This document shows, piece by piece, positions 1-64,000 of a DNA stretch of 64,000 bases. Origin of the DNA: Arsukibacterium perlucidum DSM 18276 (GTDB lineage: Bacteria; Pseudomonadota; Gammaproteobacteria; Enterobacterales; Alteromonadaceae); contig NZ_KB907701.1 of NCBI RefSeq assembly GCF_000382165.1, positions 186,001-250,000 of the forward strand. The letters run 5' to 3'. Below the pieces are notes generated by a model. The model had not been told where the DNA came from, made no database searches, and was given only the letters and a program-made list of their open reading frames with translations. Within the stretch, counting starts at the first letter, position 1, and every line of letters begins with the position of its first letter. Made by a program: the position numbers and the translations under genes.

Positions 1-1810
1 TCACGCCAGCCGGGCCTGATGCCAGCATAAAGCGGGTTTGATCATCACCAAGCTCGCTGCCATATTTTTTCGCTGCGTTAACTACCCGTTCAATGGTTTC
101 TGCTTTGTGATCTTCCAGGAACACCATCACCGGCATTACCGAACAATCGGCATTCAGCAAACCAGTACTGGTTTCAACGCGTGAGGTTGCTTGGACCAGT
201 GACTGGGTGTTTCTTGGCAGCACCCGCCATTTCTGGTTCCCCTCGTTGTAAGCGGCATTGATATTTTTCGATACCGAAGCCAGTGACACGGCAGACTGCA
301 CTCCGGGCACGTTCTCCATCAGCCACTGGAACTGATCAATCCGGTCCATAATGTCATGCTCAGTACAGGCACTGGGCACGGTCTCAACCATGATATTGAT
401 GTAATCAACTGATATTGCAAAGCTTTCGGTAATTAACTTGGTATCCAGATTGTAACGGGAGTCTTCATGTAATGATGGCGCGCCCTCATGTAAATCACCA
501 ATTTTAAGCTGCTGACTTTGCCAGTAACCTGCGGCAAACAAGATGGCAGTAATGAGCAGAATACCATAGGCAAAAGGCCTGGTAGCAAAGGCCGACATTG
601 CATACCAGAATTTATCAGCTTTAACAGATGGCGCCGCCACCCGGGCTTTATAAGCCGCACTGAATTTAACATAGGACATCAGCACCGGCAGTAAAATCAG
701 GTTTGTTAAAATGATGACTGCAACACCTAAGCTGGCCGTAATAGCAAGCTCACGAATTACCCCGATTTCAATTATCAGTAAGGTTAAAAAGCCTACGGTA
801 TCTGACAGTAACGCTACACCACCAGGCACCAATAGTTTACGGAAACTTGATTCAGCAGCGGTCTTAGCATCCATTCCAGCGGCAACCCGCTTGCCGGTTG
901 AGTTAATCATTTGCACACCGTGACTGACCCCAATGGCAAAGACTAAAAACGGGACCAGAATAGACATAGGGTCAATCCCGAAACCCAATATTGTTAATAA
1001 GCCCATTTGCCATACAACAGCTATCAGCGAACACGCTATTGGCAACATGGTCAGCATTAGTGATTTTGAAAAGAAAAAAACCATTAATGCGGTAACGCCG
1101 ATCGCTATCAGGAAAAACAAGACCACGCCTTTGGCGCCGTCTGCTACATCACCGACCATCTTGGCAAAACCAATAATATGCACCGTTATTTGCTCAGTCT
1201 GATGCTTGGCCCGGATGTTCTGCTCCAGAGATGCAGCAAAATCGAGGGTATCGACGGCCTCACCGGTATCCGGGTCAATATCGAGCAACTGGGCAGTAAT
1301 CATGGCACAGCTATAATCGTCAGCTACCATCCGGCCAACAATGCCGGCTTTTTCGACGTTAGCTTTTACCCGCTCCAGGCCACTTCTGCTGGCAACAAAA
1401 TCGGCCGGAATAACCGGACCACCGGCAAAACCGTCTTCCACAACTTCAATAAAACGGGTGCTTGGGCTGAAAAGTGACTTTACCAATACCCGGTTAACGC
1501 CAGAGGTGTAAAGCACATCGTCATGAGCCTGACGAAATGTTTCAAAAAAGGTCGGATTAAAAATATCGCCACTACTGTCACAAACTGCTACCAGAATATT
1601 ATTGGCCCCGCCAAAATCTTCAGCATGCTCCAGGTAAGTTTGCATATATTCATGTTGTAACGGGATATTTTTGGTAAAGGATGCATCAAGTTTTATATCT
1701 GTCGCCTTTACCAACAAGCCAATGGTAACGACTAAGAAAACAAGCAACACCAGTATCCGGTGTCGGAACAACGCGTATTCAATTTTATTAACCAGCGAAT
1801 TTACACTCAT
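1..1810 (-). CDS. RND/MMPL-family exporter, C-terminus cut by window edge
   Basis: Inner-membrane transporter of the RND superfamily (MMPL-like branch), the class that moves lipids and other hydrophobic compounds. About 603 residues lie in the window; the reading frame runs open off the left edge, so the C-terminal part is missing. One membrane helix lies near residues 18-36. A periplasmic domain follows, then a block of helices with the polar stretch GIDPMSILVPFLVFAIGVSHG that is typical of the family, and a second periplasmic domain begins. The ATG at 1810 lies one base beyond the stop of the YCF48 gene, so translation is probably coupled. Its position beside DUF1329 and DUF1302 genes suggests it is the inner-membrane motor of an envelope trafficking system. 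Family membership is confident; the substrate is unknown. Confidence 0.85.
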   Translation of the reverse strand, partial: MSVNSLVNKIEYALFRHRILVLLVFLVVTIGLLVKATDIKLDASFTKNIPLQHEYMQTYLEHAEDFGGANNILVAVCDSSGDIFNPTFFETFRQAHDDVLYTSGVNRVLVKSLFSPSTRFIEVVEDGFAGGPVIPADFVASRSGLERVKANVEKAGIVGRMVADDYSCAMITAQLLDIDPDTGEAVDTLDFAASLEQNIRAKHQTEQITVHIIGFAKMVGDVADGAKGVVLFFLIAIGVTALMVFFFSKSLMLTMLPIACSLIAVVWQMGLLTILGFGIDPMSILVPFLVFAIGVSHGVQMINSTGKRVAAGMDAKTAAESSFRKLLVPGGVALLSDTVGFLTLLIIEIGVIRELAITASLGVAVIILTNLILLPVLMSYVKFSAAYKARVAAPSVKADKFWYAMSAFATRPFAYGILLITAILFAAGYWQSQQLKIGDLHEGAPSLHEDSRYNLDTKLITESFAISVDYINIMVETVPSACTEHDIMDRIDQFQWLMENVPGVQSAVSLASVSKNINAAYNEGNQKWRVLPRNTQSLVQATSRVETSTGLLNADCSVMPVMVFLEDHKAETIERVVNAAKKYGSELGDDQTRFMLASGPAGV

Positions 1811-1811
1811 A

Positions 1812-2852
1812 TTATTCAGACTTATCCAGGTTTAATACTTTTATGCCGACCTCGGTAACCAATAACATTTGGTTTTGTAACACCAGGCCGTTTAAGATGG
1901 CTTTGCCATCAGATTCAGAACGATCAGTAAAGGTCAGCCCATCATCACTGCTTTGTAACAAGGCTCCGGCATTGCCGGCCAGAAAAACATTGCCAGCCTG
2001 ATCACTGAATACACTGTTTAAGGTTGCCGATTCGCTTAGTTCAACCTGCTGCCAGCTTTGCCCGTTATCACTGCTCCGGAAAACATGACCGCGTAAACCA
2101 ACGGCCAGTAAGCCCATTTCAGGCGTACGATGTAGATCAAACAACGAGCCATTATAAAACTCTTCCATTCGCTGCCAGCTGTCACCAAAGTCGTTACTCT
2201 TGGCGATAAAACCCGCCTCGCCAACCATATACAAGGTGTTACCATCGGCAAAAATACGGTTAAAATGGGGCAGTATCGAACTTAATTCAGCACGATACAT
2301 TTCCGGGTCTGTTTCCTGCAGATCCAGTAAATATTCTTTATCTTCCTCAGCGGCCAACTCAGCAAAAAAAGACTGTTGCCAGGTATTGCCGCCATCGGAA
2401 GTAACATAAAATAAACCATAAGCGCCGACAGCGATGCCATGCTGGCGATTCCGGAAATATACGTCTAATAACGGTTTATCACTTTCAGGAAGAAATTGCT
2501 GAACCTGCCAGCTATTACCACCATCAACTGTTGCCAGAATAGCGGCATCATGACCTACTGCCCAGCCATGTTGATCATCAGCAAAATGAACAGCATTTAA
2601 ATTACTCTGTAAAGGAACTGCAGCTTGTTGCCAGTTAATACCATCCAGGCTTTGCAGGATATGGCCACGCTCGCCAACCGCTACATAAAAGCTACTATTA
2701 ACCCGATAAATATCTGTCAACAATGACTTTTCAGCCAATGGCATAATATAAGCCGCCCTGGCTTCTTCTGCAGAACTGGTATCAGCAAAAACATTAAGTG
2801 CCGTGCTAGCTAACAACACATAACTGCAAGCCAAAAAAAGTTTATTTAACAT
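1812..2852 (-). CDS. YCF48/BNR-repeat periplasmic protein
   Basis: 346 residues. A signal peptide ends near residue 23 (ALNVFA before DTSS). The mature part has repeats of about 40-50 residues of the type HGWAVGHDAAILATVDGGNSW, i.e. alternating G-x-x-G and DGG-x-S/T-W motifs. This is the signature of YCF48-like/BNR beta-propellers related to the photosystem II assembly factor Ycf48. Photosynthesis is not implied: such proteins commonly sit beside RND exporters in heterotrophic gammaproteobacteria. It abuts the RND gene and is separated from the DUF1329 gene by a strong terminator-like hairpin. It may be an accessory or assembly subunit of the exporter. Fold confident, role inferred. Confidence 0.85.
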   Translation of the reverse strand: MLNKLFLACSYVLLASTALNVFADTSSAEEARAAYIMPLAEKSLLTDIYRVNSSFYVAVGERGHILQSLDGINWQQAAVPLQSNLNAVHFADDQHGWAVGHDAAILATVDGGNSWQVQQFLPESDKPLLDVYFRNRQHGIAVGAYGLFYVTSDGGNTWQQSFFAELAAEEDKEYLLDLQETDPEMYRAELSSILPHFNRIFADGNTLYMVGEAGFIAKSNDFGDSWQRMEEFYNGSLFDLHRTPEMGLLAVGLRGHVFRSSDNGQSWQQVELSESATLNSVFSDQAGNVFLAGNAGALLQSSDDGLTFTDRSESDGKAILNGLVLQNQMLLVTEVGIKVLNLDKSE

Positions 2853-2933
2853 AGGCAGCGTAACTACTCTTAAAATTGGGTGACAATAAATTGCTGCGCT
2901 TACAAATTATATATAACAACAGCAACCGTATTT

Positions 2934-2967
2934 TGAAAAAAAAACGGCCGGCTAATGCCAGCCGTTC
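2934..2967 (-). terminator. Intrinsic terminator or attenuator after the DUF1329 gene
   Basis: On the minus strand an AACGGC...GCCGTT stem with an internal GGC/GCC pairing is followed by about nine consecutive T. It lies between the DUF1329 and YCF48 genes, so transcription of the YCF48-RND pair either starts afresh in 2853-2933 or depends on read-through. Confidence 0.75.
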
Positions 2968-2982
2968 GGTCTACTACGTTAA

Positions 2983-4344
2983 CTAACGAGTACCCTCACG
3001 ACGCAGCGCCGCAGGTGTGAAATCGTTATCAGAGAGGTTAACTGAAAAGTCATACATTCTATCCTCGTTATCCAGGCCGATAGCAATATAACGGCGTGAA
3101 TTTAGATCATGATAAACTTCCAGCGTACTCCAGTGAGTTGGCACTTCATAATAGTTCAAGCCATGAGCAACTGCTACCCGGTACATATCACCGCGGTTAT
3201 CATACAGGTCCGCAATATGGATCTGCCAGCTGTCTTCATCAATATAAAATACCCGCTTGCCATAAACGTGACGGGTGCCCTCTTTCAGGGTGGCTTCCAC
3301 TACCCATACCCGGTGCTTTTCCCAACGAACATAATCAGGGTTAATATGACCAGCCATCAGAATATCTGCATATTTGGCGTCTTTGCTATGCAGTTTGTAA
3401 TCGTTGTAAGCGATATACATTTCTTGTTTGCCCTTCAACTCCCAGTTATAGCGATCTGGTGAACCGTTGAACATGTCAAAGTCGTCTGTAGTACGCAGAC
3501 CATCTGAAGCGGTACCTGGCGCATCATAAGCTACGTTTGGTGCCCGACGAACACGCCGTTGCCCGGTATTGTAAGTCCACGCCTGACGTGGTGTTGCCAC
3601 CTGATCCATGGTTTCATGTACCAATAACGCCGTACCGGCCAGACGCGCAGGAGAGGTTACGCTCTGCTTAAACCTGAACAGAATATTTTCTGCTTCCAGG
3701 GCGTCAGCAGTTGCATCCGGATGTGAGTATTTAAACATAATCTGTTCGTCAAAACCGATTACAGTAAAAGCCCCGTTAGACGTTGGAGCTGCCTGGCCAC
3801 CATTGCGGCTGGCTGCAACACCACGATACCGTACGATGTGATTCCAAATTGCTTCCAGGCCGGTCGCAGGAATAGGAAATGGAATACCAATAGCAGCATT
3901 AATTAAACCATTACCACCCTGAACTAATTCAGCTTCAGTAGCTATTTTTTTAGTCGCATCATAAAAATACTGTGGGTAAGAAGCACTGCGTCGGGTTGGA
4001 TAAACATTCATCTTGAACGTATCAGGATAAATATCAAACAACTGCATCATTCCCGGGCTTAAAAAGCTCCGATGGTCTGCCACGTTTGACTTATCGATTG
4101 TTAAAATAACTTCGTCTGACGCAAACGGATTAACATGGTGATCACCAGCAGTATAACCGGCCGGCGCACTGGTAATACCACCAGTCCACTCAGGTATAGA
4201 ACCATCAGCATTGCCTGCTTTCTCAGCACCAACCGGTGTTAAATCGTTTCCTAACCTGGCGGCTTGTTCTGGTGTAATCTTTGCCAGGACGTTGCAACTG
4301 AATACCAGAGCAATCGCCGAAGATAATAGGGTGAGTTTTTTCAT
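2983..4344 (-). CDS. DUF1329 periplasmic protein (LolA/LolB-like fold suspected)
   Basis: 453 residues from the ATG at 4344, preceded by a GAGAG ribosome site. A longer reading from 4407 would put 21 residues before the signal peptide and is less likely. The signal peptide begins MKKLTLLSSAIALVFSCNVLA; mature start KITPEQAARLG. The sequence has the DUF1329 hallmarks: an N-terminal LGxDLTPxGAE segment, a TGGIT motif near residue 60, and a C-terminal half rich in Trp/Tyr strand segments. From memory, the family is placed with LolA/LolB-like lipid-binding folds; I could not check this. It lies 16 bases after the DUF1302 gene and is probably cotranscribed with it. Substrate unknown, probably hydrophobic. 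Confidence 0.85.
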   Translation of the reverse strand: MKKLTLLSSAIALVFSCNVLAKITPEQAARLGNDLTPVGAEKAGNADGSIPEWTGGITSAPAGYTAGDHHVNPFASDEVILTIDKSNVADHRSFLSPGMMQLFDIYPDTFKMNVYPTRRSASYPQYFYDATKKIATEAELVQGGNGLINAAIGIPFPIPATGLEAIWNHIVRYRGVAASRNGGQAAPTSNGAFTVIGFDEQIMFKYSHPDATADALEAENILFRFKQSVTSPARLAGTALLVHETMDQVATPRQAWTYNTGQRRVRRAPNVAYDAPGTASDGLRTTDDFDMFNGSPDRYNWELKGKQEMYIAYNDYKLHSKDAKYADILMAGHINPDYVRWEKHRVWVVEATLKEGTRHVYGKRVFYIDEDSWQIHIADLYDNRGDMYRVAVAHGLNYYEVPTHWSTLEVYHDLNSRRYIAIGLDNEDRMYDFSVNLSDNDFTPAALRREGTR

Positions 4345-4360
4345 AATTGGCTCTCGTCCC

Positions 4361-6442
4361 TTAAATAGAGTATTTAATATTGAAAGATACAAAATCACGG
4401 TCAGCAACGTTGTTGGTCGTGCCTACACCGCCCCAGAACCAATTGTATGATAGTTCAGCTGACCATTTGCTTAAGTAATCAAAACTTACCGCATAAGCCG
4501 CTGATTTTCTGTCTTCAACAAACATAAACAATGGATCAGGCGTGATACCGTTAACATCGTGTGAGAATACCAGGCGCTGCGACATATTAACCCCGGCAAA
4601 AACGTTGTTGTAGTCAGCTTTTGCCAAAATACGGTATCCCCAGGCAGATGCGGTTGGGAAAGGGTTGGTTTCAGGGCCATCAGATAACCCGGTATGCAAA
4701 CCTTGTGAAGGACCGTTTATCCCAATCAGCGGGCCACCGCTGCGATCGGTACCCGGGCCATTTAGCCGCAGCACGTCCGGTGAAGGCATATCGCTGATCC
4801 GGATACCCCCAACTTCAGCCAACATGGTGAAGTTATCGGCCGCCAGCCAGGCTGTTGGACCAAACAAATGGGTAAAAGTAACCTGAGCCTGCAGATTATC
4901 GCTCAGAATATAACCCTGGGCCGGGTCACCCGGTTGTACCTTAACGCCTATTTCCCGGCCAATCTGAGAAATCCCCGCCAAATCAGGTCTGAGACCTGCA
5001 TTTGCCAGTTGCTCCGGCATACCTGCATACAAAATTTCAACATCGTCTATTTGTAACGGATCATCCTGACGATAGGAAATTTCACCGGCAACTGAAGTGG
5101 TTCCCACCGTAGTGTTAAAGCTGAAACCATAAAGTTTAATATCTTCCGGATACTCCAGCTTACCTTTGGAAAAAGCGAGCAAGTTGCCAACGTTTTCGGC
5201 AGTTAAATTCCCGGCCTGAGCGACTAAGTAACCAATATCCTGCTGAATAGCAGCACCTCTGAAATCAGAGGCAACACCAGATATTACCGGCACCCTGCTA
5301 TGATAATTCATATAGTACAGCGCAAATTCAGTGTCATTTAAGTCTGGTGAAAAATATTCAATTTTTAAACCATACTGGCCACCATCTTCCGGCTTAATTT
5401 CACCATTTTCCCCCGCCGGGCGCAGCGCCACTTTTGTCGGGTATGCCAGGTAAAGCTGAGCCGCAGTAGCAGGATCCAATTGTCCGGCAGCAACGGCTGA
5501 ACCGATACCATTTAAGTTTTGTAGCAGATAAGCCAGATCAATATCAGGGTTACCAGCAAAACCTAACTGGATATTCTGGGCATAACCGCCCCGCCCCGCA
5601 AAGTCGTTAGTAGAAAAATAGGTGCCTGGTGGTGGCAGATAACTTTCCTGCCAGGAATACTGATAGAACATCTCTGTCGACAGGTTATCAGTCCAGCCTA
5701 CAGATAGCGTTACCATGCCAGTTGGAATAAACGCTTCTTTTAAATCTGCACCTGGCGCACGCAGGATCCCTACATCAACAGGACTGATATTAATGCCGTG
5801 TGGAATAAAAGTACTTTCACCCCAACTCAGCACCTGATTACCAACCCGTACCGTAACCGGATTCATGCCATCATTAAATGAGAAATTGCCGTACAAATAA
5901 GCATCTAACACTCTGAAGTCTTTACATGCCAACTCTCTCGAACCTTTGTCGGCGCATGGGTCAACCCGTCCTCCGCTTAACGGGTTGCTGTATGCGAAAT
6001 CACCATCATTCATGGCAAAATCGTAAAAATACATAAAGCGGCCAAAAAAGCCGATATTGTCATTAGTAATGGATAATTCGTGTAAGCCCTTAAACAGGCT
6101 GGAGAACATGTCGCCACGGTCGAAATTAAGATTACCACCATCACCATTGCTGGAATAGGCCCCTGGCTGCGCCCAGATGTCTGAAGGGGTATATATGACA
6201 TTAGTTGCCGCGTTATAACCGGCCCAGTCAAAACGTGGATGGTTTACTTTAGCTATCGTATCCCAATTTCGTTCCTCAGTACGAAAACTTCCGCCGTAAG
6301 AAAAGGTTGAGTCGAATACAACCTGGAAATTGCCAACATCAAAGGTTGCAGCCTGCGCAGGCACAACTGACAATGCCAGCAATGCCGAAGCAACCCCCAA
6401 GGCTAACGGACTTTTATAAAAAGTATTAGGCCTTCTATTCAT
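4361..6442 (-). CDS. DUF1302 outer-membrane beta-barrel protein
   Basis: 693 residues with a signal peptide (ends VVPAQA before ATFDVGNF) and a C-terminal strand ending SFNIKYSI, as expected for an outer-membrane barrel. Family landmarks include the early FDSTFSYGGSFRTEERNWD segment, the NQVLSWGESTFIPHGIN motif and many alternating aromatic strands. DUF1302 and DUF1329 genes usually travel together and are often associated with uptake, export or degradation of hydrophobic substrates such as sterols and esters. Here the gene is first in a unit with DUF1329, with a clear GGGGAG ribosome site. It probably provides the outer-membrane pore or acceptor for the locus. Family confident; function inferred. 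Confidence 0.88.
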   Translation of the reverse strand: MNRRPNTFYKSPLALGVASALLALSVVPAQAATFDVGNFQVVFDSTFSYGGSFRTEERNWDTIAKVNHPRFDWAGYNAATNVIYTPSDIWAQPGAYSSNGDGGNLNFDRGDMFSSLFKGLHELSITNDNIGFFGRFMYFYDFAMNDGDFAYSNPLSGGRVDPCADKGSRELACKDFRVLDAYLYGNFSFNDGMNPVTVRVGNQVLSWGESTFIPHGINISPVDVGILRAPGADLKEAFIPTGMVTLSVGWTDNLSTEMFYQYSWQESYLPPPGTYFSTNDFAGRGGYAQNIQLGFAGNPDIDLAYLLQNLNGIGSAVAAGQLDPATAAQLYLAYPTKVALRPAGENGEIKPEDGGQYGLKIEYFSPDLNDTEFALYYMNYHSRVPVISGVASDFRGAAIQQDIGYLVAQAGNLTAENVGNLLAFSKGKLEYPEDIKLYGFSFNTTVGTTSVAGEISYRQDDPLQIDDVEILYAGMPEQLANAGLRPDLAGISQIGREIGVKVQPGDPAQGYILSDNLQAQVTFTHLFGPTAWLAADNFTMLAEVGGIRISDMPSPDVLRLNGPGTDRSGGPLIGINGPSQGLHTGLSDGPETNPFPTASAWGYRILAKADYNNVFAGVNMSQRLVFSHDVNGITPDPLFMFVEDRKSAAYAVSFDYLSKWSAELSYNWFWGGVGTTNNVADRDFVSFNIKYSI

Positions 6443-6761
6443 CTTGTGATCTCCCCCCTGTCCCTGCAGGTATGTGTTATGTCTTTTTAATTATTATGCT
6501 GAACCAACTGCTCGGAGGTCAGCTTGCATCAGAGAAATAATTACATCATTTTAGGGTGTTAGCAAGGCTTCTCCATGCGTAAATCTGTTGATTTTAATTC
6601 AATTTTTATTTATTGCCGCTTTCGCCAGAACAGATAACCGATGTTTCAGTTTAATCGATGTCTGAACCTTGCAGCAGGTACTTCATAAGCTAATGAAATT
6701 AAAGGTCAAACCAGATGAAACTGCAAGGCTTTGTTTTAATCTACCGTTTAAAGTAAAAGCT
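6443..6761. other. 319-bp intergenic leader of the DUF1302 operon
   Basis: No gene seen. The stretch holds the ribosome site of the DUF1302 gene near 6452-6458 and two direct copies of the 9-mer AAYCGATGT (6636-6644 and 6653-6661, 17 bp apart), which could be an activator site. I see no convincing sigma-70 promoter and no clear terminator after the DUF2835 gene. Confidence 0.4.
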
Positions 6762-6986
6762 CTAATTAATTTTTTCCAGACTTTCAAAAGCGCCTTTTTC
6801 AGTTAATATCAGCCTGAACCGGCCACGTAGGCCTAAAGCAGAAAAATACTTCTGGAAATGCTTCAGACCCAGCTGGATCCGCTCGCCAGAGTCTGCGGTA
6901 ACCACTACATAGCGAATAGTGCCCTGATAGTACAGTAAGCATTTCTCTCTGGCCAGAAAGGCGCTAAACAAGTATTGGCGTTTCAT
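6762..6986 (-). CDS. DUF2835 family small protein
   Basis: 74 residues, basic and single-domain, with central segments YYQGTIRYVVVTADSGERIQLG and KYFSALGLRGRFRL typical of DUF2835. In Alteromonadales and Vibrio relatives such genes follow pepN, as here. Its ATG overlaps the pepN stop by four bases (ATGA), so translation is coupled. There is no signal peptide or membrane segment. Function unknown; a small cytoplasmic beta-rich protein is all that can be said. Confidence 0.8.
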   Translation of the reverse strand: MKRQYLFSAFLAREKCLLYYQGTIRYVVVTADSGERIQLGLKHFQKYFSALGLRGRFRLILTEKGAFESLEKIN

Positions 6987-9565
6987 AACAGGCTTTTAGT
7001 AATTTTCTCGTATAAATCATTACTGAGATTCGCTTTAGTTGCCAATAGTTTTAATTCTGCCAGCATATGGTCGCGACGCTGATCATTAAAACGTTGCCAG
7101 GCTAACAAAGGCGTAATTAAGCGGGCGGCAACCTGCGGGTTTATCGTATCCATTTTGGCCACTACTTCTGCCAGACAGCGATAGCCCCTGCCATCGGCGC
7201 GATGGAACTGCTTCGGGTTACGCATGCTGAATGCCCCAAATAAGGCCCGAACCCGGTTGGGGTTTTTCCAGCTGAATAACGGGTGGGTGCTGAGTTTAGT
7301 AAGACTGGTAAACACTTCACTTTCTGGATTGCTGGCCAGCAACGAAAAATATTTATCCATCACCAGCACGTTGTCTTGCCATTTATTAGCGAAGTCGGCG
7401 GCAAAGGTATCAATAAGCGGCAGACCTGCATCCTGCGCGGCTGCCATCGCTGCCAGCGTATCGGTCATATTATCCGATTGATGATAATGCTGTTCAAGCT
7501 GCTCAGTACTATCAGGCTTGAGTGCCAGATAGCTCAGGCACCGATTGCGCAGCGCCCGCCTACCTACTGCCTCTTCACTATACTGATAAGGCGTTGTACC
7601 AGTTAACTGATAACAATTAACTAAGTCTTGTTCCAGCCTGGCCACCAGCTGTTGTTTTATCTTTGTTAAACCGCTGAGAATCGCATCCACCGGAATATGC
7701 AGGTATTGCTCAGCCAGGGTGTCAAAATCCGGCAACGTTAACAACTCAGCAGTAAGCGCTTTGTCAGGCAACGGCTGTTGCAACCAATGGCGCATCACAT
7801 TTATCAGTGCGTCAGGTAATTCAAGTGGTGCCTCTGGTTGTAAAGTGTGCTCTCGGATCAGATTTGACCAAAATACCTGCATTGCATCCCATCTGGCAAA
7901 ACCATTGCTGGCCTTTTCTGCAATCAGCAATAGTTGCGATAACTGATAATCCTGTTGTAGTTTTACCGGCGCTGAAAAATTCTCCCAGACAACGACAGGA
8001 TCGCTCTGTACGTCAGTGAAAGTAAATTGCTCCGTTGGTTTACTGAGCGTAATCAGATGTTGCTGGTCTACCCTGCCATCGCTGCTGAGTAGCTGCAGCT
8101 GCAGTGGGATAAGCAGTGCTTGTTTCTCTGGTTGGCCGGCTGTTGCAACATGCTGCTGGCTTACTTCAAGCTGCAGAGTTGTATGTTCAGCGTCATAATG
8201 CTGCCTCAGCGTTACAGCGGGTGTGCCGGCCTGACTATACCACAACCGAAATTGGCTTAAGTCAGTGTCATTAGCGTCTTCCATAGCACTGACAAAATCG
8301 TCACAGGTAACGGCCTGGCCATCATGACGTTGCAGATAACACGCTAAGCCGCGCTGAAAACCGGGTTTACCCAGCAGGGTTTGCAGCATCCGGATAACTT
8401 CAGCGCCTTTGTCATATACCGTTACGGTATAAAAGTTATTCATCTCCAGCACCTGCTCGGGCCGGATTGGATGGGCCATCGGTCCGGCGTCTTCGGCAAA
8501 CTGGGCAGTACGAATGAGTTTTACCGCATCTATCCGGTTCAGGGTAGCTGAAGCCATATCTGCACTGAACTCCTGATCCCGGAAAACTGTTAAGCCTTCT
8601 TTCAGGCTGAGCTGAAACCAGTCCCGGCAGGTCACCCGGTTGCCGGTCCAGTTATGAAAATATTCGTGGCCAATAATAGACTCTATATTAAAGTAATCTT
8701 TATCAGTGGCACTGCTATCATCTGCCAGCACATACTTACTGTTGAAAACGTTCAGGCCTTTGTTCTCCATCGCCCCCATGTTAAAGAAATCAACCGCTAC
8801 CACCATGTACACATCCAGATCATACTCCAGCTTGTAGCGGGTTTCGTCCCAGCGCATTGCCCGTTTAAGCGCCGCCATGGCAAAATGACCTTTGTCCCGC
8901 TGACCAGGATCTACAAAGAGTTGTAAGCTGACATCGCGGCCACTTTGAGTACGGAAACTATCGCTGATACAATCAAAATTACCGGCAACCAGCGCAAACA
9001 AATAACAGGGTTTGGCAAACGGATCATGCCAGCTAACCCGGGTTCTGCCATCGGCTAGTTTCTCAGTTGCGATCTGATTACCGTTAGATAACAGATATGG
9101 ATGCTGACTTTGATCAGCAATTATATGAGTGGTATAAACCGTTAAAACATCGGGGCGGTCAGGATAGAACATGATACGGCGAAACCCTTCAGCCTCGCAT
9201 TGGGTACAAAACACGTTGTTAGCCAGGTATAACCCTTCTAATGCGGTATTTGCTGCCGGGTTAATTTCAGTAGTTATCTGCAGGGTGAACGTGGCAGGTA
9301 CCTTGGCAATAATAAGCTGATCATCGGTAAGTTGATAGTCTTCCGGATTTAGCTCAGCGCCATTAATAGCGATAGATTGCAAATTTAACTGCTGGCCATC
9401 TAACACCAGTGGTACGCCCTCAGTTTGTTGTCTCAGCTGCATCAGTGCGGTTACCCGGGTAGCCTCAGCAGCCAGCTCGAACGTCAGATCCATTTCCGGA
9501 ATTAAAAAGTCTGGTTGCCGGTAATCGGCCAGACGCCGGCTGCTACGTGCTGAATTACTGCTCAT
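6983..9565 (-). CDS. pepN: Aminopeptidase N (M1 zinc metallopeptidase)
   Basis: 860 residues, close to the usual length of E. coli-type PepN. It removes N-terminal residues from peptides in the cytoplasm. The substrate-binding GAMEN motif is at about residues 264-268. The zinc site HEYFH is at 300-304, with the third ligand Glu about 19 residues later (LKEGL, about 323). A Tyr in the NNFYTVTVYDKG segment is the expected transition-state stabiliser. The C-terminal helical domain is intact. It overlaps the DUF2835 gene and faces the NhaC gene terminator upstream. Assignment is firm. Confidence 0.96.
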   Translation of the reverse strand: MSSNSARSSRRLADYRQPDFLIPEMDLTFELAAEATRVTALMQLRQQTEGVPLVLDGQQLNLQSIAINGAELNPEDYQLTDDQLIIAKVPATFTLQITTEINPAANTALEGLYLANNVFCTQCEAEGFRRIMFYPDRPDVLTVYTTHIIADQSQHPYLLSNGNQIATEKLADGRTRVSWHDPFAKPCYLFALVAGNFDCISDSFRTQSGRDVSLQLFVDPGQRDKGHFAMAALKRAMRWDETRYKLEYDLDVYMVVAVDFFNMGAMENKGLNVFNSKYVLADDSSATDKDYFNIESIIGHEYFHNWTGNRVTCRDWFQLSLKEGLTVFRDQEFSADMASATLNRIDAVKLIRTAQFAEDAGPMAHPIRPEQVLEMNNFYTVTVYDKGAEVIRMLQTLLGKPGFQRGLACYLQRHDGQAVTCDDFVSAMEDANDTDLSQFRLWYSQAGTPAVTLRQHYDAEHTTLQLEVSQQHVATAGQPEKQALLIPLQLQLLSSDGRVDQQHLITLSKPTEQFTFTDVQSDPVVVWENFSAPVKLQQDYQLSQLLLIAEKASNGFARWDAMQVFWSNLIREHTLQPEAPLELPDALINVMRHWLQQPLPDKALTAELLTLPDFDTLAEQYLHIPVDAILSGLTKIKQQLVARLEQDLVNCYQLTGTTPYQYSEEAVGRRALRNRCLSYLALKPDSTEQLEQHYHQSDNMTDTLAAMAAAQDAGLPLIDTFAADFANKWQDNVLVMDKYFSLLASNPESEVFTSLTKLSTHPLFSWKNPNRVRALFGAFSMRNPKQFHRADGRGYRCLAEVVAKMDTINPQVAARLITPLLAWQRFNDQRRDHMLAELKLLATKANLSNDLYEKITKSLL

Positions 9566-9602
9566 ATTCGCTCCTTGGTACCGCTATAAAACATCGATGT
9601 GA

Positions 9603-9640
9603 AGTATAAAAAGCCTGAATAAATTCAGGCTTTTTATACT
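9603..9640 (-). terminator. Terminator after the nhaC-type gene
   Basis: Perfect 18-bp inverted repeat (9603-9620 against 9623-9640) containing AAAAAGCCTGAAT and its complement. It has T-rich flanks and starts three bases beyond the stop of the antiporter gene. Confidence 0.85.
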
Positions 9641-9642
9641 TT

Positions 9643-11112
9643 TTAATTTTTAACCGCCTGGCTTGGCTGCATACTGGCGGGTGGCGACAGCCGCAGAATT
9701 TTTATCCCCAGGTAGGCATAAATAATAGACAACACTGGATTAATTAAGTTGAAAAAAGCATAGAAAGCATAGTCAAGCGGACTTACGCCCAGTACGCCGT
9801 GCATATAGGCACCGCAAGTGTTCCATGGAATTAACGGACTGGTAATAGTGCCGCCATCTTCCAGCGAGCGTGACAAATTAACCGGGGCCAGTCCGCGACG
9901 CTCATACTCTTCTTTGAACATCCGACCTGGCATTACAATCGACATATACTGGTCTGCTGTCAGTAAATTAGTGACAAAGCAGGTAGCTATGGTGCTGGTA
10001 ATTAGTGAGCCGGTACTGCGGGCAAAAAATAAAATAGACTCAACAAACTTACGCAACAGGCCGATCTTTTCTATAGTGGCCCCAAACATCATCGCACAAA
10101 ATACCAACCAGATAGTGTTAAGCATACTCGCCATGCCACCACCGCTTAATAAATCATTCAGATTACTATCACCTGTTTCCAGCGCAAAACCCGCATAAAA
10201 TGTATGCCAGATTAATTTGAACACTCCCACAGCGGCCGGCAGGCTCTCGTCTATCAGTTTCGCCAGCAATTCCTGTTGAAAAAATACCGCCCAGATTGCT
10301 CCGAGCAAAGCACCTATGAAAACAGTGGGAAATGCCGGCACTTTTTTAATTGCCATGACCAGTAGAACCAACAACGGTACCAACGACACCAGATTAATAG
10401 CGAAATGCTGCTGTAACACAGTGCTAATTTGTTCAATCCGGGCAAAGTCGGATGCAATATCGCTGTTAAAGCCAATAATAATGAATAATATTAACGCCAG
10501 AATAAAGCTTGGTACTGTAGTCCACAGCATATGCCGGATATGTTCAAATAGTTCAGCGCCCGCTACCGCAGGCGCCAGATTAGTCGTTTCACTTAACGGC
10601 GACAGCTTATCGCCAAAATACGCTCCCGATACAATAGCCCCGGCCGTGATCGCAGGAGACAACCCCAGTCCCGAAGCCACACCAATCAGCGCAACACCTA
10701 TTGTGGCAGCCGTGGTCCATGAGCTGCCGATGCTCATCGCGACAATGCCACATAACAGACAACTGGCTGCATAAAACCAGCTTGGGCTTAATAACTGTAA
10801 ACCATAATAGATTAAGGTCGGAACGGTACCTGATAACATCCAGGTACCGATTAAGGCCCCAACTGACAATAATATCAGTACCGCGCCAAGCGACAGTGAA
10901 ATACCGTTTACCATGGCTTGTTCCATCGCATGCCAGTTGTAACCGTTTTTCAGGCCAATAATAACTGCTACTGCCGTCGCCACAAATAAAGCAATCTGGT
11001 TTGGACCATATGAGGAGTCACTACCAAACAAATAAACCGATGCTGACAGTAAAACGATCAGCACGATAAGCGGTATAGCAGCATCCAGAAAACTGGGATG
11101 TTTTTCAGTCAT
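9643..11112 (-). CDS. nhaC: NhaC-type Na+/H+ antiporter
   Basis: 489 residues with about 11-12 hydrophobic helices. Family motifs include SIGSSWTTAATIGVALIG, GAYFGDKLSPLSETTNLAPA and the late EDGGTITSPLIPWNTCGAYM segment, all diagnostic of the NhaC branch. It exchanges cytoplasmic Na+ for H+ across the inner membrane, which fits a marine or saline-water organism. It lies 78 bases downstream of the NSS-family Na+ symporter gene on the same strand. A malate/lactate antiporter (MleN) is an alternative within the same family, so substrate specificity is only moderately sure. Confidence 0.88.
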   Translation of the reverse strand: MTEKHPSFLDAAIPLIVLIVLLSASVYLFGSDSSYGPNQIALFVATAVAVIIGLKNGYNWHAMEQAMVNGISLSLGAVLILLSVGALIGTWMLSGTVPTLIYYGLQLLSPSWFYAASCLLCGIVAMSIGSSWTTAATIGVALIGVASGLGLSPAITAGAIVSGAYFGDKLSPLSETTNLAPAVAGAELFEHIRHMLWTTVPSFILALILFIIIGFNSDIASDFARIEQISTVLQQHFAINLVSLVPLLVLLVMAIKKVPAFPTVFIGALLGAIWAVFFQQELLAKLIDESLPAAVGVFKLIWHTFYAGFALETGDSNLNDLLSGGGMASMLNTIWLVFCAMMFGATIEKIGLLRKFVESILFFARSTGSLITSTIATCFVTNLLTADQYMSIVMPGRMFKEEYERRGLAPVNLSRSLEDGGTITSPLIPWNTCGAYMHGVLGVSPLDYAFYAFFNLINPVLSIIYAYLGIKILRLSPPASMQPSQAVKN

Positions 11113-11130
11113 TAGTTTTGCTCCAATAGG

Positions 11131-11154
11131 CGAAGGCGCCTGCAGCGCCTTTCG
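11131..11154. terminator. Hairpin between the NSS and NhaC genes
   Basis: CGAAGGCGC pairs with GCGCCTTTCG with one bulge around a short loop. There is no strong T-run on the coding strand, so it could be a weak terminator or a processing hairpin between two same-strand transporter genes. Confidence 0.4.
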
Positions 11155-11190
11155 TTGTTATTATTAATGGATAGTTTGTATTACTGCCAA

Positions 11191-12522
11191 TTATAAGGAC
11201 CGATAGAACATCAACAGGATAATCACCGGACAGACGAATTTGACATACCAGGGCCATATCCGCCAAAACCAGCTATGTTCGGCGTCAGCATCACCTTTTT
11301 TCAGCTCTGCCAGAATGCCGTTTCTGTGCCATACCCAGCCAGCAAAAATACATAGCATTAAACCGAGCAATGGCTGACTATAGCGAGTTGTCAGCGCAAT
11401 AACAAAGCCGAACAACGTTGCGAAGTTCAGCAAAATAATCACACTAATCGAAAAAATAATAGCAGCGATAAGCCATACCGCTTTATTGCGGGCAACTTTA
11501 CGATTCTCAACAACATAAGATACCGGCACTTCAAGCATTGAAATTGACGAGGTCAGAGCAGCAATTGACATCAACAGGAAAAAGGCGAAAGCAACCACCA
11601 ATCCGATTGACCCCATAGTAGCAAATAATGACGGTAGTACCGTGAAGATCAAGGTATCTTCAGCCAATAGCTGGCCATTCTCAGCAAAAATCTGCACCCC
11701 ATTATGTAAAGCAACATACATGGCGGGGATGATCAGTAAGCCTGCCAGTACGGCAACACCAATATCAACTAACGCTACCGACGCGCCTAACTTCGGTAAG
11801 TTCTCTTTATGGCTGACATAGGAGCCATAAATCAACATAGTCCCAACGCCAAGCGACATAGAGAAGAATGCCTGACCCATGGCACTGATCAGTAAATCGG
11901 GGTTAAGTACTTCGGTAAAATCAGGTAGCAGATAAACTTTTAAACCTTCAATTGCGCCTTCCTGGGTCATTACATAACCAAACAGCAACAACATCAGTAC
12001 AAATAATGTGGGCATCAATCTTACAGACCAACGCTCTATACCATTAACAACACCACCACCTACAATACCCACCGTTAATAGCATGAACATGGCACAAAAC
12101 AAAATATTACGGGTCAGGGATGAGCCAGCCAACCATTGTGCTAATTGTGCTAAACCTGCCAGACTTGCCACTGCCTCCATGGTATAGGCCAGCATCCAGC
12201 CACCGACAATGCCGTAAAAAGCTAAAATAAGCGATACGGTAGCAATACCCCAGATCCCGACAGCTCTGCCAGAGCGTCCTCCGGATATTTTGCCAAGCGC
12301 ATCAACAACATTAGATTCCGTTGCCCGACCAATAAGTAATTCTGCCATCAGTACCGGATACGCCAGGACGAAAGCCAGAATTAGATACATTAGGACAAAA
12401 GCAGCACCGCCATTACTGGCAACCTGAGAAGGAAAGCCCCAGACGTTACCTAAACCAACTGCCGAACCAGAAGCGGCCAGAATAAAACCCAGCCTTGATG
12501 AAAATACACCCCGTGAAGTCAT
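11191..12522 (-). CDS. Sodium-dependent transporter, NSS (SNF/LeuT) family
   Basis: 443 residues, about 11 helices, the short bacterial 11-helix type of neurotransmitter:sodium symporter. Helix 1 carries the sodium/substrate motif GSAVGLGNVWGFPSQVASNG, with the unwound-region glycines and the NVW(G)FP signature. It imports an amino acid or similar solute using the Na+ gradient; the substrate cannot be read from the sequence. Next to NhaC, which extrudes Na+, it forms a plausible sodium-coupled pair. The start ATG at 12522 directly precedes TSRGVFSSRLGF, a normal family N-terminus. Confidence 0.9.
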   Translation of the reverse strand: MTSRGVFSSRLGFILAASGSAVGLGNVWGFPSQVASNGGAAFVLMYLILAFVLAYPVLMAELLIGRATESNVVDALGKISGGRSGRAVGIWGIATVSLILAFYGIVGGWMLAYTMEAVASLAGLAQLAQWLAGSSLTRNILFCAMFMLLTVGIVGGGVVNGIERWSVRLMPTLFVLMLLLFGYVMTQEGAIEGLKVYLLPDFTEVLNPDLLISAMGQAFFSMSLGVGTMLIYGSYVSHKENLPKLGASVALVDIGVAVLAGLLIIPAMYVALHNGVQIFAENGQLLAEDTLIFTVLPSLFATMGSIGLVVAFAFFLLMSIAALTSSISMLEVPVSYVVENRKVARNKAVWLIAAIIFSISVIILLNFATLFGFVIALTTRYSQPLLGLMLCIFAGWVWHRNGILAELKKGDADAEHSWFWRIWPWYVKFVCPVIILLMFYRSL

Positions 12523-12566
12523 AGTTAACCTTTATAGTTATTATTTATTTGGCTGAGCCTAACAAA

Positions 12567-12587
12567 AAGCGGTAATCAATACCGCTT
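12567..12587 (-). terminator. Terminator after prc
   Basis: AAGCGGTA (12567-12574) pairs with TACCGCTT (12580-12587) around a 5-nt loop. On the minus strand it is followed by TTTTTGTTAGG. Confidence 0.75.
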
Positions 12588-12613
12588 ATTTGTTATTTAT
12601 TATTAACCTGTGA

Positions 12614-14638
12614 TTATTTTTTCGCCAGACGGCTAACCATTAGTAAGTCGGTAGTAATACTGGCGGCTTCTTCCAGGAATGGATCCAGTTCACTTATCAG
12701 TTCTGGCGCATCATCAACGGATTCAACCTTTTCAAGTTCAAACCTTGCTAACCGCTCATTAATCCTGGCCAGTTGATCTGCCTTCTCTTTATCCCGCTCA
12801 CTGAGCCTGACCGCTTCATTCAGAGAAACCGTTTTCTCATTTTGCCGTTGTTGATAATCAGCTATGTCAGACAACAGATAAGTAAACTCTTGCTCTTTAC
12901 TGATCCGCCGTTGATGCTTTTCAAGCAGAACCGGCACCATCGCCTGAACATCATTAACACTGGCATAATTTGCCGGCGGTATTGAATCCCAGGGCAGAGC
13001 ATGTTGTTCTTTACTTTCACCCCACTCTGCCGGGTCAATAGCCGTTGGGAAATGGATATCCGGTATCACTCCCTGGTGTTGGGTACTACCACCATTAATC
13101 CGGTAAAACTTGGCAATAGTGTACTGAACACTTCCCAACGGTTCTTCAAACATATCATAGATACGCCCCAGGCCGCGGTGCTGCTGTACTGTGCCTTTGC
13201 CAAAGGTTTGTTCACCAACAATCAGCGCCCGGCCATAGTCCTGCATTGCTGCAGCAAAAATCTCAGATGCTGAAGCACTGTAGCGATCGACCAGCACGGT
13301 CAATGGACCCTCGTAGTAACTCACACCATCAGTATCTGGTGATTCAGTTACTTTACCGTCACCCTGCCTGATCTGCACGACAGGACCGCGGTCAATGAAT
13401 AAACCGGTAAGTAAGGTCGCTTCCTGTAACGAGCCCCCGCCATTGCCGCGCAAATCAATAACAATGCCGTCTACTTTTTGCTCTTTTAATTCGACCAAAA
13501 GTTTCTTAACATCTTCGGCCAGGTTATTGTAAAAACCAGGAATGCTGATAACGCCGATATTTTGTTCAAGTTCGTTAAGTTTAGGCTCCAACAGTTCTGC
13601 TTTAGCAGCGCGGTCTTCCAGTCGGATTTTATCCCGTACTATTGTTACCACATCAGCTTTATTAGCAGCGATATCACTACCACCTAACACCTGCAGCCGC
13701 ACAGTACTTCCTTTCGGGCCTTTAATTAAGTCAACAACATCGTCCAGGCGCCAGCCAATTACATCAACGAAATCTTTTGCATCCTGTGCCACACCAATAA
13801 TCTTATCTTTAGGCTTTAGTTTCTGCGTCTGATCCGCAGGGCCGCCAGGCACCAGGCTCTGGATTACGGTATAGTCTTCATCAGCCCGCAAAACGGCACC
13901 TATGCCTTCCAGCGATAAGTTCATTTCCTGTTGAAAGCGGTCAGCATTGCGGGGAGACAGATAAGACGTATGAGCTTCAATCGCCCGGCCAAAAGAATTC
14001 ATAACTAACTGAAAAACATCTTCACTGTTAGTCTGGCTCAACCGCTTTTGACCGTTACGATAGCGCTTAGTCAGGATATCTCTGATTTCATCATCGGTTT
14101 TACCGGTAAGTTTTAAATTCAACGCATCAAACTTTACCCGTTGCCGCCAAAGCTCATCCATCTCTGCCTGGTCTGCCGGCCACTGCGCGTCTTCACGATC
14201 ATACCGATAGCTGTCATCCTTGCTGAAATCAAACTCCTGTGCCAGTAAACTGATGGCAAAATCAAATCTCTCAGCACGACGCTCCAGGGTTTGATTAAAC
14301 ATATCGAACGCAAAATTTAAATTACCTTTGTTCAGACCGTCGTCAAATTCATCCCGAAAACGTGAAAATGCTTCAACATCAGACTTTAACAATACATTAC
14401 GGTAATAATCTAAATTTTTGAGATACATATCAAAAATACGGCCAGACAATTCATCATTAAGTTGTACTGGTACATAATGGCCGCGGGTAAACAGCGCGGT
14501 TATCCTTTTACTGGCTGTCGCATGATGAGACGCCTGAGCCATAACAGGCAATACCAGTGTCTCTTCTGTTTTTTCGGGCTCAGCCTGAACAGCCAGAGCC
14601 ATCATTAAACTTGCCGCTAAAATGGATAATTTCTTCAT
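12614..14638 (-). CDS. prc: Tail-specific carboxy-terminal processing protease (S41A)
   Basis: 674 residues, as in E. coli Prc/Tsp. A signal peptide ends near residue 19 (ALAVQA), so the enzyme is periplasmic. It degrades proteins with non-polar C-termini and trims penicillin-binding proteins and lytic enzymes. Order: N-terminal helical domain, PDZ domain (about 240-320, with LSLEGIGAVL and SLVPGGPAD), then the protease core with DLRGNGGGSLQEA. The nucleophile is Ser456 in YSASASEIFAAAMQ, the catalytic Lys481 in FGKGTVQQ; the 25-residue spacing matches E. coli. It ends in a DUF3340-like C-terminal domain. It follows proQ by 17 bases, the usual msrC-proQ-prc order. Confidence 0.96.
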   Translation of the reverse strand: MKKLSILAASLMMALAVQAEPEKTEETLVLPVMAQASHHATASKRITALFTRGHYVPVQLNDELSGRIFDMYLKNLDYYRNVLLKSDVEAFSRFRDEFDDGLNKGNLNFAFDMFNQTLERRAERFDFAISLLAQEFDFSKDDSYRYDREDAQWPADQAEMDELWRQRVKFDALNLKLTGKTDDEIRDILTKRYRNGQKRLSQTNSEDVFQLVMNSFGRAIEAHTSYLSPRNADRFQQEMNLSLEGIGAVLRADEDYTVIQSLVPGGPADQTQKLKPKDKIIGVAQDAKDFVDVIGWRLDDVVDLIKGPKGSTVRLQVLGGSDIAANKADVVTIVRDKIRLEDRAAKAELLEPKLNELEQNIGVISIPGFYNNLAEDVKKLLVELKEQKVDGIVIDLRGNGGGSLQEATLLTGLFIDRGPVVQIRQGDGKVTESPDTDGVSYYEGPLTVLVDRYSASASEIFAAAMQDYGRALIVGEQTFGKGTVQQHRGLGRIYDMFEEPLGSVQYTIAKFYRINGGSTQHQGVIPDIHFPTAIDPAEWGESKEQHALPWDSIPPANYASVNDVQAMVPVLLEKHQRRISKEQEFTYLLSDIADYQQRQNEKTVSLNEAVRLSERDKEKADQLARINERLARFELEKVESVDDAPELISELDPFLEEAASITTDLLMVSRLAKK

Positions 14639-14655
14639 AAGCTACTCTGTATTTA

Positions 14656-15408
14656 TCAGGACTGGTACAAACTGTCCCGACGGGTTTTTACCACCATTCC
14701 AGACGTCAGCTGCACAGTTACATCATCTTTGTGCACTTCAAGTACTGTCGCCGTCATTGGTGACTGGCCTAATTTAACCAGCACACCGGCGCCTACTTTA
14801 AGCTGCTCGTTTGCTATAGCTTGTAACGCAGGGGCTGTTACCGTTGGGCTGACAGGCTTTGGCTCTGCTTTACTGCTTAGCTTAGTGCTGTTAGAGCTGA
14901 TATTTGCCGTTTTGTTCGGCTTTTTTTTGTAAGCAGGTTTGTCGGCTTTGTCGGCGGCGGGTTTAGCTTTGGCTTTTTGCTCGGCTATCCGCGCTTTGCG
15001 CAGCTCTGCTGCTTTATTTTTACTTTCGGTAAGGGTACTAAGTGCATGATCAGCTTGCTGCTGATCAATTTGCTCACCTGCTTCACCTTCTAAATCTACG
15101 CGGGCAATACCTGGCTGGATTGCTTCCAGATATCGCCAGCTTGAAGTGTAAACCCGCAGCGCTTGCCTTAGCTGGGTTTTACTGACCAGGCTATCCTGCT
15201 CCAGCCTGGTAGCAAGATCCTGGAAAATACCTATTTTAAGGGGCTTAGCTTCACCTTTAACACTAAAGCATAAAGGAAATTGTTGTTCCAGATATGCCAA
15301 TACTTCTTTTACATTCGCCAGTTTACTGGTTTCACTCTGGTTGGCCGTCGTTTCTTGCTCTGACGCAGTTGTTTCGGCTGTATTTATAGCTTCAGTGGAG
15401 GTTGTCAT
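14656..15408 (-). CDS. proQ: RNA chaperone ProQ
   Basis: About 250 residues from the ATG at 15408, eight bases after the preceding stop and preceded by GAAGAGTGA. Longer starts would overlap the upstream gene. After a low-complexity Thr/Glu N-terminus comes the FinO/ProQ domain (about residues 30-140: EVLAYLEQQFPLCF, LKIGIFQDLATRL, SKTQLRQALRVYTSSWRYL). A Lys/Ala-rich linker and a C-terminal SH3-like domain (GAGVLVKLGQSPMTATVLEV) follow. It binds structured small RNAs and mRNA 3' ends. It lies within the msrC-unknown-proQ-prc unit. Confidence 0.94.
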   Translation of the reverse strand: MTTSTEAINTAETTASEQETTANQSETSKLANVKEVLAYLEQQFPLCFSVKGEAKPLKIGIFQDLATRLEQDSLVSKTQLRQALRVYTSSWRYLEAIQPGIARVDLEGEAGEQIDQQQADHALSTLTESKNKAAELRKARIAEQKAKAKPAADKADKPAYKKKPNKTANISSNSTKLSSKAEPKPVSPTVTAPALQAIANEQLKVGAGVLVKLGQSPMTATVLEVHKDDVTVQLTSGMVVKTRRDSLYQS

Positions 15409-15415
15409 TAAAATT

Positions 15416-15754
15416 TCACTCTTCTTCATCGTCTGCATTAACATCGGCATCTACTGCATTTGCAGCTTCAGCATCATCAATGCCCAGTTCAATTTGTTGT
15501 CGCATATAGACCAAAGCCCAACCGGTCAATTCATGCTCATCAACATCAAGCAGAACGGTATCACTACCTAGTTGCTGCCATAGTTGCGGCATTATCCGCT
15601 CTATCTGCTCAGTTGCCAGGTCATCGGGCAAGGCATCCCAAACCGCGTGAATAATGCTGTTAATTTTATCCGTTACCAGCTCTTCTTCGCCATCCCAGTC
15701 GCCGACTTCAGACTCGTTTAATAAATAATCCTGAACCGTCAGTGCGTCTTTCAT
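15416..15754 (-). CDS. Conserved-looking acidic protein of unknown function between msrC and proQ
   Basis: 112 residues, very acidic, with a C-terminal tail of mostly Asp/Glu/Ala (VDADVNADDEEE). It is predicted helical and cytoplasmic, with no signal or membrane segment. I do not recognise the family. Its ATG overlaps the msrC stop by four bases (ATGA) and its stop is eight bases before the proQ ATG, so all three are translated as a unit. The position suggests a link with ProQ or a house-keeping role. An anionic partner of the very basic ProQ linker is possible but pure inference. Confidence 0.75.
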   Translation of the reverse strand: MKDALTVQDYLLNESEVGDWDGEEELVTDKINSIIHAVWDALPDDLATEQIERIMPQLWQQLGSDTVLLDVDEHELTGWALVYMRQQIELGIDDAEAANAVDADVNADDEEE

Positions 15755-16224
15755 AATGCTTTGGCTAACCGCTTCTCAAGCAGCTTAACTAATGTGACCA
15801 GATGCTGCTGATCAATCTCATCAAAACGTGCCAGTTGTGGACTATCGATATCAAGAACCGCGATTATTTCGTCGTTGCATCGCACCGGAACGACAATTTC
15901 TGAATTGCTGGCTGCATCACAGGCAATATGTCCGGCAAACTGATGTACATCTGTCACCAGCTGTACCTCGCCGCTGGCAACCGCGGTGCCACAGACCCCC
16001 TTACCAATCGGGATCCTGACACAGGCAACCTGCCCCTGAAAAGGCCCCAGTACTAATTCACCCTCGCGTATAATGTAAAAGCCGGCCCAGTTTAGATCTG
16101 GCAGACTGTTATATAACAGAGCACTTAGGTTGGCCATATTGGCAATGACATCGGGTTCATCGGCGATCAGCGCCTGCGCTTGCTGCAGCAGCAAGTGGTA
16201 TTGATTATGTTTTTCGCTAGACAT
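15751..16224 (-). CDS. msrC: Free methionine-(R)-sulfoxide reductase (GAF domain)
   Basis: 157 residues making a single GAF domain. It reduces free L-methionine-(R)-sulfoxide with electrons from thioredoxin. Three cysteines, at about residues 68 (GQVACVRIP), 78 (GKGVCGTAV) and 102 (HIACDAAS), have the same 10- and 24-residue spacing as the catalytic triad of the E. coli enzyme. It is the first gene of the msrC-unknown-proQ-prc unit. A perfect 16-bp palindrome lies about 100 bp upstream. Confidence 0.93.
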   Translation of the reverse strand: MSSEKHNQYHLLLQQAQALIADEPDVIANMANLSALLYNSLPDLNWAGFYIIREGELVLGPFQGQVACVRIPIGKGVCGTAVASGEVQLVTDVHQFAGHIACDAASNSEIVVPVRCNDEIIAVLDIDSPQLARFDEIDQQHLVTLVKLLEKRLAKAL

Positions 16225-16326
16225 CGGTTTGCGGTTTCAGTTTACCTAGTATCAAAGGCACTACATTACTTGGTTTAATGGCTAATTTAAACCTTTTTAG
16301 TGTGAAAGACTGCCTCGACCAGCATG

Positions 16327-16342
16327 AATTCTGCGCAGAATT
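16327..16342. promoter_or_regulatory. 16-bp perfect palindrome upstream of msrC
   Basis: AATTCTGCGCAGAATT, a perfect inverted repeat, in the 153-bp gap between the kinase stop and the msrC start. It has no T-run, so a protein-binding site is more likely than a terminator. The regulator is not known. Confidence 0.45.
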
Positions 16343-16377
16343 AACTAAACTGGTTATAAATCATCCAAACAAAGCTT

Positions 16378-18216
16378 TCAGGGGCTAAATTGCATTGGAT
16401 TTGGCGGATAATAACAGGCGCTGGTTTGGCGCTGATGCTCAAAAAAGCGGGTGTCTTTATAAGGTAACTTCATAAAGCCACCAACCCCCTCACCACTGAT
16501 CAGAGGAACTTTTGCCAGAATACTTTGTAACAGCGCAGCAAATTCCGGTTCGGCTGTGTTATCCAGCAAACGATAATAACTATGTACCTTCATATACAGC
16601 GGTGTTACCTCGAAAATAATACACCCGGTATGTCGGATCAGGTTTAACTGAGCTATATCGTCCATAATGGCTTCTGGCAATACCAGCTGTTCGTCTGGAT
16701 CTTTACCATCTTCAAAGTAAGAGTGTTGTTTACTGGCTTCTTCCTGACTCAGAACAGGCGCTGCCTGATACAATATTTTGGCATCAGCAGGAACGACAAA
16801 GGGTTGCTCGATCGTTTCCCGGCTAATATGAATGGTGTTACGCGCATCAAACAAACATGCTTTAAATACCCCTAATTTACCAATCGCCCTGCCAAGGTTA
16901 ACAACATTATTGACCGCATGATTAAAGGCGACTCTCAGGCTGGCATTGTAAAGATTTAAGCTGGAGTCAATGTATACGCCGCTGGCCTGCCAGTGGATAG
17001 CAAGACCGCCTACCACCGGATAGCGCGCCAGACGCCCTACGGCGGCGATAAAAGCTTTTTCCGTTTCCCCCATGCCTTCCAGATAGTTTTTATAATAGCG
17101 CTCCAGCTGAACATCATCGACATAATGCAAATCAGCGTCTTCCTGATGCTCCCGCAGAAATGACTTGCGGGAAGAGTAGACAACGGTGTCGAGCTCCAGG
17201 GTTTGTTCGCTGCACCATACCGGCAACATAGCACTATCTGGCAGCAAACTCAGCGGCGGCAATACCAGTTGTTTAAGCTGCGGCATCCTGCTGATAAAGT
17301 AGTCACCAGCCTGTTGCCGTAGTTCCTGATCATCGGCCAGCAAGCTGTCCAGCATAGTGGCAAATTCAACCGGCAACCCCAGACTTCGCGCCGGTATTGC
17401 TTTGCGGCCAAACCGACAAGACTGCGCCGACGCTAAGGCGTATAAGGTACTGGCCACGCCCTGTTCATCAAAACGCGGGCTGGATAGCTCGCCGCTTCGC
17501 TGCTCAGGGCCGATAAAATACACATCCCCCATTCTGGCATTAGAATTCTGTAAATCAGCTGACATCAGCTGCATAACATTATTAGCCAGATACTGGCCCT
17601 GACTATCCAGCTGAGCATGTACTGACGATCCCCAGTCAATTAAACTTATCCGGCCGGTTTGTTGATCAAACACCAGATTTGACGGTTTAATATCGCCATG
17701 GACTATCGGCGCAGTGTTGCCATCAATCTGTTGTTGGCGCAAAAACAACAGAAGTTCGGCCAGCTGCGCCGCAATGTCGATGATTAACCTTACCGGCAAA
17801 CGCCCCACTTGCAGACTGTATTGTTCCAAATCCAGGCCTTTAGCCCGGGCCATCATCAATATGCCCTGCTTTTTTATGACCTGGTAGGTTATATATGCCG
17901 GTACCGCCGGGTGTTTCACCAATGACAACATGTAAGCTTCGTCAGCAAGCCGTTCCTGAATATGTTGGGCTAAGTTGATCCGGGAAAACTTAAACACATA
18001 AGACACACCGTCCAGGCCCAACCCTGCAAAAGCAAAGCCGTATGCGCCTTTACCGATAAGTTCTATCTGGCGGTAACCTAATTTTTCCAGCTCCTCAATA
18101 CAGAGTGCCACCCAGTCTTTTAGCTTTTTGGCGTCATTGGCATTAAGTAAATATACCGATTGCTCTTCTGGTATATAGAAATTACGCAATGGGGTTTTAT
18201 CGGACTTATCCGGCAT
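16378..18216 (-). CDS. Hanks-type Ser/Thr protein kinase with a large unknown C-terminal domain
   Basis: 612 residues; ATG at 18216 preceded by AGGAAG. The kinase domain spans about residues 48-320. It has a glycine loop IGKGAYGFAF (G55-G60), the ATP-site Lys76 in YVFKFSR, a catalytic loop HGDIKPSN with Asp175 (HGD in place of HRD) and a metal loop DWG at 194-196 (in place of DFG). All catalytic residues are present, so it is probably active. Residues about 330-612 match nothing I recognise and contain no membrane helix, so this is a cytoplasmic kinase, unlike PknB-type receptors. It lies 36 bases after the AAA ATPase gene on the same strand and is probably cotranscribed with it. Substrates unknown. 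Confidence 0.88.
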   Translation of the reverse strand: MPDKSDKTPLRNFYIPEEQSVYLLNANDAKKLKDWVALCIEELEKLGYRQIELIGKGAYGFAFAGLGLDGVSYVFKFSRINLAQHIQERLADEAYMLSLVKHPAVPAYITYQVIKKQGILMMARAKGLDLEQYSLQVGRLPVRLIIDIAAQLAELLLFLRQQQIDGNTAPIVHGDIKPSNLVFDQQTGRISLIDWGSSVHAQLDSQGQYLANNVMQLMSADLQNSNARMGDVYFIGPEQRSGELSSPRFDEQGVASTLYALASAQSCRFGRKAIPARSLGLPVEFATMLDSLLADDQELRQQAGDYFISRMPQLKQLVLPPLSLLPDSAMLPVWCSEQTLELDTVVYSSRKSFLREHQEDADLHYVDDVQLERYYKNYLEGMGETEKAFIAAVGRLARYPVVGGLAIHWQASGVYIDSSLNLYNASLRVAFNHAVNNVVNLGRAIGKLGVFKACLFDARNTIHISRETIEQPFVVPADAKILYQAAPVLSQEEASKQHSYFEDGKDPDEQLVLPEAIMDDIAQLNLIRHTGCIIFEVTPLYMKVHSYYRLLDNTAEPEFAALLQSILAKVPLISGEGVGGFMKLPYKDTRFFEHQRQTSACYYPPNPMQFSP

Positions 18217-18252
18217 AAGCTTCCTGTTAAATACGGGAAATGAGGCTACCCG

Positions 18253-19713
18253 CTACGCCATCACACAACGTTGTTTTGCCCACTGCCGCAAGCCGGCAAC
18301 CCGCTCAGCCATCACCACTGAAAGTGGCTGGGTTTCAGCCAGTTCAGCCATTAAATGATTTAAACTAAAACCGCTGCCATCTCCGTGCATCCGGTAGCTG
18401 GCACTAACCACGGCCTGCTCCAGTTCCGCGCCGGAAAAACCCTGTGCCAAAGCCACACATTGGCTCAGCTCAGCATCGCTCAGGCTTAGTTGACGTCGTG
18501 TTAAATGCAGCGCCAACAGCGCTTTAATTTGTGCATCATCTGGCAAATCGACAAAAAATATTTCATCGAAGCGGCCCTTCCGTAACAGTTCTGGTGCCAG
18601 TTCCTCAATGTTATTGGCGGTTGCCACCAAAAATACCGGTTTACTGCGCTCAGACATCCAGGTTAGCAAGGTACCGAGGATCCGCCGGGTAACCCCATTA
18701 TCGTTATCACCACCGGCCAGGCCTTTTTCAATTTCATCTATCCACAATACACAAGGCGCCATCGCATCAGCCTGAGACAGTGCCTGGCTGAGGTTCTTTT
18801 CTGTTTCACCAATATATTTATTATACAGTGCTGCCATATCCAGCCGCAGCAAAGGAATGGCCCAGGCACCCGCGATGGCTTTAGCCGCCAGACTTTTACC
18901 GGTTCCCTGCACCCCTGTTAGCAAAATGCCCTTCGGCGTATCCCGGCCATTTTGCAAAAATGCCGCTTGCCGCTTTGTCAGCCAACTTTTTAAGTTTGCC
19001 AGGCCAACCACGTCATCCAGGCTTTTAGTATCAAAAACCTGGTTCAGCGTGCCGCTACTTTGCAGTAAGTTAAATTTGGCGCGGTTAATTCTGGGAATGT
19101 CGGCACCGGTAATAGCGCCATCATCTGCTATTGCTTTGTATGCCAGGCGCTTGGCTTCGTCATAAGTCAGGCCATGTAAATTCTGAACCAGAGCGCTGAT
19201 ATCTGCTGGCGCCATTTCCACCAGCTGGCCATGTTCACGGCTGTATTTATTTGCAGCTTCACTGATCATTTGTCTTATTTGCTGCTCACCCGGTAGCGAC
19301 AGCTGAAAACGATAACTTAACCGCGCCAGCTCAGGCGGCGTCTGCAGGGCGTAACTCAGCAAAATAAGAGTATGCCCGAGACTGTCATGAGCCTGGGCAA
19401 TTTCTTTGATAAAGCGGATATGGCGTGGCTCATTTAAAAACGGATGAAAGTCACACAACACATAAATGCCGGGTATGCGGGTACCTTTAATCTGAGCCAG
19501 CAGCTGCGCGGGTTCAGTATTAAAAGCCTGCGGGCTGCTTTCCCTGTCAGTGCGCTGCAGGCCGTCGGTAATAGTCCACTGAAAAACCGGCCGCATTAAA
19601 TTCACTGCCAGGCGCTTTATTAACGCCAGCGCCCGCAGCTCTTCGTAGGTTTCAATGACAATCAGCGGGCTTTTTGCCTGCACCAACACTCTTAAATCTT
19701 CAAATTCGTACAT
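18253..19713 (-). CDS. Ycf46-like AAA+ ATPase
   Basis: 486 residues. The N-terminal domain (about 1-220) has the Ycf46-type opening LRVLVQAKSPLIVIETYEE and a VFQWTITDGLQR segment. The AAA module follows, with Walker A GVQGTGKS (267-274), Walker B CVLWIDEIEK (321-330), sensor ATANN (364-368) and arginine fingers in RKGRFDE (about 378-381). Ycf46 proteins are best known from cyanobacteria and plastids, but similar ATPases occur in heterotrophs. It is the first gene of a two-gene unit with the protein kinase, suggesting the two act together (substrate remodelling plus phosphorylation). That link is inference. Confidence 0.88.
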   Translation of the reverse strand: MYEFEDLRVLVQAKSPLIVIETYEELRALALIKRLAVNLMRPVFQWTITDGLQRTDRESSPQAFNTEPAQLLAQIKGTRIPGIYVLCDFHPFLNEPRHIRFIKEIAQAHDSLGHTLILLSYALQTPPELARLSYRFQLSLPGEQQIRQMISEAANKYSREHGQLVEMAPADISALVQNLHGLTYDEAKRLAYKAIADDGAITGADIPRINRAKFNLLQSSGTLNQVFDTKSLDDVVGLANLKSWLTKRQAAFLQNGRDTPKGILLTGVQGTGKSLAAKAIAGAWAIPLLRLDMAALYNKYIGETEKNLSQALSQADAMAPCVLWIDEIEKGLAGGDNDNGVTRRILGTLLTWMSERSKPVFLVATANNIEELAPELLRKGRFDEIFFVDLPDDAQIKALLALHLTRRQLSLSDAELSQCVALAQGFSGAELEQAVVSASYRMHGDGSGFSLNHLMAELAETQPLSVVMAERVAGLRQWAKQRCVMA

Positions 19714-19749
19714 CTTTATTCCCTGTGCCGGCAGCCGTGACGACCATAA

Positions 19750-19776
19750 AAAAACCCACTATTAGCGTGGGTTTTT
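19750..19776. terminator. Terminator after the 2-oxoacid dehydrogenase operon
   Basis: AAAAACCCAC (19750-19759) pairs with GTGGGTTTTT (19767-19776) around a 7-nt loop. It ends the E2 gene, whose stop is at 19805. Confidence 0.85.
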
Positions 19777-19804
19777 ATCAGAAACGGCTTAGCTTGCCAA
19801 CTGC

Positions 19805-21391
19805 TTAAATCATATTGACCAACATTGATGATGGCTGCTCAAGGTACTGTTTCCACAAATTAGTAAAGCGGGCAATAGTGCCACCATCGATGATCCTATG
19901 ATCGCCCGACCAGCTTATCTGCATTAATTGCCGGGCTTCCACTTCACCTTTGGCATTAAAGCGTGGCAGGTTTTGCACCTTGCCCAGCGCGACAATTGCC
20001 ACTTCCGGCTTATTGATAATGGGCGTTGCAACAGTACCACCAATAGCGCCAATGTTAGAGATGGTAATAGTACCGCCTTTTAAATCTGCCGGACTAACCC
20101 GGCCTTCCCGGGCAGATTCTGTTAAGCGGCTCAGCTCACGGGCAATATCAACAATTGACTTGCTTTGGCAACCCTTAACATTTGGTACCAGCAACCCGAC
20201 TTTAGAGTCGACTGCTACGCCAATATTATGCTCGCTGAAATAACGCAATTCCGTGCAGTCATTGTTAGGTTGACTATTTAGTACCGGAAAGTCTTTAATC
20301 GCCAGCGATAATGCTTTCATAAAAAACGGCATCATGGTCAGCTTAACGCCTTGTTTGGCGTAGCTGTCTTTCAGACTTAAACGCAAGGCAATCAGCTCAG
20401 TTAAGTCAATTTCTTCGCAATAGGTAAAGTGCGGAATAGTGGCAACAGAATCTGCCATTTGCCGCGCCATCGCCGCTTTAATGCCTTTAATCGGTTCAAC
20501 TCTGTCAGCACTGCTGGCGGCAACACCTGCAGCTGGAGCCTGGCTGAGTTTCGGCTGGTTACTGCTAGTTGTCTTGGCAGTGCCTTCGGCAAAGGCCTTT
20601 ACATCTTCTTTGTAAACCCGGCCTTTGTCACCTGAGCCCTGAACTTTTGCCAGATCGATGCTTAGCTCTCGAGCCAGCCGACGCACCGCCGGGCTGGCTA
20701 GGGCTTTGCCGCTGGTCGCTGCAGTCGTTGACGCAGACGAGTTACCAGCGAACTGTGGTTTTGGTTGCTGATCTGCTAATGCCGGCGCAGGGGCAGACGC
20801 TGCATGCCCTGTTATCTGCATCGCAAATAACGGCGAATGTACCTTGGCAATCTCGCCCTTGGCATAATAAAGTTTACTGACCACGCCGGAATATTTAGCC
20901 GGAATTTGCACCAGGGCTTTGTCGGTCATCACATCACAAACCGGCTGGTCTTCGGCAATGGTATCGCCCTCAGCTACCAACCAGTCGACAATTTCACATT
21001 CAACAATACCTTCGCCAATATCAGGCAGAATAAAGTCTTCAGTGCTGCTACCAGACGCTGGAGCAATATTGGTGTTGACTGGTGCTGGTGACGCTTGCGC
21101 ATGGTCAGCAACCGGTTTGGTTTCTGTAGCAGATGCAGCAGACGCACCGTCGGCAGCAATCTCCATTGCAAACAGCGGCGCATGCACTTTAGCAATTTCA
21201 CCTTTGGCATAATACAACTTGCTTACCACGCCATTATGCACTGCTGGAATTTGCACCAGCGCTTTATCGGTCATCACATCACAAACCGGCTGATCTTCTT
21301 TAATGGTGTCACCTTCGCTGACCAACCACTCTACGATTTCGCACTCAACGATACCTTCGCCAATATCCGGTAGTATAAAATCCTGTTTCAT
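19805..21391 (-). CDS. bkdB: Branched-chain 2-oxoacid dehydrogenase E2 (dihydrolipoyl acyltransferase)
   Basis: 528 residues. Two lipoyl domains (about 1-80 and 118-197), each with the lipoylated Lys in DVMTDKALVQIP, are joined by Ala/Pro linkers. A peripheral-subunit-binding domain (about 235-275: ASPAVRRLARELSIDLAKV) and the catalytic acyltransferase domain follow. The active-site motif DHRIIDGG is near the C-terminus. It transfers branched acyl groups from lipoyl to CoA. It is the last gene of the E1alpha-E1beta-E2 operon, and no dedicated E3 gene is present, so lipoamide dehydrogenase must come from elsewhere. The duplicated lipoyl domains share long stretches of near-identical protein sequence. 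Symbol follows Pseudomonas/Shewanella usage. Confidence 0.93.
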   Translation of the reverse strand: MKQDFILPDIGEGIVECEIVEWLVSEGDTIKEDQPVCDVMTDKALVQIPAVHNGVVSKLYYAKGEIAKVHAPLFAMEIAADGASAASATETKPVADHAQASPAPVNTNIAPASGSSTEDFILPDIGEGIVECEIVDWLVAEGDTIAEDQPVCDVMTDKALVQIPAKYSGVVSKLYYAKGEIAKVHSPLFAMQITGHAASAPAPALADQQPKPQFAGNSSASTTAATSGKALASPAVRRLARELSIDLAKVQGSGDKGRVYKEDVKAFAEGTAKTTSSNQPKLSQAPAAGVAASSADRVEPIKGIKAAMARQMADSVATIPHFTYCEEIDLTELIALRLSLKDSYAKQGVKLTMMPFFMKALSLAIKDFPVLNSQPNNDCTELRYFSEHNIGVAVDSKVGLLVPNVKGCQSKSIVDIARELSRLTESAREGRVSPADLKGGTITISNIGAIGGTVATPIINKPEVAIVALGKVQNLPRFNAKGEVEARQLMQISWSGDHRIIDGGTIARFTNLWKQYLEQPSSMLVNMI

Positions 21392-21400
21392 GCCATCCCC

Positions 21401-22378
21401 TTAGAAATTAACCGAGCGCATAATGGCTTCGTAGGTTTTAAGATGATCGGCGACATACTCTTTTTCCAGCGCCAGCGGATAAGGCGTATCGAGCCCACAC
21501 ACCCGCTCAATCGGGCTTTCCAGATGCAGAAAACACATTTTCTGAATAGTGGCAGCAATTTCACCGGCAAAGCCACCGGTTAAAGGCGCTTCATGGTTAA
21601 TGACCAAGCGGCCGGTTTTCTGAACTGACTCGGCAACGGTATCAGCATCCCAGGGTAAAATACTGCGTAAATCGATAACTTCACAAGATACGCCTTGCTC
21701 CTGAGCCATCGATACCGCTTTATCAACGATTTCCATCTGGGCGCCCCAGGCTAACACTGTCACATCTTTGCCTTGTTGCACCACTTCTGCTTTACCCAGT
21801 TCAATTTCGTAATATTCCTCGGGCACTTCACCGGTCGAAGCCCGGTACAGTTTTTTCGGTTCAAAAAAGATTACCGGATCCGGGCTGGCAATCGACGCCA
21901 GTAACAAGCCTTTTGCCTGATAGGGATCCCGCGGGATAACTACCTTTAAACCCGGGGTATGAGCAAAATACGCTTCAGGCGACTGACTATGATAGTGGCC
22001 GCCGGCGATACCGCCGCCATAAGGGCTGCGAAACACCAAACCACCGACGTTGAACTCATTACCTGAGCGATAGCGGAACTTAGCAGTTTCATTGACGATT
22101 TGATCGAACGCCGGAAAAATGTAATCAGCAAACTGAATTTCCGCTACCGGCTTCATCCCCTGGGCTGCCATACCATTAGCGAAACCGGCAATGCCTTGCT
22201 CAGTTAATGGCGTATTAAAACAGCGGGCTTTGCCATATTTTTCCTGCAGTTTACTGGTAGCCCGAAATACCCCGCCAAAATGGCCGACGTCTTCCCCAAA
22301 ACACACCACGGTGTCATCTTTAGCCATGGCTAAATCAAGCGCGTTATTAATCGCTTGCAGCATATTCATTTTTGCCAT
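21401..22378 (-). CDS. bkdA2: Branched-chain 2-oxoacid dehydrogenase E1 beta subunit
   Basis: 325 residues, the usual length of the beta chain. It has the transketolase pyrimidine-binding part ([54 protein letters not shown]) and the C-terminal transketolase domain ([13 protein letters not shown]). It forms the E1 heterotetramer with the alpha chain. The ATG shares one base with the E1alpha stop (TAATG), a sign of coupled, stoichiometric translation. Pyruvate dehydrogenase E1 beta is similar, but operon content and the nearby LiuR-like box favour the branched-chain enzyme. Confidence 0.93.
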
Positions 22379-23562
22379 TAGTCCATTCTCCCCGACGTCA
22401 CCGGATACGCATCCGGGTATTTTCTGATATGTTGTTTTAATTCATCTAATTGTTGTTCTAATGCCGGGATCGGCTGTTGATACACATCAGAAATTAAATG
22501 TTCTATGCCTGGCTTAGCCACTTTCTCAGCCACTTTCAGGGCATCGAGGATCTCGGTACGCAGCTTTTCAATTTTCGCTTTGTCAGCGTCTTCGTCGAGC
22601 CAGCCTTGTTTAACCAGCCATAACCGAAAGCGGGATACCGGGTCGGTTTTACGCCACAATTCCTCTTCTTCTTTTGAACGATAACCACTTGGGTCATCTG
22701 AGGATGAGTGGGCGCCTAACCGGTAGGCCATTGCCTCAATTAATACCGGCTCGTTATGCTTAAGCGCATACTCGCGGGCCATTTTTGTCGCCTGATAAAC
22801 GGCAAGAATATCTGCGCCGTCTACCCGCAACGCTTTCATGCCGTAACCCACTGCCCGACAAGCAATACCATCACCAACAAATTGCTCGTTGGCCGGCGTT
22901 GAAATGGCGTAGCCATTGTTGCGACAGAAAAACAGCACTGGCGCTTTGTGCACCGCCGCCATATTCAGACCGGCATGAAAATCACCCTCTGACGCTGCGC
23001 CCTCACCGAAGTAACAAATAGTTGTGTTATTTAAACCGCGCAGTTTCTGGGCATAGGCATAACCACTGGCCTGAGGAATTTGGGTGCCAAGTGGTGATGA
23101 AATCGTCATATAGTAAATATCTTTGCTGCCATAATGCACTGGCATCTGCCGGCCTTTACCCAGGTCTTTTTCATTAGAAAACAGCTGATTCATAAACTGT
23201 TCCAGGCTAAAACCGCGGTAACGCAATGCGCCCTGCTCACGATACTGTGCCATTATCATGTCTTGCTCATCCAGCGCAGCAGCACTGCCAACAGTGGTCG
23301 CCTCTTCACCAAGACATTGCATATAGAAACTGATCCGGCCCTGGCGTTGTGCCGCCAGCATCCGCTCATCCAACACCCGGGTGAACACCATGGTGTCGTA
23401 CATTTTCAGCGCTGTTTCTTTATCAACTGTTGGTTTATCGGCACCATCATACAGGTTGCCATCGTCTTGCAAAATTCGCAGAGTAGGAATTTTTAACGCA
23501 TCACCGGCAGTAAAAGCTGCAGTATGCACCGTGGTGATGGTGGCGTTATTAGGGTTTGTCAT
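22378..23562 (-). CDS. bkdA1: Branched-chain 2-oxoacid dehydrogenase E1 alpha subunit
   Basis: About 394 residues from the ATG at 23562, chosen because AAGAGA lies at proper spacing; an in-frame start 39 bases upstream has no such site. Thiamin diphosphate binding is shown by [20 protein letters not shown] and the NN pair in [12 protein letters not shown] phosphorylation-loop-like [16 protein letters not shown] segment follows. It decarboxylates 2-oxoacids from Val, Leu and Ile. It is the first gene of the bkdA1-A2-B operon. A palindrome resembling a LiuR operator overlaps its predicted promoter. Confidence 0.93.
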
Positions 23563-23613
23563 AGCAATCTCTTGGGTTGTGGACACGCTGTCGATTATCA
23601 TTATTTGCGGCGA

Positions 23614-23642
23614 ACTTTACCTTTACGTAAACTGCATTGCAA
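23614..23642 (-). promoter_or_regulatory. Predicted promoter of the bkd operon with LiuR-like operator
   Basis: On the minus strand TTGCAA (23642-23637), a 17-bp spacer and TAAAGT (23619-23614). The 18-mer GTTTACGTAAAGGTAAAG (23632-23615) lies in and over this promoter. It differs at only two positions from the box at 35454-35471 in the etf promoter region. It resembles the LiuR operator as I recall it from comparative genomics of branched-chain amino-acid regulons. No regulator gene is in the window. Confidence 0.55.
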
Positions 23643-23661
23643 CCGTGCCCAGGTACAAAAA

Positions 23662-23690
23662 AACCTGACCACCGGCTGAGCTGTCAGGTT
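23662..23690 (-). terminator. Terminator after astE
   Basis: AACCTGAC (23662-23669) pairs with GTCAGGTT (23683-23690). On the minus strand the stem is followed by seven T. Confidence 0.75.
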
Positions 23691-23735
23691 ATATTTACTG
23701 TCTGTCAGCCCGGCGCACGCGGGCAACACTGTCAT

Positions 23736-24782
23736 TTATATCAGATTATCAGCAACTGAGGCCGGTACTACCATTAACATGGCTCGCTGACCAATAGCGA
23801 CTTTGGCATTTGGAAAAATAAGCGCCTCACCTTCCTGCTCAACCCGGTATTCAATATCGCCATCTGTCGCCAGTAAGGTTCCGGGCGGGTAACTGGTGAA
23901 GTTTTCAATATCATCGGCAAAGTGTAGTTTGAAATCCTGAGTTTGTTTAATTATCGACCGGTAAACCTGATACATATTAAATTGCTTATCGTCGTAAGCG
24001 CCGGCTTTTACCGCTTCGTTACAAATTAACGCCCTTAAACTGCTGGCAGCTTTAGCAAAGCGCGACATATCATTCTGACCAAAGGGTTTAACCTTACCCA
24101 GCTCAATGGTAAACGAATTAGCCTGATGGGTATGTGATGCGTAGTAGCTGAAAGTAGTAGCTGGCGTTTGCATCAGTAGCACAGTATGAACATCACAGGC
24201 AGCTAAAAATGCAAACTCCGCGCGGCGCCACGGCTTACCATGTAAATATGGACAAACCGCGAATTTTTCAAAACGTGAGCCACGGATAGCGGTATGCAAG
24301 TCATACAAACTTCGGTTACGCGTAGCTGAATCGGTTACGCGTGACTGCTGATAAAACTTGCTGACATAATGCTCCAGCGCTTTGGCCCGGTGTCTTTCTG
24401 CGTTGATAAGGCCCGGCCCCTTGCTATGATATCCGGAAAAGAGTCGGTTCAGGTTTTCGCTGATCTCCCGCGCTCCGGCATTAATCGCTGGCGGGTTACC
24501 GAATAGCACCAGCAATCTGACTTGCGGCGTTAACTGCTCTGTCAGAATGTCTTGCACTATGGCAGCACATATTTCAATCGGTGCGGTTTCATTACCATGC
24601 ACACCACATGACAGCACAACATCGTCGGTAGTTGCTTGCGAGGGTTCAAAGCAAATAACACCGCTGTCCCAAACCTGCCCAGTAATACCATTGCTCAGGC
24701 TAAATTTGAATGGCGCTATGCCATCCGGGTTTTCCAGAGTAAGTTTAAGAAAATCTGCAGCAGGTATCAGTTGCTCTACCAT
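23736..24782 (-). CDS. astE: Succinylglutamate desuccinylase
   Basis: 348 residues, the usual AstE length. It hydrolyses N-succinylglutamate to succinate and glutamate, the last step of the AST arginine pathway. It is a zinc carboxypeptidase-like enzyme of the aspartoacylase family. Ligands are His62 and Glu65 in GVHGNETAP and His163 in DLHTAIRGS; the probable catalytic Glu lies in FTIELGKV. The other ast genes are not in the window, so it stands apart from the pathway operon, as in several Alteromonadales. It has its own terminator downstream. Confidence 0.9.
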   Translation of the reverse strand: MVEQLIPAADFLKLTLENPDGIAPFKFSLSNGITGQVWDSGVICFEPSQATTDDVVLSCGVHGNETAPIEICAAIVQDILTEQLTPQVRLLVLFGNPPAINAGAREISENLNRLFSGYHSKGPGLINAERHRAKALEHYVSKFYQQSRVTDSATRNRSLYDLHTAIRGSRFEKFAVCPYLHGKPWRRAEFAFLAACDVHTVLLMQTPATTFSYYASHTHQANSFTIELGKVKPFGQNDMSRFAKAASSLRALICNEAVKAGAYDDKQFNMYQVYRSIIKQTQDFKLHFADDIENFTSYPPGTLLATDGDIEYRVEQEGEALIFPNAKVAIGQRAMLMVVPASVADNLI

Positions 24783-25012
24783 AAATTACGACTCCATATA
24801 CTTGGCAAATCAAAGCGCTTTAAGTGGTGGCACTATCGTTCTGATTGCTGATATTCAATGTATTGATTGCGAGCTTTGGCTTTATCGGGTTCAGCGCCAG
24901 TCATTATAATACCAAACTCTTCGCCGTCGATCCGGCCGAAAATAGCATTACAACAGATAAACTGCTAACCAAAGCGCTTGGCTTACCGGATCAGCAGGAT
25001 AAGGCTAATAAA

Positions 25013-25034
25013 AAACCCATCCGAAGATGGGTTT
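25013..25034 (-). terminator. Terminator after glgP
   Basis: AAACCCATC (25013-25021) pairs with GATGGGTTT (25026-25034). On the transcribed strand the loop is the stable tetraloop TTCG and a run of six T follows. The 273-bp gap to astE shows nothing else I can support. Confidence 0.85.
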
Positions 25035-25055
25035 GAATCAGAATAACAGGCCGAG

Positions 25056-27542
25056 TTAGTCTGCCACCTTACAGGGCTTTAAGCGCCAGACTCTGCTGAC
25101 ATAATCCTCAATTGAGCGGTCAGAAGTAAATTTACCCACCAGCGCCGTATTAAGAATAGCTTTTTTGGCCCAGCCTGCTTTATCGCGGTACCAGCCATCA
25201 ATCAGCTGTTGCGCTTTGGCATAGGATTCAAAGTCGGCCAGCACCAGATAAGGATCGCCTCCTTGCAGTAAGCTGTGCTTAATAGAGGCAAGCTCGCCCG
25301 GTTTGCCCGGTGTGAAGTAGTCGGTCTCTAACCAGTCCAGAATAGCTTTTATTTCCGGATTATTATGGTAGTAGTCGATACTGTGATAACCCTTGGCATA
25401 CAATGCTTTTACTTCATCAACGGTTAAACCAAAGATCGCAATATTATCACTGCCCACTTCTTCGGCGATCTCAATATTGGCGCCATCAAGGGTACCGACT
25501 GTTACAGCACCGTTTAACGCCAATTTCATATTACCGGTTCCGGAAGCCTCTTTACCGGCGGTTGAAATTTGCTCAGACACATCTGCTGCCGGGATCATTT
25601 TTTCAGCCAGAGTAACCCGGTAGTTTGGCATAAACACCACTTTTATCCGGTTTTTTACCCGCTTATCATTATTTATTTTGTCAGCGATTTTATTAATGGC
25701 GTAAATAATTTCTTTTGCCAGTTTATAACCAGGTGCTGCTTTGGCGCCGAAAATAAATACCCGGGGCACCATATCGTAATCAGGGTTTTGCAGAATACGC
25801 CGGTATAACGCCAGAATATGTAATAAATTCAGGTGCTGGCGCTTATATTCATGTAAACGCTTTATCTGAATATCAAAAATCGCGGCCGGGTCGATATCAA
25901 TCCGGGTCAGCTTCTTCACTTCTTTGGCAAAATCAGCCTTGTTCTGCTGCTTAATTGCCATAAAGTTATCTTGTACCTGGGGATCATCGGCAAATTCTGC
26001 CAGTTTACTTAGTAATTTCAGATTAACCGGCCAGCCACTCCCCACTTTATCATCTAACAGTTTAGCCAAACGTGGATTACAGGCTTTTAGCCAGCGCCGT
26101 GGCGTAACACCGTTAGTGACGTTAGTAAATTTATCCGGCCACAATGCGACCATTTCCGGGAATAAGTCTGATTGCACCAGCTTAGAGTGAATTTCGGCCA
26201 CGCCATTAACTTTAAACGAGCCAACCACTGACAGATGCCCCATCCGAACCATAGGTTCATCACCCTCTTCAATGATCGATAATTTACGTTTTTTGACGTT
26301 GTCGCCCGGCCACAATACATCGACCTGCTCCACCAGAAAACGGCGGTTTATTTCGTAAATAATTTCAATGTGCCGTGGCAAGACCTTTTCAAACAAGCGA
26401 ACCGGCCATCTTTCCAGTGCCTCTGGCAGCAGGGTATGGTTAGTGTAGGCAAACACCTGCTGACACAGCGCCCAGGCATCGTCCCAGCTCATATCTGCCC
26501 GGTCTATCAGAATGCGCATCAATTCCGGAATAGCAACTGCCGGATGGGTATCGTTTAACTGAATGACCACTTGCTGTGGAAATTTACTCCAGTCATCGCC
26601 ATGCGCTCTCTTGTAGCGGCGGATAATGTCTTTTAATGAACAGGAGCAAAAGAAGTATTGCTGAATAAGACGTAGCTCTTTACCGGCATCGGTTTCATCA
26701 TTCGGGTATAACACCTTAGATATGGTTTCAGCTTCGATATTTTGCCTTGCAGCGTCAATATAGCCACCGGAATTAAACACATCCCAGTTAAAGAAATCAC
26801 TGGCGCGGCTTTCCCACAAGCGCAGAACATTTACCGAACTGCCATTGTAACCTACCACCGGAATATCCCATGGTACGCCTTTGATGATCCGGCCAGGGTG
26901 CCAGACTTTCTTCATGGTCCCCTGCAAGTCATATACTGTTTCGACGTAACCGTATACCGAAATTTCCTGCACGGATTCTGGCCGGCAAATTTCCCAGGGG
27001 TTGCCGTATTCCCGCCAGCTGTCTGGCCGCTCTATCTGGCGACCATCCTGGAAACTTTGCTTAAACAGGCCATGCTCATAATGAATACCATAACCAATAG
27101 CCGGATAATTTAATGTCGCCAGAGAATCGATAAAGCAAGCTGCCAGCCGGCCAAGGCCGCCGTTGCCAAGCGCCATATCTTCTTCCTGATCTTCCAGGTC
27201 GGCGATATTCATACCCAGCTCTGACAAGGCTTGTTTAGCCTGTTCATACAAGCCCAGATTGTGGAGGTTGTTACTGAACAAACGTCCCATCAGGTATTCA
27301 AGGCTGAAATAATGTAATGCCCGGGTATCCTGCTGATAGTGGGTGCGCTGCGTATTGCGTAAACCATCAAACACCTGCTCGTTAACAGCTGCACAGGTGG
27401 CACGCCACCATGCCTGGCTACTGGCTTTATTAACATCGGTACCCAGGCTCGAATGCAAGTGTTTGATAATATTCTGTTTAAGCTGTTCTGTAGCAGCACC
27501 GCCGGTAGCGGTTTTAGATGAGGTTGCTTTCTTCATTGCCAA
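25056..27542 (-). CDS. glgP: Glycogen/starch/alpha-glucan phosphorylase
   Basis: 828 residues, the normal length. It releases glucose-1-phosphate from alpha-1,4-glucans using phosphate. The PLP site is in [17 protein letters not shown], where the Lys binds the cofactor. Other family blocks are [45 protein letters not shown] and [13 protein letters not shown]. Phosphoglucomutase follows upstream on the same strand (pgm, 27713-29362), so the two can act in sequence, though a terminator separates them. glgP and malP products are hard to tell apart; no glg or mal operon partners are present. Confidence 0.92.
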
Positions 27543-27661
27543 TCCTGAAATTTACTGAGCTTATTAATTAAGCAAATCAACATAGCTGAGGTTGCTAATA
27601 TCATTGTTAAATGTAGAAATATTACGAAAACGATACCTCAATTTGCTTCATTTGGCAAAAT

Positions 27662-27706
27662 AAAGGCCGCCAATGTAATTAAATTACATATTAATTGCGG
27701 CCTTTT
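27662..27706 (-). terminator. Terminator after pgm
   Basis: Long hairpin. The outer stem AAAGGCCGC (27662-27670) pairs with GCGGCCTTT (27697-27705); an inner ATGTAAT/ATTACAT stem (27673-27679 with 27683-27689) extends it. Confidence 0.85.
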
Positions 27707-27712
27707 AAACTG

Positions 27713-29362
27713 TTAAATAGTGCTGAACACCTTATCAACAAAGGCTTTGGCATCTTGTTCAAGTTGTTGTAAGTGTTGCTGGTCGACAAAACTCTCCAGA
27801 TAAATTTTATAGGCGTTTTCGGTACCAGACGGCCGCGCTGCAAACCAACCATTGCGGGTTACCACCTTTACCCCGCCGATATCCGCCTGATTACCAGGTG
27901 CCTGAGTTAACACTGCCAGTATTGGGTCGCCTGCCAGTTCAGTCTGACTAACACTGGCAACATCCAGTGATTTAAGCGCTGTTTTCTGCTCAGCGGAGGC
28001 CGGCGCATCTAACCGGCGATAAAGTGGTGAGCCTAATTCCTTGGTTAACGCCTGATATTGCTTGTATGGGTCTACCCCGGTTTTAGCCAGCATTTCAGCG
28101 GCCAGCAACCCTAAAATAATGCCGTCTTTATCGGTTGACCATACTTTGCCGTTTAAGCGTAAAAAGCTGGCGCCGGCGCTCTCTTCACCACCAAAGGCCA
28201 GCGTGCCATTAAATAAACCATCGACAAACCATTTAAAGCCGACAGGCACTTCACATAGCTGACGACCGCGCGCTGCCACCACCCGATCAATCAAGGCACT
28301 GGATACCAGCGTTTTACCGATTGCCAGGCTGGCAGGCCAGTCAGGCCGGTTAGACAACAGATAATTAATGGCCACCGCCAGATAATGGTTCGGGTTCATC
28401 AGGCCGCCGCTGCGGGTAACAATGCCATGGCGGTCAAAGTCAGGGTCGTTGCCGATAGCTATATCAAATTGATCTTTTAACTGAATTAAATTGGCCATAG
28501 CACATGCTGACGAGCAATCCATCCGGATTTGACCATCTTTATCCAGCGGCATAAAAGCAAAGGCCGGATCAACTTTTTCATTAACCACAGTAATATCCAG
28601 ACCATACTTTTCGGCGATGCGTGGCCAGAATGCAATGCCAGAGCCACCAAGCGGATCAACCCCGATCCGGATCCCCGCTTTGGCAATAGCCGCCATATCA
28701 ATAACATTTTCTAAATCATCAACATAGTGCTGAATATAATCAATATGCTGACAATATCCTGACTGAATTGCCAGACTGTAAGGCATCATTTTCACGCCTT
28801 CTAAATCTTTAGCCAGTAACTCGTTAGCCCGTTGCTGGATCCAGTTAGTTACATCGGCATCAGCCGGTCCGCCGTGTGGCGGATTATACTTAATGCCGCC
28901 ATCTTCCGGCGGATTATGTGATGGCGTAATAACAATGCCATCAGCAAGTTTGCCATCAGCACCGTCATTTTGAGTAAGAATGGCGTGGGAGATTACCGGC
29001 GTTGGTGTGTAGCCTAAATCTTTTTGAATACAGACCTGAATTTTATTGGCGATCAGTACTTCCAATGCTGACGCGAAAGCAGCTTCTGATAACGCATGCG
29101 TATCTTTGCCCAGAAATAACGGCCCGTTGATACCCTGCGCCTTGCGATAATCAGCGATAGCCTGACATATTGCCAGCACATGTGGTTCATTAAATGAGCA
29201 ACTCAATGCGCTGCCCCGATGACCAGACGTACCAAAGCTGACTTTATGCTCGGGGTACTGATGAATGTCAGGTTCCAACACATAGTAGGCAGTCATTAAC
29301 CGACTGATATTCGGAATACGATCGTTTGGTACCTGCTGTCCGGCCAGGGGATGTAAAGACAT
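27713..29362 (-). CDS. pgm: Phosphoglucomutase (alpha-D-glucose phosphate-specific)
   Basis: 549 residues, the usual E. coli Pgm length. It interconverts glucose-1-phosphate and glucose-6-phosphate. The phosphoserine loop is [22 protein letters not shown], the metal loop DPDFDRHG, the sugar-binding loop [10 protein letters not shown] and the phosphate-binding segment [13 protein letters not shown]. All four active-site loops are intact. It lies nine bases after seqA on the same strand, the conserved seqA-pgm arrangement of enterics and Alteromonadales, and connects functionally to glgP downstream. Confidence 0.95.
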
Positions 29363-29371
29363 AGACTTTCC

Positions 29372-29911
29372 TTATAATAAATCGCGGATCCGCTCAGCGT
29401 CCTGTTCACTATAACCTAATTTTATGGCGGTTTCGGTAAGCATCATTTTCTTTCTGGTGGTATTAGAGTTAGTAATAACCCAGAAACTGGTATTAGGGAT
29501 TTGTTTCGGGTTAGTACTGCTACCTGCTTCTGACAACGCCTCGGCGGAGGTGGCAAAGTACAGGCGGTTGCGGCCTTTAATATCCAGCACCTTATTAAAT
29601 TGCTTTTTATGTACCCGTGCCAAAACCGACAGCAAGTATAAAAAACGTCCTACTACGCTGGACTCAGCCTGTAAATCCTGGCGGCTGACTAAGTCGAATA
29701 CTGTGCCAGCATTATTGCGTTCAGTTGCTGCAGCGGTTAATTCTGGCGTGGGCTCAACAGTTTCAGGTTTGCTGCTAACCACTGAAGTTTGGTTGGCCTG
29801 CTGCTCACCCAGCAGTAAACGACGTAAAATATCAGAAGCACTTTCTCCAATCTGGCGGGTTTGTGCGGCAATGTATTGATATAAATCGTCATCAATTTCA
29901 ATGGTTTTCAT
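29372..29911 (-). CDS. seqA: Replication initiation negative modulator SeqA
   Basis: 179 residues from ATG 29911 (MKTIEIDDDLYQYIAAQT), which matches the E. coli N-terminus; an upstream TTG is less likely. The N-terminal multimerisation domain (1-35, ending GESASDILRRLL) is joined by a variable linker to the DNA-binding domain. That domain (about 65-179) includes GRFLYLLSVLARVH, GRNRLYFA and the NTSFWVITNSNTTRKKM segment that contacts hemimethylated GATC. It sequesters new origins and implies Dam methylation in this organism. Operon with pgm. Confidence 0.95.
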   Translation of the reverse strand: MKTIEIDDDLYQYIAAQTRQIGESASDILRRLLLGEQQANQTSVVSSKPETVEPTPELTAAATERNNAGTVFDLVSRQDLQAESSVVGRFLYLLSVLARVHKKQFNKVLDIKGRNRLYFATSAEALSEAGSSTNPKQIPNTSFWVITNSNTTRKKMMLTETAIKLGYSEQDAERIRDLL

Positions 29912-30018
29912 AGGTTTTTCCGTCAACTGAAAGTTGTCCCATTATATAAAGGCTTTGCCACTGACGCCAGCGGCTTAATTTGTTAAAATATGGCTTCTGC
30001 TTTTTCAGTGAGTTAGCG

Positions 30019-30795
30019 ATGATTTTACATACCCACAGCACTGGTTCCGGAGAGCCGCTGATACTAATACATGGTTTGTTTGGTAGCTATGAAAACCTGG
30101 CTGGCGTAGGCCGGGCCTTAAGTGATCAATGGCAGGTTATCAGTATAGATTTACCTAACCATGGCCAATCTCCCCACAGCGAGCAAATGAACTACCCCAG
30201 TATGGTAGCGGATTTAGCCGAAACTCTCGACAGCCTGAATATTCAAAAGTGTGCTTTGTTAGGGCATTCTCTGGGCGGAAAACTGGCCATGGCATTCGCC
30301 CTGACTTACCCACAGCGGGTGAGTCAGCTGATCGTCGCCGATATCGCCCCGGTTCGCTACGAGCGCAGTCACCAGGCGGTATTTGCCGGCTTAAGCGCCG
30401 TTACTCTGACCACGATTAATAATCGCAGTGATGCAGACAAACAAATGGCAGCACATATAAAAGAGCCAGGTGTCCGCCAGTTTTTGTTAAAAAGTCTGGA
30501 AAAAACCGAGCATGGCTTTCGTTGGAAATTTAATTTAGCGGTTCTGGCACAATGTTATGACGAATTACTTGGCGCCCCCGCTACCAAAAACAACTATGCA
30601 GGCCCGGTATTGTTTATTAAGGGCGCTGAGTCAGACTATATTTTGTCAGAACACCGGCCGCAAATTATGGCGTTTTTTCCTGCAGCTGAGGCAAAAATCA
30701 TTAACGGCACCGGCCACTGGTTACATGCCGAAAAGCCCGCGGCTTTCGCCAGATTGGTACGTGAGTTTTTATTGAGCCAGCACACTAAAATTTAG
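30019..30795 (+). CDS. ybfF: Alpha/beta-hydrolase esterase YbfF
   Basis: 258 residues from the ATG at 30019 (MILHTHSTGSGEPLILIHGL). The upstream in-frame start adds 13 residues and is not supported. Alpha/beta-hydrolase fold with oxyanion HGLFGS, nucleophile Ser84 in GHSLGGK, Asp in KGAESDYI and His in GTGHWLHAEKP. E. coli YbfF is an acyl-CoA/thioester and ester hydrolase. It is divergent from seqA and followed by DUF2788, ybfE, fldA and fur, an arrangement conserved in gammaproteobacteria. Confidence 0.93.
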   Translation: MILHTHSTGSGEPLILIHGLFGSYENLAGVGRALSDQWQVISIDLPNHGQSPHSEQMNYPSMVADLAETLDSLNIQKCALLGHSLGGKLAMAFALTYPQRVSQLIVADIAPVRYERSHQAVFAGLSAVTLTTINNRSDADKQMAAHIKEPGVRQFLLKSLEKTEHGFRWKFNLAVLAQCYDELLGAPATKNNYAGPVLFIKGAESDYILSEHRPQIMAFFPAAEAKIINGTGHWLHAEKPAAFARLVREFLLSQHTKI

Positions 30796-30844
30796 CAATT
30801 TTTATGCTATAGTGCGCCCAATTTTTCCGGTATGGCCAGTATCA

Positions 30845-31042
30845 ATGACCGTTGCACAATTTGAAACCTTGGGTTTATGGCTTGGTTTAGCCGCATTGTA
30901 CATTTTTATTGTGCTGGCCATTAACGATGTACTGAAAAAAAGTCAGGCTCCACGCCTGGGCCGTTTTTTCGTCTGGCTGGTGCTGTTTTTATCACCATTG
31001 GTGTTTGTGATTAAAACAGTGGTCCAGTATTTTCTCGAATAA
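30845..31042 (+). CDS. DUF2788 small membrane protein
   Basis: 65 residues from the ATG at 30845; a GTG 33 bases upstream is also in frame. Two hydrophobic helices, about residues 8-25 and 40-60, flank a short basic loop (DVLKKSQAPRLGR). Inner-membrane protein of unknown role, commonly found between ybfF and ybfE in Alteromonadales and Vibrio relatives. Confidence 0.8.
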   Translation: MTVAQFETLGLWLGLAALYIFIVLAINDVLKKSQAPRLGRFFVWLVLFLSPLVFVIKTVVQYFLE

Positions 31043-31056
31043 CAGGGTTGAGATTA

Positions 31057-31329
31057 ATGGCCAAAATCGCCACTGATCGCACCACCATTGATTTGTTTGC
31101 GGCTGAAAAGCGGCCGGGGCGGCCAAAAACCAACCCATTACCGCGGGAAGAACAGCTAAAGCTGAATAAACGCAATCAAATTAAACGCGATCGTAATAAC
31201 GGGTTAAAGCGTATTGAAGTTAAGGTATCTGGCCAGTTATATGAAGCATTGAGTCAGGCCGCCGAACGGGCAAATACCACACGCAGTAACTTAATTGAAC
31301 AACTTTTAGAGCAAGCTTTATCCAGGTAA
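31057..31329 (+). CDS. ybfE: YbfE-type ribbon-helix-helix protein
   Basis: 90 residues from the ATG at 31057. The basic N-terminal half (KRPGRPKTNPLPREEQ and a Lys/Arg/Asn-rich stretch) precedes a ribbon-helix-helix motif near residues 51-88 (KRIEVKVSGQLYEAL...TRSNLIEQLLEQAL). The E. coli homologue is LexA-regulated and of unknown function. I see no LexA box just upstream here. Probably a small DNA-binding protein. It precedes fldA by 14 bases. Confidence 0.88.
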   Translation: MAKIATDRTTIDLFAAEKRPGRPKTNPLPREEQLKLNKRNQIKRDRNNGLKRIEVKVSGQLYEALSQAAERANTTRSNLIEQLLEQALSR

Positions 31330-31343
31330 GAAGGCAATAAACC

Positions 31344-31874
31344 ATGGCAACTGTAGGCATTTTTTTCGGTAGCGATACCGGTAACACTGAGCATATCGCC
31401 AAGATGATCCAAAAAGAACTGGGCAAAAATCTGGTAGAGATCCGCGATATAGCCAAAAGCAGTAAAGAAGACATTGCCGGCTTCGACTTACTACTATTAG
31501 GTATCCCAACCTGGTACTACGGCGAAGCTCAGTGCGACTGGGATGACTTTTTCCCGGAACTTGAAGCAATCGATTTTAATAATAAATTAGTTGCTATATT
31601 CGGTTGTGGTGATCAGGAAGACTATGCCGAATATTTCCTCGATGCGATGGGTACCCTGCGCGATATTATCGAACCGAAAGGCGCGATTATTGTAGGCCAC
31701 TGGCCTACCTCAGGTTATAACTTCGTAGCATCTAAGGCGTTAGCAGATGACAGCCATTTTATTGGTCTGGGTGTCGACGAAGATCGTCAGCCGGAGTTAA
31801 CGGAGCAGCGGGTAAAACAATGGTGTAAGCAGGTTTATGAAGAGATGAGCCTGCAAGAATTTGCCAACTTGTAA
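31344..31874 (+). CDS. fldA: Flavodoxin FldA
   Basis: 176 residues, the long-chain flavodoxin type. The FMN phosphate loop is GSDTGNTEHIA (residues 9-19), the isoalloxazine loops are near PTWYYGEAQCDWDDF and GCGDQEDYAEYF. It is a low-potential electron carrier for biotin, methionine and isoprenoid synthesis enzymes. It lies next to ybfE and upstream of fur, the standard gammaproteobacterial order. A 19-bp tandem duplication separates the stop from the terminator. Confidence 0.95.
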   Translation: MATVGIFFGSDTGNTEHIAKMIQKELGKNLVEIRDIAKSSKEDIAGFDLLLLGIPTWYYGEAQCDWDDFFPELEAIDFNNKLVAIFGCGDQEDYAEYFLDAMGTLRDIIEPKGAIIVGHWPTSGYNFVASKALADDSHFIGLGVDEDRQPELTEQRVKQWCKQVYEEMSLQEFANL

Positions 31875-31875
31875 C

Positions 31876-31913
31876 CACAATCCGTTTTCAGTGACACAAT
31901 CCGTTTTCAGTGA
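31876..31913 (+). repeat. Perfect 19-bp tandem duplication after fldA
   Basis: CACAATCCGTTTTCAGTGA occurs at 31876-31894 and again at 31895-31913, back to back, between the fldA stop and its terminator. Its second copy runs into the first A of the terminator stem. Confidence 0.9.
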
Positions 31914-31939
31914 AAAGAGGCGCAATGCCTCTTTTTTTT
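31913..31939 (+). terminator. Terminator after fldA
   Basis: AAAAGAGGC (31913-31921) pairs with GCCTCTTTT (31927-31935), with eight T in total at the 3' side. Confidence 0.9.
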
Positions 31940-31980
31940 GGCCAGCTTTTGCTTCAGATGATCGCTAACCATTTAACTTA

Positions 31981-32478
31981 TTAACGATATTTCGGCTTTT
32001 TCCGGATGTAAACCGTCCTGTTCACTTCACATACGATATTGTTATCAGCATCTTTAATATGCACCAAAAACTGTGGAAAATATTTTTCGCCATCTGCAGT
32101 ATGCTTTTTGATATCTTCTACTGCATCGTCTGTCAGTAAGAACTCTGCCGTCAGTTTAGCCAGGCCAGGTTTAATGTAATCAATGTCAGCTTGCTTATCC
32201 CAGACGATATATTCTTTGCCCAGCGCCCCCATTAGCAGCAGCGGATAAATAGGATCCGTCATCGCAAACATTGAGCCACCAAACTGACTGCTGTTAATGT
32301 TTTTGGTCCAGGGCCTGTTTTTCAGTTCTACCCGGGCATAACGATAATCGTCGGCCAGTACTGCAACACTGATACCACTGAAAAAAAACGGTGGCCAGAA
32401 ATTTAATAATTTTCGCATTACCTGTGGTTTAAAAGCCCAACGCATATCTCTACCTGGTACGACCTGTTGAGCGGCCAT
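31981..32478 (-). CDS. DUF4442 hotdog-fold thioesterase-like protein
   Basis: 165 residues. It matches the DUF4442 pattern: a helical N-terminus (RKLLNFWPPFFFSG), the central helix SSQFGGSMFAMTDPIYPLLLMG, and beta strands ending in VCEVNRTVYIRKK. The fold resembles acyl-CoA thioesterases of the 4HBT class. Substrate not known. It is divergent from fur. An 18-bp inverted repeat overlaps its start codon. Confidence 0.8.
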   Translation of the reverse strand: MAAQQVVPGRDMRWAFKPQVMRKLLNFWPPFFFSGISVAVLADDYRYARVELKNRPWTKNINSSQFGGSMFAMTDPIYPLLLMGALGKEYIVWDKQADIDYIKPGLAKLTAEFLLTDDAVEDIKKHTADGEKYFPQFLVHIKDADNNIVCEVNRTVYIRKKPKYR

Positions 32479-32494
32479 TTTAGCCTGCTAAAAT
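32477..32494. promoter_or_regulatory. Inverted repeat over the DUF4442 start codon
   Basis: ATTTTAGC (32477-32484), two bases, GCTAAAAT (32487-32494). It covers the ATG of the DUF4442 gene and could act as an operator in the divergent DUF4442/fur region. Confidence 0.35.
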
Positions 32495-32537
32495 GAAAGC
32501 ACAAGAGCATTGGGCACAAATCAACGCTAAACGGCCA

Positions 32538-32566
32538 TTTCAATATTGCGCTAATGTCTTTATAAT
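32538..32566 (+). promoter_or_regulatory. Predicted sigma-70 promoter of fur
   Basis: TTTCAA (32538-32543), 17-bp spacer, perfect TATAAT (32561-32566), 33 bp upstream of the fur ATG. I see no Fur box over it. Confidence 0.6.
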
Positions 32567-32599
32567 CGAGGCAAATCCACCAGCAAGACAGAGTTTTTT

Positions 32600-33040
32600 A
32601 TGTCAGATCATAATATTGAGCTACGTAAGGCCGGCCTTAAAGTTACCTTGCCACGGGTGAAAATCCTCGAAATCTTACAAGATCCTAATCATCAGCATAT
32701 CAGTGCTGAAGACGTATATAAAATTCTGCTGGAACTCGGTGAGGATATTGGTTTAGCCACGGTCTACCGGGTACTAAACCAGTTTGACGACGCCGGTATT
32801 TTAACCCGGCATCACTTCGAAGGTGGTAAATCAGTATTCGAACTGACCGGCAACAGCCATCACGATCATCTGGTGTGTTTGAAATGCGGCAAAGTCATTG
32901 AGTTTGAAGATGAAATTATTGAAGCTAAACAACTGGAAATTGCTGAGAAAAATGGCATTAAGCTTACCCACCACAGTTTATATTTATATGGCGAGTGCAA
33001 AGACACTGTGCAATGCCAGAAAAACGCCAACGCGAATTAG
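32600..33040 (+). CDS. fur: Ferric uptake regulator Fur
   Basis: 146 residues, the normal Fur length. Winged-helix DNA-binding domain (1-80: KVTLPRVKILEIL, the recognition region GLATVYRVLNQF), then the dimer/metal domain. Structural zinc site cysteines are C93 and C96 (CLKCGK) and C133/C139 (GECKDTVQC); the His-rich NSHHDHLVC segment provides regulatory metal ligands. It represses iron acquisition genes when Fe2+ is bound. It follows fldA, itself an iron-responsive electron carrier in many bacteria. Confidence 0.96.
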   Translation: MSDHNIELRKAGLKVTLPRVKILEILQDPNHQHISAEDVYKILLELGEDIGLATVYRVLNQFDDAGILTRHHFEGGKSVFELTGNSHHDHLVCLKCGKVIEFEDEIIEAKQLEIAEKNGIKLTHHSLYLYGECKDTVQCQKNANAN

Positions 33041-33069
33041 CCATGCTTAGCTAACACAATTACCTTAAT

Positions 33070-33101
33070 AAAACGGCACTGCAGACTCCAGCTGCCGTTT
33101 T
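33070..33101. terminator. Bidirectional terminator between fur and the GNAT gene
   Basis: AAAACGGCA (33070-33078) pairs with TGCCGTTTT (33093-33101). It has T-rich flanks on both strands and separates convergent genes. Confidence 0.85.
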
Positions 33102-33120
33102 TATTTATTGCTGCGGGCTA

Positions 33121-33618
33121 TCAGACGTTACCGGTGTTAATCCGGGCCATAAACAAGGCACTGACATAATTACCGTACTGAAAAGCAAAGTCTGCCAGCT
33201 CCGCTTCCACTTCAAAACCAAAACGCTCGTATAACGCTATAGCTACTTCATTACTGCTGTATACCGTCAGCTCCATCCGGCGGATATTCAGCCAGTTATC
33301 AGCCATTTCCAGTGCTGCCCGCAATAAAGCAGAGCCTACACCCTGGCCCTGATGCTCTTCCAACACGCCCATACCCAACTCTGCGACATGACGTCGCCTG
33401 GGGTTTTGACAAACCTGCAGACCGAGTTGGCCGACGACAACACCCTCAATTTCAGCAACCAGGTTATAGAAACCTGCACCCGCGGTATAGAGTTTCTGCC
33501 AGCTGGCAACCGGCTGATAAGGCAGTTGCAGGGTATTAGAAAAAACAGTGGGCTGATCATATATTGCTTTAATTGCTTCAATATCAACAGGTTCAGCATG
33601 GCGGATCAATACAGGCAT
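33121..33618 (-). CDS. GNAT-family N-acetyltransferase
   Basis: 165 residues from the ATG at 33618 (MPVLIRHAEPVDIEAIKAIY), the typical start of these proteins. AAGGA lies about 10 bases upstream. The acetyl-CoA site is HQGQGVGSALLRAALEMA, followed by ELTVYSSNEVAIALYERFGFEVEAEL, the conserved C-terminal strand-helix. It is of the RimI/PhnO-like or YhhY-like type (the IYDQPTVFSNTLQLPY segment resembles YhhY). Acceptor substrate unknown. Confidence 0.88.
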   Translation of the reverse strand: MPVLIRHAEPVDIEAIKAIYDQPTVFSNTLQLPYQPVASWQKLYTAGAGFYNLVAEIEGVVVGQLGLQVCQNPRRRHVAELGMGVLEEHQGQGVGSALLRAALEMADNWLNIRRMELTVYSSNEVAIALYERFGFEVEAELADFAFQYGNYVSALFMARINTGNV

Positions 33619-33689
33619 GACTAAAGCGTCCTTGACAAATAAGAGGTTTATCTTAAGTCGGAATTCGTAGCGGCAACAAGCCCTAAAAT

Positions 33690-33719
33690 GCAAAAAGCCA
33701 GCAATTGCTGGCTTTTTGC
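33690..33719 (-). terminator. Terminator after etfA
   Basis: GCAAAAAGCCAGC (33690-33702), loop AATT, GCTGGCTTTTTGC (33707-33719). It lies directly downstream of etfA (stop at 33736) and may also serve as a barrier upstream of the GNAT gene. Confidence 0.9.
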
Positions 33720-33735
33720 TGACAGCTGCACGTTA

Positions 33736-34662
33736 TCAGAGTTGCTGCTCAAGTTCTGGCAGTACCGTAAATAAATCAGCAACTAAACCATAGTCTGCAA
33801 CCTGGAAAATCGGTGCATCTGAATCTTTGTTAATTGCCACTATCACTTTTGAATCTTTCATACCGGCTAGATGCTGGATCGCGCCCGATATGCCAACCGC
33901 AATATACAAATCCGGCGCAACAATTTTACCGGTTTGGCCAACCTGCATATCATTTGGTACGAAGCCAGCGTCTACTGCTGCGCGAGACGCGCCAATAGCG
34001 GCATTTAGCTTGTCTGCAATGCCATTTAGCATGGCAAAGTTTTCACCATTTTGCATACCGCGACCACCTGAAATAATCACTTTAGCTGCGGTAAGCTCTG
34101 GCCGCGCTGATTTTGTCAGCTCTTCACCAATAAAAGTTGAAACCTGCAAATCTTTTACAATATCCAGCGTGGCGATTGGCGCATTATTTCCCTCTGCAGC
34201 GGCCGCAAACGCTGAACCACGCACCGTCAATACTTTAATTGCATCGGCAGACTGGACAGTCGCAATAGCATTGCCGGCGTACACCGGCCGCACAAAGGTA
34301 TCTGCACTTTCAATAGCAATAACATCTGACAGTTGGGCTACATCTAATAAAGCGGCTACCCGGGGTAACATGTTCTTACCGGTAGTGGTCGCTGCTGCCA
34401 TAATATGGCTATAGTCTTTGCCAATCTCGGCCACCAGGGCGGAAACGTTTTCGGCTAACTGATGGCCATAAGCACTGGCATCAGCGACCAAAACTTTTGT
34501 GACACCCGTGATTGTTGCAGCTGCAGTCGCCGCATTACCACAGTTTTGACCCGCTACCAGCAGATGAATATCACCACCTATGCTACTCGCTGCCTGCACT
34601 ACTTTATGAGTATCTGCTTTTAACTCATCATTACTATGCTCTGCAATTACTAAAATTGTCAT
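33736..34662 (-). CDS. etfA: Electron transfer flavoprotein alpha subunit
   Basis: 308 residues. N-terminal ETF domain ([15 protein letters not shown]), C-terminal FAD-binding domain with [15 protein letters not shown], the [38 protein letters not shown] signature region and the end [13 protein letters not shown]. With EtfB it accepts electrons from acyl-CoA dehydrogenases. Its ATG shares a base with the etfB stop (TGATG), which couples translation. Confidence 0.95.
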
Positions 34663-35411
34663 CAGATCACCTTCGCTTCATGCTTTAATTTTTCAACCAG
34701 TTCCGCTACCGACTCTACAATTACCCCGCCCTGGCGGGTTGCTGGGGCAGTAACTTTCAGCGTAGTAACCTTTGAACTCAGGTTGACACCCAGGCCATCA
34801 GCTGCTTGTACATCCAGTGGTTTTTTCTTGGCTTTCATAATATTAGGTAACGAAGCATAGCGTGGCTCATTCAAACGTAAATCAGTAGACACCACTGCCG
34901 GCAACGTCAACTCTATCGTTTGCAAACCGCCATCGATTTCCCGGGTAACCTGAACTTTATCGCCATTAACCGCAACTTTAGAGGCAAAGGTGCCCTGCCC
35001 CATGCCGGTTAATGCTGCCAGCATCTGGCCGGTTTGGTTGTTATCTGAATCGATAGCCTGCTTACCCAGAATAACCAGTTGTGGCTGTTCTGCTTCAACC
35101 AGTTTTGCCAGTAGCTTAGCCACCTGCAACGAATCCAGGTTCAGCTCAGTTTCCAGATGAATAGCCCGGTCGGCTCCTAATGCCAAAGCAGTACGTAACT
35201 GCTCCTGCACCGCCTTGGCACCAATAGAAACCGCAACCACTTCAGTAGCGACGCCCGCTTCTTTTAAACGAACTGCTTCTTCTACCGCAATCTCACAAAA
35301 CGGATTAAGTGCCATCTTTACATTGGCTAAATCGACACCGGTTTGATCTGCTTTAACCCGGACTTTGACGTTGTAATCGATAACCCGTTTTACCGGAACT
35401 AATATCTTCAT
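34662..35411 (-). CDS. etfB: Electron transfer flavoprotein beta subunit
   Basis: 249 residues from the ATG at 35411 ([19 protein letters not shown]), preceded by AGAGGA; a start 111 bases upstream would add a non-homologous tail running through the operator region. The AMP-binding segment and the signature [28 protein letters not shown] are intact, as is the recognition loop [16 protein letters not shown]. First gene of etfBA, divergent from ETF-QO. Confidence 0.95.
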
Positions 35412-35453
35412 ATAATCCTCTTGAATTGCATGCAATCGCTTGCCTGACAGCAG

Positions 35454-35471
35454 GTTTACGTTAAGGTAAAC
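35454..35471. promoter_or_regulatory. LiuR-like operator 1 in the etfB/ETF-QO divergent region
   Basis: GTTTACGTTAAGGTAAAC, an 18-bp inverted repeat with one central mismatched pair. It lies 42 bases upstream of etfB and is nearly identical to the 18-mer at 23615-23632 in the bkd promoter. Confidence 0.55.
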
Positions 35472-35505
35472 ATAACAATGTATATTGCTGCACAATCTAC
35501 TTACT

Positions 35506-35523
35506 GTTGACGTTAACGTCAAC
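35506..35523. promoter_or_regulatory. LiuR-like operator 2, perfect 18-bp palindrome
   Basis: GTTGACGTTAACGTCAAC, a perfect palindrome 71 bp upstream of the ETF-QO start. It includes a TTGACG that, with TACCCT 17 bp downstream, could be the ETF-QO promoter. A regulator bound here would cover the -35 element. Confidence 0.55.
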
Positions 35524-35593
35524 CTGCAATACCCTTATCAGCACAATAAACACAGTGAATACTGTAAATATAAGCATCCAAGAGGTAACCATC

Positions 35594-37243
35594 GTGGAAA
35601 GAGAAGCAATGGAGTTCGATGTCGTAATCGTTGGCGCCGGGCCAGCGGGCTTATCGGCCGCGATCCGGTTGATGCAACAAGCACAGCAAGCCAGTAAAGA
35701 AATCACGGTCTGCGTGGTAGAAAAAGGCTCTGAAGTAGGCGCTCATATTTTATCTGGTGCCGTGTTTGAACCCAGGGCACTAAATGAATTACTACCGAAC
35801 TGGCAGGAAACCGGGGCTCCGCTCTCGACGCCAGTCACCCATGATGACATTTATCTGTTCAACGGCGCACAAAGTAGCAGAAAGTTACCTGGTTTTACCG
35901 TGCCAAAAACCATGCATAATAGTGGTAATTATATCGTCTCAATGGCCAACTTATGCCGCTGGCTGGCCGAACAAGCCGAGGCACTTGGCGTAGAAATTTT
36001 TCCCGGCTTTGCCGCAAGTGAACTATTGCTTGAAGATAACGTGGTTAAAGGCATTTTAATTGGTGACATGGGCCTGGACCGCGAAGGTAAACCCAAAGAC
36101 AGTTTTACCGCCGGCATGGAACTACGCGCTAAATACACCCTGTTTGCAGAAGGTTGCCGCGGCCATCTGGGTAAGCAACTTATTGCTCATTATCAGCTGG
36201 ATAAAGACGTCTCACCCCAGCACTATGCCATTGGTTTTAAAGAAATCTGGGATGTGCCGGCTAATAATCATCATCAGGGGCTGGTGGTGCATTCTGCAGG
36301 CTGGCCATTGGCGAACGAAGCATCAGGTGGTGGTTACCTTTACCATGCTGAAAGCCAGCAAATAGTGGTGGGATTAATTATCGACTTAAATTACAGCAAT
36401 CCACACCTGGATCCCTTTGCTGAGTTTCAGCGTTACAAGCAGCATCCGGTAATTAAGCAATACCTGACCGACGGCAAGCGCGTCAGTTATGGTGCGCGGG
36501 CCATTGCTAAAGGCGGCTTGAACAGCTTACCTAAAATGAGTTTTGCCGGTGGTTTATTGTTGGGCTGTGATGCCGGTACCTTAAATTTTGCCAAGATTAA
36601 AGGTAATCATACGGCAATGAAATCCGGCATGCTTGCAGCAGAAACGGTGTTCACAGCATTAACGAAAGACGACGCCGGCGGTAAAGATTTAGCTGAATAT
36701 GCTGAGGCAGTAAAACAGAGTTGGTTATTTGAAGAACTGCACAGTTCGCGTAATTTTGGCCCGGCAATGCACAAATTTGGTACTTTCTGGGGTGGTGTGT
36801 TCAATACAATCGATCAAAACTGGTTTGGTGGCAAACTGCCCTTTACCATTAAGGATGACAACCGGGATTATGCACAATTAAAGCTGGCAGCTGATTCCAG
36901 GAAAATTGTATATCCAAAACCAGACAACATTCTTAGCTTTGACCGGCTGACTTCGGTTTATTTATCAAATACTAATCATGAAGAAGAACAGCCATGTCAT
37001 CTGAAGCTAACCGACTCAAGCATACCAATTCAGGTAAACCTGGCTAAATATGATGAACCTGCCCAGCGTTATTGCCCGGCCGGTGTCTATGAAGTGATTA
37101 ATGAAGATGGTCAGCAACCGCGGTTTCAAATTAACGCCCAAAATTGTATTCACTGCAAAACCTGCGACATTAAAGACCCAAGCCAGAACATTACCTGGGT
37201 AACTCCAGAGGGCGGAGGTGGTCCAAACTATCCCAATATGTAA
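35594..37243 (+). CDS. Electron transfer flavoprotein-ubiquinone oxidoreductase
   Basis: About 549 residues. I chose the GTG at 35594 (read MEREAMEFDVVIVGAG) because AGAGG lies eight bases upstream; an ATG at 35609 is also possible. The FAD fold starts VIVGAGPAGLSAA; the rest of the monotopic membrane enzyme follows, with a C-terminal [4Fe-4S] domain whose cysteines are in YCPAGVYEV and QNCIHCKTCDIKDP. It passes electrons from EtfAB to ubiquinone at the inner membrane. Divergent from etfBA, sharing the palindromic operators. Confidence 0.94.
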   Translation: MEREAMEFDVVIVGAGPAGLSAAIRLMQQAQQASKEITVCVVEKGSEVGAHILSGAVFEPRALNELLPNWQETGAPLSTPVTHDDIYLFNGAQSSRKLPGFTVPKTMHNSGNYIVSMANLCRWLAEQAEALGVEIFPGFAASELLLEDNVVKGILIGDMGLDREGKPKDSFTAGMELRAKYTLFAEGCRGHLGKQLIAHYQLDKDVSPQHYAIGFKEIWDVPANNHHQGLVVHSAGWPLANEASGGGYLYHAESQQIVVGLIIDLNYSNPHLDPFAEFQRYKQHPVIKQYLTDGKRVSYGARAIAKGGLNSLPKMSFAGGLLLGCDAGTLNFAKIKGNHTAMKSGMLAAETVFTALTKDDAGGKDLAEYAEAVKQSWLFEELHSSRNFGPAMHKFGTFWGGVFNTIDQNWFGGKLPFTIKDDNRDYAQLKLAADSRKIVYPKPDNILSFDRLTSVYLSNTNHEEEQPCHLKLTDSSIPIQVNLAKYDEPAQRYCPAGVYEVINEDGQQPRFQINAQNCIHCKTCDIKDPSQNITWVTPEGGGGPNYPNM

Positions 37244-37274
37244 AATTCGTTCATATAACACCTGAAAATAAACA

Positions 37275-37302
37275 AGCAGTGACCATGTCGCTGCTTTTTT
37301 AT
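37275..37302 (+). terminator. Terminator after ETF-QO
   Basis: AGCAGTGAC pairs with GTCGCTGCT (one G-U pair) around CATG, followed by TTTTT. Confidence 0.8.
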
Positions 37303-37396
37303 TGGATGAATTGTAATCAGCACAAATCCCGACTACGTTTAAATCTGCGTGTTTTTATTGCGCTCTGGCTTTTACGCATTAACCGGGATAAGCGTT

Positions 37397-39574
37397 ATGA
37401 CCAATAAAATAATAAACAAACAGCAAACCACCATTGCTACGGTCTCTTCCAAGTCAAAACCTGAAGATACTCAACAAGATACAACTATCGCTTTCGCCAG
37501 TGAAGGCTATCTGTACTTCACTGAACGTGATTTAAACCGCATTCTGGCTAATCTCGACGCGCTTCGCAGCAGTGTGTTTCCACAAGTACAAACGGACAAC
37601 GAACTGGAAAACCGCAAACAACAACACTTCCCTTCGGTATGTTTGATTGGGCTTGGCCGCTGTGGTTCAAATATTGCTCTGGACGTTGCCTCTCTGGTTT
37701 ATAGCGCAAGAAACTTTTATTTAAATGAATTTAATAATGAAGAAAAACAAAGTCGTGAACAAGAATACCGGCCGATGCGCTGGATTAAACGTAGCTTAAA
37801 CCTGACACCAAATAATAGCTTAAAACCGGTTTTCTTAATTGAGCCCTTAGTTATGTTGGGTGATCTGGATAAAGATATTGAAGGCCGGATCCGTTTTTCG
37901 CATAAAGGTGAAAAAAGCGGCTTTCTGCACGATTATACCAAAATGAAAATAATGGACTTATCTGAGGTACATGCTGGTGGGGCTGGTAACGCGCCTATCC
38001 TGGGCCAATATTTAGCAAAGATTATTTTAAATAAAGACACCCAGCGCTTCTCTAATGCTGAGTGGAAGTTTATCCACTCTTACCTGATCGATTCGTGTGG
38101 TATTAAAGCAAACCAATCCAGACTGTATTTTTATATTTTCAGTGCCGGAGGCGGCACCGGTTCGGGTATGGCTTCGGAGTTTGGTTTGGCCCAGCAGTAC
38201 GCCTATATGAGTAAAACGTTTGACACCCGACCGATCACTGAAAATGAAGAGAACCGCGGCCACTCTTTTGTGTTTGAACCGATATTTACCAGTGGCATTT
38301 GTATCCTGCCTAATATTTCAGACCACGGCGTCGAGATGTCAGAGGCATTGCATATTAATGCCGGCCGTTTATTGTGCAAATATCTGGCAGAAGAGTGGGA
38401 TTTCTCCTACAACTTCGACAATGATGACAGCAGCGAATCAAGCGTGATGCATCGAATCCGGCCGTGGAACGCTATGATGCTGATTTCTAATGATATTATG
38501 CGCTACGCTGAAGAAACGGACGATGGTGATATTCAGCATATTGATGTTAATGCCATGGAGAAATATGCCAATCAATATATCTCACAACAAATATTTAATA
38601 TCCTGACCGCACAGGCGGTCACCACCGATTATGATGAAAATTATTTCCGACGGGCGGGTATTGATATTGGCGAAACCATCCGGCTTGACGCCAATGACTT
38701 ATTTATGAGCCTGGCGGGTCCGGTTGCTGTGGCTTATGCTGAATCGGTTATTCCGGCCAATCAAAGGGAAACCGCAGAAAAAAGCAAAGCTTCCGAGAAA
38801 AACGGGCTGAATATTGATGACTTATTTTTCCGTTCAATCGATTTACCACACTTTAATAAAGTAACTCAGGCAATTGAAGGGATCAGCTTACTGCCGATAG
38901 AATCTGGCCGATACCGGCAAACGCTCGCCAGCTATGTTAAAAATGGCTATAACGCAGCCGAATTAAACGATCTGCATTTTTTCAAAAACTGCTCGTCAGT
39001 GGTTTCGATTGTCTCACTACCTAAAGACTATAAACTGTCTTATATGGATCTGAATCGCTTGAAATCGCATCTAAATAACTTGTTCCCAAATACTACCCTT
39101 AAACGCTACGCATTAGTTATCGGCGCCTCTGCTAATATTTCACTCACCACACTAATTGTAAAAAGCCCTTGTTTAAGCGATGATTTTTTAACTCTTATCG
39201 TTGCCTTTATTAAGCGCTGCTTTGCCAAAGACAGTTATCGCTTTGATGAGAAGCTTGATCAGGCAATGCTGGACTTTATTCGTAGCGATGAGTTTGATGA
39301 GCAGAAAGTCGATGCCATGCTGAATGAATTTGAAAATCCGGCAAAAATTCTCGATACCAATTGGTATGCTATTAAACCAATGTACGAGAAAAAATACCGT
39401 GAACTAATTCATAATAAAGATAAATTTATTTCTATTAATGATATTCGGTTAAGTCGGGACAGTGTTAAAAAAGCCATAAAATATCTGCGGGAAATTTACC
39501 GGCATAAAATCAGTAAAACCAAGGTTATTTCTCTTAATACTCCTGCCGGTAAAAAATCAGCCACAGCTGAATAA
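37397..39574 (+). CDS. Tubulin/FtsZ-superfamily protein (Tubulin_2-like), stand-alone
   Basis: About 725 residues from the ATG at 37397 (MTNKIINKQQTT); an upstream start adds 16 residues. The phosphate-binding loop of the tubulin superfamily, GGGTGSG, is at about residues 251-257 and has the tubulin (TGSG) form, not the FtsZ TGTG form. Nearer the N-terminus CLIGLGRCGSNIALDV (about 82-97) resembles the tubulin GQCGNQI nucleotide loop. These two motifs are the expected T1 and T4 loops, some 160 residues apart, so there are insertions compared with FtsZ. NGLNIDDLF near residue 470 is a possible T7-type segment, unproven. No signal peptide, no membrane helix. It is monocistronic: terminators flank it on both sides. 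It is much longer than FtsZ (about 380) or TubZ (about 480). Function unknown; a GTP-dependent filament or membrane-remodelling protein is inferred. Confidence 0.85.
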   Translation: MTNKIINKQQTTIATVSSKSKPEDTQQDTTIAFASEGYLYFTERDLNRILANLDALRSSVFPQVQTDNELENRKQQHFPSVCLIGLGRCGSNIALDVASLVYSARNFYLNEFNNEEKQSREQEYRPMRWIKRSLNLTPNNSLKPVFLIEPLVMLGDLDKDIEGRIRFSHKGEKSGFLHDYTKMKIMDLSEVHAGGAGNAPILGQYLAKIILNKDTQRFSNAEWKFIHSYLIDSCGIKANQSRLYFYIFSAGGGTGSGMASEFGLAQQYAYMSKTFDTRPITENEENRGHSFVFEPIFTSGICILPNISDHGVEMSEALHINAGRLLCKYLAEEWDFSYNFDNDDSSESSVMHRIRPWNAMMLISNDIMRYAEETDDGDIQHIDVNAMEKYANQYISQQIFNILTAQAVTTDYDENYFRRAGIDIGETIRLDANDLFMSLAGPVAVAYAESVIPANQRETAEKSKASEKNGLNIDDLFFRSIDLPHFNKVTQAIEGISLLPIESGRYRQTLASYVKNGYNAAELNDLHFFKNCSSVVSIVSLPKDYKLSYMDLNRLKSHLNNLFPNTTLKRYALVIGASANISLTTLIVKSPCLSDDFLTLIVAFIKRCFAKDSYRFDEKLDQAMLDFIRSDEFDEQKVDAMLNEFENPAKILDTNWYAIKPMYEKKYRELIHNKDKFISINDIRLSRDSVKKAIKYLREIYRHKISKTKVISLNTPAGKKSATAE

Positions 39575-39600
39575 GGCAAAGACTTGCTGAGTGCCCTGCA

Positions 39601-39628
39601 AGCCCCTAAACTAGGGGCTGTTTTTTTT
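39601..39628 (+). terminator. Terminator after the tubulin-like gene
   Basis: AGCCCCTA (39601-39608) pairs with TAGGGGCT (39612-39619), followed by G and eight T. Confidence 0.92.
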
Positions 39629-39642
39629 GACTCAAGAATCCG

Positions 39643-40404
39643 ATGACCGCAGCTACCCAGTATCGTTTAAATAAATTCATCAGTGACACCGGTTTTTGCT
39701 CCCGGCGCCAGGCAGACAAATATATTGAGCAAGGTTTAGTGACCGTTAATGGCCAGATCGCGCCGGTAGGTTTGAAAGTTTCTGCCAGCGATCAAGTGCT
39801 GGTAGAAGGCAAGCCTCTCAAAGATAAGCCTGCCCGGATTTATCTTGCTTATCATAAACCGGTAGGCATTACCTGTACCACCGAGCGACATATTAAAGGA
39901 AATATTATTGACGCTATCGGTTACCCTGAACGCATTTTTCCTATTGGCCGGCTTGATAAACCTTCAGAGGGACTGATATTCCTTACCAATGACGGCGATA
40001 TCGTTAACAAGGTGCTGCGGGCAGGTAATGCCCATGAAAAAGAGTACACCGTCACCGTTAGTAAACCGATTACAGCCAATTTTATCACTAAGATGGCCAG
40101 CGGCGTGCCTATTCTCGATACTGTTACCCTGCCCTGCATTGTCAGTCAGGTGTCAAAAAACACTTTTAAAATTATTCTTACCCAGGGTCTGAACAGGCAA
40201 ATTCGACGGATGGCAGAGTATTTAGGCTATGAAGTAACAAAGCTAAAACGCACCCGGATTATGCATGTTCGTCTGGCTGAACTGCGCGCCGGGCAGTGGC
40301 GGTTATTAGACAAATACGAATTGGCGCAAATGGATCAACTGCTGCAACACTCCAGTAAAACCGCCAACGACTGTAACGACATAGTGCAGGACGACGAGGA
40401 GTAA
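39643..40404 (+). CDS. rluF: 23S rRNA pseudouridine synthase RluF
   Basis: 253 residues. N-terminal S4 RNA-binding domain (about 7-60: RLNKFISDTGFCSRRQADKYI), then the RsuA/RluF catalytic domain with Asp105 in GRLDKPSEGLIFLTNDGD and the RluF-typical AGNAHEKEYTVTV and QGLNRQIRRMAEYLGYEV blocks. It makes pseudouridine 2604 of 23S rRNA. The C-terminal tail is acidic (DDEE). The ribosome site of the next gene lies in its last codons. Confidence 0.93.
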   Translation: MTAATQYRLNKFISDTGFCSRRQADKYIEQGLVTVNGQIAPVGLKVSASDQVLVEGKPLKDKPARIYLAYHKPVGITCTTERHIKGNIIDAIGYPERIFPIGRLDKPSEGLIFLTNDGDIVNKVLRAGNAHEKEYTVTVSKPITANFITKMASGVPILDTVTLPCIVSQVSKNTFKIILTQGLNRQIRRMAEYLGYEVTKLKRTRIMHVRLAELRAGQWRLLDKYELAQMDQLLQHSSKTANDCNDIVQDDEE

Positions 40405-40412
40405 TAATCGCT

Positions 40413-41843
40413 ATGGAGCGGCTTAATTCAGGGTATTTGCCAGCACTGCTTGCGGGCCCGCTGGTGTTTCTGCTGGTACTACTGAATGAACCTTTGTTTA
40501 GCGGCATGTCAGACGCCGCCTGGCTACTTAGTGGCCTTACAGCCTGGATGGCTATCTGGTGGATAAGTGAGAGTGTGCCTATCCCGGCCACCTCACTGCT
40601 ACCGATTATTGTAGTGCCTTTATTAAGCCTGGACTCGGTAGCTAATGTTACCGCCTCCTATGCTGATCCACTTATTTTTCTGTTTCTGGGTGGTTTTATG
40701 CTGTCTATCGCCATGGAGCGTTGGAACCTGCATAAACGGATAGCTTTGTTAACAATGCTGATGGTCGGTAGTAAACCCAGTCAGCAAATTGCCGGTATTA
40801 TGCTGGTTACCGCCTTTCTGTCGATGTGGATGTCCAATACCGCTACCGCAGTAATGATGCTGCCGATAGCGCTGTCGATTATTGGCATGCAGGACAACGT
40901 CAGCGATAAGTTCGCCAAAGCAATGTTGTTATCAATTGCCTACGCGGCAAGTATTGGTGGTGTTGCTACCTTAATAGGCACTCCTCCCAATGCCTTACTG
41001 GCAGGTTATTTACGTAATCAATATCAGCTGGAAATTGGCTTTGCAGAATGGATGCTACTGGGCGTACCCGTAGCAGTCACTATGCTCACAGGTGCCTGGT
41101 TTTGGCTAACGCAGTGTCATTTTCGCTTTGCCCGTGACGAAGTTAATGTAAGCCGTCAATTGTACGTTGATAAGCTTGCCAGCCTGGGTCCGATGCAACT
41201 GGCCGAAAAAATAGTACTGGCGGTATTCCTGCTGGCAGCTTGTTTATGGGTGTTGCGAACCTGGCTTACTGGCATTACCGGCCTACCATTAAATGATACC
41301 TTAACTGCCATTTTCTGCGCCAGTTTGCTGTTTATAATTCCGGTTAACTTGAAAACCGGACAAAGAGTATTGGTGTGGGAAGACTGTGGCAAACTGCCGT
41401 GGGGTATACTTATATTGTTCGGTGGCGGTTTAAGCCTCGCCGCGCAAATCCAGCAATCCGGATTAGCTGACTTTATCGCCAGCCAGGTCGGTGCATTGGG
41501 TGCCATCAACTTACTGCTGCTGATAGTATTGGTGACCACTATTATCATTTTTCTGACAGAAGTAACCAGTAACACTGCTACTGCAGCAGCCTTTCTGCCG
41601 CTACTAGGGCCCGTTGCGGTATCATTAGACACCAGCGCTTCAATGTTGGTTATCCCGGCTGCTATCGCTGCCAGCTGCGCCTTTATGATGCCGGTGGCTA
41701 CGCCACCTAACGCTATTATATTTAGCTCAGGTAAGCTGAAAATTGCTGATATGGTTAAAGCAGGCTTTGTATTGAACCTGCTGGCCATAGTGGTAATCAC
41801 CGCTGCGGTGTGGTTTATCAGCCCCTATTTATTTGATTTTTAA
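40413..41843 (+). CDS. DASS (SLC13) family sodium:anion symporter
   Basis: 476 residues, about 11-12 helices. It carries both family signature repeats: SNTATAVMMLPIALSI and IGTPPNALLAG in the first half, SNTATAAAFLPLLGP and MMPVATPPNAIIFSSG in the second. These SNT and TPPN loops form the Na+/carboxylate sites of VcINDY-type dicarboxylate transporters. It probably imports C4-dicarboxylates or citrate with Na+; sulfate is a less likely alternative. The GAGGAG ribosome site lies inside the end of rluF, and the ATG is eight bases past the rluF stop, so the two are probably cotranscribed. Confidence 0.9.
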   Translation: MERLNSGYLPALLAGPLVFLLVLLNEPLFSGMSDAAWLLSGLTAWMAIWWISESVPIPATSLLPIIVVPLLSLDSVANVTASYADPLIFLFLGGFMLSIAMERWNLHKRIALLTMLMVGSKPSQQIAGIMLVTAFLSMWMSNTATAVMMLPIALSIIGMQDNVSDKFAKAMLLSIAYAASIGGVATLIGTPPNALLAGYLRNQYQLEIGFAEWMLLGVPVAVTMLTGAWFWLTQCHFRFARDEVNVSRQLYVDKLASLGPMQLAEKIVLAVFLLAACLWVLRTWLTGITGLPLNDTLTAIFCASLLFIIPVNLKTGQRVLVWEDCGKLPWGILILFGGGLSLAAQIQQSGLADFIASQVGALGAINLLLLIVLVTTIIIFLTEVTSNTATAAAFLPLLGPVAVSLDTSASMLVIPAAIAASCAFMMPVATPPNAIIFSSGKLKIADMVKAGFVLNLLAIVVITAAVWFISPYLFDF

Positions 41844-41896
41844 TAAAGACTGTCCAGGCCTAACCATTCCTTAGACTACTCTTCTGGAAAAAACAA

Positions 41897-41922
41897 AAAA
41901 GCAGCCAGAAGGCTGCTTTTTC
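41897..41922. terminator. Shared terminator of the DASS gene and the tRNA operon
   Basis: AAAAGCAGCC (41897-41906), loop AGAA, GGCTGCTTTT (41911-41920). A-rich and T-rich flanks on the two sides let it serve both converging transcripts. Confidence 0.88.
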
Positions 41923-41927
41923 TAATT

Positions 41928-42003
41928 TGGAGCGAGTAACGAGGTTCGAACTCGTGACCTCGACCTTGGCAAGGTCGCGCTCTACCAGCTGAGCTATACT
42001 CGC
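41928..42003 (-). tRNA. tRNA-Gly (GCC)
   Basis: 76 nt including encoded CCA. The cloverleaf reads GCGAGTA...TACTCGC in the acceptor, with anticodon loop TTGCCAA giving anticodon GCC. Identical to the copy at 42288-42363. Last gene of the four-tRNA unit downstream of pgsA. Confidence 0.97.
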
Positions 42004-42041
42004 GAAAATCTGGTTTCACTCTGGCTTAAACCAGCAGTAAA

Positions 42042-42128
42042 TGGTGCCCGGGGCCGGACTTGAACCGGCACGCCCTTTCGAGCGAGGGATTTTAAATCCC
42101 TTGTGTCTACCGATTTCACCACCCGGGC
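42042..42128 (-). tRNA. tRNA-Leu (TAA)
   Basis: 87 nt including CCA. Class II tRNA with a long variable arm. Anticodon stem AGGGA/TCCCT with loop TTTAAAA, anticodon TAA. Acceptor GCCCGGG/CCCGGGC. Confidence 0.96.
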
Positions 42129-42182
42129 AGACAACTTTTGTATCTATTTGCACTGTATGAATTAAAACCAACAGCGCTATGA

Positions 42183-42256
42183 TGGAGGCGGGTCCCGGAG
42201 TCGAACCGAGATGGACGGATTTGCAATCCGCTGCATGGCCATTCTGCCAACCCGCC
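42183..42256 (-). tRNA. tRNA-Cys (GCA)
   Basis: 74 nt including CCA. Acceptor GGCGGGT/ACCCGCC, anticodon loop TTGCAAA, anticodon GCA. Lies between the first tRNA-Gly and tRNA-Leu, the same Gly-Cys-Leu order as E. coli glyW-cysT-leuZ. Confidence 0.97.
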
Positions 42257-42287
42257 AATCAAACAATGCAACACTCTTAATAAGAGT

Positions 42288-42363
42288 TGGAGCGAGTAAC
42301 GAGGTTCGAACTCGTGACCTCGACCTTGGCAAGGTCGCGCTCTACCAGCTGAGCTATACTCGC
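42288..42363 (-). tRNA. tRNA-Gly (GCC), promoter-proximal copy
   Basis: 76 nt including CCA, identical to 41928-42003. First tRNA of the unit and nearest the predicted promoter. Confidence 0.97.
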
Positions 42364-42397
42364 GATGCTTATGGCCATGTGCCTTAACACGTGACGC

Positions 42398-42425
42398 ATT
42401 CTACTGTTTTAATTAGACCAGTCAA
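42398..42425 (-). promoter_or_regulatory. Predicted promoter of the Gly-Cys-Leu-Gly tRNA operon
   Basis: On the minus strand TTGACT (42425-42420), a 16-bp spacer and TAGAAT (42403-42398), about 35 bases before the first tRNA. The tRNAs may also receive read-through from pgsA. Confidence 0.65.
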
Positions 42426-42495
42426 TAACAAATTAGTAGTTTTACAACTGACTGCTTATTTTTTAACTGACTTGTGCTAATAAAGTGCAACCAGC

Positions 42496-43053
42496 TTAAT
42501 GTTGCGCTAAATCTTGCCATGCAGCGCTGACATACTGATACATCGACCATAAGGTCAAAATAGTGGCCAGATACAACATGGCATACCCAACAGGAGTAAA
42601 CCAGGCCAGTAAGGTAAATTGCGGTTGCCAGATCAAACCGATTAATGCCAGCATCTGAGCAATAGTTTTATATTTACCCAGGTTGGATACCGCCACATTC
42701 GCCCGTTTGCCAATTTCTGCCATCCATTCCCGCAGCGCAGAAATAGCAATCTCGCGGCTGATAATAATGATAGCAGGAATACTGAACCACAAAGATTGTT
42801 CATGAATAGCAAGCACCACCAGTGCCACTGCTACCATCACTTTGTCAGCAACGGGATCCAGAAACGCCCCGAAAGGAGTAGATTGTTCCAGCTTGCGCGC
42901 CAGATAACCATCCAAAGCATCTGTTATTGCTGCCAAACAAAATACCAGCGCTGCCCAGAATCGATAATGTTCCCAGCCAGAGTAAAAGCAGAAAATAAAA
43001 ACAGGAATGAGTAGCAGCCTGAACATCGTTAACAGATTGGGAATATTCCACAT
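42496..43053 (-). CDS. pgsA: CDP-diacylglycerol-glycerol-3-phosphate phosphatidyltransferase
   Basis: 185 residues with four to five membrane helices. The CDP-alcohol phosphotransferase motif D-x2-D-G-x2-A-R-x8-G-x3-D-x3-D is complete: TDALDGYLARKLEQSTPFGAFLDPVADK. It makes phosphatidylglycerophosphate, the committed step to phosphatidylglycerol and cardiolipin, in the inner membrane. It lies 32 bases after uvrC, the conserved uvrY-uvrC-pgsA order. Confidence 0.96.
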   Translation of the reverse strand: MWNIPNLLTMFRLLLIPVFIFCFYSGWEHYRFWAALVFCLAAITDALDGYLARKLEQSTPFGAFLDPVADKVMVAVALVVLAIHEQSLWFSIPAIIIISREIAISALREWMAEIGKRANVAVSNLGKYKTIAQMLALIGLIWQPQFTLLAWFTPVGYAMLYLATILTLWSMYQYVSAAWQDLAQH

Positions 43054-43085
43054 ATAACAGTTCTCACAAAAACAATGCCACTATG

Positions 43086-44903
43086 CTACTTGTTATGACA
43101 GGCTTGGTAAATCTTTTCTGCTTGCGAGCGGGAAATACCTGGTACTGAGCTTAGCTCTGTTACCGAAGCCTTCATAACGCCCTGTAAACCGCCCAGGTAT
43201 TGCAATAAAGCCTGACGGCGCTTCTCACCAATGCCGCTAATATTTTCTAACGGGCTTTTTGTCATAGTTTTGCCACGCTTGCTGCGATGACCGGTAATTG
43301 CAAAACGGTGCGCTTCATCACGAATTTGCTGAATTAAATGTAAGGCCGGACTATCCCCGGGCAGATGCAACTGCCTGCCGCTATTCCCAAGTATCAATGT
43401 CTCCAGCCCGGGCTTACGACTAACCCCCTTGGCAATACCAATTAGTAACGGCATCTTATTATGTGACCAGGCAGTGAATTGAGTCAGAGCAATATTCAGC
43501 TGGCCCTGGCCACCATCGATAAAAATAATATCAGGGATTTTTGTTTCATCAGTTAAGCGGCTATAACGTTTATCAAGCGCAAACTGCATCGCTGCGTAAT
43601 CATCACCACCGGTAATACCCGTTACATTGTAGCGACGATACTCTTGCTTATAAGGCCCCTCCCCATCAAATACCACACAAGAAGCTATGGTCGCCTGGCC
43701 CATGGTATGGCTGATATCAAAGCACTCCATACGGTTAATGCTGTTAGCCATTCCCAGCAACAATTGCAGTGCAGAGTATCGCAACTGCATTTTCTGACCA
43801 GCCGACTGCCTGCTGTCACATGCGAGTTCGGCATTTTTCTGGGCGAGGCTAAGATACTGTGACTTTTCGCCACGTTTTGCGGCAATAATCTTCACCTTGC
43901 GCCCGGCAGCTTCACTGACCGCTTGAGCTAATGACTCAGCATCGTCCAGGCCCAGTGGTACAATTATTTCAGGTGGGATTTGCTGACCGCCACCACCACT
44001 GAGATAAAATTGCAGTAAAAAGGCGCTGAGTACCTCTTCTGCGTCAGTATTTGCCGGCACCTTAGGATAATACGATTTCGACCCAAGAATTTTTTGTTGC
44101 CGCACAAATAATACATGGACAACTGCTATCTGGCCTGACCTGGCAAAACCAATAATATCCAGTTCAGCATGCTCACCACTGACATACTGCTGTTCCTGCA
44201 CTTTACGAAGCGCCGTTATCTGATCCCGAAAGCTGGCGGCTTGTTCAAAGGCAAGGTCCTCACTGGCCAGATTCATTTTTTGCACCAGCTGTTCAACTAC
44301 CTGTTGATTTTTACCACTGAGAAATAAACTGGCCAACTGCACCTGCCCGGCATAATCATCATCAGAAATTTTGCCAACACAGGGGGCCGAACACAGTTTT
44401 AATTGATATTGCAGACATGGCCGGGTGCGAGCCCGGTAGAAGCCATCCTCACATTGGCGGATAGGAAAAATTTTCTGCAAGGTTTTCAGGCTTTGCCAGA
44501 CGGCACCGGCATTTGGATAGGGACCAAAATACTGGCCACTATGTTTACGTGGACCACGATGCGAGCTAATTCGGGGGTGCTTATGATCAGAGATAAATAT
44601 GTAAGGATAAGATTTGTCGTCCCGCAGCAGCACATTATATTTAGGCATGAACTGCTTGATCAGGTTATTTTCCAGGATCAGCGCTTCAGTTTCACTATGA
44701 GTCGCGGTAATTTCGATATTGGCAATTTGTGCGACCAGTGCCCGGGTTTTGACACCGTCTACCTGCTGACGAAAATAACTACTAAGGCGTTTTTTTAAAT
44801 CTTTGGCTTTACCAACATAAATAACCTGCTCAGTCTGGTTATACATCCGATAAACACCAGGCTGGGCAGGGACTGAAGCTAAAAACGTTTTAGGGTCAAA
44901 CAT
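43086..44903 (-). CDS. uvrC: Excinuclease ABC subunit C
   Basis: About 605 residues from the ATG at 44903 ([21 protein letters not shown]). An upstream TTG would overlap the preceding gene. N-terminal GIY-YIG nuclease ([25 protein letters not shown], about 15-40), a UVR motif near 200-235, the RNase H-like second nuclease ([29 protein letters not shown]) and C-terminal helix-hairpin-helix repeats ([18 protein letters not shown]). It makes both incisions in nucleotide excision repair. It starts four bases past the uvrY stop. Confidence 0.96.
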
Positions 44904-44907
44904 CAAA

Positions 44908-45558
44908 TCAGGGGGATACCTTGGCAATATCTATCATGCCATGCCGCAGGGCTAAATGAGTCAATTCAACATCACCGCTAATGGCTAATTTTTCAAACAT
45001 CCGGTACCGATAAGAATTAACTGTTTTGGCGCTGACACTCAGCTGTTCAGCAATATCATTTACTTTTTGACCACGGGTGATCATTAGCATTATTTGCAGT
45101 TCTCGATCAGATAAACCTTCAAATGGATTTTCAGTTTGTTTATTAACTTTAGCTAACGCCATTTTTTGTGCCACTTCATCTGAAATGTGTCGCACGCCGC
45201 TATATACCTTGCGAATAGCGGATACCATCTCTCTGGGTGCTGAGTTCTTTGAAATAAAACCAGCCGCACCCAATTGCATTACTTTTGTCGGCACAGGTTC
45301 TTCACATGATACTGACAGTGCCAGCACCTTAATTTCAGGGAAATAATGTAAAATTCGCTTGGTGGCAGTCATACCGCCCATGCCAGGCATGTTCATGTCC
45401 ATCAGCACAACATCGGGTTCATGCTGACGACAAAATTGCAGAGCTTCTTCACCGGATTCAGCTTCGCCTATCACCTTGATACCGCGCTCATCCATTAGTA
45501 TGCGACTGATCCCAGTTCGTACAAGCTCATGGTCATCAACTAACAGCACGTTAATCAA
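44908..45558 (-). CDS. uvrY: Response regulator UvrY/GacA
   Basis: 216 residues. REC domain with phospho-acceptor Asp54 ([13 protein letters not shown]) and acidic pocket DD near residue 8. A LuxR-type helix-turn-helix lies near 145-210 ([38 protein letters not shown]). With the BarA/GacS sensor it controls Csr small RNAs and carbon storage. Order uvrY-uvrC-pgsA as in E. coli. Confidence 0.95.
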
Positions 45559-45786
45559 CTTGGCTTCTCCGTCTCACTGGTTTTTAGTATTTTTATGCAG
45601 CTAGCATAGTAGAACCTGAGCTTTTCTGCTAACTGGTTCGACACCAATAATATTGATCTTGGCTTTTTCAGAGGTTAGTGTGCCAGAACGGTAAAAAATA
45701 GGAAACAATATTTCAGAACTATTTACCTGCTGATTAAACTATTGATGTTTGTATGATGTATACAGAATGAAGGGAGTTAAACAAAG

Positions 45787-45877
45787 TGGCGGAGGGAGAG
45801 AGATTCGAACTCTCGGTGGGCTATTAACCCACGCCGGTTTTCAAGACCGGTGCATTAAACCGCTCTGCCATCCCTCC
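45787..45877 (-). tRNA. tRNA-Ser (TGA), copy 1
   Basis: 91 nt including CCA. Acceptor GGAGGGA/TCCCTCC, anticodon stem CCGGT/ACCGG with loop CTTGAAA (anticodon TGA), long variable arm. The mature sequence matches the copy at 46080-46170. Confidence 0.96.
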
Positions 45878-45891
45878 GCGCTATGGGGCGA

Positions 45892-45920
45892 ATATTAAGA
45901 ACTCCCCTCTGCTTTGTAAA
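45892..45920 (-). promoter_or_regulatory. Predicted promoter of tRNA-Ser copy 1
   Basis: On the minus strand TTTACA (45920-45915), 17-bp spacer, TAATAT (45897-45892), 15 bases before the tRNA, so copy 1 can be expressed on its own. Confidence 0.6.
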
Positions 45921-45963
45921 GCGCTTTTTATCAGCTTTTGGCTGTTTGGCTATAAATCAGTCA

Positions 45964-46009
45964 GCAAAGCTGTATTATTCAACATTATTTAAACCTAATA
46001 CGGCTTTGC
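45964..46009. other. 14-bp stem-loop between the two tRNA-Ser genes
   Basis: GCAAAGCTGTATTA (45964-45977) faces TAATACGGCTTTGC (45996-46009) with one G-T pair and an 18-nt loop. No T-run, so not a classic terminator. Function unknown. Confidence 0.5.
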
Positions 46010-46021
46010 AGACAGCCTAAA

Positions 46022-46050
46022 ACGCAAAAACCACCTTGCGGTGGTTTGCG
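46022..46050 (-). terminator. Terminator after tRNA-Ser copy 2
   Basis: ACGCAAA...CCACC pairs with GGTGG...TTTGCGT around a TTGC loop (one strand has two extra A). On the minus strand GCGTTTTAGG follows. Confidence 0.7.
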
Positions 46051-46079
46051 TATAACAACACTGTAACGACTAAGTTAAG

Positions 46080-46170
46080 TGGCGGAGGGAGAGAGATTCG
46101 AACTCTCGGTGGGCTATTAACCCACGCCGGTTTTCAAGACCGGTGCATTAAACCGCTCTGCCATCCCTCC
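46080..46170 (-). tRNA. tRNA-Ser (TGA), copy 2
   Basis: 91 nt including CCA, matching 45787-45877. The copies are 293 bp apart with unrelated spacer sequence, so only the gene itself is duplicated or conserved. Confidence 0.96.
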
Positions 46171-46332
46171 AGCGCTGCGTATACTAATCAGTTTGGCTAA
46201 GAAAAGAAAGCCAAAAGTTAAAAAAATTCAGTGATTACTGATTTTTATCAGATAACTACTGGAGTCACGGGAACTTAGTCAGTATGATAATGGCCAAACA
46301 GGCATAATATTTAGCTAATCAGGAGATTGCAT

Positions 46333-46998
46333 ATGTCATACAGAGAAACCAGTAGTATCAACACCGTAAGTAGCGGTATTGAGATTAACAAAGTACTACG
46401 TAACACCTACTTTTTACTTGGCCTTACCCTGGCATTCAGCGCACTTACTGCGGTAATTGCCATGGCAATGAACCTATCACCAATGGCCTCTATTGTCTGC
46501 TTTGTTGCTGGCTTTATTATGCTGTTTGTGGTTAACAAGAAAGCCGACTCTGCCAGTGGTATTTTCTGGGTATTCGGTTTCGTCGGAGCTATGGGCGCAT
46601 CCTTAGGTCCATTGCTGAATGCTTATGCAGGCATGGCCAATGGCCCTAGCCTGATTATGCAGGCTCTGGGTGGCACTGCAGTTATTTTCTTTTCTTTATC
46701 GGCCTATGTGTTAACTACCCGCAAAGATTTCTCTTTTATGGGCGGTTTTTTAATGGTCGGTATGATAGTCGCGCTGGTTGCGATTATAGCTAACATCTTT
46801 CTGGCAATACCGGCCCTTAGCCTGGCTATCAGTGCAGCGGTCATTATGATCATGTCTGGTTTCATTCTGTTTGATACCAGCCGGATCATACACGGTGGCG
46901 AAACCAATTATATCCGGGCAACAGTTGGCTTATACCTGAACATCTTTAATATTTTTGTTCATCTGTTAAGCCTGTTAGGCATTATGGGCGACGAGTAG
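46333..46998 (+). CDS. yccA: Bax inhibitor-1 (BI-1/YccA) family membrane protein
   Basis: 221 residues from the ATG at 46333, with AGGAGA upstream. Seven hydrophobic helices. The C-terminal family block is FDTSRIIHGGETNYIRATVGLYLNIFNIFVHLLSLLGI, containing the conserved di-Asp-region residues. E. coli YccA modulates the FtsH protease. It is followed by tusDCBE; in E. coli yccA likewise adjoins tusE. Confidence 0.92.
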   Translation: MSYRETSSINTVSSGIEINKVLRNTYFLLGLTLAFSALTAVIAMAMNLSPMASIVCFVAGFIMLFVVNKKADSASGIFWVFGFVGAMGASLGPLLNAYAGMANGPSLIMQALGGTAVIFFSLSAYVLTTRKDFSFMGGFLMVGMIVALVAIIANIFLAIPALSLAISAAVIMIMSGFILFDTSRIIHGGETNYIRATVGLYLNIFNIFVHLLSLLGIMGDE

Positions 46999-47028
46999 CC
47001 CTTTGCCGCTTCGCTAAGTTCCGTTAGA

Positions 47029-47057
47029 ATACCCCGTCCTGTACGGGGTATTTTTTT
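47029..47057 (+). terminator. Terminator after yccA
   Basis: ACCCCGT (47031-47037) pairs with ACGGGGT (47043-47049), extended by flanking A-T pairs and followed by seven T. It separates yccA from the tus operon. Confidence 0.88.
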
Positions 47058-47085
47058 ATGAGACCGCATTTTTTATGAGATTGCA

Positions 47086-47433
47086 GTGACTGCTTTCAGC
47101 CTGTTATTAACCACCAGCCCGCTGGCCAGTCAGAACTTCGCCAGTGCCTTGCAATTTGCCAGCGCTGCGCTGGCAAGTGGTTATCAGATTGCACAAGTTT
47201 TTCTGTATCAGGATGCGGTGCTGGCGGCAGCTGCAAACATCGATTTACCTGCAGATGAACCCAATTTAAGCCAGCAGCTGGCCGATTTTTGCCAGGCTAA
47301 TCAAATCCCGCTGTTATATTGTGTGACCGCTGCAGAAAAACGCGGTGTTGTTCCTGATGCCAAAGGTTTTATTGGCGCCGGACTCGCCGAGTTTGCCATG
47401 CGTTTACCTAATAGCAAACTGGTACAGTTCTGA
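47086..47433 (+). CDS. tusD: Sulfurtransferase TusD
   Basis: 115 residues, GTG start at 47086 (the nearest ATG upstream is out of frame and stops at once). DsrE-like fold; catalytic Cys in LLYCVTAAEKRGV near residue 86. Part of the TusBCD heterohexamer that relays sulfur from TusA to TusE for 2-thiouridine synthesis in tRNA. Its stop overlaps the tusC ATG (TGATG). Confidence 0.9.
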   Translation: MTAFSLLLTTSPLASQNFASALQFASAALASGYQIAQVFLYQDAVLAAAANIDLPADEPNLSQQLADFCQANQIPLLYCVTAAEKRGVVPDAKGFIGAGLAEFAMRLPNSKLVQF

Positions 47434-47789
47434 TGCAAGCTATCGCTATCATTCAACGACAAAGCCCATTTAACAGTAGCGCCGGGCGCGAAGCACTTGA
47501 TTTAACTCTGGCGCTGGCTGCCATTGAGCACCAGTTAACCCTGATTTTCAGTGGCGATGGTGTTTATCAGTTAGCGACGTTAAACCAAAATTGCGATTTC
47601 CCCCTGAAGCGCTATCAACAGGGTTTTAAGCTATTTGGCCTGTACGATATTGAGCACATTTATGTTTGCCAGCAATCACTGCAACAGCGCCAGCTGCATA
47701 GCAGCGATTTAACCATCCCGGCTAAGCAGGCTAACCCAGAGCAGTTGCAGCAACTGCTGGCCCGCCAGCAACAAATAGTGTGTATTTAA
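47433..47789 (+). CDS. tusC: Sulfur relay protein TusC
   Basis: 118 residues. DsrF-like fold, with QRQSPFNSSAGREALDLTLALAA at the start and the FKLFGLYDIEHIYVCQQSL block. Middle subunit of the TusBCD complex. Translationally coupled to tusD and directly followed by tusB. Confidence 0.9.
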   Translation: MQAIAIIQRQSPFNSSAGREALDLTLALAAIEHQLTLIFSGDGVYQLATLNQNCDFPLKRYQQGFKLFGLYDIEHIYVCQQSLQQRQLHSSDLTIPAKQANPEQLQQLLARQQQIVCI

Positions 47790-48056
47790 ATGAAACTGAT
47801 TACCCTGATTAACGCTGATGTTAATTTTGCCGAGCTGGCCCTGCTATGCGACAAAGCAGACACATTGCTGCTGCGCCAGGATGCGGTGTATCTTGCCAGG
47901 CGCAGCGACATAGCATGGCCATGTCAGAATATTGTCGCGCTCAGCTCTGATCTTAACGTGCGTCAGTTAACTCCGATGGCTGATATTAGCGCTATTAGTG
48001 ACTCTGAATGGGTTGAATTAACGGCAACAAAGGCGCAGGTGATGTTATGGCGTTAG
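47790..48056 (+). CDS. tusB: Sulfur relay protein TusB
   Basis: 88 residues, DsrH-like ([19 protein letters not shown]). The ATG follows the tusC stop without a gap, and its 3' end overlaps tusE by ten bases. Third subunit of TusBCD. Confidence 0.85.
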
Positions 48057-48388
48057 ACACTATAACCGTCGCGGGTAAGCAACTGCCATTGGATAAACAT
48101 GGCTATCTCGCTGATTTAAGCCAATGGCAACCTGCAGTCGCAGAGCATTTTGCAGGACTTGAGAACATTAGCTTAACAGCTGCCCATTGGGAAGTGATTC
48201 AGTTTGTTCGCGATTTTTATCAGGAATTTGGCACTTCGCCTGCTATCAGGGTTTTGGTAAAGGCCATGGCTCAGCAATTAGGCCCGGATAAAGGCAATAG
48301 CAAATACCTGTTTATGTTGTTTCCACAAGGGCCTGCCAAACAAGCAACCCGGCTGGCAGGCTTACCCAAACCCGCCCGCTGCCTGTAA
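48047..48388 (+). CDS. tusE: Sulfur relay protein TusE (DsrC family)
   Basis: 113 residues. DsrC-type core with [23 protein letters not shown] and the C-terminal arm GLPKPARCL, whose penultimate Cys carries the persulfide. It passes sulfur to MnmA. There is only one C-terminal Cys, as in TusE and unlike sulfite-reducing DsrC, which has two. Last gene of tusDCBE, convergent with serS. Confidence 0.93.
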
Positions 48389-48433
48389 CAGCAACGGAGC
48401 GGCAGCTGCAACATTAGCAGAGCAGCACAGAGC

Positions 48434-51200
<2,767 letters not shown>

Positions 51201-51205
51201 GGTTG

Positions 51206-51877
51206 TTATTGTTGGCGCTGATCATCAATATCAACGCCATCCGGCACAGTAAACTTAAATTGGTTGTCGTCTATGGCCTGGTTTAAACGGGCATCGGTAA
51301 AACGAAATACACTTTGCTGCTGGTTGATGTCAATAACGGTCATTTCACTGATGCCGTTCTCATCAAACGCCAACATAAGTTGTTGTACCGGGTTATTGGT
51401 GTCCAGCGGATGAATAATAAATACTTCTTGCTGTGCGATAACCTGATACTGCTGCCAAAGCGTCGGGTCGGTAGTGGTGAGCAACGCAAATGCAGTCTGC
51501 CCCACTTGAGCCTTGGCATCATAAATACTTACCTGCTCCAGCAGTTCATTATAAAACCACAGGTTTTCACCATCACTAACCAGTAGAACCGGCTCCGGCT
51601 CTTCCCCTTCAAACCTGAACTGCGCAACTTTTTTCAGCAGTAATCTGCCATGTCCCTGTTGCAATAATTGCTGCTGGTCATCAAAAACCTGTTGCTGATA
51701 ACGAGCTGAAAAACTGTCAATTTTAGTCAACTCTGCCAGCAATTCTGCACTACCATCAGCCGAACTTAACCGTTGTTGCTGCGCCGGTTTTAAATGCGGG
51801 GCAAAATCGACAGGGACAGCTTGTTGCGCCAGACAAAGATTACTGAACAATAATGCCACTAACGCCAGTTTTTTCAT
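51206..51877 (-). CDS. lolA: Periplasmic lipoprotein carrier LolA
   Basis: 223 residues. Signal peptide [17 protein letters not shown], then the LolA fold ([50 protein letters not shown]). It carries lipoproteins from LolCDE to LolB across the periplasm. Its ATG directly abuts the ftsK stop. The ftsK-lolA-rarA-serS order is conserved. Confidence 0.95.
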
Positions 51878-54364
51878 TTAATACCCTTTAGGTTGTGCCG
51901 GCACCATGACCTCACGGTTACCATTATGGCCAGGACCACTGACCACCCCACTCATTTCCATTTGTTCAACCAATCGGGCCGCCCGGTTGTAACCAATCCG
52001 GAATTTCCGTTGCACACCAGAAACAGACGCCCTCCGGCTTTCTATTACATGCGCTACCGCCTGATCATACAGAGGGTCTGATTCACCATCTTCACCTTCC
52101 ATTGTTTCACCCGGTAACAGGCTCTCCTCACTGGTTTCGTCGCTTAAAATCTCAGAGAGATAATTTGGCTTGCCCCGCTTTTTCCAGTCAGCCACCACCG
52201 CATGTACTTCGTGGTCATCAACAAAGGCACCATGCACCCGGTTTGGTACCCCGGAACCCGGTGGCAGGTAGAGCATATCGCCCTGCCCCAGTAAGCTCTC
52301 AGCACCCTGCTGATCTAATATGGTTCTGGAGTCGATTTTAGACGACACCTGAAACGCTATCCGGGTTGGAATATTGGCTTTAATCAAGCCGGTAATCACA
52401 TCTACTGATGGCCGCTGCGTCGCCAGGATCAGATGAATACCTGCCGCCCGGGCTTTTTGGGCGATACGGGCGATCAGCTCTTCCACTTTTTTACCGACAA
52501 TCATCATCATGTCAGCAAATTCATCAATCACTACAACAATTGCCGGCAGTTTTTCCAGCAAAGGTACTTCGGTTCGCATATCATCTGACGGCTTCCATAA
52601 TGGATCTTTTAAGGGCTCGCCGGCCGCAATCGCTTCTTTTACCTTCAGGTTATACCCCTTGAGATTACGGACTCCAAGGGCGGACATCAGCTTGTAGCGC
52701 CGTTCCATTTCGCCAACACACCAGCGCAGGCCGTTGGCAGCGTCTTTCATATCAGTCACTACTTCCGTTAATAAATGCGGTATACCTTCATAGATTGACA
52801 GCTCAAGCATTTTTGGGTCAATCATCAAAAACCGCACATCATCCGGTGTCGACTTATAAAGTAAACTACAGATCATTACATTAACGCCAACTGACTTACC
52901 TGAACCGGTAGTACCGGCAACCAGTAAATGCGGCATTTTGGCCAGGTCAGCCACCACTGATTTACCGGCTATATCTTTACCCAGCACCATGGTCAATGCA
53001 GATTTAGATTCAGTAAAAATTTCATCGCCAATCACTTCTGACAACCGGACAATTTCCCGGTGTTGATTGGGCAGCTCCAGGCCAATAAAAGACTTACCCG
53101 GGATCACTTCTACCACCCGCACACTGATTGCTGACAACGAACGGGCTAAATCTTTCGCCAGACCGGTAATTTTGCTTACCTTTACTCCGGGGGCTAAATC
53201 CAGTTCAAAGCGGGTGACTACCGGGCCCGGGTGCACGCCGACGACCTGGGCTTCGACATTAAAATCAAGCAACTTGGCTTCAACCAATCTTGACACCCGT
53301 TCTAAGTCGGCAGGGTCAATCGGATTCTGGGCTTTATCAGGACGGTCCAGCAACGCCAGTGATGGCAACTCCTCCATGGCATGCTGAACTTCTTCACTAT
53401 CGTCAGTATCTTCTTCGTCATCCGGGAACTGCATTAATGGATCAAGCTGTTCCTGAGGTTCAAGCTGAGCCAGAGTTTTAGACACGTGCTCCCGGTTCAA
53501 TGGCTCATCAACTGCACTAAACGACAGTTGTTCATCAGCAAGCTGATCCATACTGTAATAAGATTTTGCTTCGGTTTGTGGGTTAAGCGGCTTAACGGGC
53601 AATGGTGCGGTCGTTTTAGACTCAGCAAAAAATGCCGGCTCAGCGCGCTTACTGACAATTCGTTGCTGCGATTCGTCTGCAGGATGATTAAGCTGTAACT
53701 GCGCTGGCTCAGTGCTGTCAATGCCCTCATGCTCTGGTGGGGCACTGCCAAAGCGTTCGCCCAGCCATCCAGGTAAGGCTAACAACCACTGACCGGCTTT
53801 AAAACAAGCAATGCCAAGGTAATCGGCTACCGTTAACCATGAAATACCGGTCATCAGGGTAAGACCGGTTGCAAAGCCGGCCAGCAACAGCAAACTAGTA
53901 CCTATAAAATTGAAATAGGGTAACAATACACTGGTGGTTACATCGCCTACTGCCCCACCTGATGAAAAATAATAAATATCGTTAAAATTCATACTGCTGA
54001 TAGCAGTAGCACACACCAGAGTTAACACCAGGCCTATCAGCCGCAGGCCGAGGATAAGATAATCCAGCGCAAATACGTCGTGGTATCGTTTAAATAATAA
54101 GTAGCCAAACACGGCAATCAGAAATGGCACTAAATAAGAAATCCAGCCAAAACTAAATAGCAGCATATCTGCCACCCTGGCACCAATAGTACCGGCATAA
54201 TTATTAACACTGGTTTGATAACCGGTTTGTGACCAGCTCGGGTCGGCCGGGTCAAACGAAAATAATGCCAGCAGTAAAAACAACGCCAGTGCCCAGAACA
54301 GGATTAATCCCACTTCGAGCAAGCGCTGCACGCCATTTAACGGAAATAATTGTTTGCTTTGCAA
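51878..54364 (-). CDS. ftsK: DNA translocase FtsK
   Basis: 828 residues, a short-linker FtsK. Four N-terminal membrane helices (about 15-190) are followed by an acidic/Gln linker and the motor: Walker [13 protein letters not shown], Walker [13 protein letters not shown], and the RecA-like segment [21 protein letters not shown] gamma winged-helix domain (about 765-828: [27 protein letters not shown]) reads KOPS sites. It coordinates septation with chromosome dimer resolution. Between lrp and lolA as in E. coli. Confidence 0.96.
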
Positions 54365-54530
54365 ATGAAGGGCCTCATTATTTTTATTCTGTCTGCGCAG
54401 ACCTTACTACCATACCAGAGCCAGCAAAAAAGTGCATCAACGCCTTTGCGGAGCGCGCTTGCAGCAAGGCTATGCTCTAACCGGCATTAGCTTAATACAG
54501 CGAAGATTAACCGTGGCTTTACCTTATTGG

Positions 54531-55019
54531 TTACTGGCTCATCGCCACAAAACTGCTTTGTTTTACTTCTTCCATCACCACATAAGTGCGGCTCTCGCGC
54601 ACACTGGGCAATCTGAGCAACGTTTCACCTAAAAGTTCACGATAGGCCGCCATATTGGCTACCCGGGTTTTCAGCAGAAAATCGAAGCTACCAGACACCA
54701 GATGACACTCCTGAATTTCCTCCAGCTTTTGGACGGCCTTGCTAAATTCATCAAAATCTTCCGGTGAGGTTTTACTCAAGGTAATTTCAACGAAAACCAG
54801 CAGTGCCGCACCAACCTTATGTGGGTCAACCTGAGCGGTATAGCCTATAATATAGCCTTCGGCTTCAAGCTTGCGCACCCGCTCCAGGCAGGGTGTCGGG
54901 CTTAAACCTACCCGCCTGGCTAATTCAACATTCGCCAGGCGGCCATCGTGTTGCAGTTCAGTCAGTATTTTACGATCAATTCGGTCTAACTTCTTGATAC
55001 TCTTACTTAAAGAATACAT
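54531..55019 (-). CDS. lrp: Leucine-responsive regulatory protein Lrp
   Basis: 162 residues from the ATG at 55019, with GGTGG upstream; four or five extra residues upstream are unlikely. HTH domain (KLDRIDRKILTELQHDGRLANVELARRVGLSPTPCLERVRKLE) and RAM domain with LVFVEITLSKTSPEDF and VQKLEEIQECHLVSGSFDFLLKTRV. Very close to E. coli Lrp. Divergent from ald, which it probably regulates. Confidence 0.93.
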   Translation of the reverse strand: MYSLSKSIKKLDRIDRKILTELQHDGRLANVELARRVGLSPTPCLERVRKLEAEGYIIGYTAQVDPHKVGAALLVFVEITLSKTSPEDFDEFSKAVQKLEEIQECHLVSGSFDFLLKTRVANMAAYRELLGETLLRLPSVRESRTYVVMEEVKQSSFVAMSQ

Positions 55020-55092
55020 AGCAGTGAAAACCACCTATTTTAAAATTTAAACAGGATTTTGCACTAAGCGAGCGCATTAAAACAAGCATTAA

Positions 55093-55115
55093 TTCTGTAT
55101 TTTAAGCTGTATACT
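55093..55115 (+). promoter_or_regulatory. Predicted promoter of ald in the lrp/ald divergent region
   Basis: TATACT at 55110-55115 with a weak -35 element about 17 bp upstream. The AT-rich stretch between lrp and ald is where Lrp-type sites would be expected. Confidence 0.45.
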
Positions 55116-55154
55116 GCGCACAAATTTTACCTCTTACCTACAGGGCGGAATATT

Positions 55155-56276
55155 ATGATCATCGGCATCCCAAAAGAAATAAAAAATCACGAGTACCGTG
55201 TTGGCATGACACCAGCCAGTGTGCGGGAGCTAATTGGCCATGGCCATAGTGTTTATGTTGAACACAATGCCGGCATTGGCATTGGCTTTACGGATGAAGA
55301 CTACACCAATACCGGCGCAGTAGTATTAGCTACTGCAGCAGAAGTTTTCGCCAAAGCAGAAATGATTGTTAAGGTAAAAGAGCCGCAAGCCGTTGAGCGC
55401 GCAATGCTGCGTGAAGGCCAGATCCTGTTTACTTACCTGCACCTGGCACCTGACTTACCACAAACTGAAGATTTAATTAAATCTAAAGCAGTATGTATTG
55501 CTTATGAAACCGTAACAGACAGCAAAGGTGGCTTGCCGCTGCTTGCGCCGATGTCAGAAGTGGCCGGCCGGATGTCAATTCAGGCCGGTGCCCGGGCACT
55601 GGAAAAGTCCTGCGGCGGCCGCGGTGTTTTGTTAGGCGGCGTACCAGGTGTAGCACCAGCAAAAGTAGTAGTAATCGGCGGTGGTATGGTAGGTACTAAT
55701 GCGGCACAAATGGCAGTAGGTATGGGTGCCGATGTGTCAGTGTTAGATCGTAACGTCGATGTCCTGCGTCGGATTAATGCTCAGTTTAACGGTGCCGTAA
55801 AAGCAATATATTCAACTGCTGCAGCGTTAGAGCAGGAAGTATTGGCAGCCGATTTGGTTATTGGCGGCGTACTGGTGCCAGGTGCTGCGGCGCCAAAATT
55901 AATCACTGCGGAGCATATTAAACGGATGAAACCGGGCTCAGCTATTGTAGATGTGGCGATTGACCAGGGCGGCTGTGTCGAAACCTCACGGGCAACAACT
56001 CATGCCGATCCTACTTATATCGTGGATGAAGTTGTGCACTACTGTGTAGCAAACATGCCAGGTGCAGTACCCCGGACGTCTACTTTCGCCCTAAACAACG
56101 CAACGCTGCCCTTTATTATCCGCCTCGCTAATAAAGGCTACAAACAGGCATTAACTGAAGATAAGCACTTGTTGGCTGGCCTGAACGTTTATCACGGGAA
56201 AGTGACTAACCAGAGCGTGGCAGAGGCTCTTGGTTTTGCTTACGTCGCACCAGAGCAGGCAATTGGCAATAAATAG
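55155..56276 (+). CDS. ald: Alanine dehydrogenase
   Basis: 373 residues, the usual length. NAD-dependent oxidative deamination of L-alanine to pyruvate, or the reverse. N-terminal [20 protein letters not shown], with the substrate Lys/Arg region; the NAD-binding fold has [26 protein letters not shown]-terminal [28 protein letters not shown] is the family signature. Divergent from lrp; Lrp-family control of alanine catabolism is common. Confidence 0.96.
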
Positions 56277-56302
56277 TCATACTGAAACAAGCTAAATCCA
56301 GT

Positions 56303-56330
56303 AAAAACCGGCTAAAAGCCGGTTTTTTTT
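56303..56330 (+). terminator. Terminator after ald
   Basis: AAAAACCGGCT (56303-56313), loop AAA, AGCCGGTTTTT (56317-56327) plus more T. Closely similar to the terminator at 56812-56841. Confidence 0.9.
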
Positions 56331-56370
56331 ATTTTTCTATCAATTATTTTCGTTAATTCAATAATAAAGC

Positions 56371-56580
56371 TATACATTGAGCTCAGAACTGTTAAAGTGC
56401 TTCCCGGCCTGTAAAGCAGACCTATGTAACAACATGTTTTTGAAAACTTCGCTACACAGCTTCATAGTAAGTCATGTCCCTGAAGATTCACGCACGTTTG
56501 CCCGCATAAGTAAATTTAACAGTCAGGCTAACAGCGCATTAAGCGTAATTTAGTTTCATTAAAATTTTTAGGAGTCATTC
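56371..56580 (+). promoter_or_regulatory. Promoter -10 and long 5' leader of cold-shock gene 1
   Basis: A -10-like TATACA at 56371-56376 precedes a leader of roughly 190-200 nt. The leader shares most of its sequence with the leader of the second gene (56889-57079). This is the long structured leader expected of cspA-type genes, in which leader folding controls translation by temperature. AGGAG lies directly before the ATG. This accounts for the 304-bp gap after ald. Confidence 0.7.
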
Positions 56581-56790
56581 ATGGCTAAAGTAACTGGTGT
56601 AGTAAAGTGGTTCAACGCTGATAAAGGTTTCGGTTTCATTACTCAGGATAACGGCGGCGCTGACGCGTTCGTTCATTTCCGTGCAATCATGACTGAAGGT
56701 TACAAAACCTTAGACGAAGGTCAACGCGTAACGTTCGAAATCGAACAAGGCCAGAAAGGCCCTCAAGCTGCTAACGTTACTGTTCTTTAA
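56581..56790 (+). CDS. CspA-family cold-shock protein, copy 1
   Basis: 69 residues, one cold-shock domain. RNP1 KGFGFIT and RNP2-like DAFVHFRAI are intact. A nucleic-acid chaperone that melts RNA secondary structure. It differs from copy 2 at three residues (Asp/Asn, Thr/Ala, Val/Leu), all in the C-terminal third. At DNA level the first two thirds of the two genes are almost identical. Confidence 0.95.
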
Positions 56791-56811
56791 TAGCACAGTT
56801 CGTTTCAGTTT

Positions 56812-56841
56812 AAAAAAACCGGCTTTTAGCCGGTTTTTTTT
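56812..56841 (+). terminator. Terminator after cold-shock gene 1
   Basis: AACCGGCT (ending 56824), loop TTT, AGCCGGTT and a run of eight T. Same stem as the terminator after ald, so the stem is part of the duplicated unit. Confidence 0.9.
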
Positions 56842-56875
56842 ATTTCATTAATCTTATTGTTTATAGAATAAAAAC

Positions 56876-57079
56876 TATACTTTCATTTCAGAACTGATAT
56901 TATGTCTTCCGGCCTGTATAACAGACCTATGTAACAACATGTTTTTGAACACTTCGCTACAAGCTTCATAGTAAGTCATGTCCCTGAAGATTCACGCACG
57001 TTTGGCCACATAAGTAACAGTCAGGCTATCAACGCATTAAGCGTAAATTATGTTTTATTAAAATTTTTAGGAGTCATTC
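56876..57079 (+). promoter_or_regulatory. Promoter -10 and long 5' leader of cold-shock gene 2
   Basis: TATACT at 56876-56881, then a leader matching that of copy 1 over about 190 nt with a few substitutions and short indels. Blocks such as CCTATGTAACAACATG and TCATAGTAAGTCATGTCC are unchanged, suggesting selection on RNA structure. Confidence 0.7.
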
Positions 57080-57289
57080 ATGGCTAAAGTAACTGGTGTA
57101 GTAAAGTGGTTCAACGCTGATAAAGGTTTCGGTTTCATTACTCAGGATAACGGCGGCGCTGACGCGTTCGTTCATTTCCGCGCAATCATGACTGAAGGTT
57201 ACAAAACCTTAAACGAAGGCCAGCGCGTTGCTTTCGAAATTGAACAAGGCCAGAAAGGCCCACAAGCTGCTAACGTAACTCTGCTGTAA
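57080..57289 (+). CDS. CspA-family cold-shock protein, copy 2
   Basis: 69 residues, one cold-shock domain with KGFGFIT and DAFVHFRAI. Start and ribosome site (TTTTTAGGAGTCATTC) are the same as in copy 1, 499 bp upstream. Tandem duplicate with its own leader and terminator; the two may be expressed at different temperatures or simply raise dosage. Confidence 0.95.
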
Positions 57290-57310
57290 TAGCTAAGCAC
57301 GTTCAGTTTA

Positions 57311-57340
57311 AAAAAGCGGCCGTTTTAACGGCCGTTTTTT
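57311..57340 (+). terminator. Terminator after cold-shock gene 2
   Basis: CGGCCGTT (57317-57324) pairs with AACGGCCG (57327-57334), followed by six T. The stem differs from that of copy 1. Confidence 0.85.
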
Positions 57341-57382
57341 ATTGGCTGAAATTCGGTATCGCCATTACATTTCTTCATACAG

Positions 57383-57410
57383 AAACGCCGCAAAATTGCG
57401 GCGTTTTTTA
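57383..57410 (-). terminator. Terminator after gap
   Basis: AAACGCCGCAA (57383-57393), loop AA, TTGCGGCGTTT (57396-57406). Serves the minus-strand gap gene, with T-rich flanks on both sides. Confidence 0.88.
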
Positions 57411-57431
57411 CTAATTTACATGCGGCATTAG

Positions 57432-58886
57432 TTACTCTTTGGCAACAGGTAAGGTTGGGTACTTAATCCCGGCCATATCATTCATCACCCGGATAACCTG
57501 AGTACTGTAACCAAACTCGTTATCATACCAGACATACAGCACACAACGATCACCGTCAACTATAGTAGCTTGCGAGTCAACTACGCCGGCATAACGTGAA
57601 CCGACTAAGTCCGAGGATACAATTTCAGTAGAACTGGTGTAATCAATCTGATCCTGCAGTTCAGAAAACAGTGAGGTCCGTTGTAAAAAGGCGTTAAGTT
57701 CGTCACGGCTGGTTTCTTTATTCAGATTTAACGACAAAATTGCCATAGAAACATTCGGCGTAGGCACCCGAATAGCGTTGCCGGTAAGTTTGCCCTTTAA
57801 CTCAGGTAATGCCTTTGCCACCGCACTGGCTGCGCCGGTAGAGGTAATAACCATATTAAGAGGTGCAGCCCTGCCCCGACGTTCAGCTTTGTGGAAGTTA
57901 TCAATCAGATTTTGATCGTTGGTGTAAGAGTGTACGGTTTCAACATGGCCGTTACGGATACCAAACTCATCATTCAATGCTTTTAATACCGGTGTAATAG
58001 CGTTGGTAGTACAACTGGCAGCAGACACAAATTTATGTTCAGGCATAATCATGTGTTGGTTTACACCGTAAACAATATTTGGCACATCGCCTTTTGCCGG
58101 TGCTGTTAACAGTACCCGGGCCGTACCTTTACTCTGGAAGTGGATAGCCAGTTCTTGATCATCTTTCCAGATGCCGGTGTTGTCGACCACCAGGGCGTTA
58201 TCAATACCATACTCTGTGTAATCAACCATTTCAGGTGAGCTGGCGTAAATAACCTTTATAAAAGTACCGTTAGCTTTAATGCCCTGGTTTTCTTCATCGA
58301 CCGTGATGCTGCCATTGAAAGGTCCGTGAATTGAATCACGGCGCAGCAGGCTGGCCCGCTTTTCCAAATCGCCCTTTTTGCCACCACGCACCACTATCGC
58401 TTTTAACCGTAATTTGCTGCTTGGACCAGAACGCTCCAGCATCAGCCTGGCCAGTAAACGTCCGATCCGGCCAAAGCCATATAACACAACGTCAGTGGGC
58501 TTAACTTTGTCTTCATGATCAAGAATATCAGCCAACTCACGCGCTAAATATTGCTCGAGGTTCAAACCCGCCCCTGAGTTCTTAAATAAGAAACCGTAAG
58601 CAAGTTTGCCAATATCAACCCGTCCCGGCGCCAGATTCATTTTGCTGATGGCTTCCAGAACCGGAAAACTCTCGCGCAGCCGCAATTTTTCACCTTCAAA
58701 TCGCTCTACCGTTTTATGTGCTTTGATAATGTCGATAGTGGTGGCGTTAACCAGCGGGCGGCCATATACGACGACTTCAATTCCTTTGTTTCGGTATAGA
58801 CGGCCAATAATTGGCTGCATATTTTCGGCATATTCCTGGCGTTCCTGCCAGCTTTTCTGGTATTGCTCTGCGTGTGATAGGGTCAT
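57432..58886 (-). CDS. gap: Long-form glyceraldehyde-3-phosphate dehydrogenase
   Basis: 484 residues, about 150 longer than classical GapA. The first 130 residues are an extra helical N-terminal segment (EQYQKSWQERQEYAENMQPIIGRLYR...). The NAD-binding fold starts VVLYGFGRIGRLLARLM, and the catalytic Cys is in SAASCTTNAITPVLKAL. C-terminal VWYDNEFGYSTQVIRVM is normal. Such long forms are typical of Shewanella, Vibrio and Alteromonadales. Cofactor preference and direction (glycolytic or gluconeogenic) cannot be read from the sequence. Confidence 0.92.
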   Translation of the reverse strand: MTLSHAEQYQKSWQERQEYAENMQPIIGRLYRNKGIEVVVYGRPLVNATTIDIIKAHKTVERFEGEKLRLRESFPVLEAISKMNLAPGRVDIGKLAYGFLFKNSGAGLNLEQYLARELADILDHEDKVKPTDVVLYGFGRIGRLLARLMLERSGPSSKLRLKAIVVRGGKKGDLEKRASLLRRDSIHGPFNGSITVDEENQGIKANGTFIKVIYASSPEMVDYTEYGIDNALVVDNTGIWKDDQELAIHFQSKGTARVLLTAPAKGDVPNIVYGVNQHMIMPEHKFVSAASCTTNAITPVLKALNDEFGIRNGHVETVHSYTNDQNLIDNFHKAERRGRAAPLNMVITSTGAASAVAKALPELKGKLTGNAIRVPTPNVSMAILSLNLNKETSRDELNAFLQRTSLFSELQDQIDYTSSTEIVSSDLVGSRYAGVVDSQATIVDGDRCVLYVWYDNEFGYSTQVIRVMNDMAGIKYPTLPVAKE

Positions 58887-59017
58887 GTGTCGGCCTTTTA
58901 CTTCAAAAAGATGAATTAATCGGAGCCTCGTGCTGCTTTGTAGGGTACAGCTTGTTTACGAAAGGCGGCACATTGTAATAGATATTGAAACCTTACCACA
59001 ACCACAACAAGTCAATT

Positions 59018-59407
59018 TCAGGCTTTTGTCGCATGTTGAAACCTTAAACTTACAGAGTTTACGCAATATCGCTGACCAGTAGGTGCCGGGCCATCGTCAA
59101 ATACATGACCCAGGTGAGCATCACAGTTACTGCAGAGAATTTCTGTCCGCTGCATGCCATGAGTGGTATCGGTATCGTATTTTACCCTGCCCTCTAACGC
59201 CTGGTAAAAACTAGGCCAACCGCAACCTGCATCAAACTTAGCGTCGGAGGCAAACAATACTGCACCACAACAAATACAATGGTAGGTGCCATCTGCAGTA
59301 TGATGCAGCAACTCTCCCGTGAAAGGATACTCAGTACCTTTTAACCGGGTTACCCGATATTGCTCATCGGTTAAGCGTTGTTGCCATTGTTGCTCTGTTA
59401 ACTTCAT
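59018..59407 (-). CDS. msrB: Peptide-methionine (R)-S-oxide reductase
   Basis: 129 residues. Zinc cysteines C44/C47 (CICCG) and C92/C95 (CSNC), catalytic Cys115 in [11 protein letters not shown]. Substrate-loop segments [10 protein letters not shown] and [10 protein letters not shown] are intact. It repairs protein methionine-R-sulfoxide with thioredoxin. AAGGAA precedes the ATG. Upstream of gap, transcribed on the same strand with a 131-bp gap. Confidence 0.95.
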
Positions 59408-59589
59408 AATTCCTTCCAGTTTACGATGATGCTTATGCGATAATTCAGTTCAGAGTTATTAACAGTTTAGCTTTATTGTGGCGTTTTACCTTTAATATAC
59501 GAAAAACGCCGCTCGTCATAAAACGCACTAAACAATATTTTCAGACATTAAACTTACCTGGCAGCATTCACCCACTTAAGGAGTTACTT

Positions 59590-60255
59590 ATGCAAAAACC
59601 ACTATTTTGGTTCACTCTGCTTCTGTCAATGTTACTTTCTGCGCCGCTATTTGCAGAGGAGCTCACCGGCAAATGGCGCGGCAACCTGCAGATGGCGCCA
59701 CAGGCAGAATTGACCCTTGGCATCAATATTTACAATGGTCCGCAAGGATACACCCTGACAATCGACAGCCCTAATCAAGGTATATTCGATTATAGTCCCA
59801 GTCATTTTAAAATCGATGGTAGCAATGTGCAGTTTCAGGATGACAAGCTAAATGCCAGTTTTACCGGCGCCTTACAGCAAGGTCTGTTGCGTGGCGAATT
59901 CAGCCAGGGTAAAAAACTTACGCTTAACTTAACCAAACTGGACGAGGCACAGCTACAATTGCTAGAAAATGAAGGCAGCTGGTTTGGTGATCTTATTATC
60001 AATAACAGTGCCCGTTTACCGCTTGTTTTAAATATAGCGGTGGCTGATAAAGGCTATCATGTCACGCTTGACAGCCCTAAACAGCAAAGCTTTGGCATTC
60101 CGGTAGAGACATTCAGCTTAACTGCCGACAAAATGGAGTTTAAGTCAGCTTTAATCAACGCAAACTACAGCGCCATTTGGCAGGATAACAGCTGGCAAGG
60201 TACTTTTGTACAAGGAGCAGCAATGCCGTTGGTCCTAAAAAAAAAGCAGAACTGA
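59590..60255 (+). CDS. Secreted two-repeat lipocalin-like protein, possibly the N-terminal part of a frameshifted hydrolase
   Basis: 221 residues from the ATG at 59590, with a perfect AAGGAG ribosome site; longer readings lack one. Signal peptide MQKPLFWFTLLLSMLLSAPLFA. The mature part is two tandem repeats of about 90 residues of the pattern G-x-W-x-G-x-L...GY-x-x-TLDSP-x-Q...GxFxQG...L-x-L. This resembles the small beta domain often found fused in front of alpha/beta-hydrolases and beta-lactamase-like serine hydrolases. The frame ends at a TGA just after an A9 run (60237-60245). The serine hydrolase continues in the -1 frame with no good start of its own. It may therefore be the N-terminal half of a 566-residue product. 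Confidence 0.8.
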   Translation: MQKPLFWFTLLLSMLLSAPLFAEELTGKWRGNLQMAPQAELTLGINIYNGPQGYTLTIDSPNQGIFDYSPSHFKIDGSNVQFQDDKLNASFTGALQQGLLRGEFSQGKKLTLNLTKLDEAQLQLLENEGSWFGDLIINNSARLPLVLNIAVADKGYHVTLDSPKQQSFGIPVETFSLTADKMEFKSALINANYSAIWQDNSWQGTFVQGAAMPLVLKKKQN

Positions 60256-60265
60256 ATAATCAGTT
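60237..60265 (+). other. A9 run with A-AAA-AAG slippery heptamer and small downstream stem
   Basis: In the upstream frame the codons read CTA AAA AAA AAG, ending in the dnaX-type -1 slippery heptamer A AAA AAG (60240-60246). A 6-bp stem AACTGA/TCAGTT (60250-60255 with 60260-60265) starts three bases later. A -1 shift bypasses the TGA at 60253 and enters the serine-hydrolase frame. An indel or sequencing error in the A-run is the competing explanation. Confidence 0.6.
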
Positions 60266-61289
60266 GAGCCCTACCGTTGCCACTATAAACCACTGGTTGC
60301 CCGCTGAATTTGGCGATACAGGTGTGGCAGTAGCGATTATTAGTGGTGGCCAAACCCGCTTTTATCTGCACGGCTTCGCCGACCACAGCAAACAACAAGC
60401 TGTCGGCAAGCAAACGTTATTTGAAATTGGCTCAGTAACCAAACCTTTGGTTGGTTTGGTTACTGCCCTGTTAGTAACGGACCAACAACTGAGCCTCGAC
60501 ACTACTGTCGCAGCCTTGTTGCAACATGCAGATTATCAGCAGCATCAATATACTCTGGCGCAGCTGCTGAGCCATTACAGTGGTTTGCCTCGCTTACCTG
60601 CCAACTTACCCCTGACAGACTTAACCGATCCCTATGCAAACTACAGCCAAGCTGATTTAATGGCTGCTTTGCAGCAAGTACAACCCGGCGAGCAGCAATT
60701 TGAATACTCAAATTTTGGCTATGGCTTGCTGGCAGAGCTGATTAGCCGGCAACAAAACGTTGGCTTCTCAGCGATGATGCAACAGCAATTATTTAATCCA
60801 CTGAACATGACAGCCAGTACAGTTGCTATTACGGGCGGCAGCTATACTAATCGAGCACAGGGGTATCAGCCAGATGGGACTGATTCTGCAAACTGGCATT
60901 TTCAGGCACTTGCTGGCGCTGGCGCAGTGTTGTCGTCAATTGCTGATATGGCCAAGCTGGTAGAACATTACCTGAGTGCTACGGCTACAGACAACTTGTC
61001 AACAAGAGCCAGCAGCAATACGCCGTCACTAGCTAAAGCAATGCGTTTATCGGTAACGCCCGCAGCAGCAGATCCAACGATCGGTTTTGGCTGGATGCTA
61101 CAGCCGGAAGGGCTTATATGGCATAACGGCCAGACCGGAGGATTTAACGCTTTCGTCGGTTTTGCCCCTGCTGAACAGGTAGGTATTATTATTCTGAGCA
61201 ATGCTACTATTCCGGTAACGCCAGGTGGCATGACCCTGTTACAACAACTGCAACAACAGGCAAACACCAAAAGTAATGAGCAGCCATAA
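60264..61289 (+). CDS. Beta-lactamase-family (class C-like) serine hydrolase without its own signal peptide
   Basis: 341 residues if started at the TTG at 60264; the frame is open back to 60189. Catalytic SxxK is Ser57-Val-Thr-Lys60 in FEIGSVTKPL, the YxN triad is Tyr148-Ser-Asn150 in FEYSNFGYG, and the third box is WHNGQTGG (HxG type). This is the PBP4*/EstB/AmpC-like group, including D-amino-acid peptidases and esterases; nothing marks it as a resistance enzyme. The TTG has no ribosome site and the protein has no signal peptide, odd for a family that works in the periplasm. Both oddities vanish if it is translated by -1 frameshifting from the secreted upstream frame. It is followed after two bases by the LytS-type kinase. 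Confidence 0.82.
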   Translation: MSPTVATINHWLPAEFGDTGVAVAIISGGQTRFYLHGFADHSKQQAVGKQTLFEIGSVTKPLVGLVTALLVTDQQLSLDTTVAALLQHADYQQHQYTLAQLLSHYSGLPRLPANLPLTDLTDPYANYSQADLMAALQQVQPGEQQFEYSNFGYGLLAELISRQQNVGFSAMMQQQLFNPLNMTASTVAITGGSYTNRAQGYQPDGTDSANWHFQALAGAGAVLSSIADMAKLVEHYLSATATDNLSTRASSNTPSLAKAMRLSVTPAAADPTIGFGWMLQPEGLIWHNGQTGGFNAFVGFAPAEQVGIIILSNATIPVTPGGMTLLQQLQQQANTKSNEQP

Positions 61290-61291
61290 CA

Positions 61292-62353
61292 ATGAGTGAT
61301 GAATTAGCCATAGCCCAACCACGGCGCCACCTCTATCTTATCTGTCAACTTAGCGGTTGGTTGCTGTTATATGCTTTGATTAGTATCGCAGCATGGATGC
61401 GGCCGATTTTTACCGAAGTAGAATTACTATATGCGTTGGTATTAGTTGGCAGCAGCGCTATTGGTTCGCATTTAATCCGGCTCGGCTATAAAAAGCGCTT
61501 TCGTCGGAGAAACATCTGGCAACAAGCACTGTATCTGGCAATTAGCAGCCTGCTGGTTGCCGCTATCGCTGCCGTGCTTTTGGTCGTCACGGCGTTTGCT
61601 CTGGCCCATTTTGGCGTTACCAATCCAATACCGCAGGCACAGCGTGGCTTTGTAGCCAGAGTGGTTTTTAGCGGCAATTTTTTCAATATGCTGATGGCGC
61701 TTTTATTCTGGTCAGCACTTTATTTCAGTATTACTAAAGTACGACAATTACGTCAAACAAGTGAACTGTTAAAATCAAGTCAGCTTGATGCGCTAAAAAA
61801 CCAACTTAACCCCCACTTTTTGTTTAACGCCATCAATAATATCAGGGCATTAATTCTGGAAGATCCGGCCCGCGCCAGAGAAATGCTGGCCCGACTGTCA
61901 GACATGCTACGCTACAGTCTGAGTAAAGATGACCAAGCCAAAGTAACACTTAGTGCTGAGCTTGCTATTGTTAACGAATATATTGCACTTTGCTCTATTC
62001 AGTTCGAAGAACGACTGTATTTTTCTTTGAATGCCGAACAGCGTTGCCAACAAGCATTGGTGCCCAAGTTATTGCTGCAATTGTGCGTCGAGAATGCTAT
62101 CAAGCATGGTATCAGTAAAGATATCGACGGCGGCAGTATCAACGTGACAGTGCATCAAATCAATAATATGCTGAATATCAGCATTATAAACGACGGTAGC
62201 CTTGATACAGATGCAAATCATCAAGGCGTTGGCTTACAAAACATCCGGCAACGACTGGCATTACTATACCCTGACGAGCGGCAAGCCGGATTAACCATAT
62301 CCAGCGAACACCATAAGGTAAAAACTCAGATTCGCTTGCCACTGGAGTTTTAA
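61292..62353 (+). CDS. LytS/YehU-type sensor histidine kinase
   Basis: 353 residues. Four membrane helices (about 15-38, 43-65, 80-108, 128-148) and no large extracellular domain. The His_kinase domain has phospho-acceptor His175 in LNPHFLFNAINNIRALI. The ATPase part has the N box LCVENAIKHG and the G box GVGLQNIRQRL. It phosphorylates the adjacent LytTR regulator, whose ATG is one base past its stop. Two bases separate it from the serine hydrolase, so hydrolase, kinase and regulator form one unit. Signal unknown. Confidence 0.92.
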   Translation: MSDELAIAQPRRHLYLICQLSGWLLLYALISIAAWMRPIFTEVELLYALVLVGSSAIGSHLIRLGYKKRFRRRNIWQQALYLAISSLLVAAIAAVLLVVTAFALAHFGVTNPIPQAQRGFVARVVFSGNFFNMLMALLFWSALYFSITKVRQLRQTSELLKSSQLDALKNQLNPHFLFNAINNIRALILEDPARAREMLARLSDMLRYSLSKDDQAKVTLSAELAIVNEYIALCSIQFEERLYFSLNAEQRCQQALVPKLLLQLCVENAIKHGISKDIDGGSINVTVHQINNMLNISIINDGSLDTDANHQGVGLQNIRQRLALLYPDERQAGLTISSEHHKVKTQIRLPLEF

Positions 62354-62354
62354 T

Positions 62355-63053
62355 ATGAAGGTATTGGTTGTAGACGACAGCCGGCTGGCTCGCCTGGAGT
62401 TAGCACAGCAATTAAATCATATAAGCGGCACCAGTCTGATTGGCGAGGCCGCCAATATTCGCCAGGCTAAACAGCAAATTGAAACACTGAAACCCGACGT
62501 GGTATTGCTGGATATTAATATGCCCGGCGGCGATGGATTTAAATTACTGGAACAACTCGACTATCTGCCTCAGGTCATTTTCATTACGGCTTATGATCAT
62601 TATGCGCTCAAATCATTCGAATATAATGCTCTGGATTATTTACTAAAGCCAGTGACCTTAAGCCGGCTGCAAGCTGCTTTTGATAAGTTACAACCTGTTA
62701 GTCAAAACGGACAAAAATTGGCACTACATCAACAGTTTTTCATTAAAGATGGTGAGAATTGCTTTTTTGTAAAATTAGCTGACGTGATTTGTTTTGAAGC
62801 AATGGGCAACTACACCCGGGTTCACCTGGCACAGGCCACGCCGGCAACCTATCGCAGTATCAGTGCTGTTGCTCAGCGATTACCGGCGGAATTTTTTTTT
62901 CGCGCCAATCGTAGCTGGATAATAAATACGCAGTATATCAAAGAGATAACACCATCTATTGCCGGCGGTTTCGATGTGTTACTGCAAAATAATAAGCAGG
63001 TGGAAATATCACGCCGCCAGGCCAGCGCTTTTCGCCAGCAATGGAGTCTGTAA
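62355..63053 (+). CDS. LytTR-family response regulator
   Basis: 232 residues. REC domain with Asp53 (VVLLDINMPGGDG), VDD near residues 6-8, Thr in FITAYDHYALKSFEYNALDYLLKPV. The LytTR DNA-binding domain (about 125-232) has FFIKDGENCFFVKLADVICFEAMGNYTRVHL and RANRSWIINTQYI. Partner of the LytS-type kinase just upstream. Targets not visible; autoregulation of the hydrolase operon is a reasonable guess. Confidence 0.93.
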   Translation: MKVLVVDDSRLARLELAQQLNHISGTSLIGEAANIRQAKQQIETLKPDVVLLDINMPGGDGFKLLEQLDYLPQVIFITAYDHYALKSFEYNALDYLLKPVTLSRLQAAFDKLQPVSQNGQKLALHQQFFIKDGENCFFVKLADVICFEAMGNYTRVHLAQATPATYRSISAVAQRLPAEFFFRANRSWIINTQYIKEITPSIAGGFDVLLQNNKQVEISRRQASAFRQQWSL

Positions 63054-63206
63054 CGGTCGATGACTGAAACCTACTTCCCCTAAAGCAAATAACAACTAAC
63101 GGCACAAAATTTGCTGGTTTTTACGGGAGTGTAATTAAGCAGTGCACGGTAATGACTCTTAAATTAAGTGGTAGCCTGGCAAATTTGTGTCAGGTAGCAA
63201 CCCTGG

Positions 63207-63740
63207 ATGGCAAAAATGTTGATGAGTACCAAGATAGTCAGGCTGGATTTGAGCTATAACTGCGAAATGCATAATTTGTTTCAGCAGCAGCGTCATTATA
63301 TTGCCCCTTATCAGGCCGAGTCAGCAGAGCACTTCGCCAGACGGCTGTTGGCGTATCTTACGCTATATGAGCTAAGCCCTACCTTAAATCAACATCCAAA
63401 TGCCGGGAAACTGCCCGACTTATACTTACAAGACGCTCAGCAACATTTTACACTGTGGGGTGCAGTAGATCCCCTAAGCGACAAAAGTATGCGACGGGCA
63501 ATGCATCAAGCAGATCAGGTGATTTTATTTCTGTCTGAGCATCAGGCCATCAAAAACAGTGACTGGCAAAATAATGCTGCTACAGATTGTTATAAATTCA
63601 GTGATGCCGACCTCAGCCACCTGATATTGATGCTTAAACCTCATATGCAAATTAGTGTCTGGCGCGAGGACGATAAACTCAGTCTGACCGATGGTACTCA
63701 ATTGCTCGATATTCAGCTGCAACACTGTTCCCATCATTAG
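63207..63740 (+). CDS. yaeQ: YaeQ family protein
   Basis: 177 residues from the ATG at 63207; a second ATG at 63222 (MSTKIVRLDLSYNC) is equally plausible. It matches the YaeQ family: an N-terminal strand, ESAEHFARRLLAYLTLYE, HFTLWGAVDPLSDKSMRRAMHQADQVILF, and a late QISVWREDDKLSLTDG. The fold is a PD-(D/E)xK-like nuclease scaffold; E. coli YaeQ has been linked genetically to RfaH-dependent transcription, but its biochemical role is uncertain. The sequence is well diverged from the E. coli protein. Confidence 0.85.
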   Translation: MAKMLMSTKIVRLDLSYNCEMHNLFQQQRHYIAPYQAESAEHFARRLLAYLTLYELSPTLNQHPNAGKLPDLYLQDAQQHFTLWGAVDPLSDKSMRRAMHQADQVILFLSEHQAIKNSDWQNNAATDCYKFSDADLSHLILMLKPHMQISVWREDDKLSLTDGTQLLDIQLQHCSHH

Positions 63741-63808
63741 TCAGCATGATATTGGTGCAGCGAACTGATAAAATGCATCGAGCTCATAACATTACTGGCG
63801 TGTTTAGC

Positions 63809-64000
63809 TTAATTTCTGAAAAGCTGCTCAATACTTCGCCGATATCGCGTTGACGATGCATCCGGTTTTTGTAAATCAGCAACCAGCTGTTTGATCTGAG
63901 TTTCATTATCAGCCAACAGATAACTATAACCACCACTGGCAGAAGTTAAAATACCCATGTTGAGTTGGACTGAACCGTCGTCAGACCGGATAAACACCAG
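63809..64000 (-). CDS. C-terminal fragment of an unrecognised gene at the right edge
   Basis: 63 codons ending ...STRYRRSIEQLFRN; the reading frame is open to the window edge and begins outside it. The fragment shows a beta-rich part (VFIRSDDGSVQLNMGILTSA, GGYSYLLADNETQ) and a helical end. I do not recognise it. The downstream gap to yaeQ is short, and the two genes are convergent. Confidence 0.6.
   Translation of the reverse strand: MVFIRSDDGSVQLNMGILTSASGGYSYLLADNETQIKQLVADLQKPDASSTRYRRSIEQLFRN

Follow-up and report, generated by a model that had tools for sequence, protein, structure and literature searches.

In FtsZ and tubulin, GTP is held by loops T1 to T6, subunits assemble head to tail, and acidic residues in the T7 loop of the neighbouring subunit drive hydrolysis. 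Tubulins that act outside division are found in bacteria and phages as well, among them TubZ/TubR and PhuZ of jumbo phages. A further family, FtsZ-like 2 (FtsZl2), was named by Makarova and Koonin in 2010, with PFL_1302 of Pseudomonas fluorescens Pf-5 as its type (PMC2875224). As far as the family description in that paper goes, FtsZl2 is restricted to Proteobacteria, has motifs T1, T4, T6, and T7 and helix H7, carries a C-terminal region of about 300 aa without known relatives, and shows neither a coiled-coil domain nor gene linkage. The same description notes family-specific inserts between T1 and T4, gives an E value of 0.0033 for the HHpred comparison of PFL_1302 with PF00091, and predicts that the proteins form filaments. 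Tubulin_2 proteins are set apart in a later paper (PMC9871819). Among the matches listed in our literature search, we found no later study of the FtsZl2 family and no functional data.

Here we analysed a gene in a 64,000-nucleotide stretch of the genome of Arsukibacterium perlucidum DSM 18276 (contig NZ_KB907701.1, positions 186,001 to 250,000), hereafter the window; its features are listed in Table 1. The open reading frame is a genuine gene, accessory and chromosomal, which some species keep and close relatives lack, and it is present in a single copy in the genome (4.0 Mb, 82 contigs searched). A GTG located 48 nt upstream of the ATG at 37397 offers an alternative start that would yield 741 aa; because the ATG aligns with an ATG in 11 relatives, it is the likely start. 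Upstream lies the gene for ETF-QO (PF05187, PF21162) and downstream that for a RluF-type pseudouridine synthase (PF00849 above cut-off; NF007784 at 317 bits, just below the cut-off of 318). Together with a DASS transporter, these window neighbours are metabolic and RNA-modification genes. The first-pass annotation of this DNA had described a stand-alone gene between ETF-QO and rluF that codes for a long protein. Both statements held: the neighbours were identified by Pfam and NCBIfam, no gene accompanies this one at all loci, and the protein has 725 aa versus 398 aa for the genome's own FtsZ. The terminators that it placed on both flanks were only partly sustained. Hairpins with T runs do occur on both sides, but the downstream one is retained beside rluF in two relatives without the FtsZl2-type gene (L112 and L113), so that it may belong to rluF and need not be the terminator of the gene studied here.

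Table 1. Features of the FtsZl2-type locus (positions in the window)
Feature	Position	Strand	Evidence
Gene for FtsZl2-type tubulin-like protein	37397..39574	+	ORF, 725 aa; relatives; family description in PMC2875224
T1-like loop GLGRCGSNI, residues 85-93	37649..37675	+	GLGRCGSN in 81/81 and 31/31 members
T3-like loop GGAGNAP, residues 194-200	37976..37996	+	81/81 and 31/31 members, third place A or S; named T3 by eye
T4 loop GGGTGSGM, residues 251-258	38147..38170	+	81/81 and 31/31 members; Pfam Tubulin match at 244-260, E 0.002
T6-like segment ISNDIMRY, residues 363-370	38483..38506	+	81/81 and 31/31 members; likened by eye to IPNDKLL of own FtsZ
T7-like segment RLDANDLFMS, residues 429-438	38681..38710	+	RLDANDLF in 81/81 and 31/31 members; likened by eye to INVDFADV of own FtsZ
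C-terminal region, residues 456-725	38762..39571	+	No Pfam family above cut-off; 155/270 residues invariant in 81 members
Promoter-like site TTGTAA-N17-TACGTT	37311..37339	+	Aligned in genus relatives; absent from the list of the sigma-70 consensus scan
Terminator-like hairpin with T run, after ETF-QO and 5' of the gene	37274..37296	+	Hairpin scan
Terminator-like hairpin with T run, gap between the gene and rluF	39601..39619	+	Hairpin scan; retained in two relatives without the gene

The five motif candidates of the protein run in the tubulin order T1-T3-T4-T6-T7. The T4 loop is part of FSAGGGTGSGM (residues 248-258), which is common to all 81 members of alignment A1 and all 31 members of the wider alignment A3. 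As this stretch and GLGRCGSN occur in every member examined, the motifs are a maintained feature and not a product of chance. The GGGTGSG T4 loop and the T1-like GLGRCGSNI reported in the first-pass annotation were thus both located, and conservation of the motif residues among homologues, the lack of which it had named as a refuting result, was found throughout the two alignments. Its term "eukaryote-like" goes too far. The T4 form GGGTGSGM does depart from that of the genome's own FtsZ, GGGTGTGA, towards the tubulin form, and with GAGN in the T3-like loop it presumably resembles eukaryotic alpha/beta tubulins and BtubA/B; the T1-like loop, however, fits tubulin and FtsZ alike. T6, T7, and helix H7 were assigned by eye, and hhalign and the fragment scans give no confirmation of these three. 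Within the T7-like segment, D431 and D434 are candidate catalytic acids. T1 and T4 (residues 85 and 251) are about 165 residues apart, versus about 88 in the genome's own FtsZ.

Compared with the described systems, the protein lies closest to FtsZl2. It has the same T4 loop and motif order, a C-terminal region of 270 aa (about 300 aa in the paper) that likewise matches no Pfam family above cut-off, a place in Proteobacteria, a solitary gene, and an FtsZ alongside; we found no feature that sets it apart from the family. It contains the GGGTG(S/T)G loop and yet falls outside FtsZ, tubulin, and FtsZl1 in profile scans. Consistent with the family description, the gene is not linked to other genes at the 73 loci whose ORFs were called mechanically. 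The best 80 of at least 567 relatives all belong to Proteobacteria by title; the genome-by-genome searches covered Proteobacteria. A relative in P. protegens FD6 (L103) is 79% identical to the window protein. On the strength of the description and of the relatives, the protein is very probably an FtsZl2 member, and the gene would add one more to a family that was first named in 2010. The first-pass annotation had pointed to the FtsZ-like families of Makarova and Koonin, and it is FtsZl2, as described in PMC2875224, that the protein fits.

The likeness to other tubulins is more distant. With FtsZ the protein shares T4, T6-like motifs, and possibly the T7 acids, but it differs in length, is missed by the FtsZ profile, and coexists with the genome's own FtsZ encoded elsewhere. 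With TubZ/TubR and PhuZ it would share a place among tubulins outside division, whereas no plasmid or phage relative turned up in the records searched, and the gene has no adjoining partner and no repeat array. Unlike alpha/beta tubulins and BtubA/B, it is encoded by a single gene and not by one of a pair, and searches of the PDB with the FtsZl2-type protein returned no tubulin or FtsZ chain up to E 10. A uL23 match (E 1.1-1.8) was judged to be chance. To FtsZl1/Tubulin_2 (PF13809) there is a weak match over residues 194-366 (E 0.0048), but it reaches 16.6 bits versus a cut-off of 27, and the window neighbours are not the vWA, GTPase, kinase, or OmpA-type operon genes (neighbour types at other FtsZl2-type loci were clustered and then read by eye). 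At E 0.001, the Tubulin_2 profile matched nothing in 120 genomes of the phylum, the window's own included. The pointer to Tubulin_2 in the first-pass annotation, which it wished to see checked by HMM search, is therefore not supported.

We then weighed the evidence for a tubulin fold. A Pfam scan of the whole protein at E values up to 10 gave two matches only, Tubulin_2 as above and Tubulin (PF00091; 18.8 bits versus a cut-off of 33). Both families match all 31 members of the wider set, in every case weakly (best E 0.0012 for Tubulin_2 and 0.00091 for Tubulin). When N-terminal fragments lacking T4 were scanned, Tubulin matched 4 of 31 (best E 0.055) and no other family matched as many; in one of the four (L022), the match (E 0.16) covers the T1 end of the profile, positions 2-40. 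The other 27 fragments, that of the window protein among them, had no Tubulin match, and one T4-free fragment matched NEW1_HB at E 0.0078, better than any Tubulin match. The window protein's own fragments before and after T4 matched no tubulin family. Residues 260-725 gave no tubulin match and no clear family in any of the 31 members; DUF6562 appeared below threshold in 8 of these 31 fragments (best E 4.1e-4) and in 9 of 31 full-length members (best E 7.6e-4), on a par with the best Tubulin value of 9.1e-4. Scans against NCBIfam, PHROGs, and PADLOC returned nothing useful, with no PHROG match better than E 1.9.

Comparisons with FtsZ itself gave a similar picture. With an HMM built from 31 FtsZ proteins, all 103 members ranked below many of the 719 decoys and below many of the reversed copies. 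Using hhalign, the full-length alignment with FtsZ covered only 9 columns, in T4 (E 0.0083). The N-terminal part scored 26.2, versus 24.7 for the best of 200 column shuffles and 26.6 for its own reversal; the C-terminal part scored 11.5, versus 15.6 for its own reversal, and at least 15 of 200 shuffles scored higher. Residues 526-590 had been read by eye as the strand-helix-strand-strand of the FtsZ C-terminal domain, and this candidate was dropped as the hhalign score of 11.5 fell below the 15.6 of the reversal. AlphaFold2 models reached mean pLDDT values of 33.2 for the full protein (81 rows) and 33.3 for residues 72-455 (74 rows), probably because all rows of the alignments were at least 78% or at least 83% identical to the window protein, respectively. 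Taken together, mainly from T4, the T1 fragment, and the HHpred result given in the family description, a tubulin fold appears very likely. The first-pass annotation had proposed a tubulin-superfamily protein, which we rate as probable in view of the weak matches of both Pfam families to every member and the conservation of the five motifs.

The gene is under strong purifying selection. Invariant positions number 433 of 725 in the 81 members and 321 of 725 in the wider 31, and dN/dS was 0.012-0.059 in 8 of 9 pairs, the remaining pair being saturated (dS exceeded 1 in several). Such constraint would be in keeping with a protein that makes many contacts in a lattice. The window's own genome and each of the 31 genomes tested carry a separate FtsZ, and the FtsZl2-type gene thus does not replace it. 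Within the genus, identities are lower for the family protein than for FtsZ (95 versus 98%, 89 versus 93%, and 86 versus 92%, among others), and the same holds for three genomes (G037, G077, and G090) with family protein/FtsZ identities of 75/80, 72/75, and 70/78%; it can therefore not be described simply as more constrained than FtsZ. When the window was compared with three other genera of its family, identities were 74-78% for the family protein, 72-80% for FtsZ, and 58-60% for UvrC. In contrast, across 11 Pseudomonas-type genomes (a partial FtsZ, G902, and a partial UvrC, G947, were left out), the family protein was 76-83% identical to that of the window, FtsZ 62-64%, and UvrC 50-51%. Cellvibrio and Paraglaciecola rows, in addition, fell among Rheinheimera rows in trees, with modest support. 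The inverted identities and these placements suggest horizontal transfer. As a single clade for the family was not rejected by the AU test (p 0.256; 35 rows, family make-up partly assumed), transfer remains a suggestion.

Relatives 64-97% identical to the window protein were found in Rheinheimera/Arsukibacterium, Alkalimonas, Alishewanella, Paraglaciecola, Cellvibrio, and Pseudomonas; the nearest named one is Arsukibacterium tuosuense, at 97%. These named-genome analyses use the best 80 of at least 567 relatives from a contig search. Of the 31 genomes in the window's genus, 21 (its own included) carried the gene. It was also present in 29 of 98 genomes of a sample of relatives (counting a broken copy, G066, and a chance match, G074), in 2 of 369 of a class sample that includes its own, and in 9 of 398 of a phylum sample searched by profile, its own and the broken G066 included. 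The match in G074 (31%, E 7.4e-4) was judged to be chance because its frame reads by eye as a sensor histidine kinase. Every intact member found in the genome searches reached at least 64% identity.

In the 10 congeners without the gene, rluF was always present, ETF-QO lay within 1.5 kb upstream in 8, and the two adjoined with a gap of less than 300 nt in 6. In three of the relatives lacking it (L112-L114), the window flanks match on both sides while the gene and its 5' region are absent, and no scar was visible by eye at the empty site. The gene follows ETF-QO in other Rheinheimera and in Alkalimonas too, so that loss is the simplest reading for the congeners without it.

No gene constantly accompanies the family. 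We counted neighbours at the 73 loci that extended 1.5 kb or more to either side, using ORFs of at least 110 aa that recurred in at least two loci; these were called mechanically, which works poorly in GC-rich Pseudomonas, and at 12 of 80 loci a first pass called an antisense frame in place of the gene itself. Counted in this way, 39 of 71 upstream and 27 of 73 downstream neighbours shared the strand of the gene, and of these, one upstream and six downstream lay within 60 nt. Neighbours varied by lineage, with ETF-QO upstream in 23, and none was common to all loci. Of 35 non-Pseudomonas loci, 26 carried the pattern TTGnnW-N17-TAnnTT upstream, as against none of 45 on the Pseudomonas side; the Markov expectation of 0.13 is not a test, since the pattern was written after the alignments had been viewed. 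Upstream of the 80 sequences, no match was found to strict LexA, Anr, sigma-54, or full 19-base Fur sites, and two were found to a loose LexA site. The gene looks like a transcription unit of its own with a putative promoter.

We consider it rather probable (roughly 0.6) that this FtsZl2 member is an accessory chromosomal GTPase of the tubulin superfamily that forms a GTP-dependent filament and has no linked partner. By analogy with FtsZ and tubulin, GTP would be bound by loops T1-T6 and the subunits would polymerise head to tail, the acids D431/D434 in the T7-like loop of each subunit completing the GTPase site of the next. The C-terminal region of about 270 residues may mediate binding to a target or between filaments. 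That no linked gene is constant, that the gene stands alone at varied loci, and that its sequence is nearly frozen suggest a protein that acts alone or with a partner common to these bacteria. It would be transcribed alone, work without a dedicated linked partner, leave the division role of FtsZ untouched, and serve as a scaffold or cytoskeleton elsewhere in the cell. With a separate FtsZ, and with the gene missing from 10 of the 31 genomes in the genus, a part in division itself is unlikely. A bolder picture can be offered tentatively: a further division-independent tubulin cytoskeleton, its filaments made from a single gene with a tubulin-type T4 loop, its own C-terminal domain, and its own promoter, which would have moved between gammaproteobacterial orders and then become nearly frozen in sequence. 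As a whole, this picture is doubtful.

Among the alternatives, the one to be taken most seriously, although we think it unlikely, keeps the tubulin fold and GTP binding and dispenses with polymerisation; the protein would be a GTP-switched scaffold or regulator in monomeric or dimeric form. The long T1-T4 interval, where the family authors describe inserts (PMC2875224), and the large C-terminal region could block a filament, and the T7 correspondence was drawn by eye only. Against this, RLDANDLF is kept in every member of both alignments, and the family description predicts filaments. Somewhat less probable still is that the protein is not related to tubulin and that another nucleotide- or ligand-binding fold converged on a GGGTGSG loop. 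Sequence support outside T4 is indeed thin, no tubulin was retrieved from the PDB, and the AlphaFold2 models stay at a mean pLDDT of about 33; mere convergence on one loop, however, would leave aside the matches of Tubulin and Tubulin_2 to 31 of 31 members, those of Tubulin to four T4-free fragments, and the tubulin order of the motifs.

Two further readings seem much less probable than these. That the gene codes for an undescribed anti-phage or stress protein with a tubulin-like GTPase as sensor is improbable: its patchy presence in the genus and the cleanly empty site in close relatives would fit, but the protein, scanned alone, has no PADLOC match, and very strong purifying selection is unlike that on most arms-race genes. 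Least credible of all is a segregation tubulin of the TubZ or PhuZ type, stranded in the chromosome from a plasmid or phage. Different chromosomal sites across genera, patchiness, and identities that hint at transfer are what such a remnant might leave behind. Yet tblastn searches of 72,556 plasmid records and 50,697 phage records found no relative, two viral-contig scans likewise found none, PHROGs gave nothing of use, and the interval 36900-40000 holds no direct-repeat array, only four two-copy families. The first-pass annotation had likewise denied that this is a plasmid segregation system, and with no TubR partner at the locus we came to the same view.

If FtsZl2 proteins such as the one described here do form filaments, they would constitute a widespread and barely studied bacterial cytoskeleton beside FtsZ. 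Since FtsZl2 is common in Pseudomonas, consists of one gene, and is missing from close relatives, tests by deletion, transplantation, and localisation are straightforward. The copies of one sampled genus (g347) fall among the named Pseudomonas copies, one of them identical in sequence, and we take g347 to be Pseudomonas, a tractable laboratory genus; there, the gene was found in 99 of 149 genomes, two copies being partial (G894 and G902). In a family (f210) that we take to be Marinomonas from the species list in PMC2875224, it was found in 29 of 48 genomes.

The hairpin that precedes rluF was found near the ETF-QO/rluF junction of L112 and L113, loci of two congeners that both lack the tubulin-like gene. 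Because CTAAACTA by itself also occurs in three further loci of relatives (L118, L120 and L121), this sequence may be a piece of an rluF promoter in addition to a terminator.

Features of the window and their occurrence in relatives
Feature	Window position	Residues	Occurrence
DUF6562 (Pfam), sub-threshold region	38180-38761	262-455	also in relatives
Hairpin CCCCTAAACTAGGGG before rluF	39601-39619		retained in 2 relatives without the tubulin-like gene

When the wider set of 31 tubulin-like family proteins was compared with DUF6562, sub-threshold matches were obtained for 9 of the full-length proteins and for 8 of the 31 fragments comprising the part after the T4 loop (residues 260-725; best E 4.1e-4). 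The window protein matched only when a short fragment of it was compared (E 0.0081), and the DUF6562 matches may be due to chance.

In one genome of the order (G066:C1:2486898-2489729), the tubulin-like gene is present only as scattered fragments, which contain stops and are broken by a gap of roughly 1 kb; judging from the pieces examined, it is a copy in decay. Second, divergent FtsZ-like genes were seen in two other searched genomes, at G037:C1:1408521-1409477 and G002:C13:35940-36863, with 38% and 29% identity, respectively, to the FtsZ of the window genome. In other Rheinheimera and in Alkalimonas (L033, L034, L042, L048 and others), an additional gene of about 320 aa, which resembles an aldo/keto reductase, lies downstream of the tubulin-like gene on the opposite strand, between it and rluF or the next gene.
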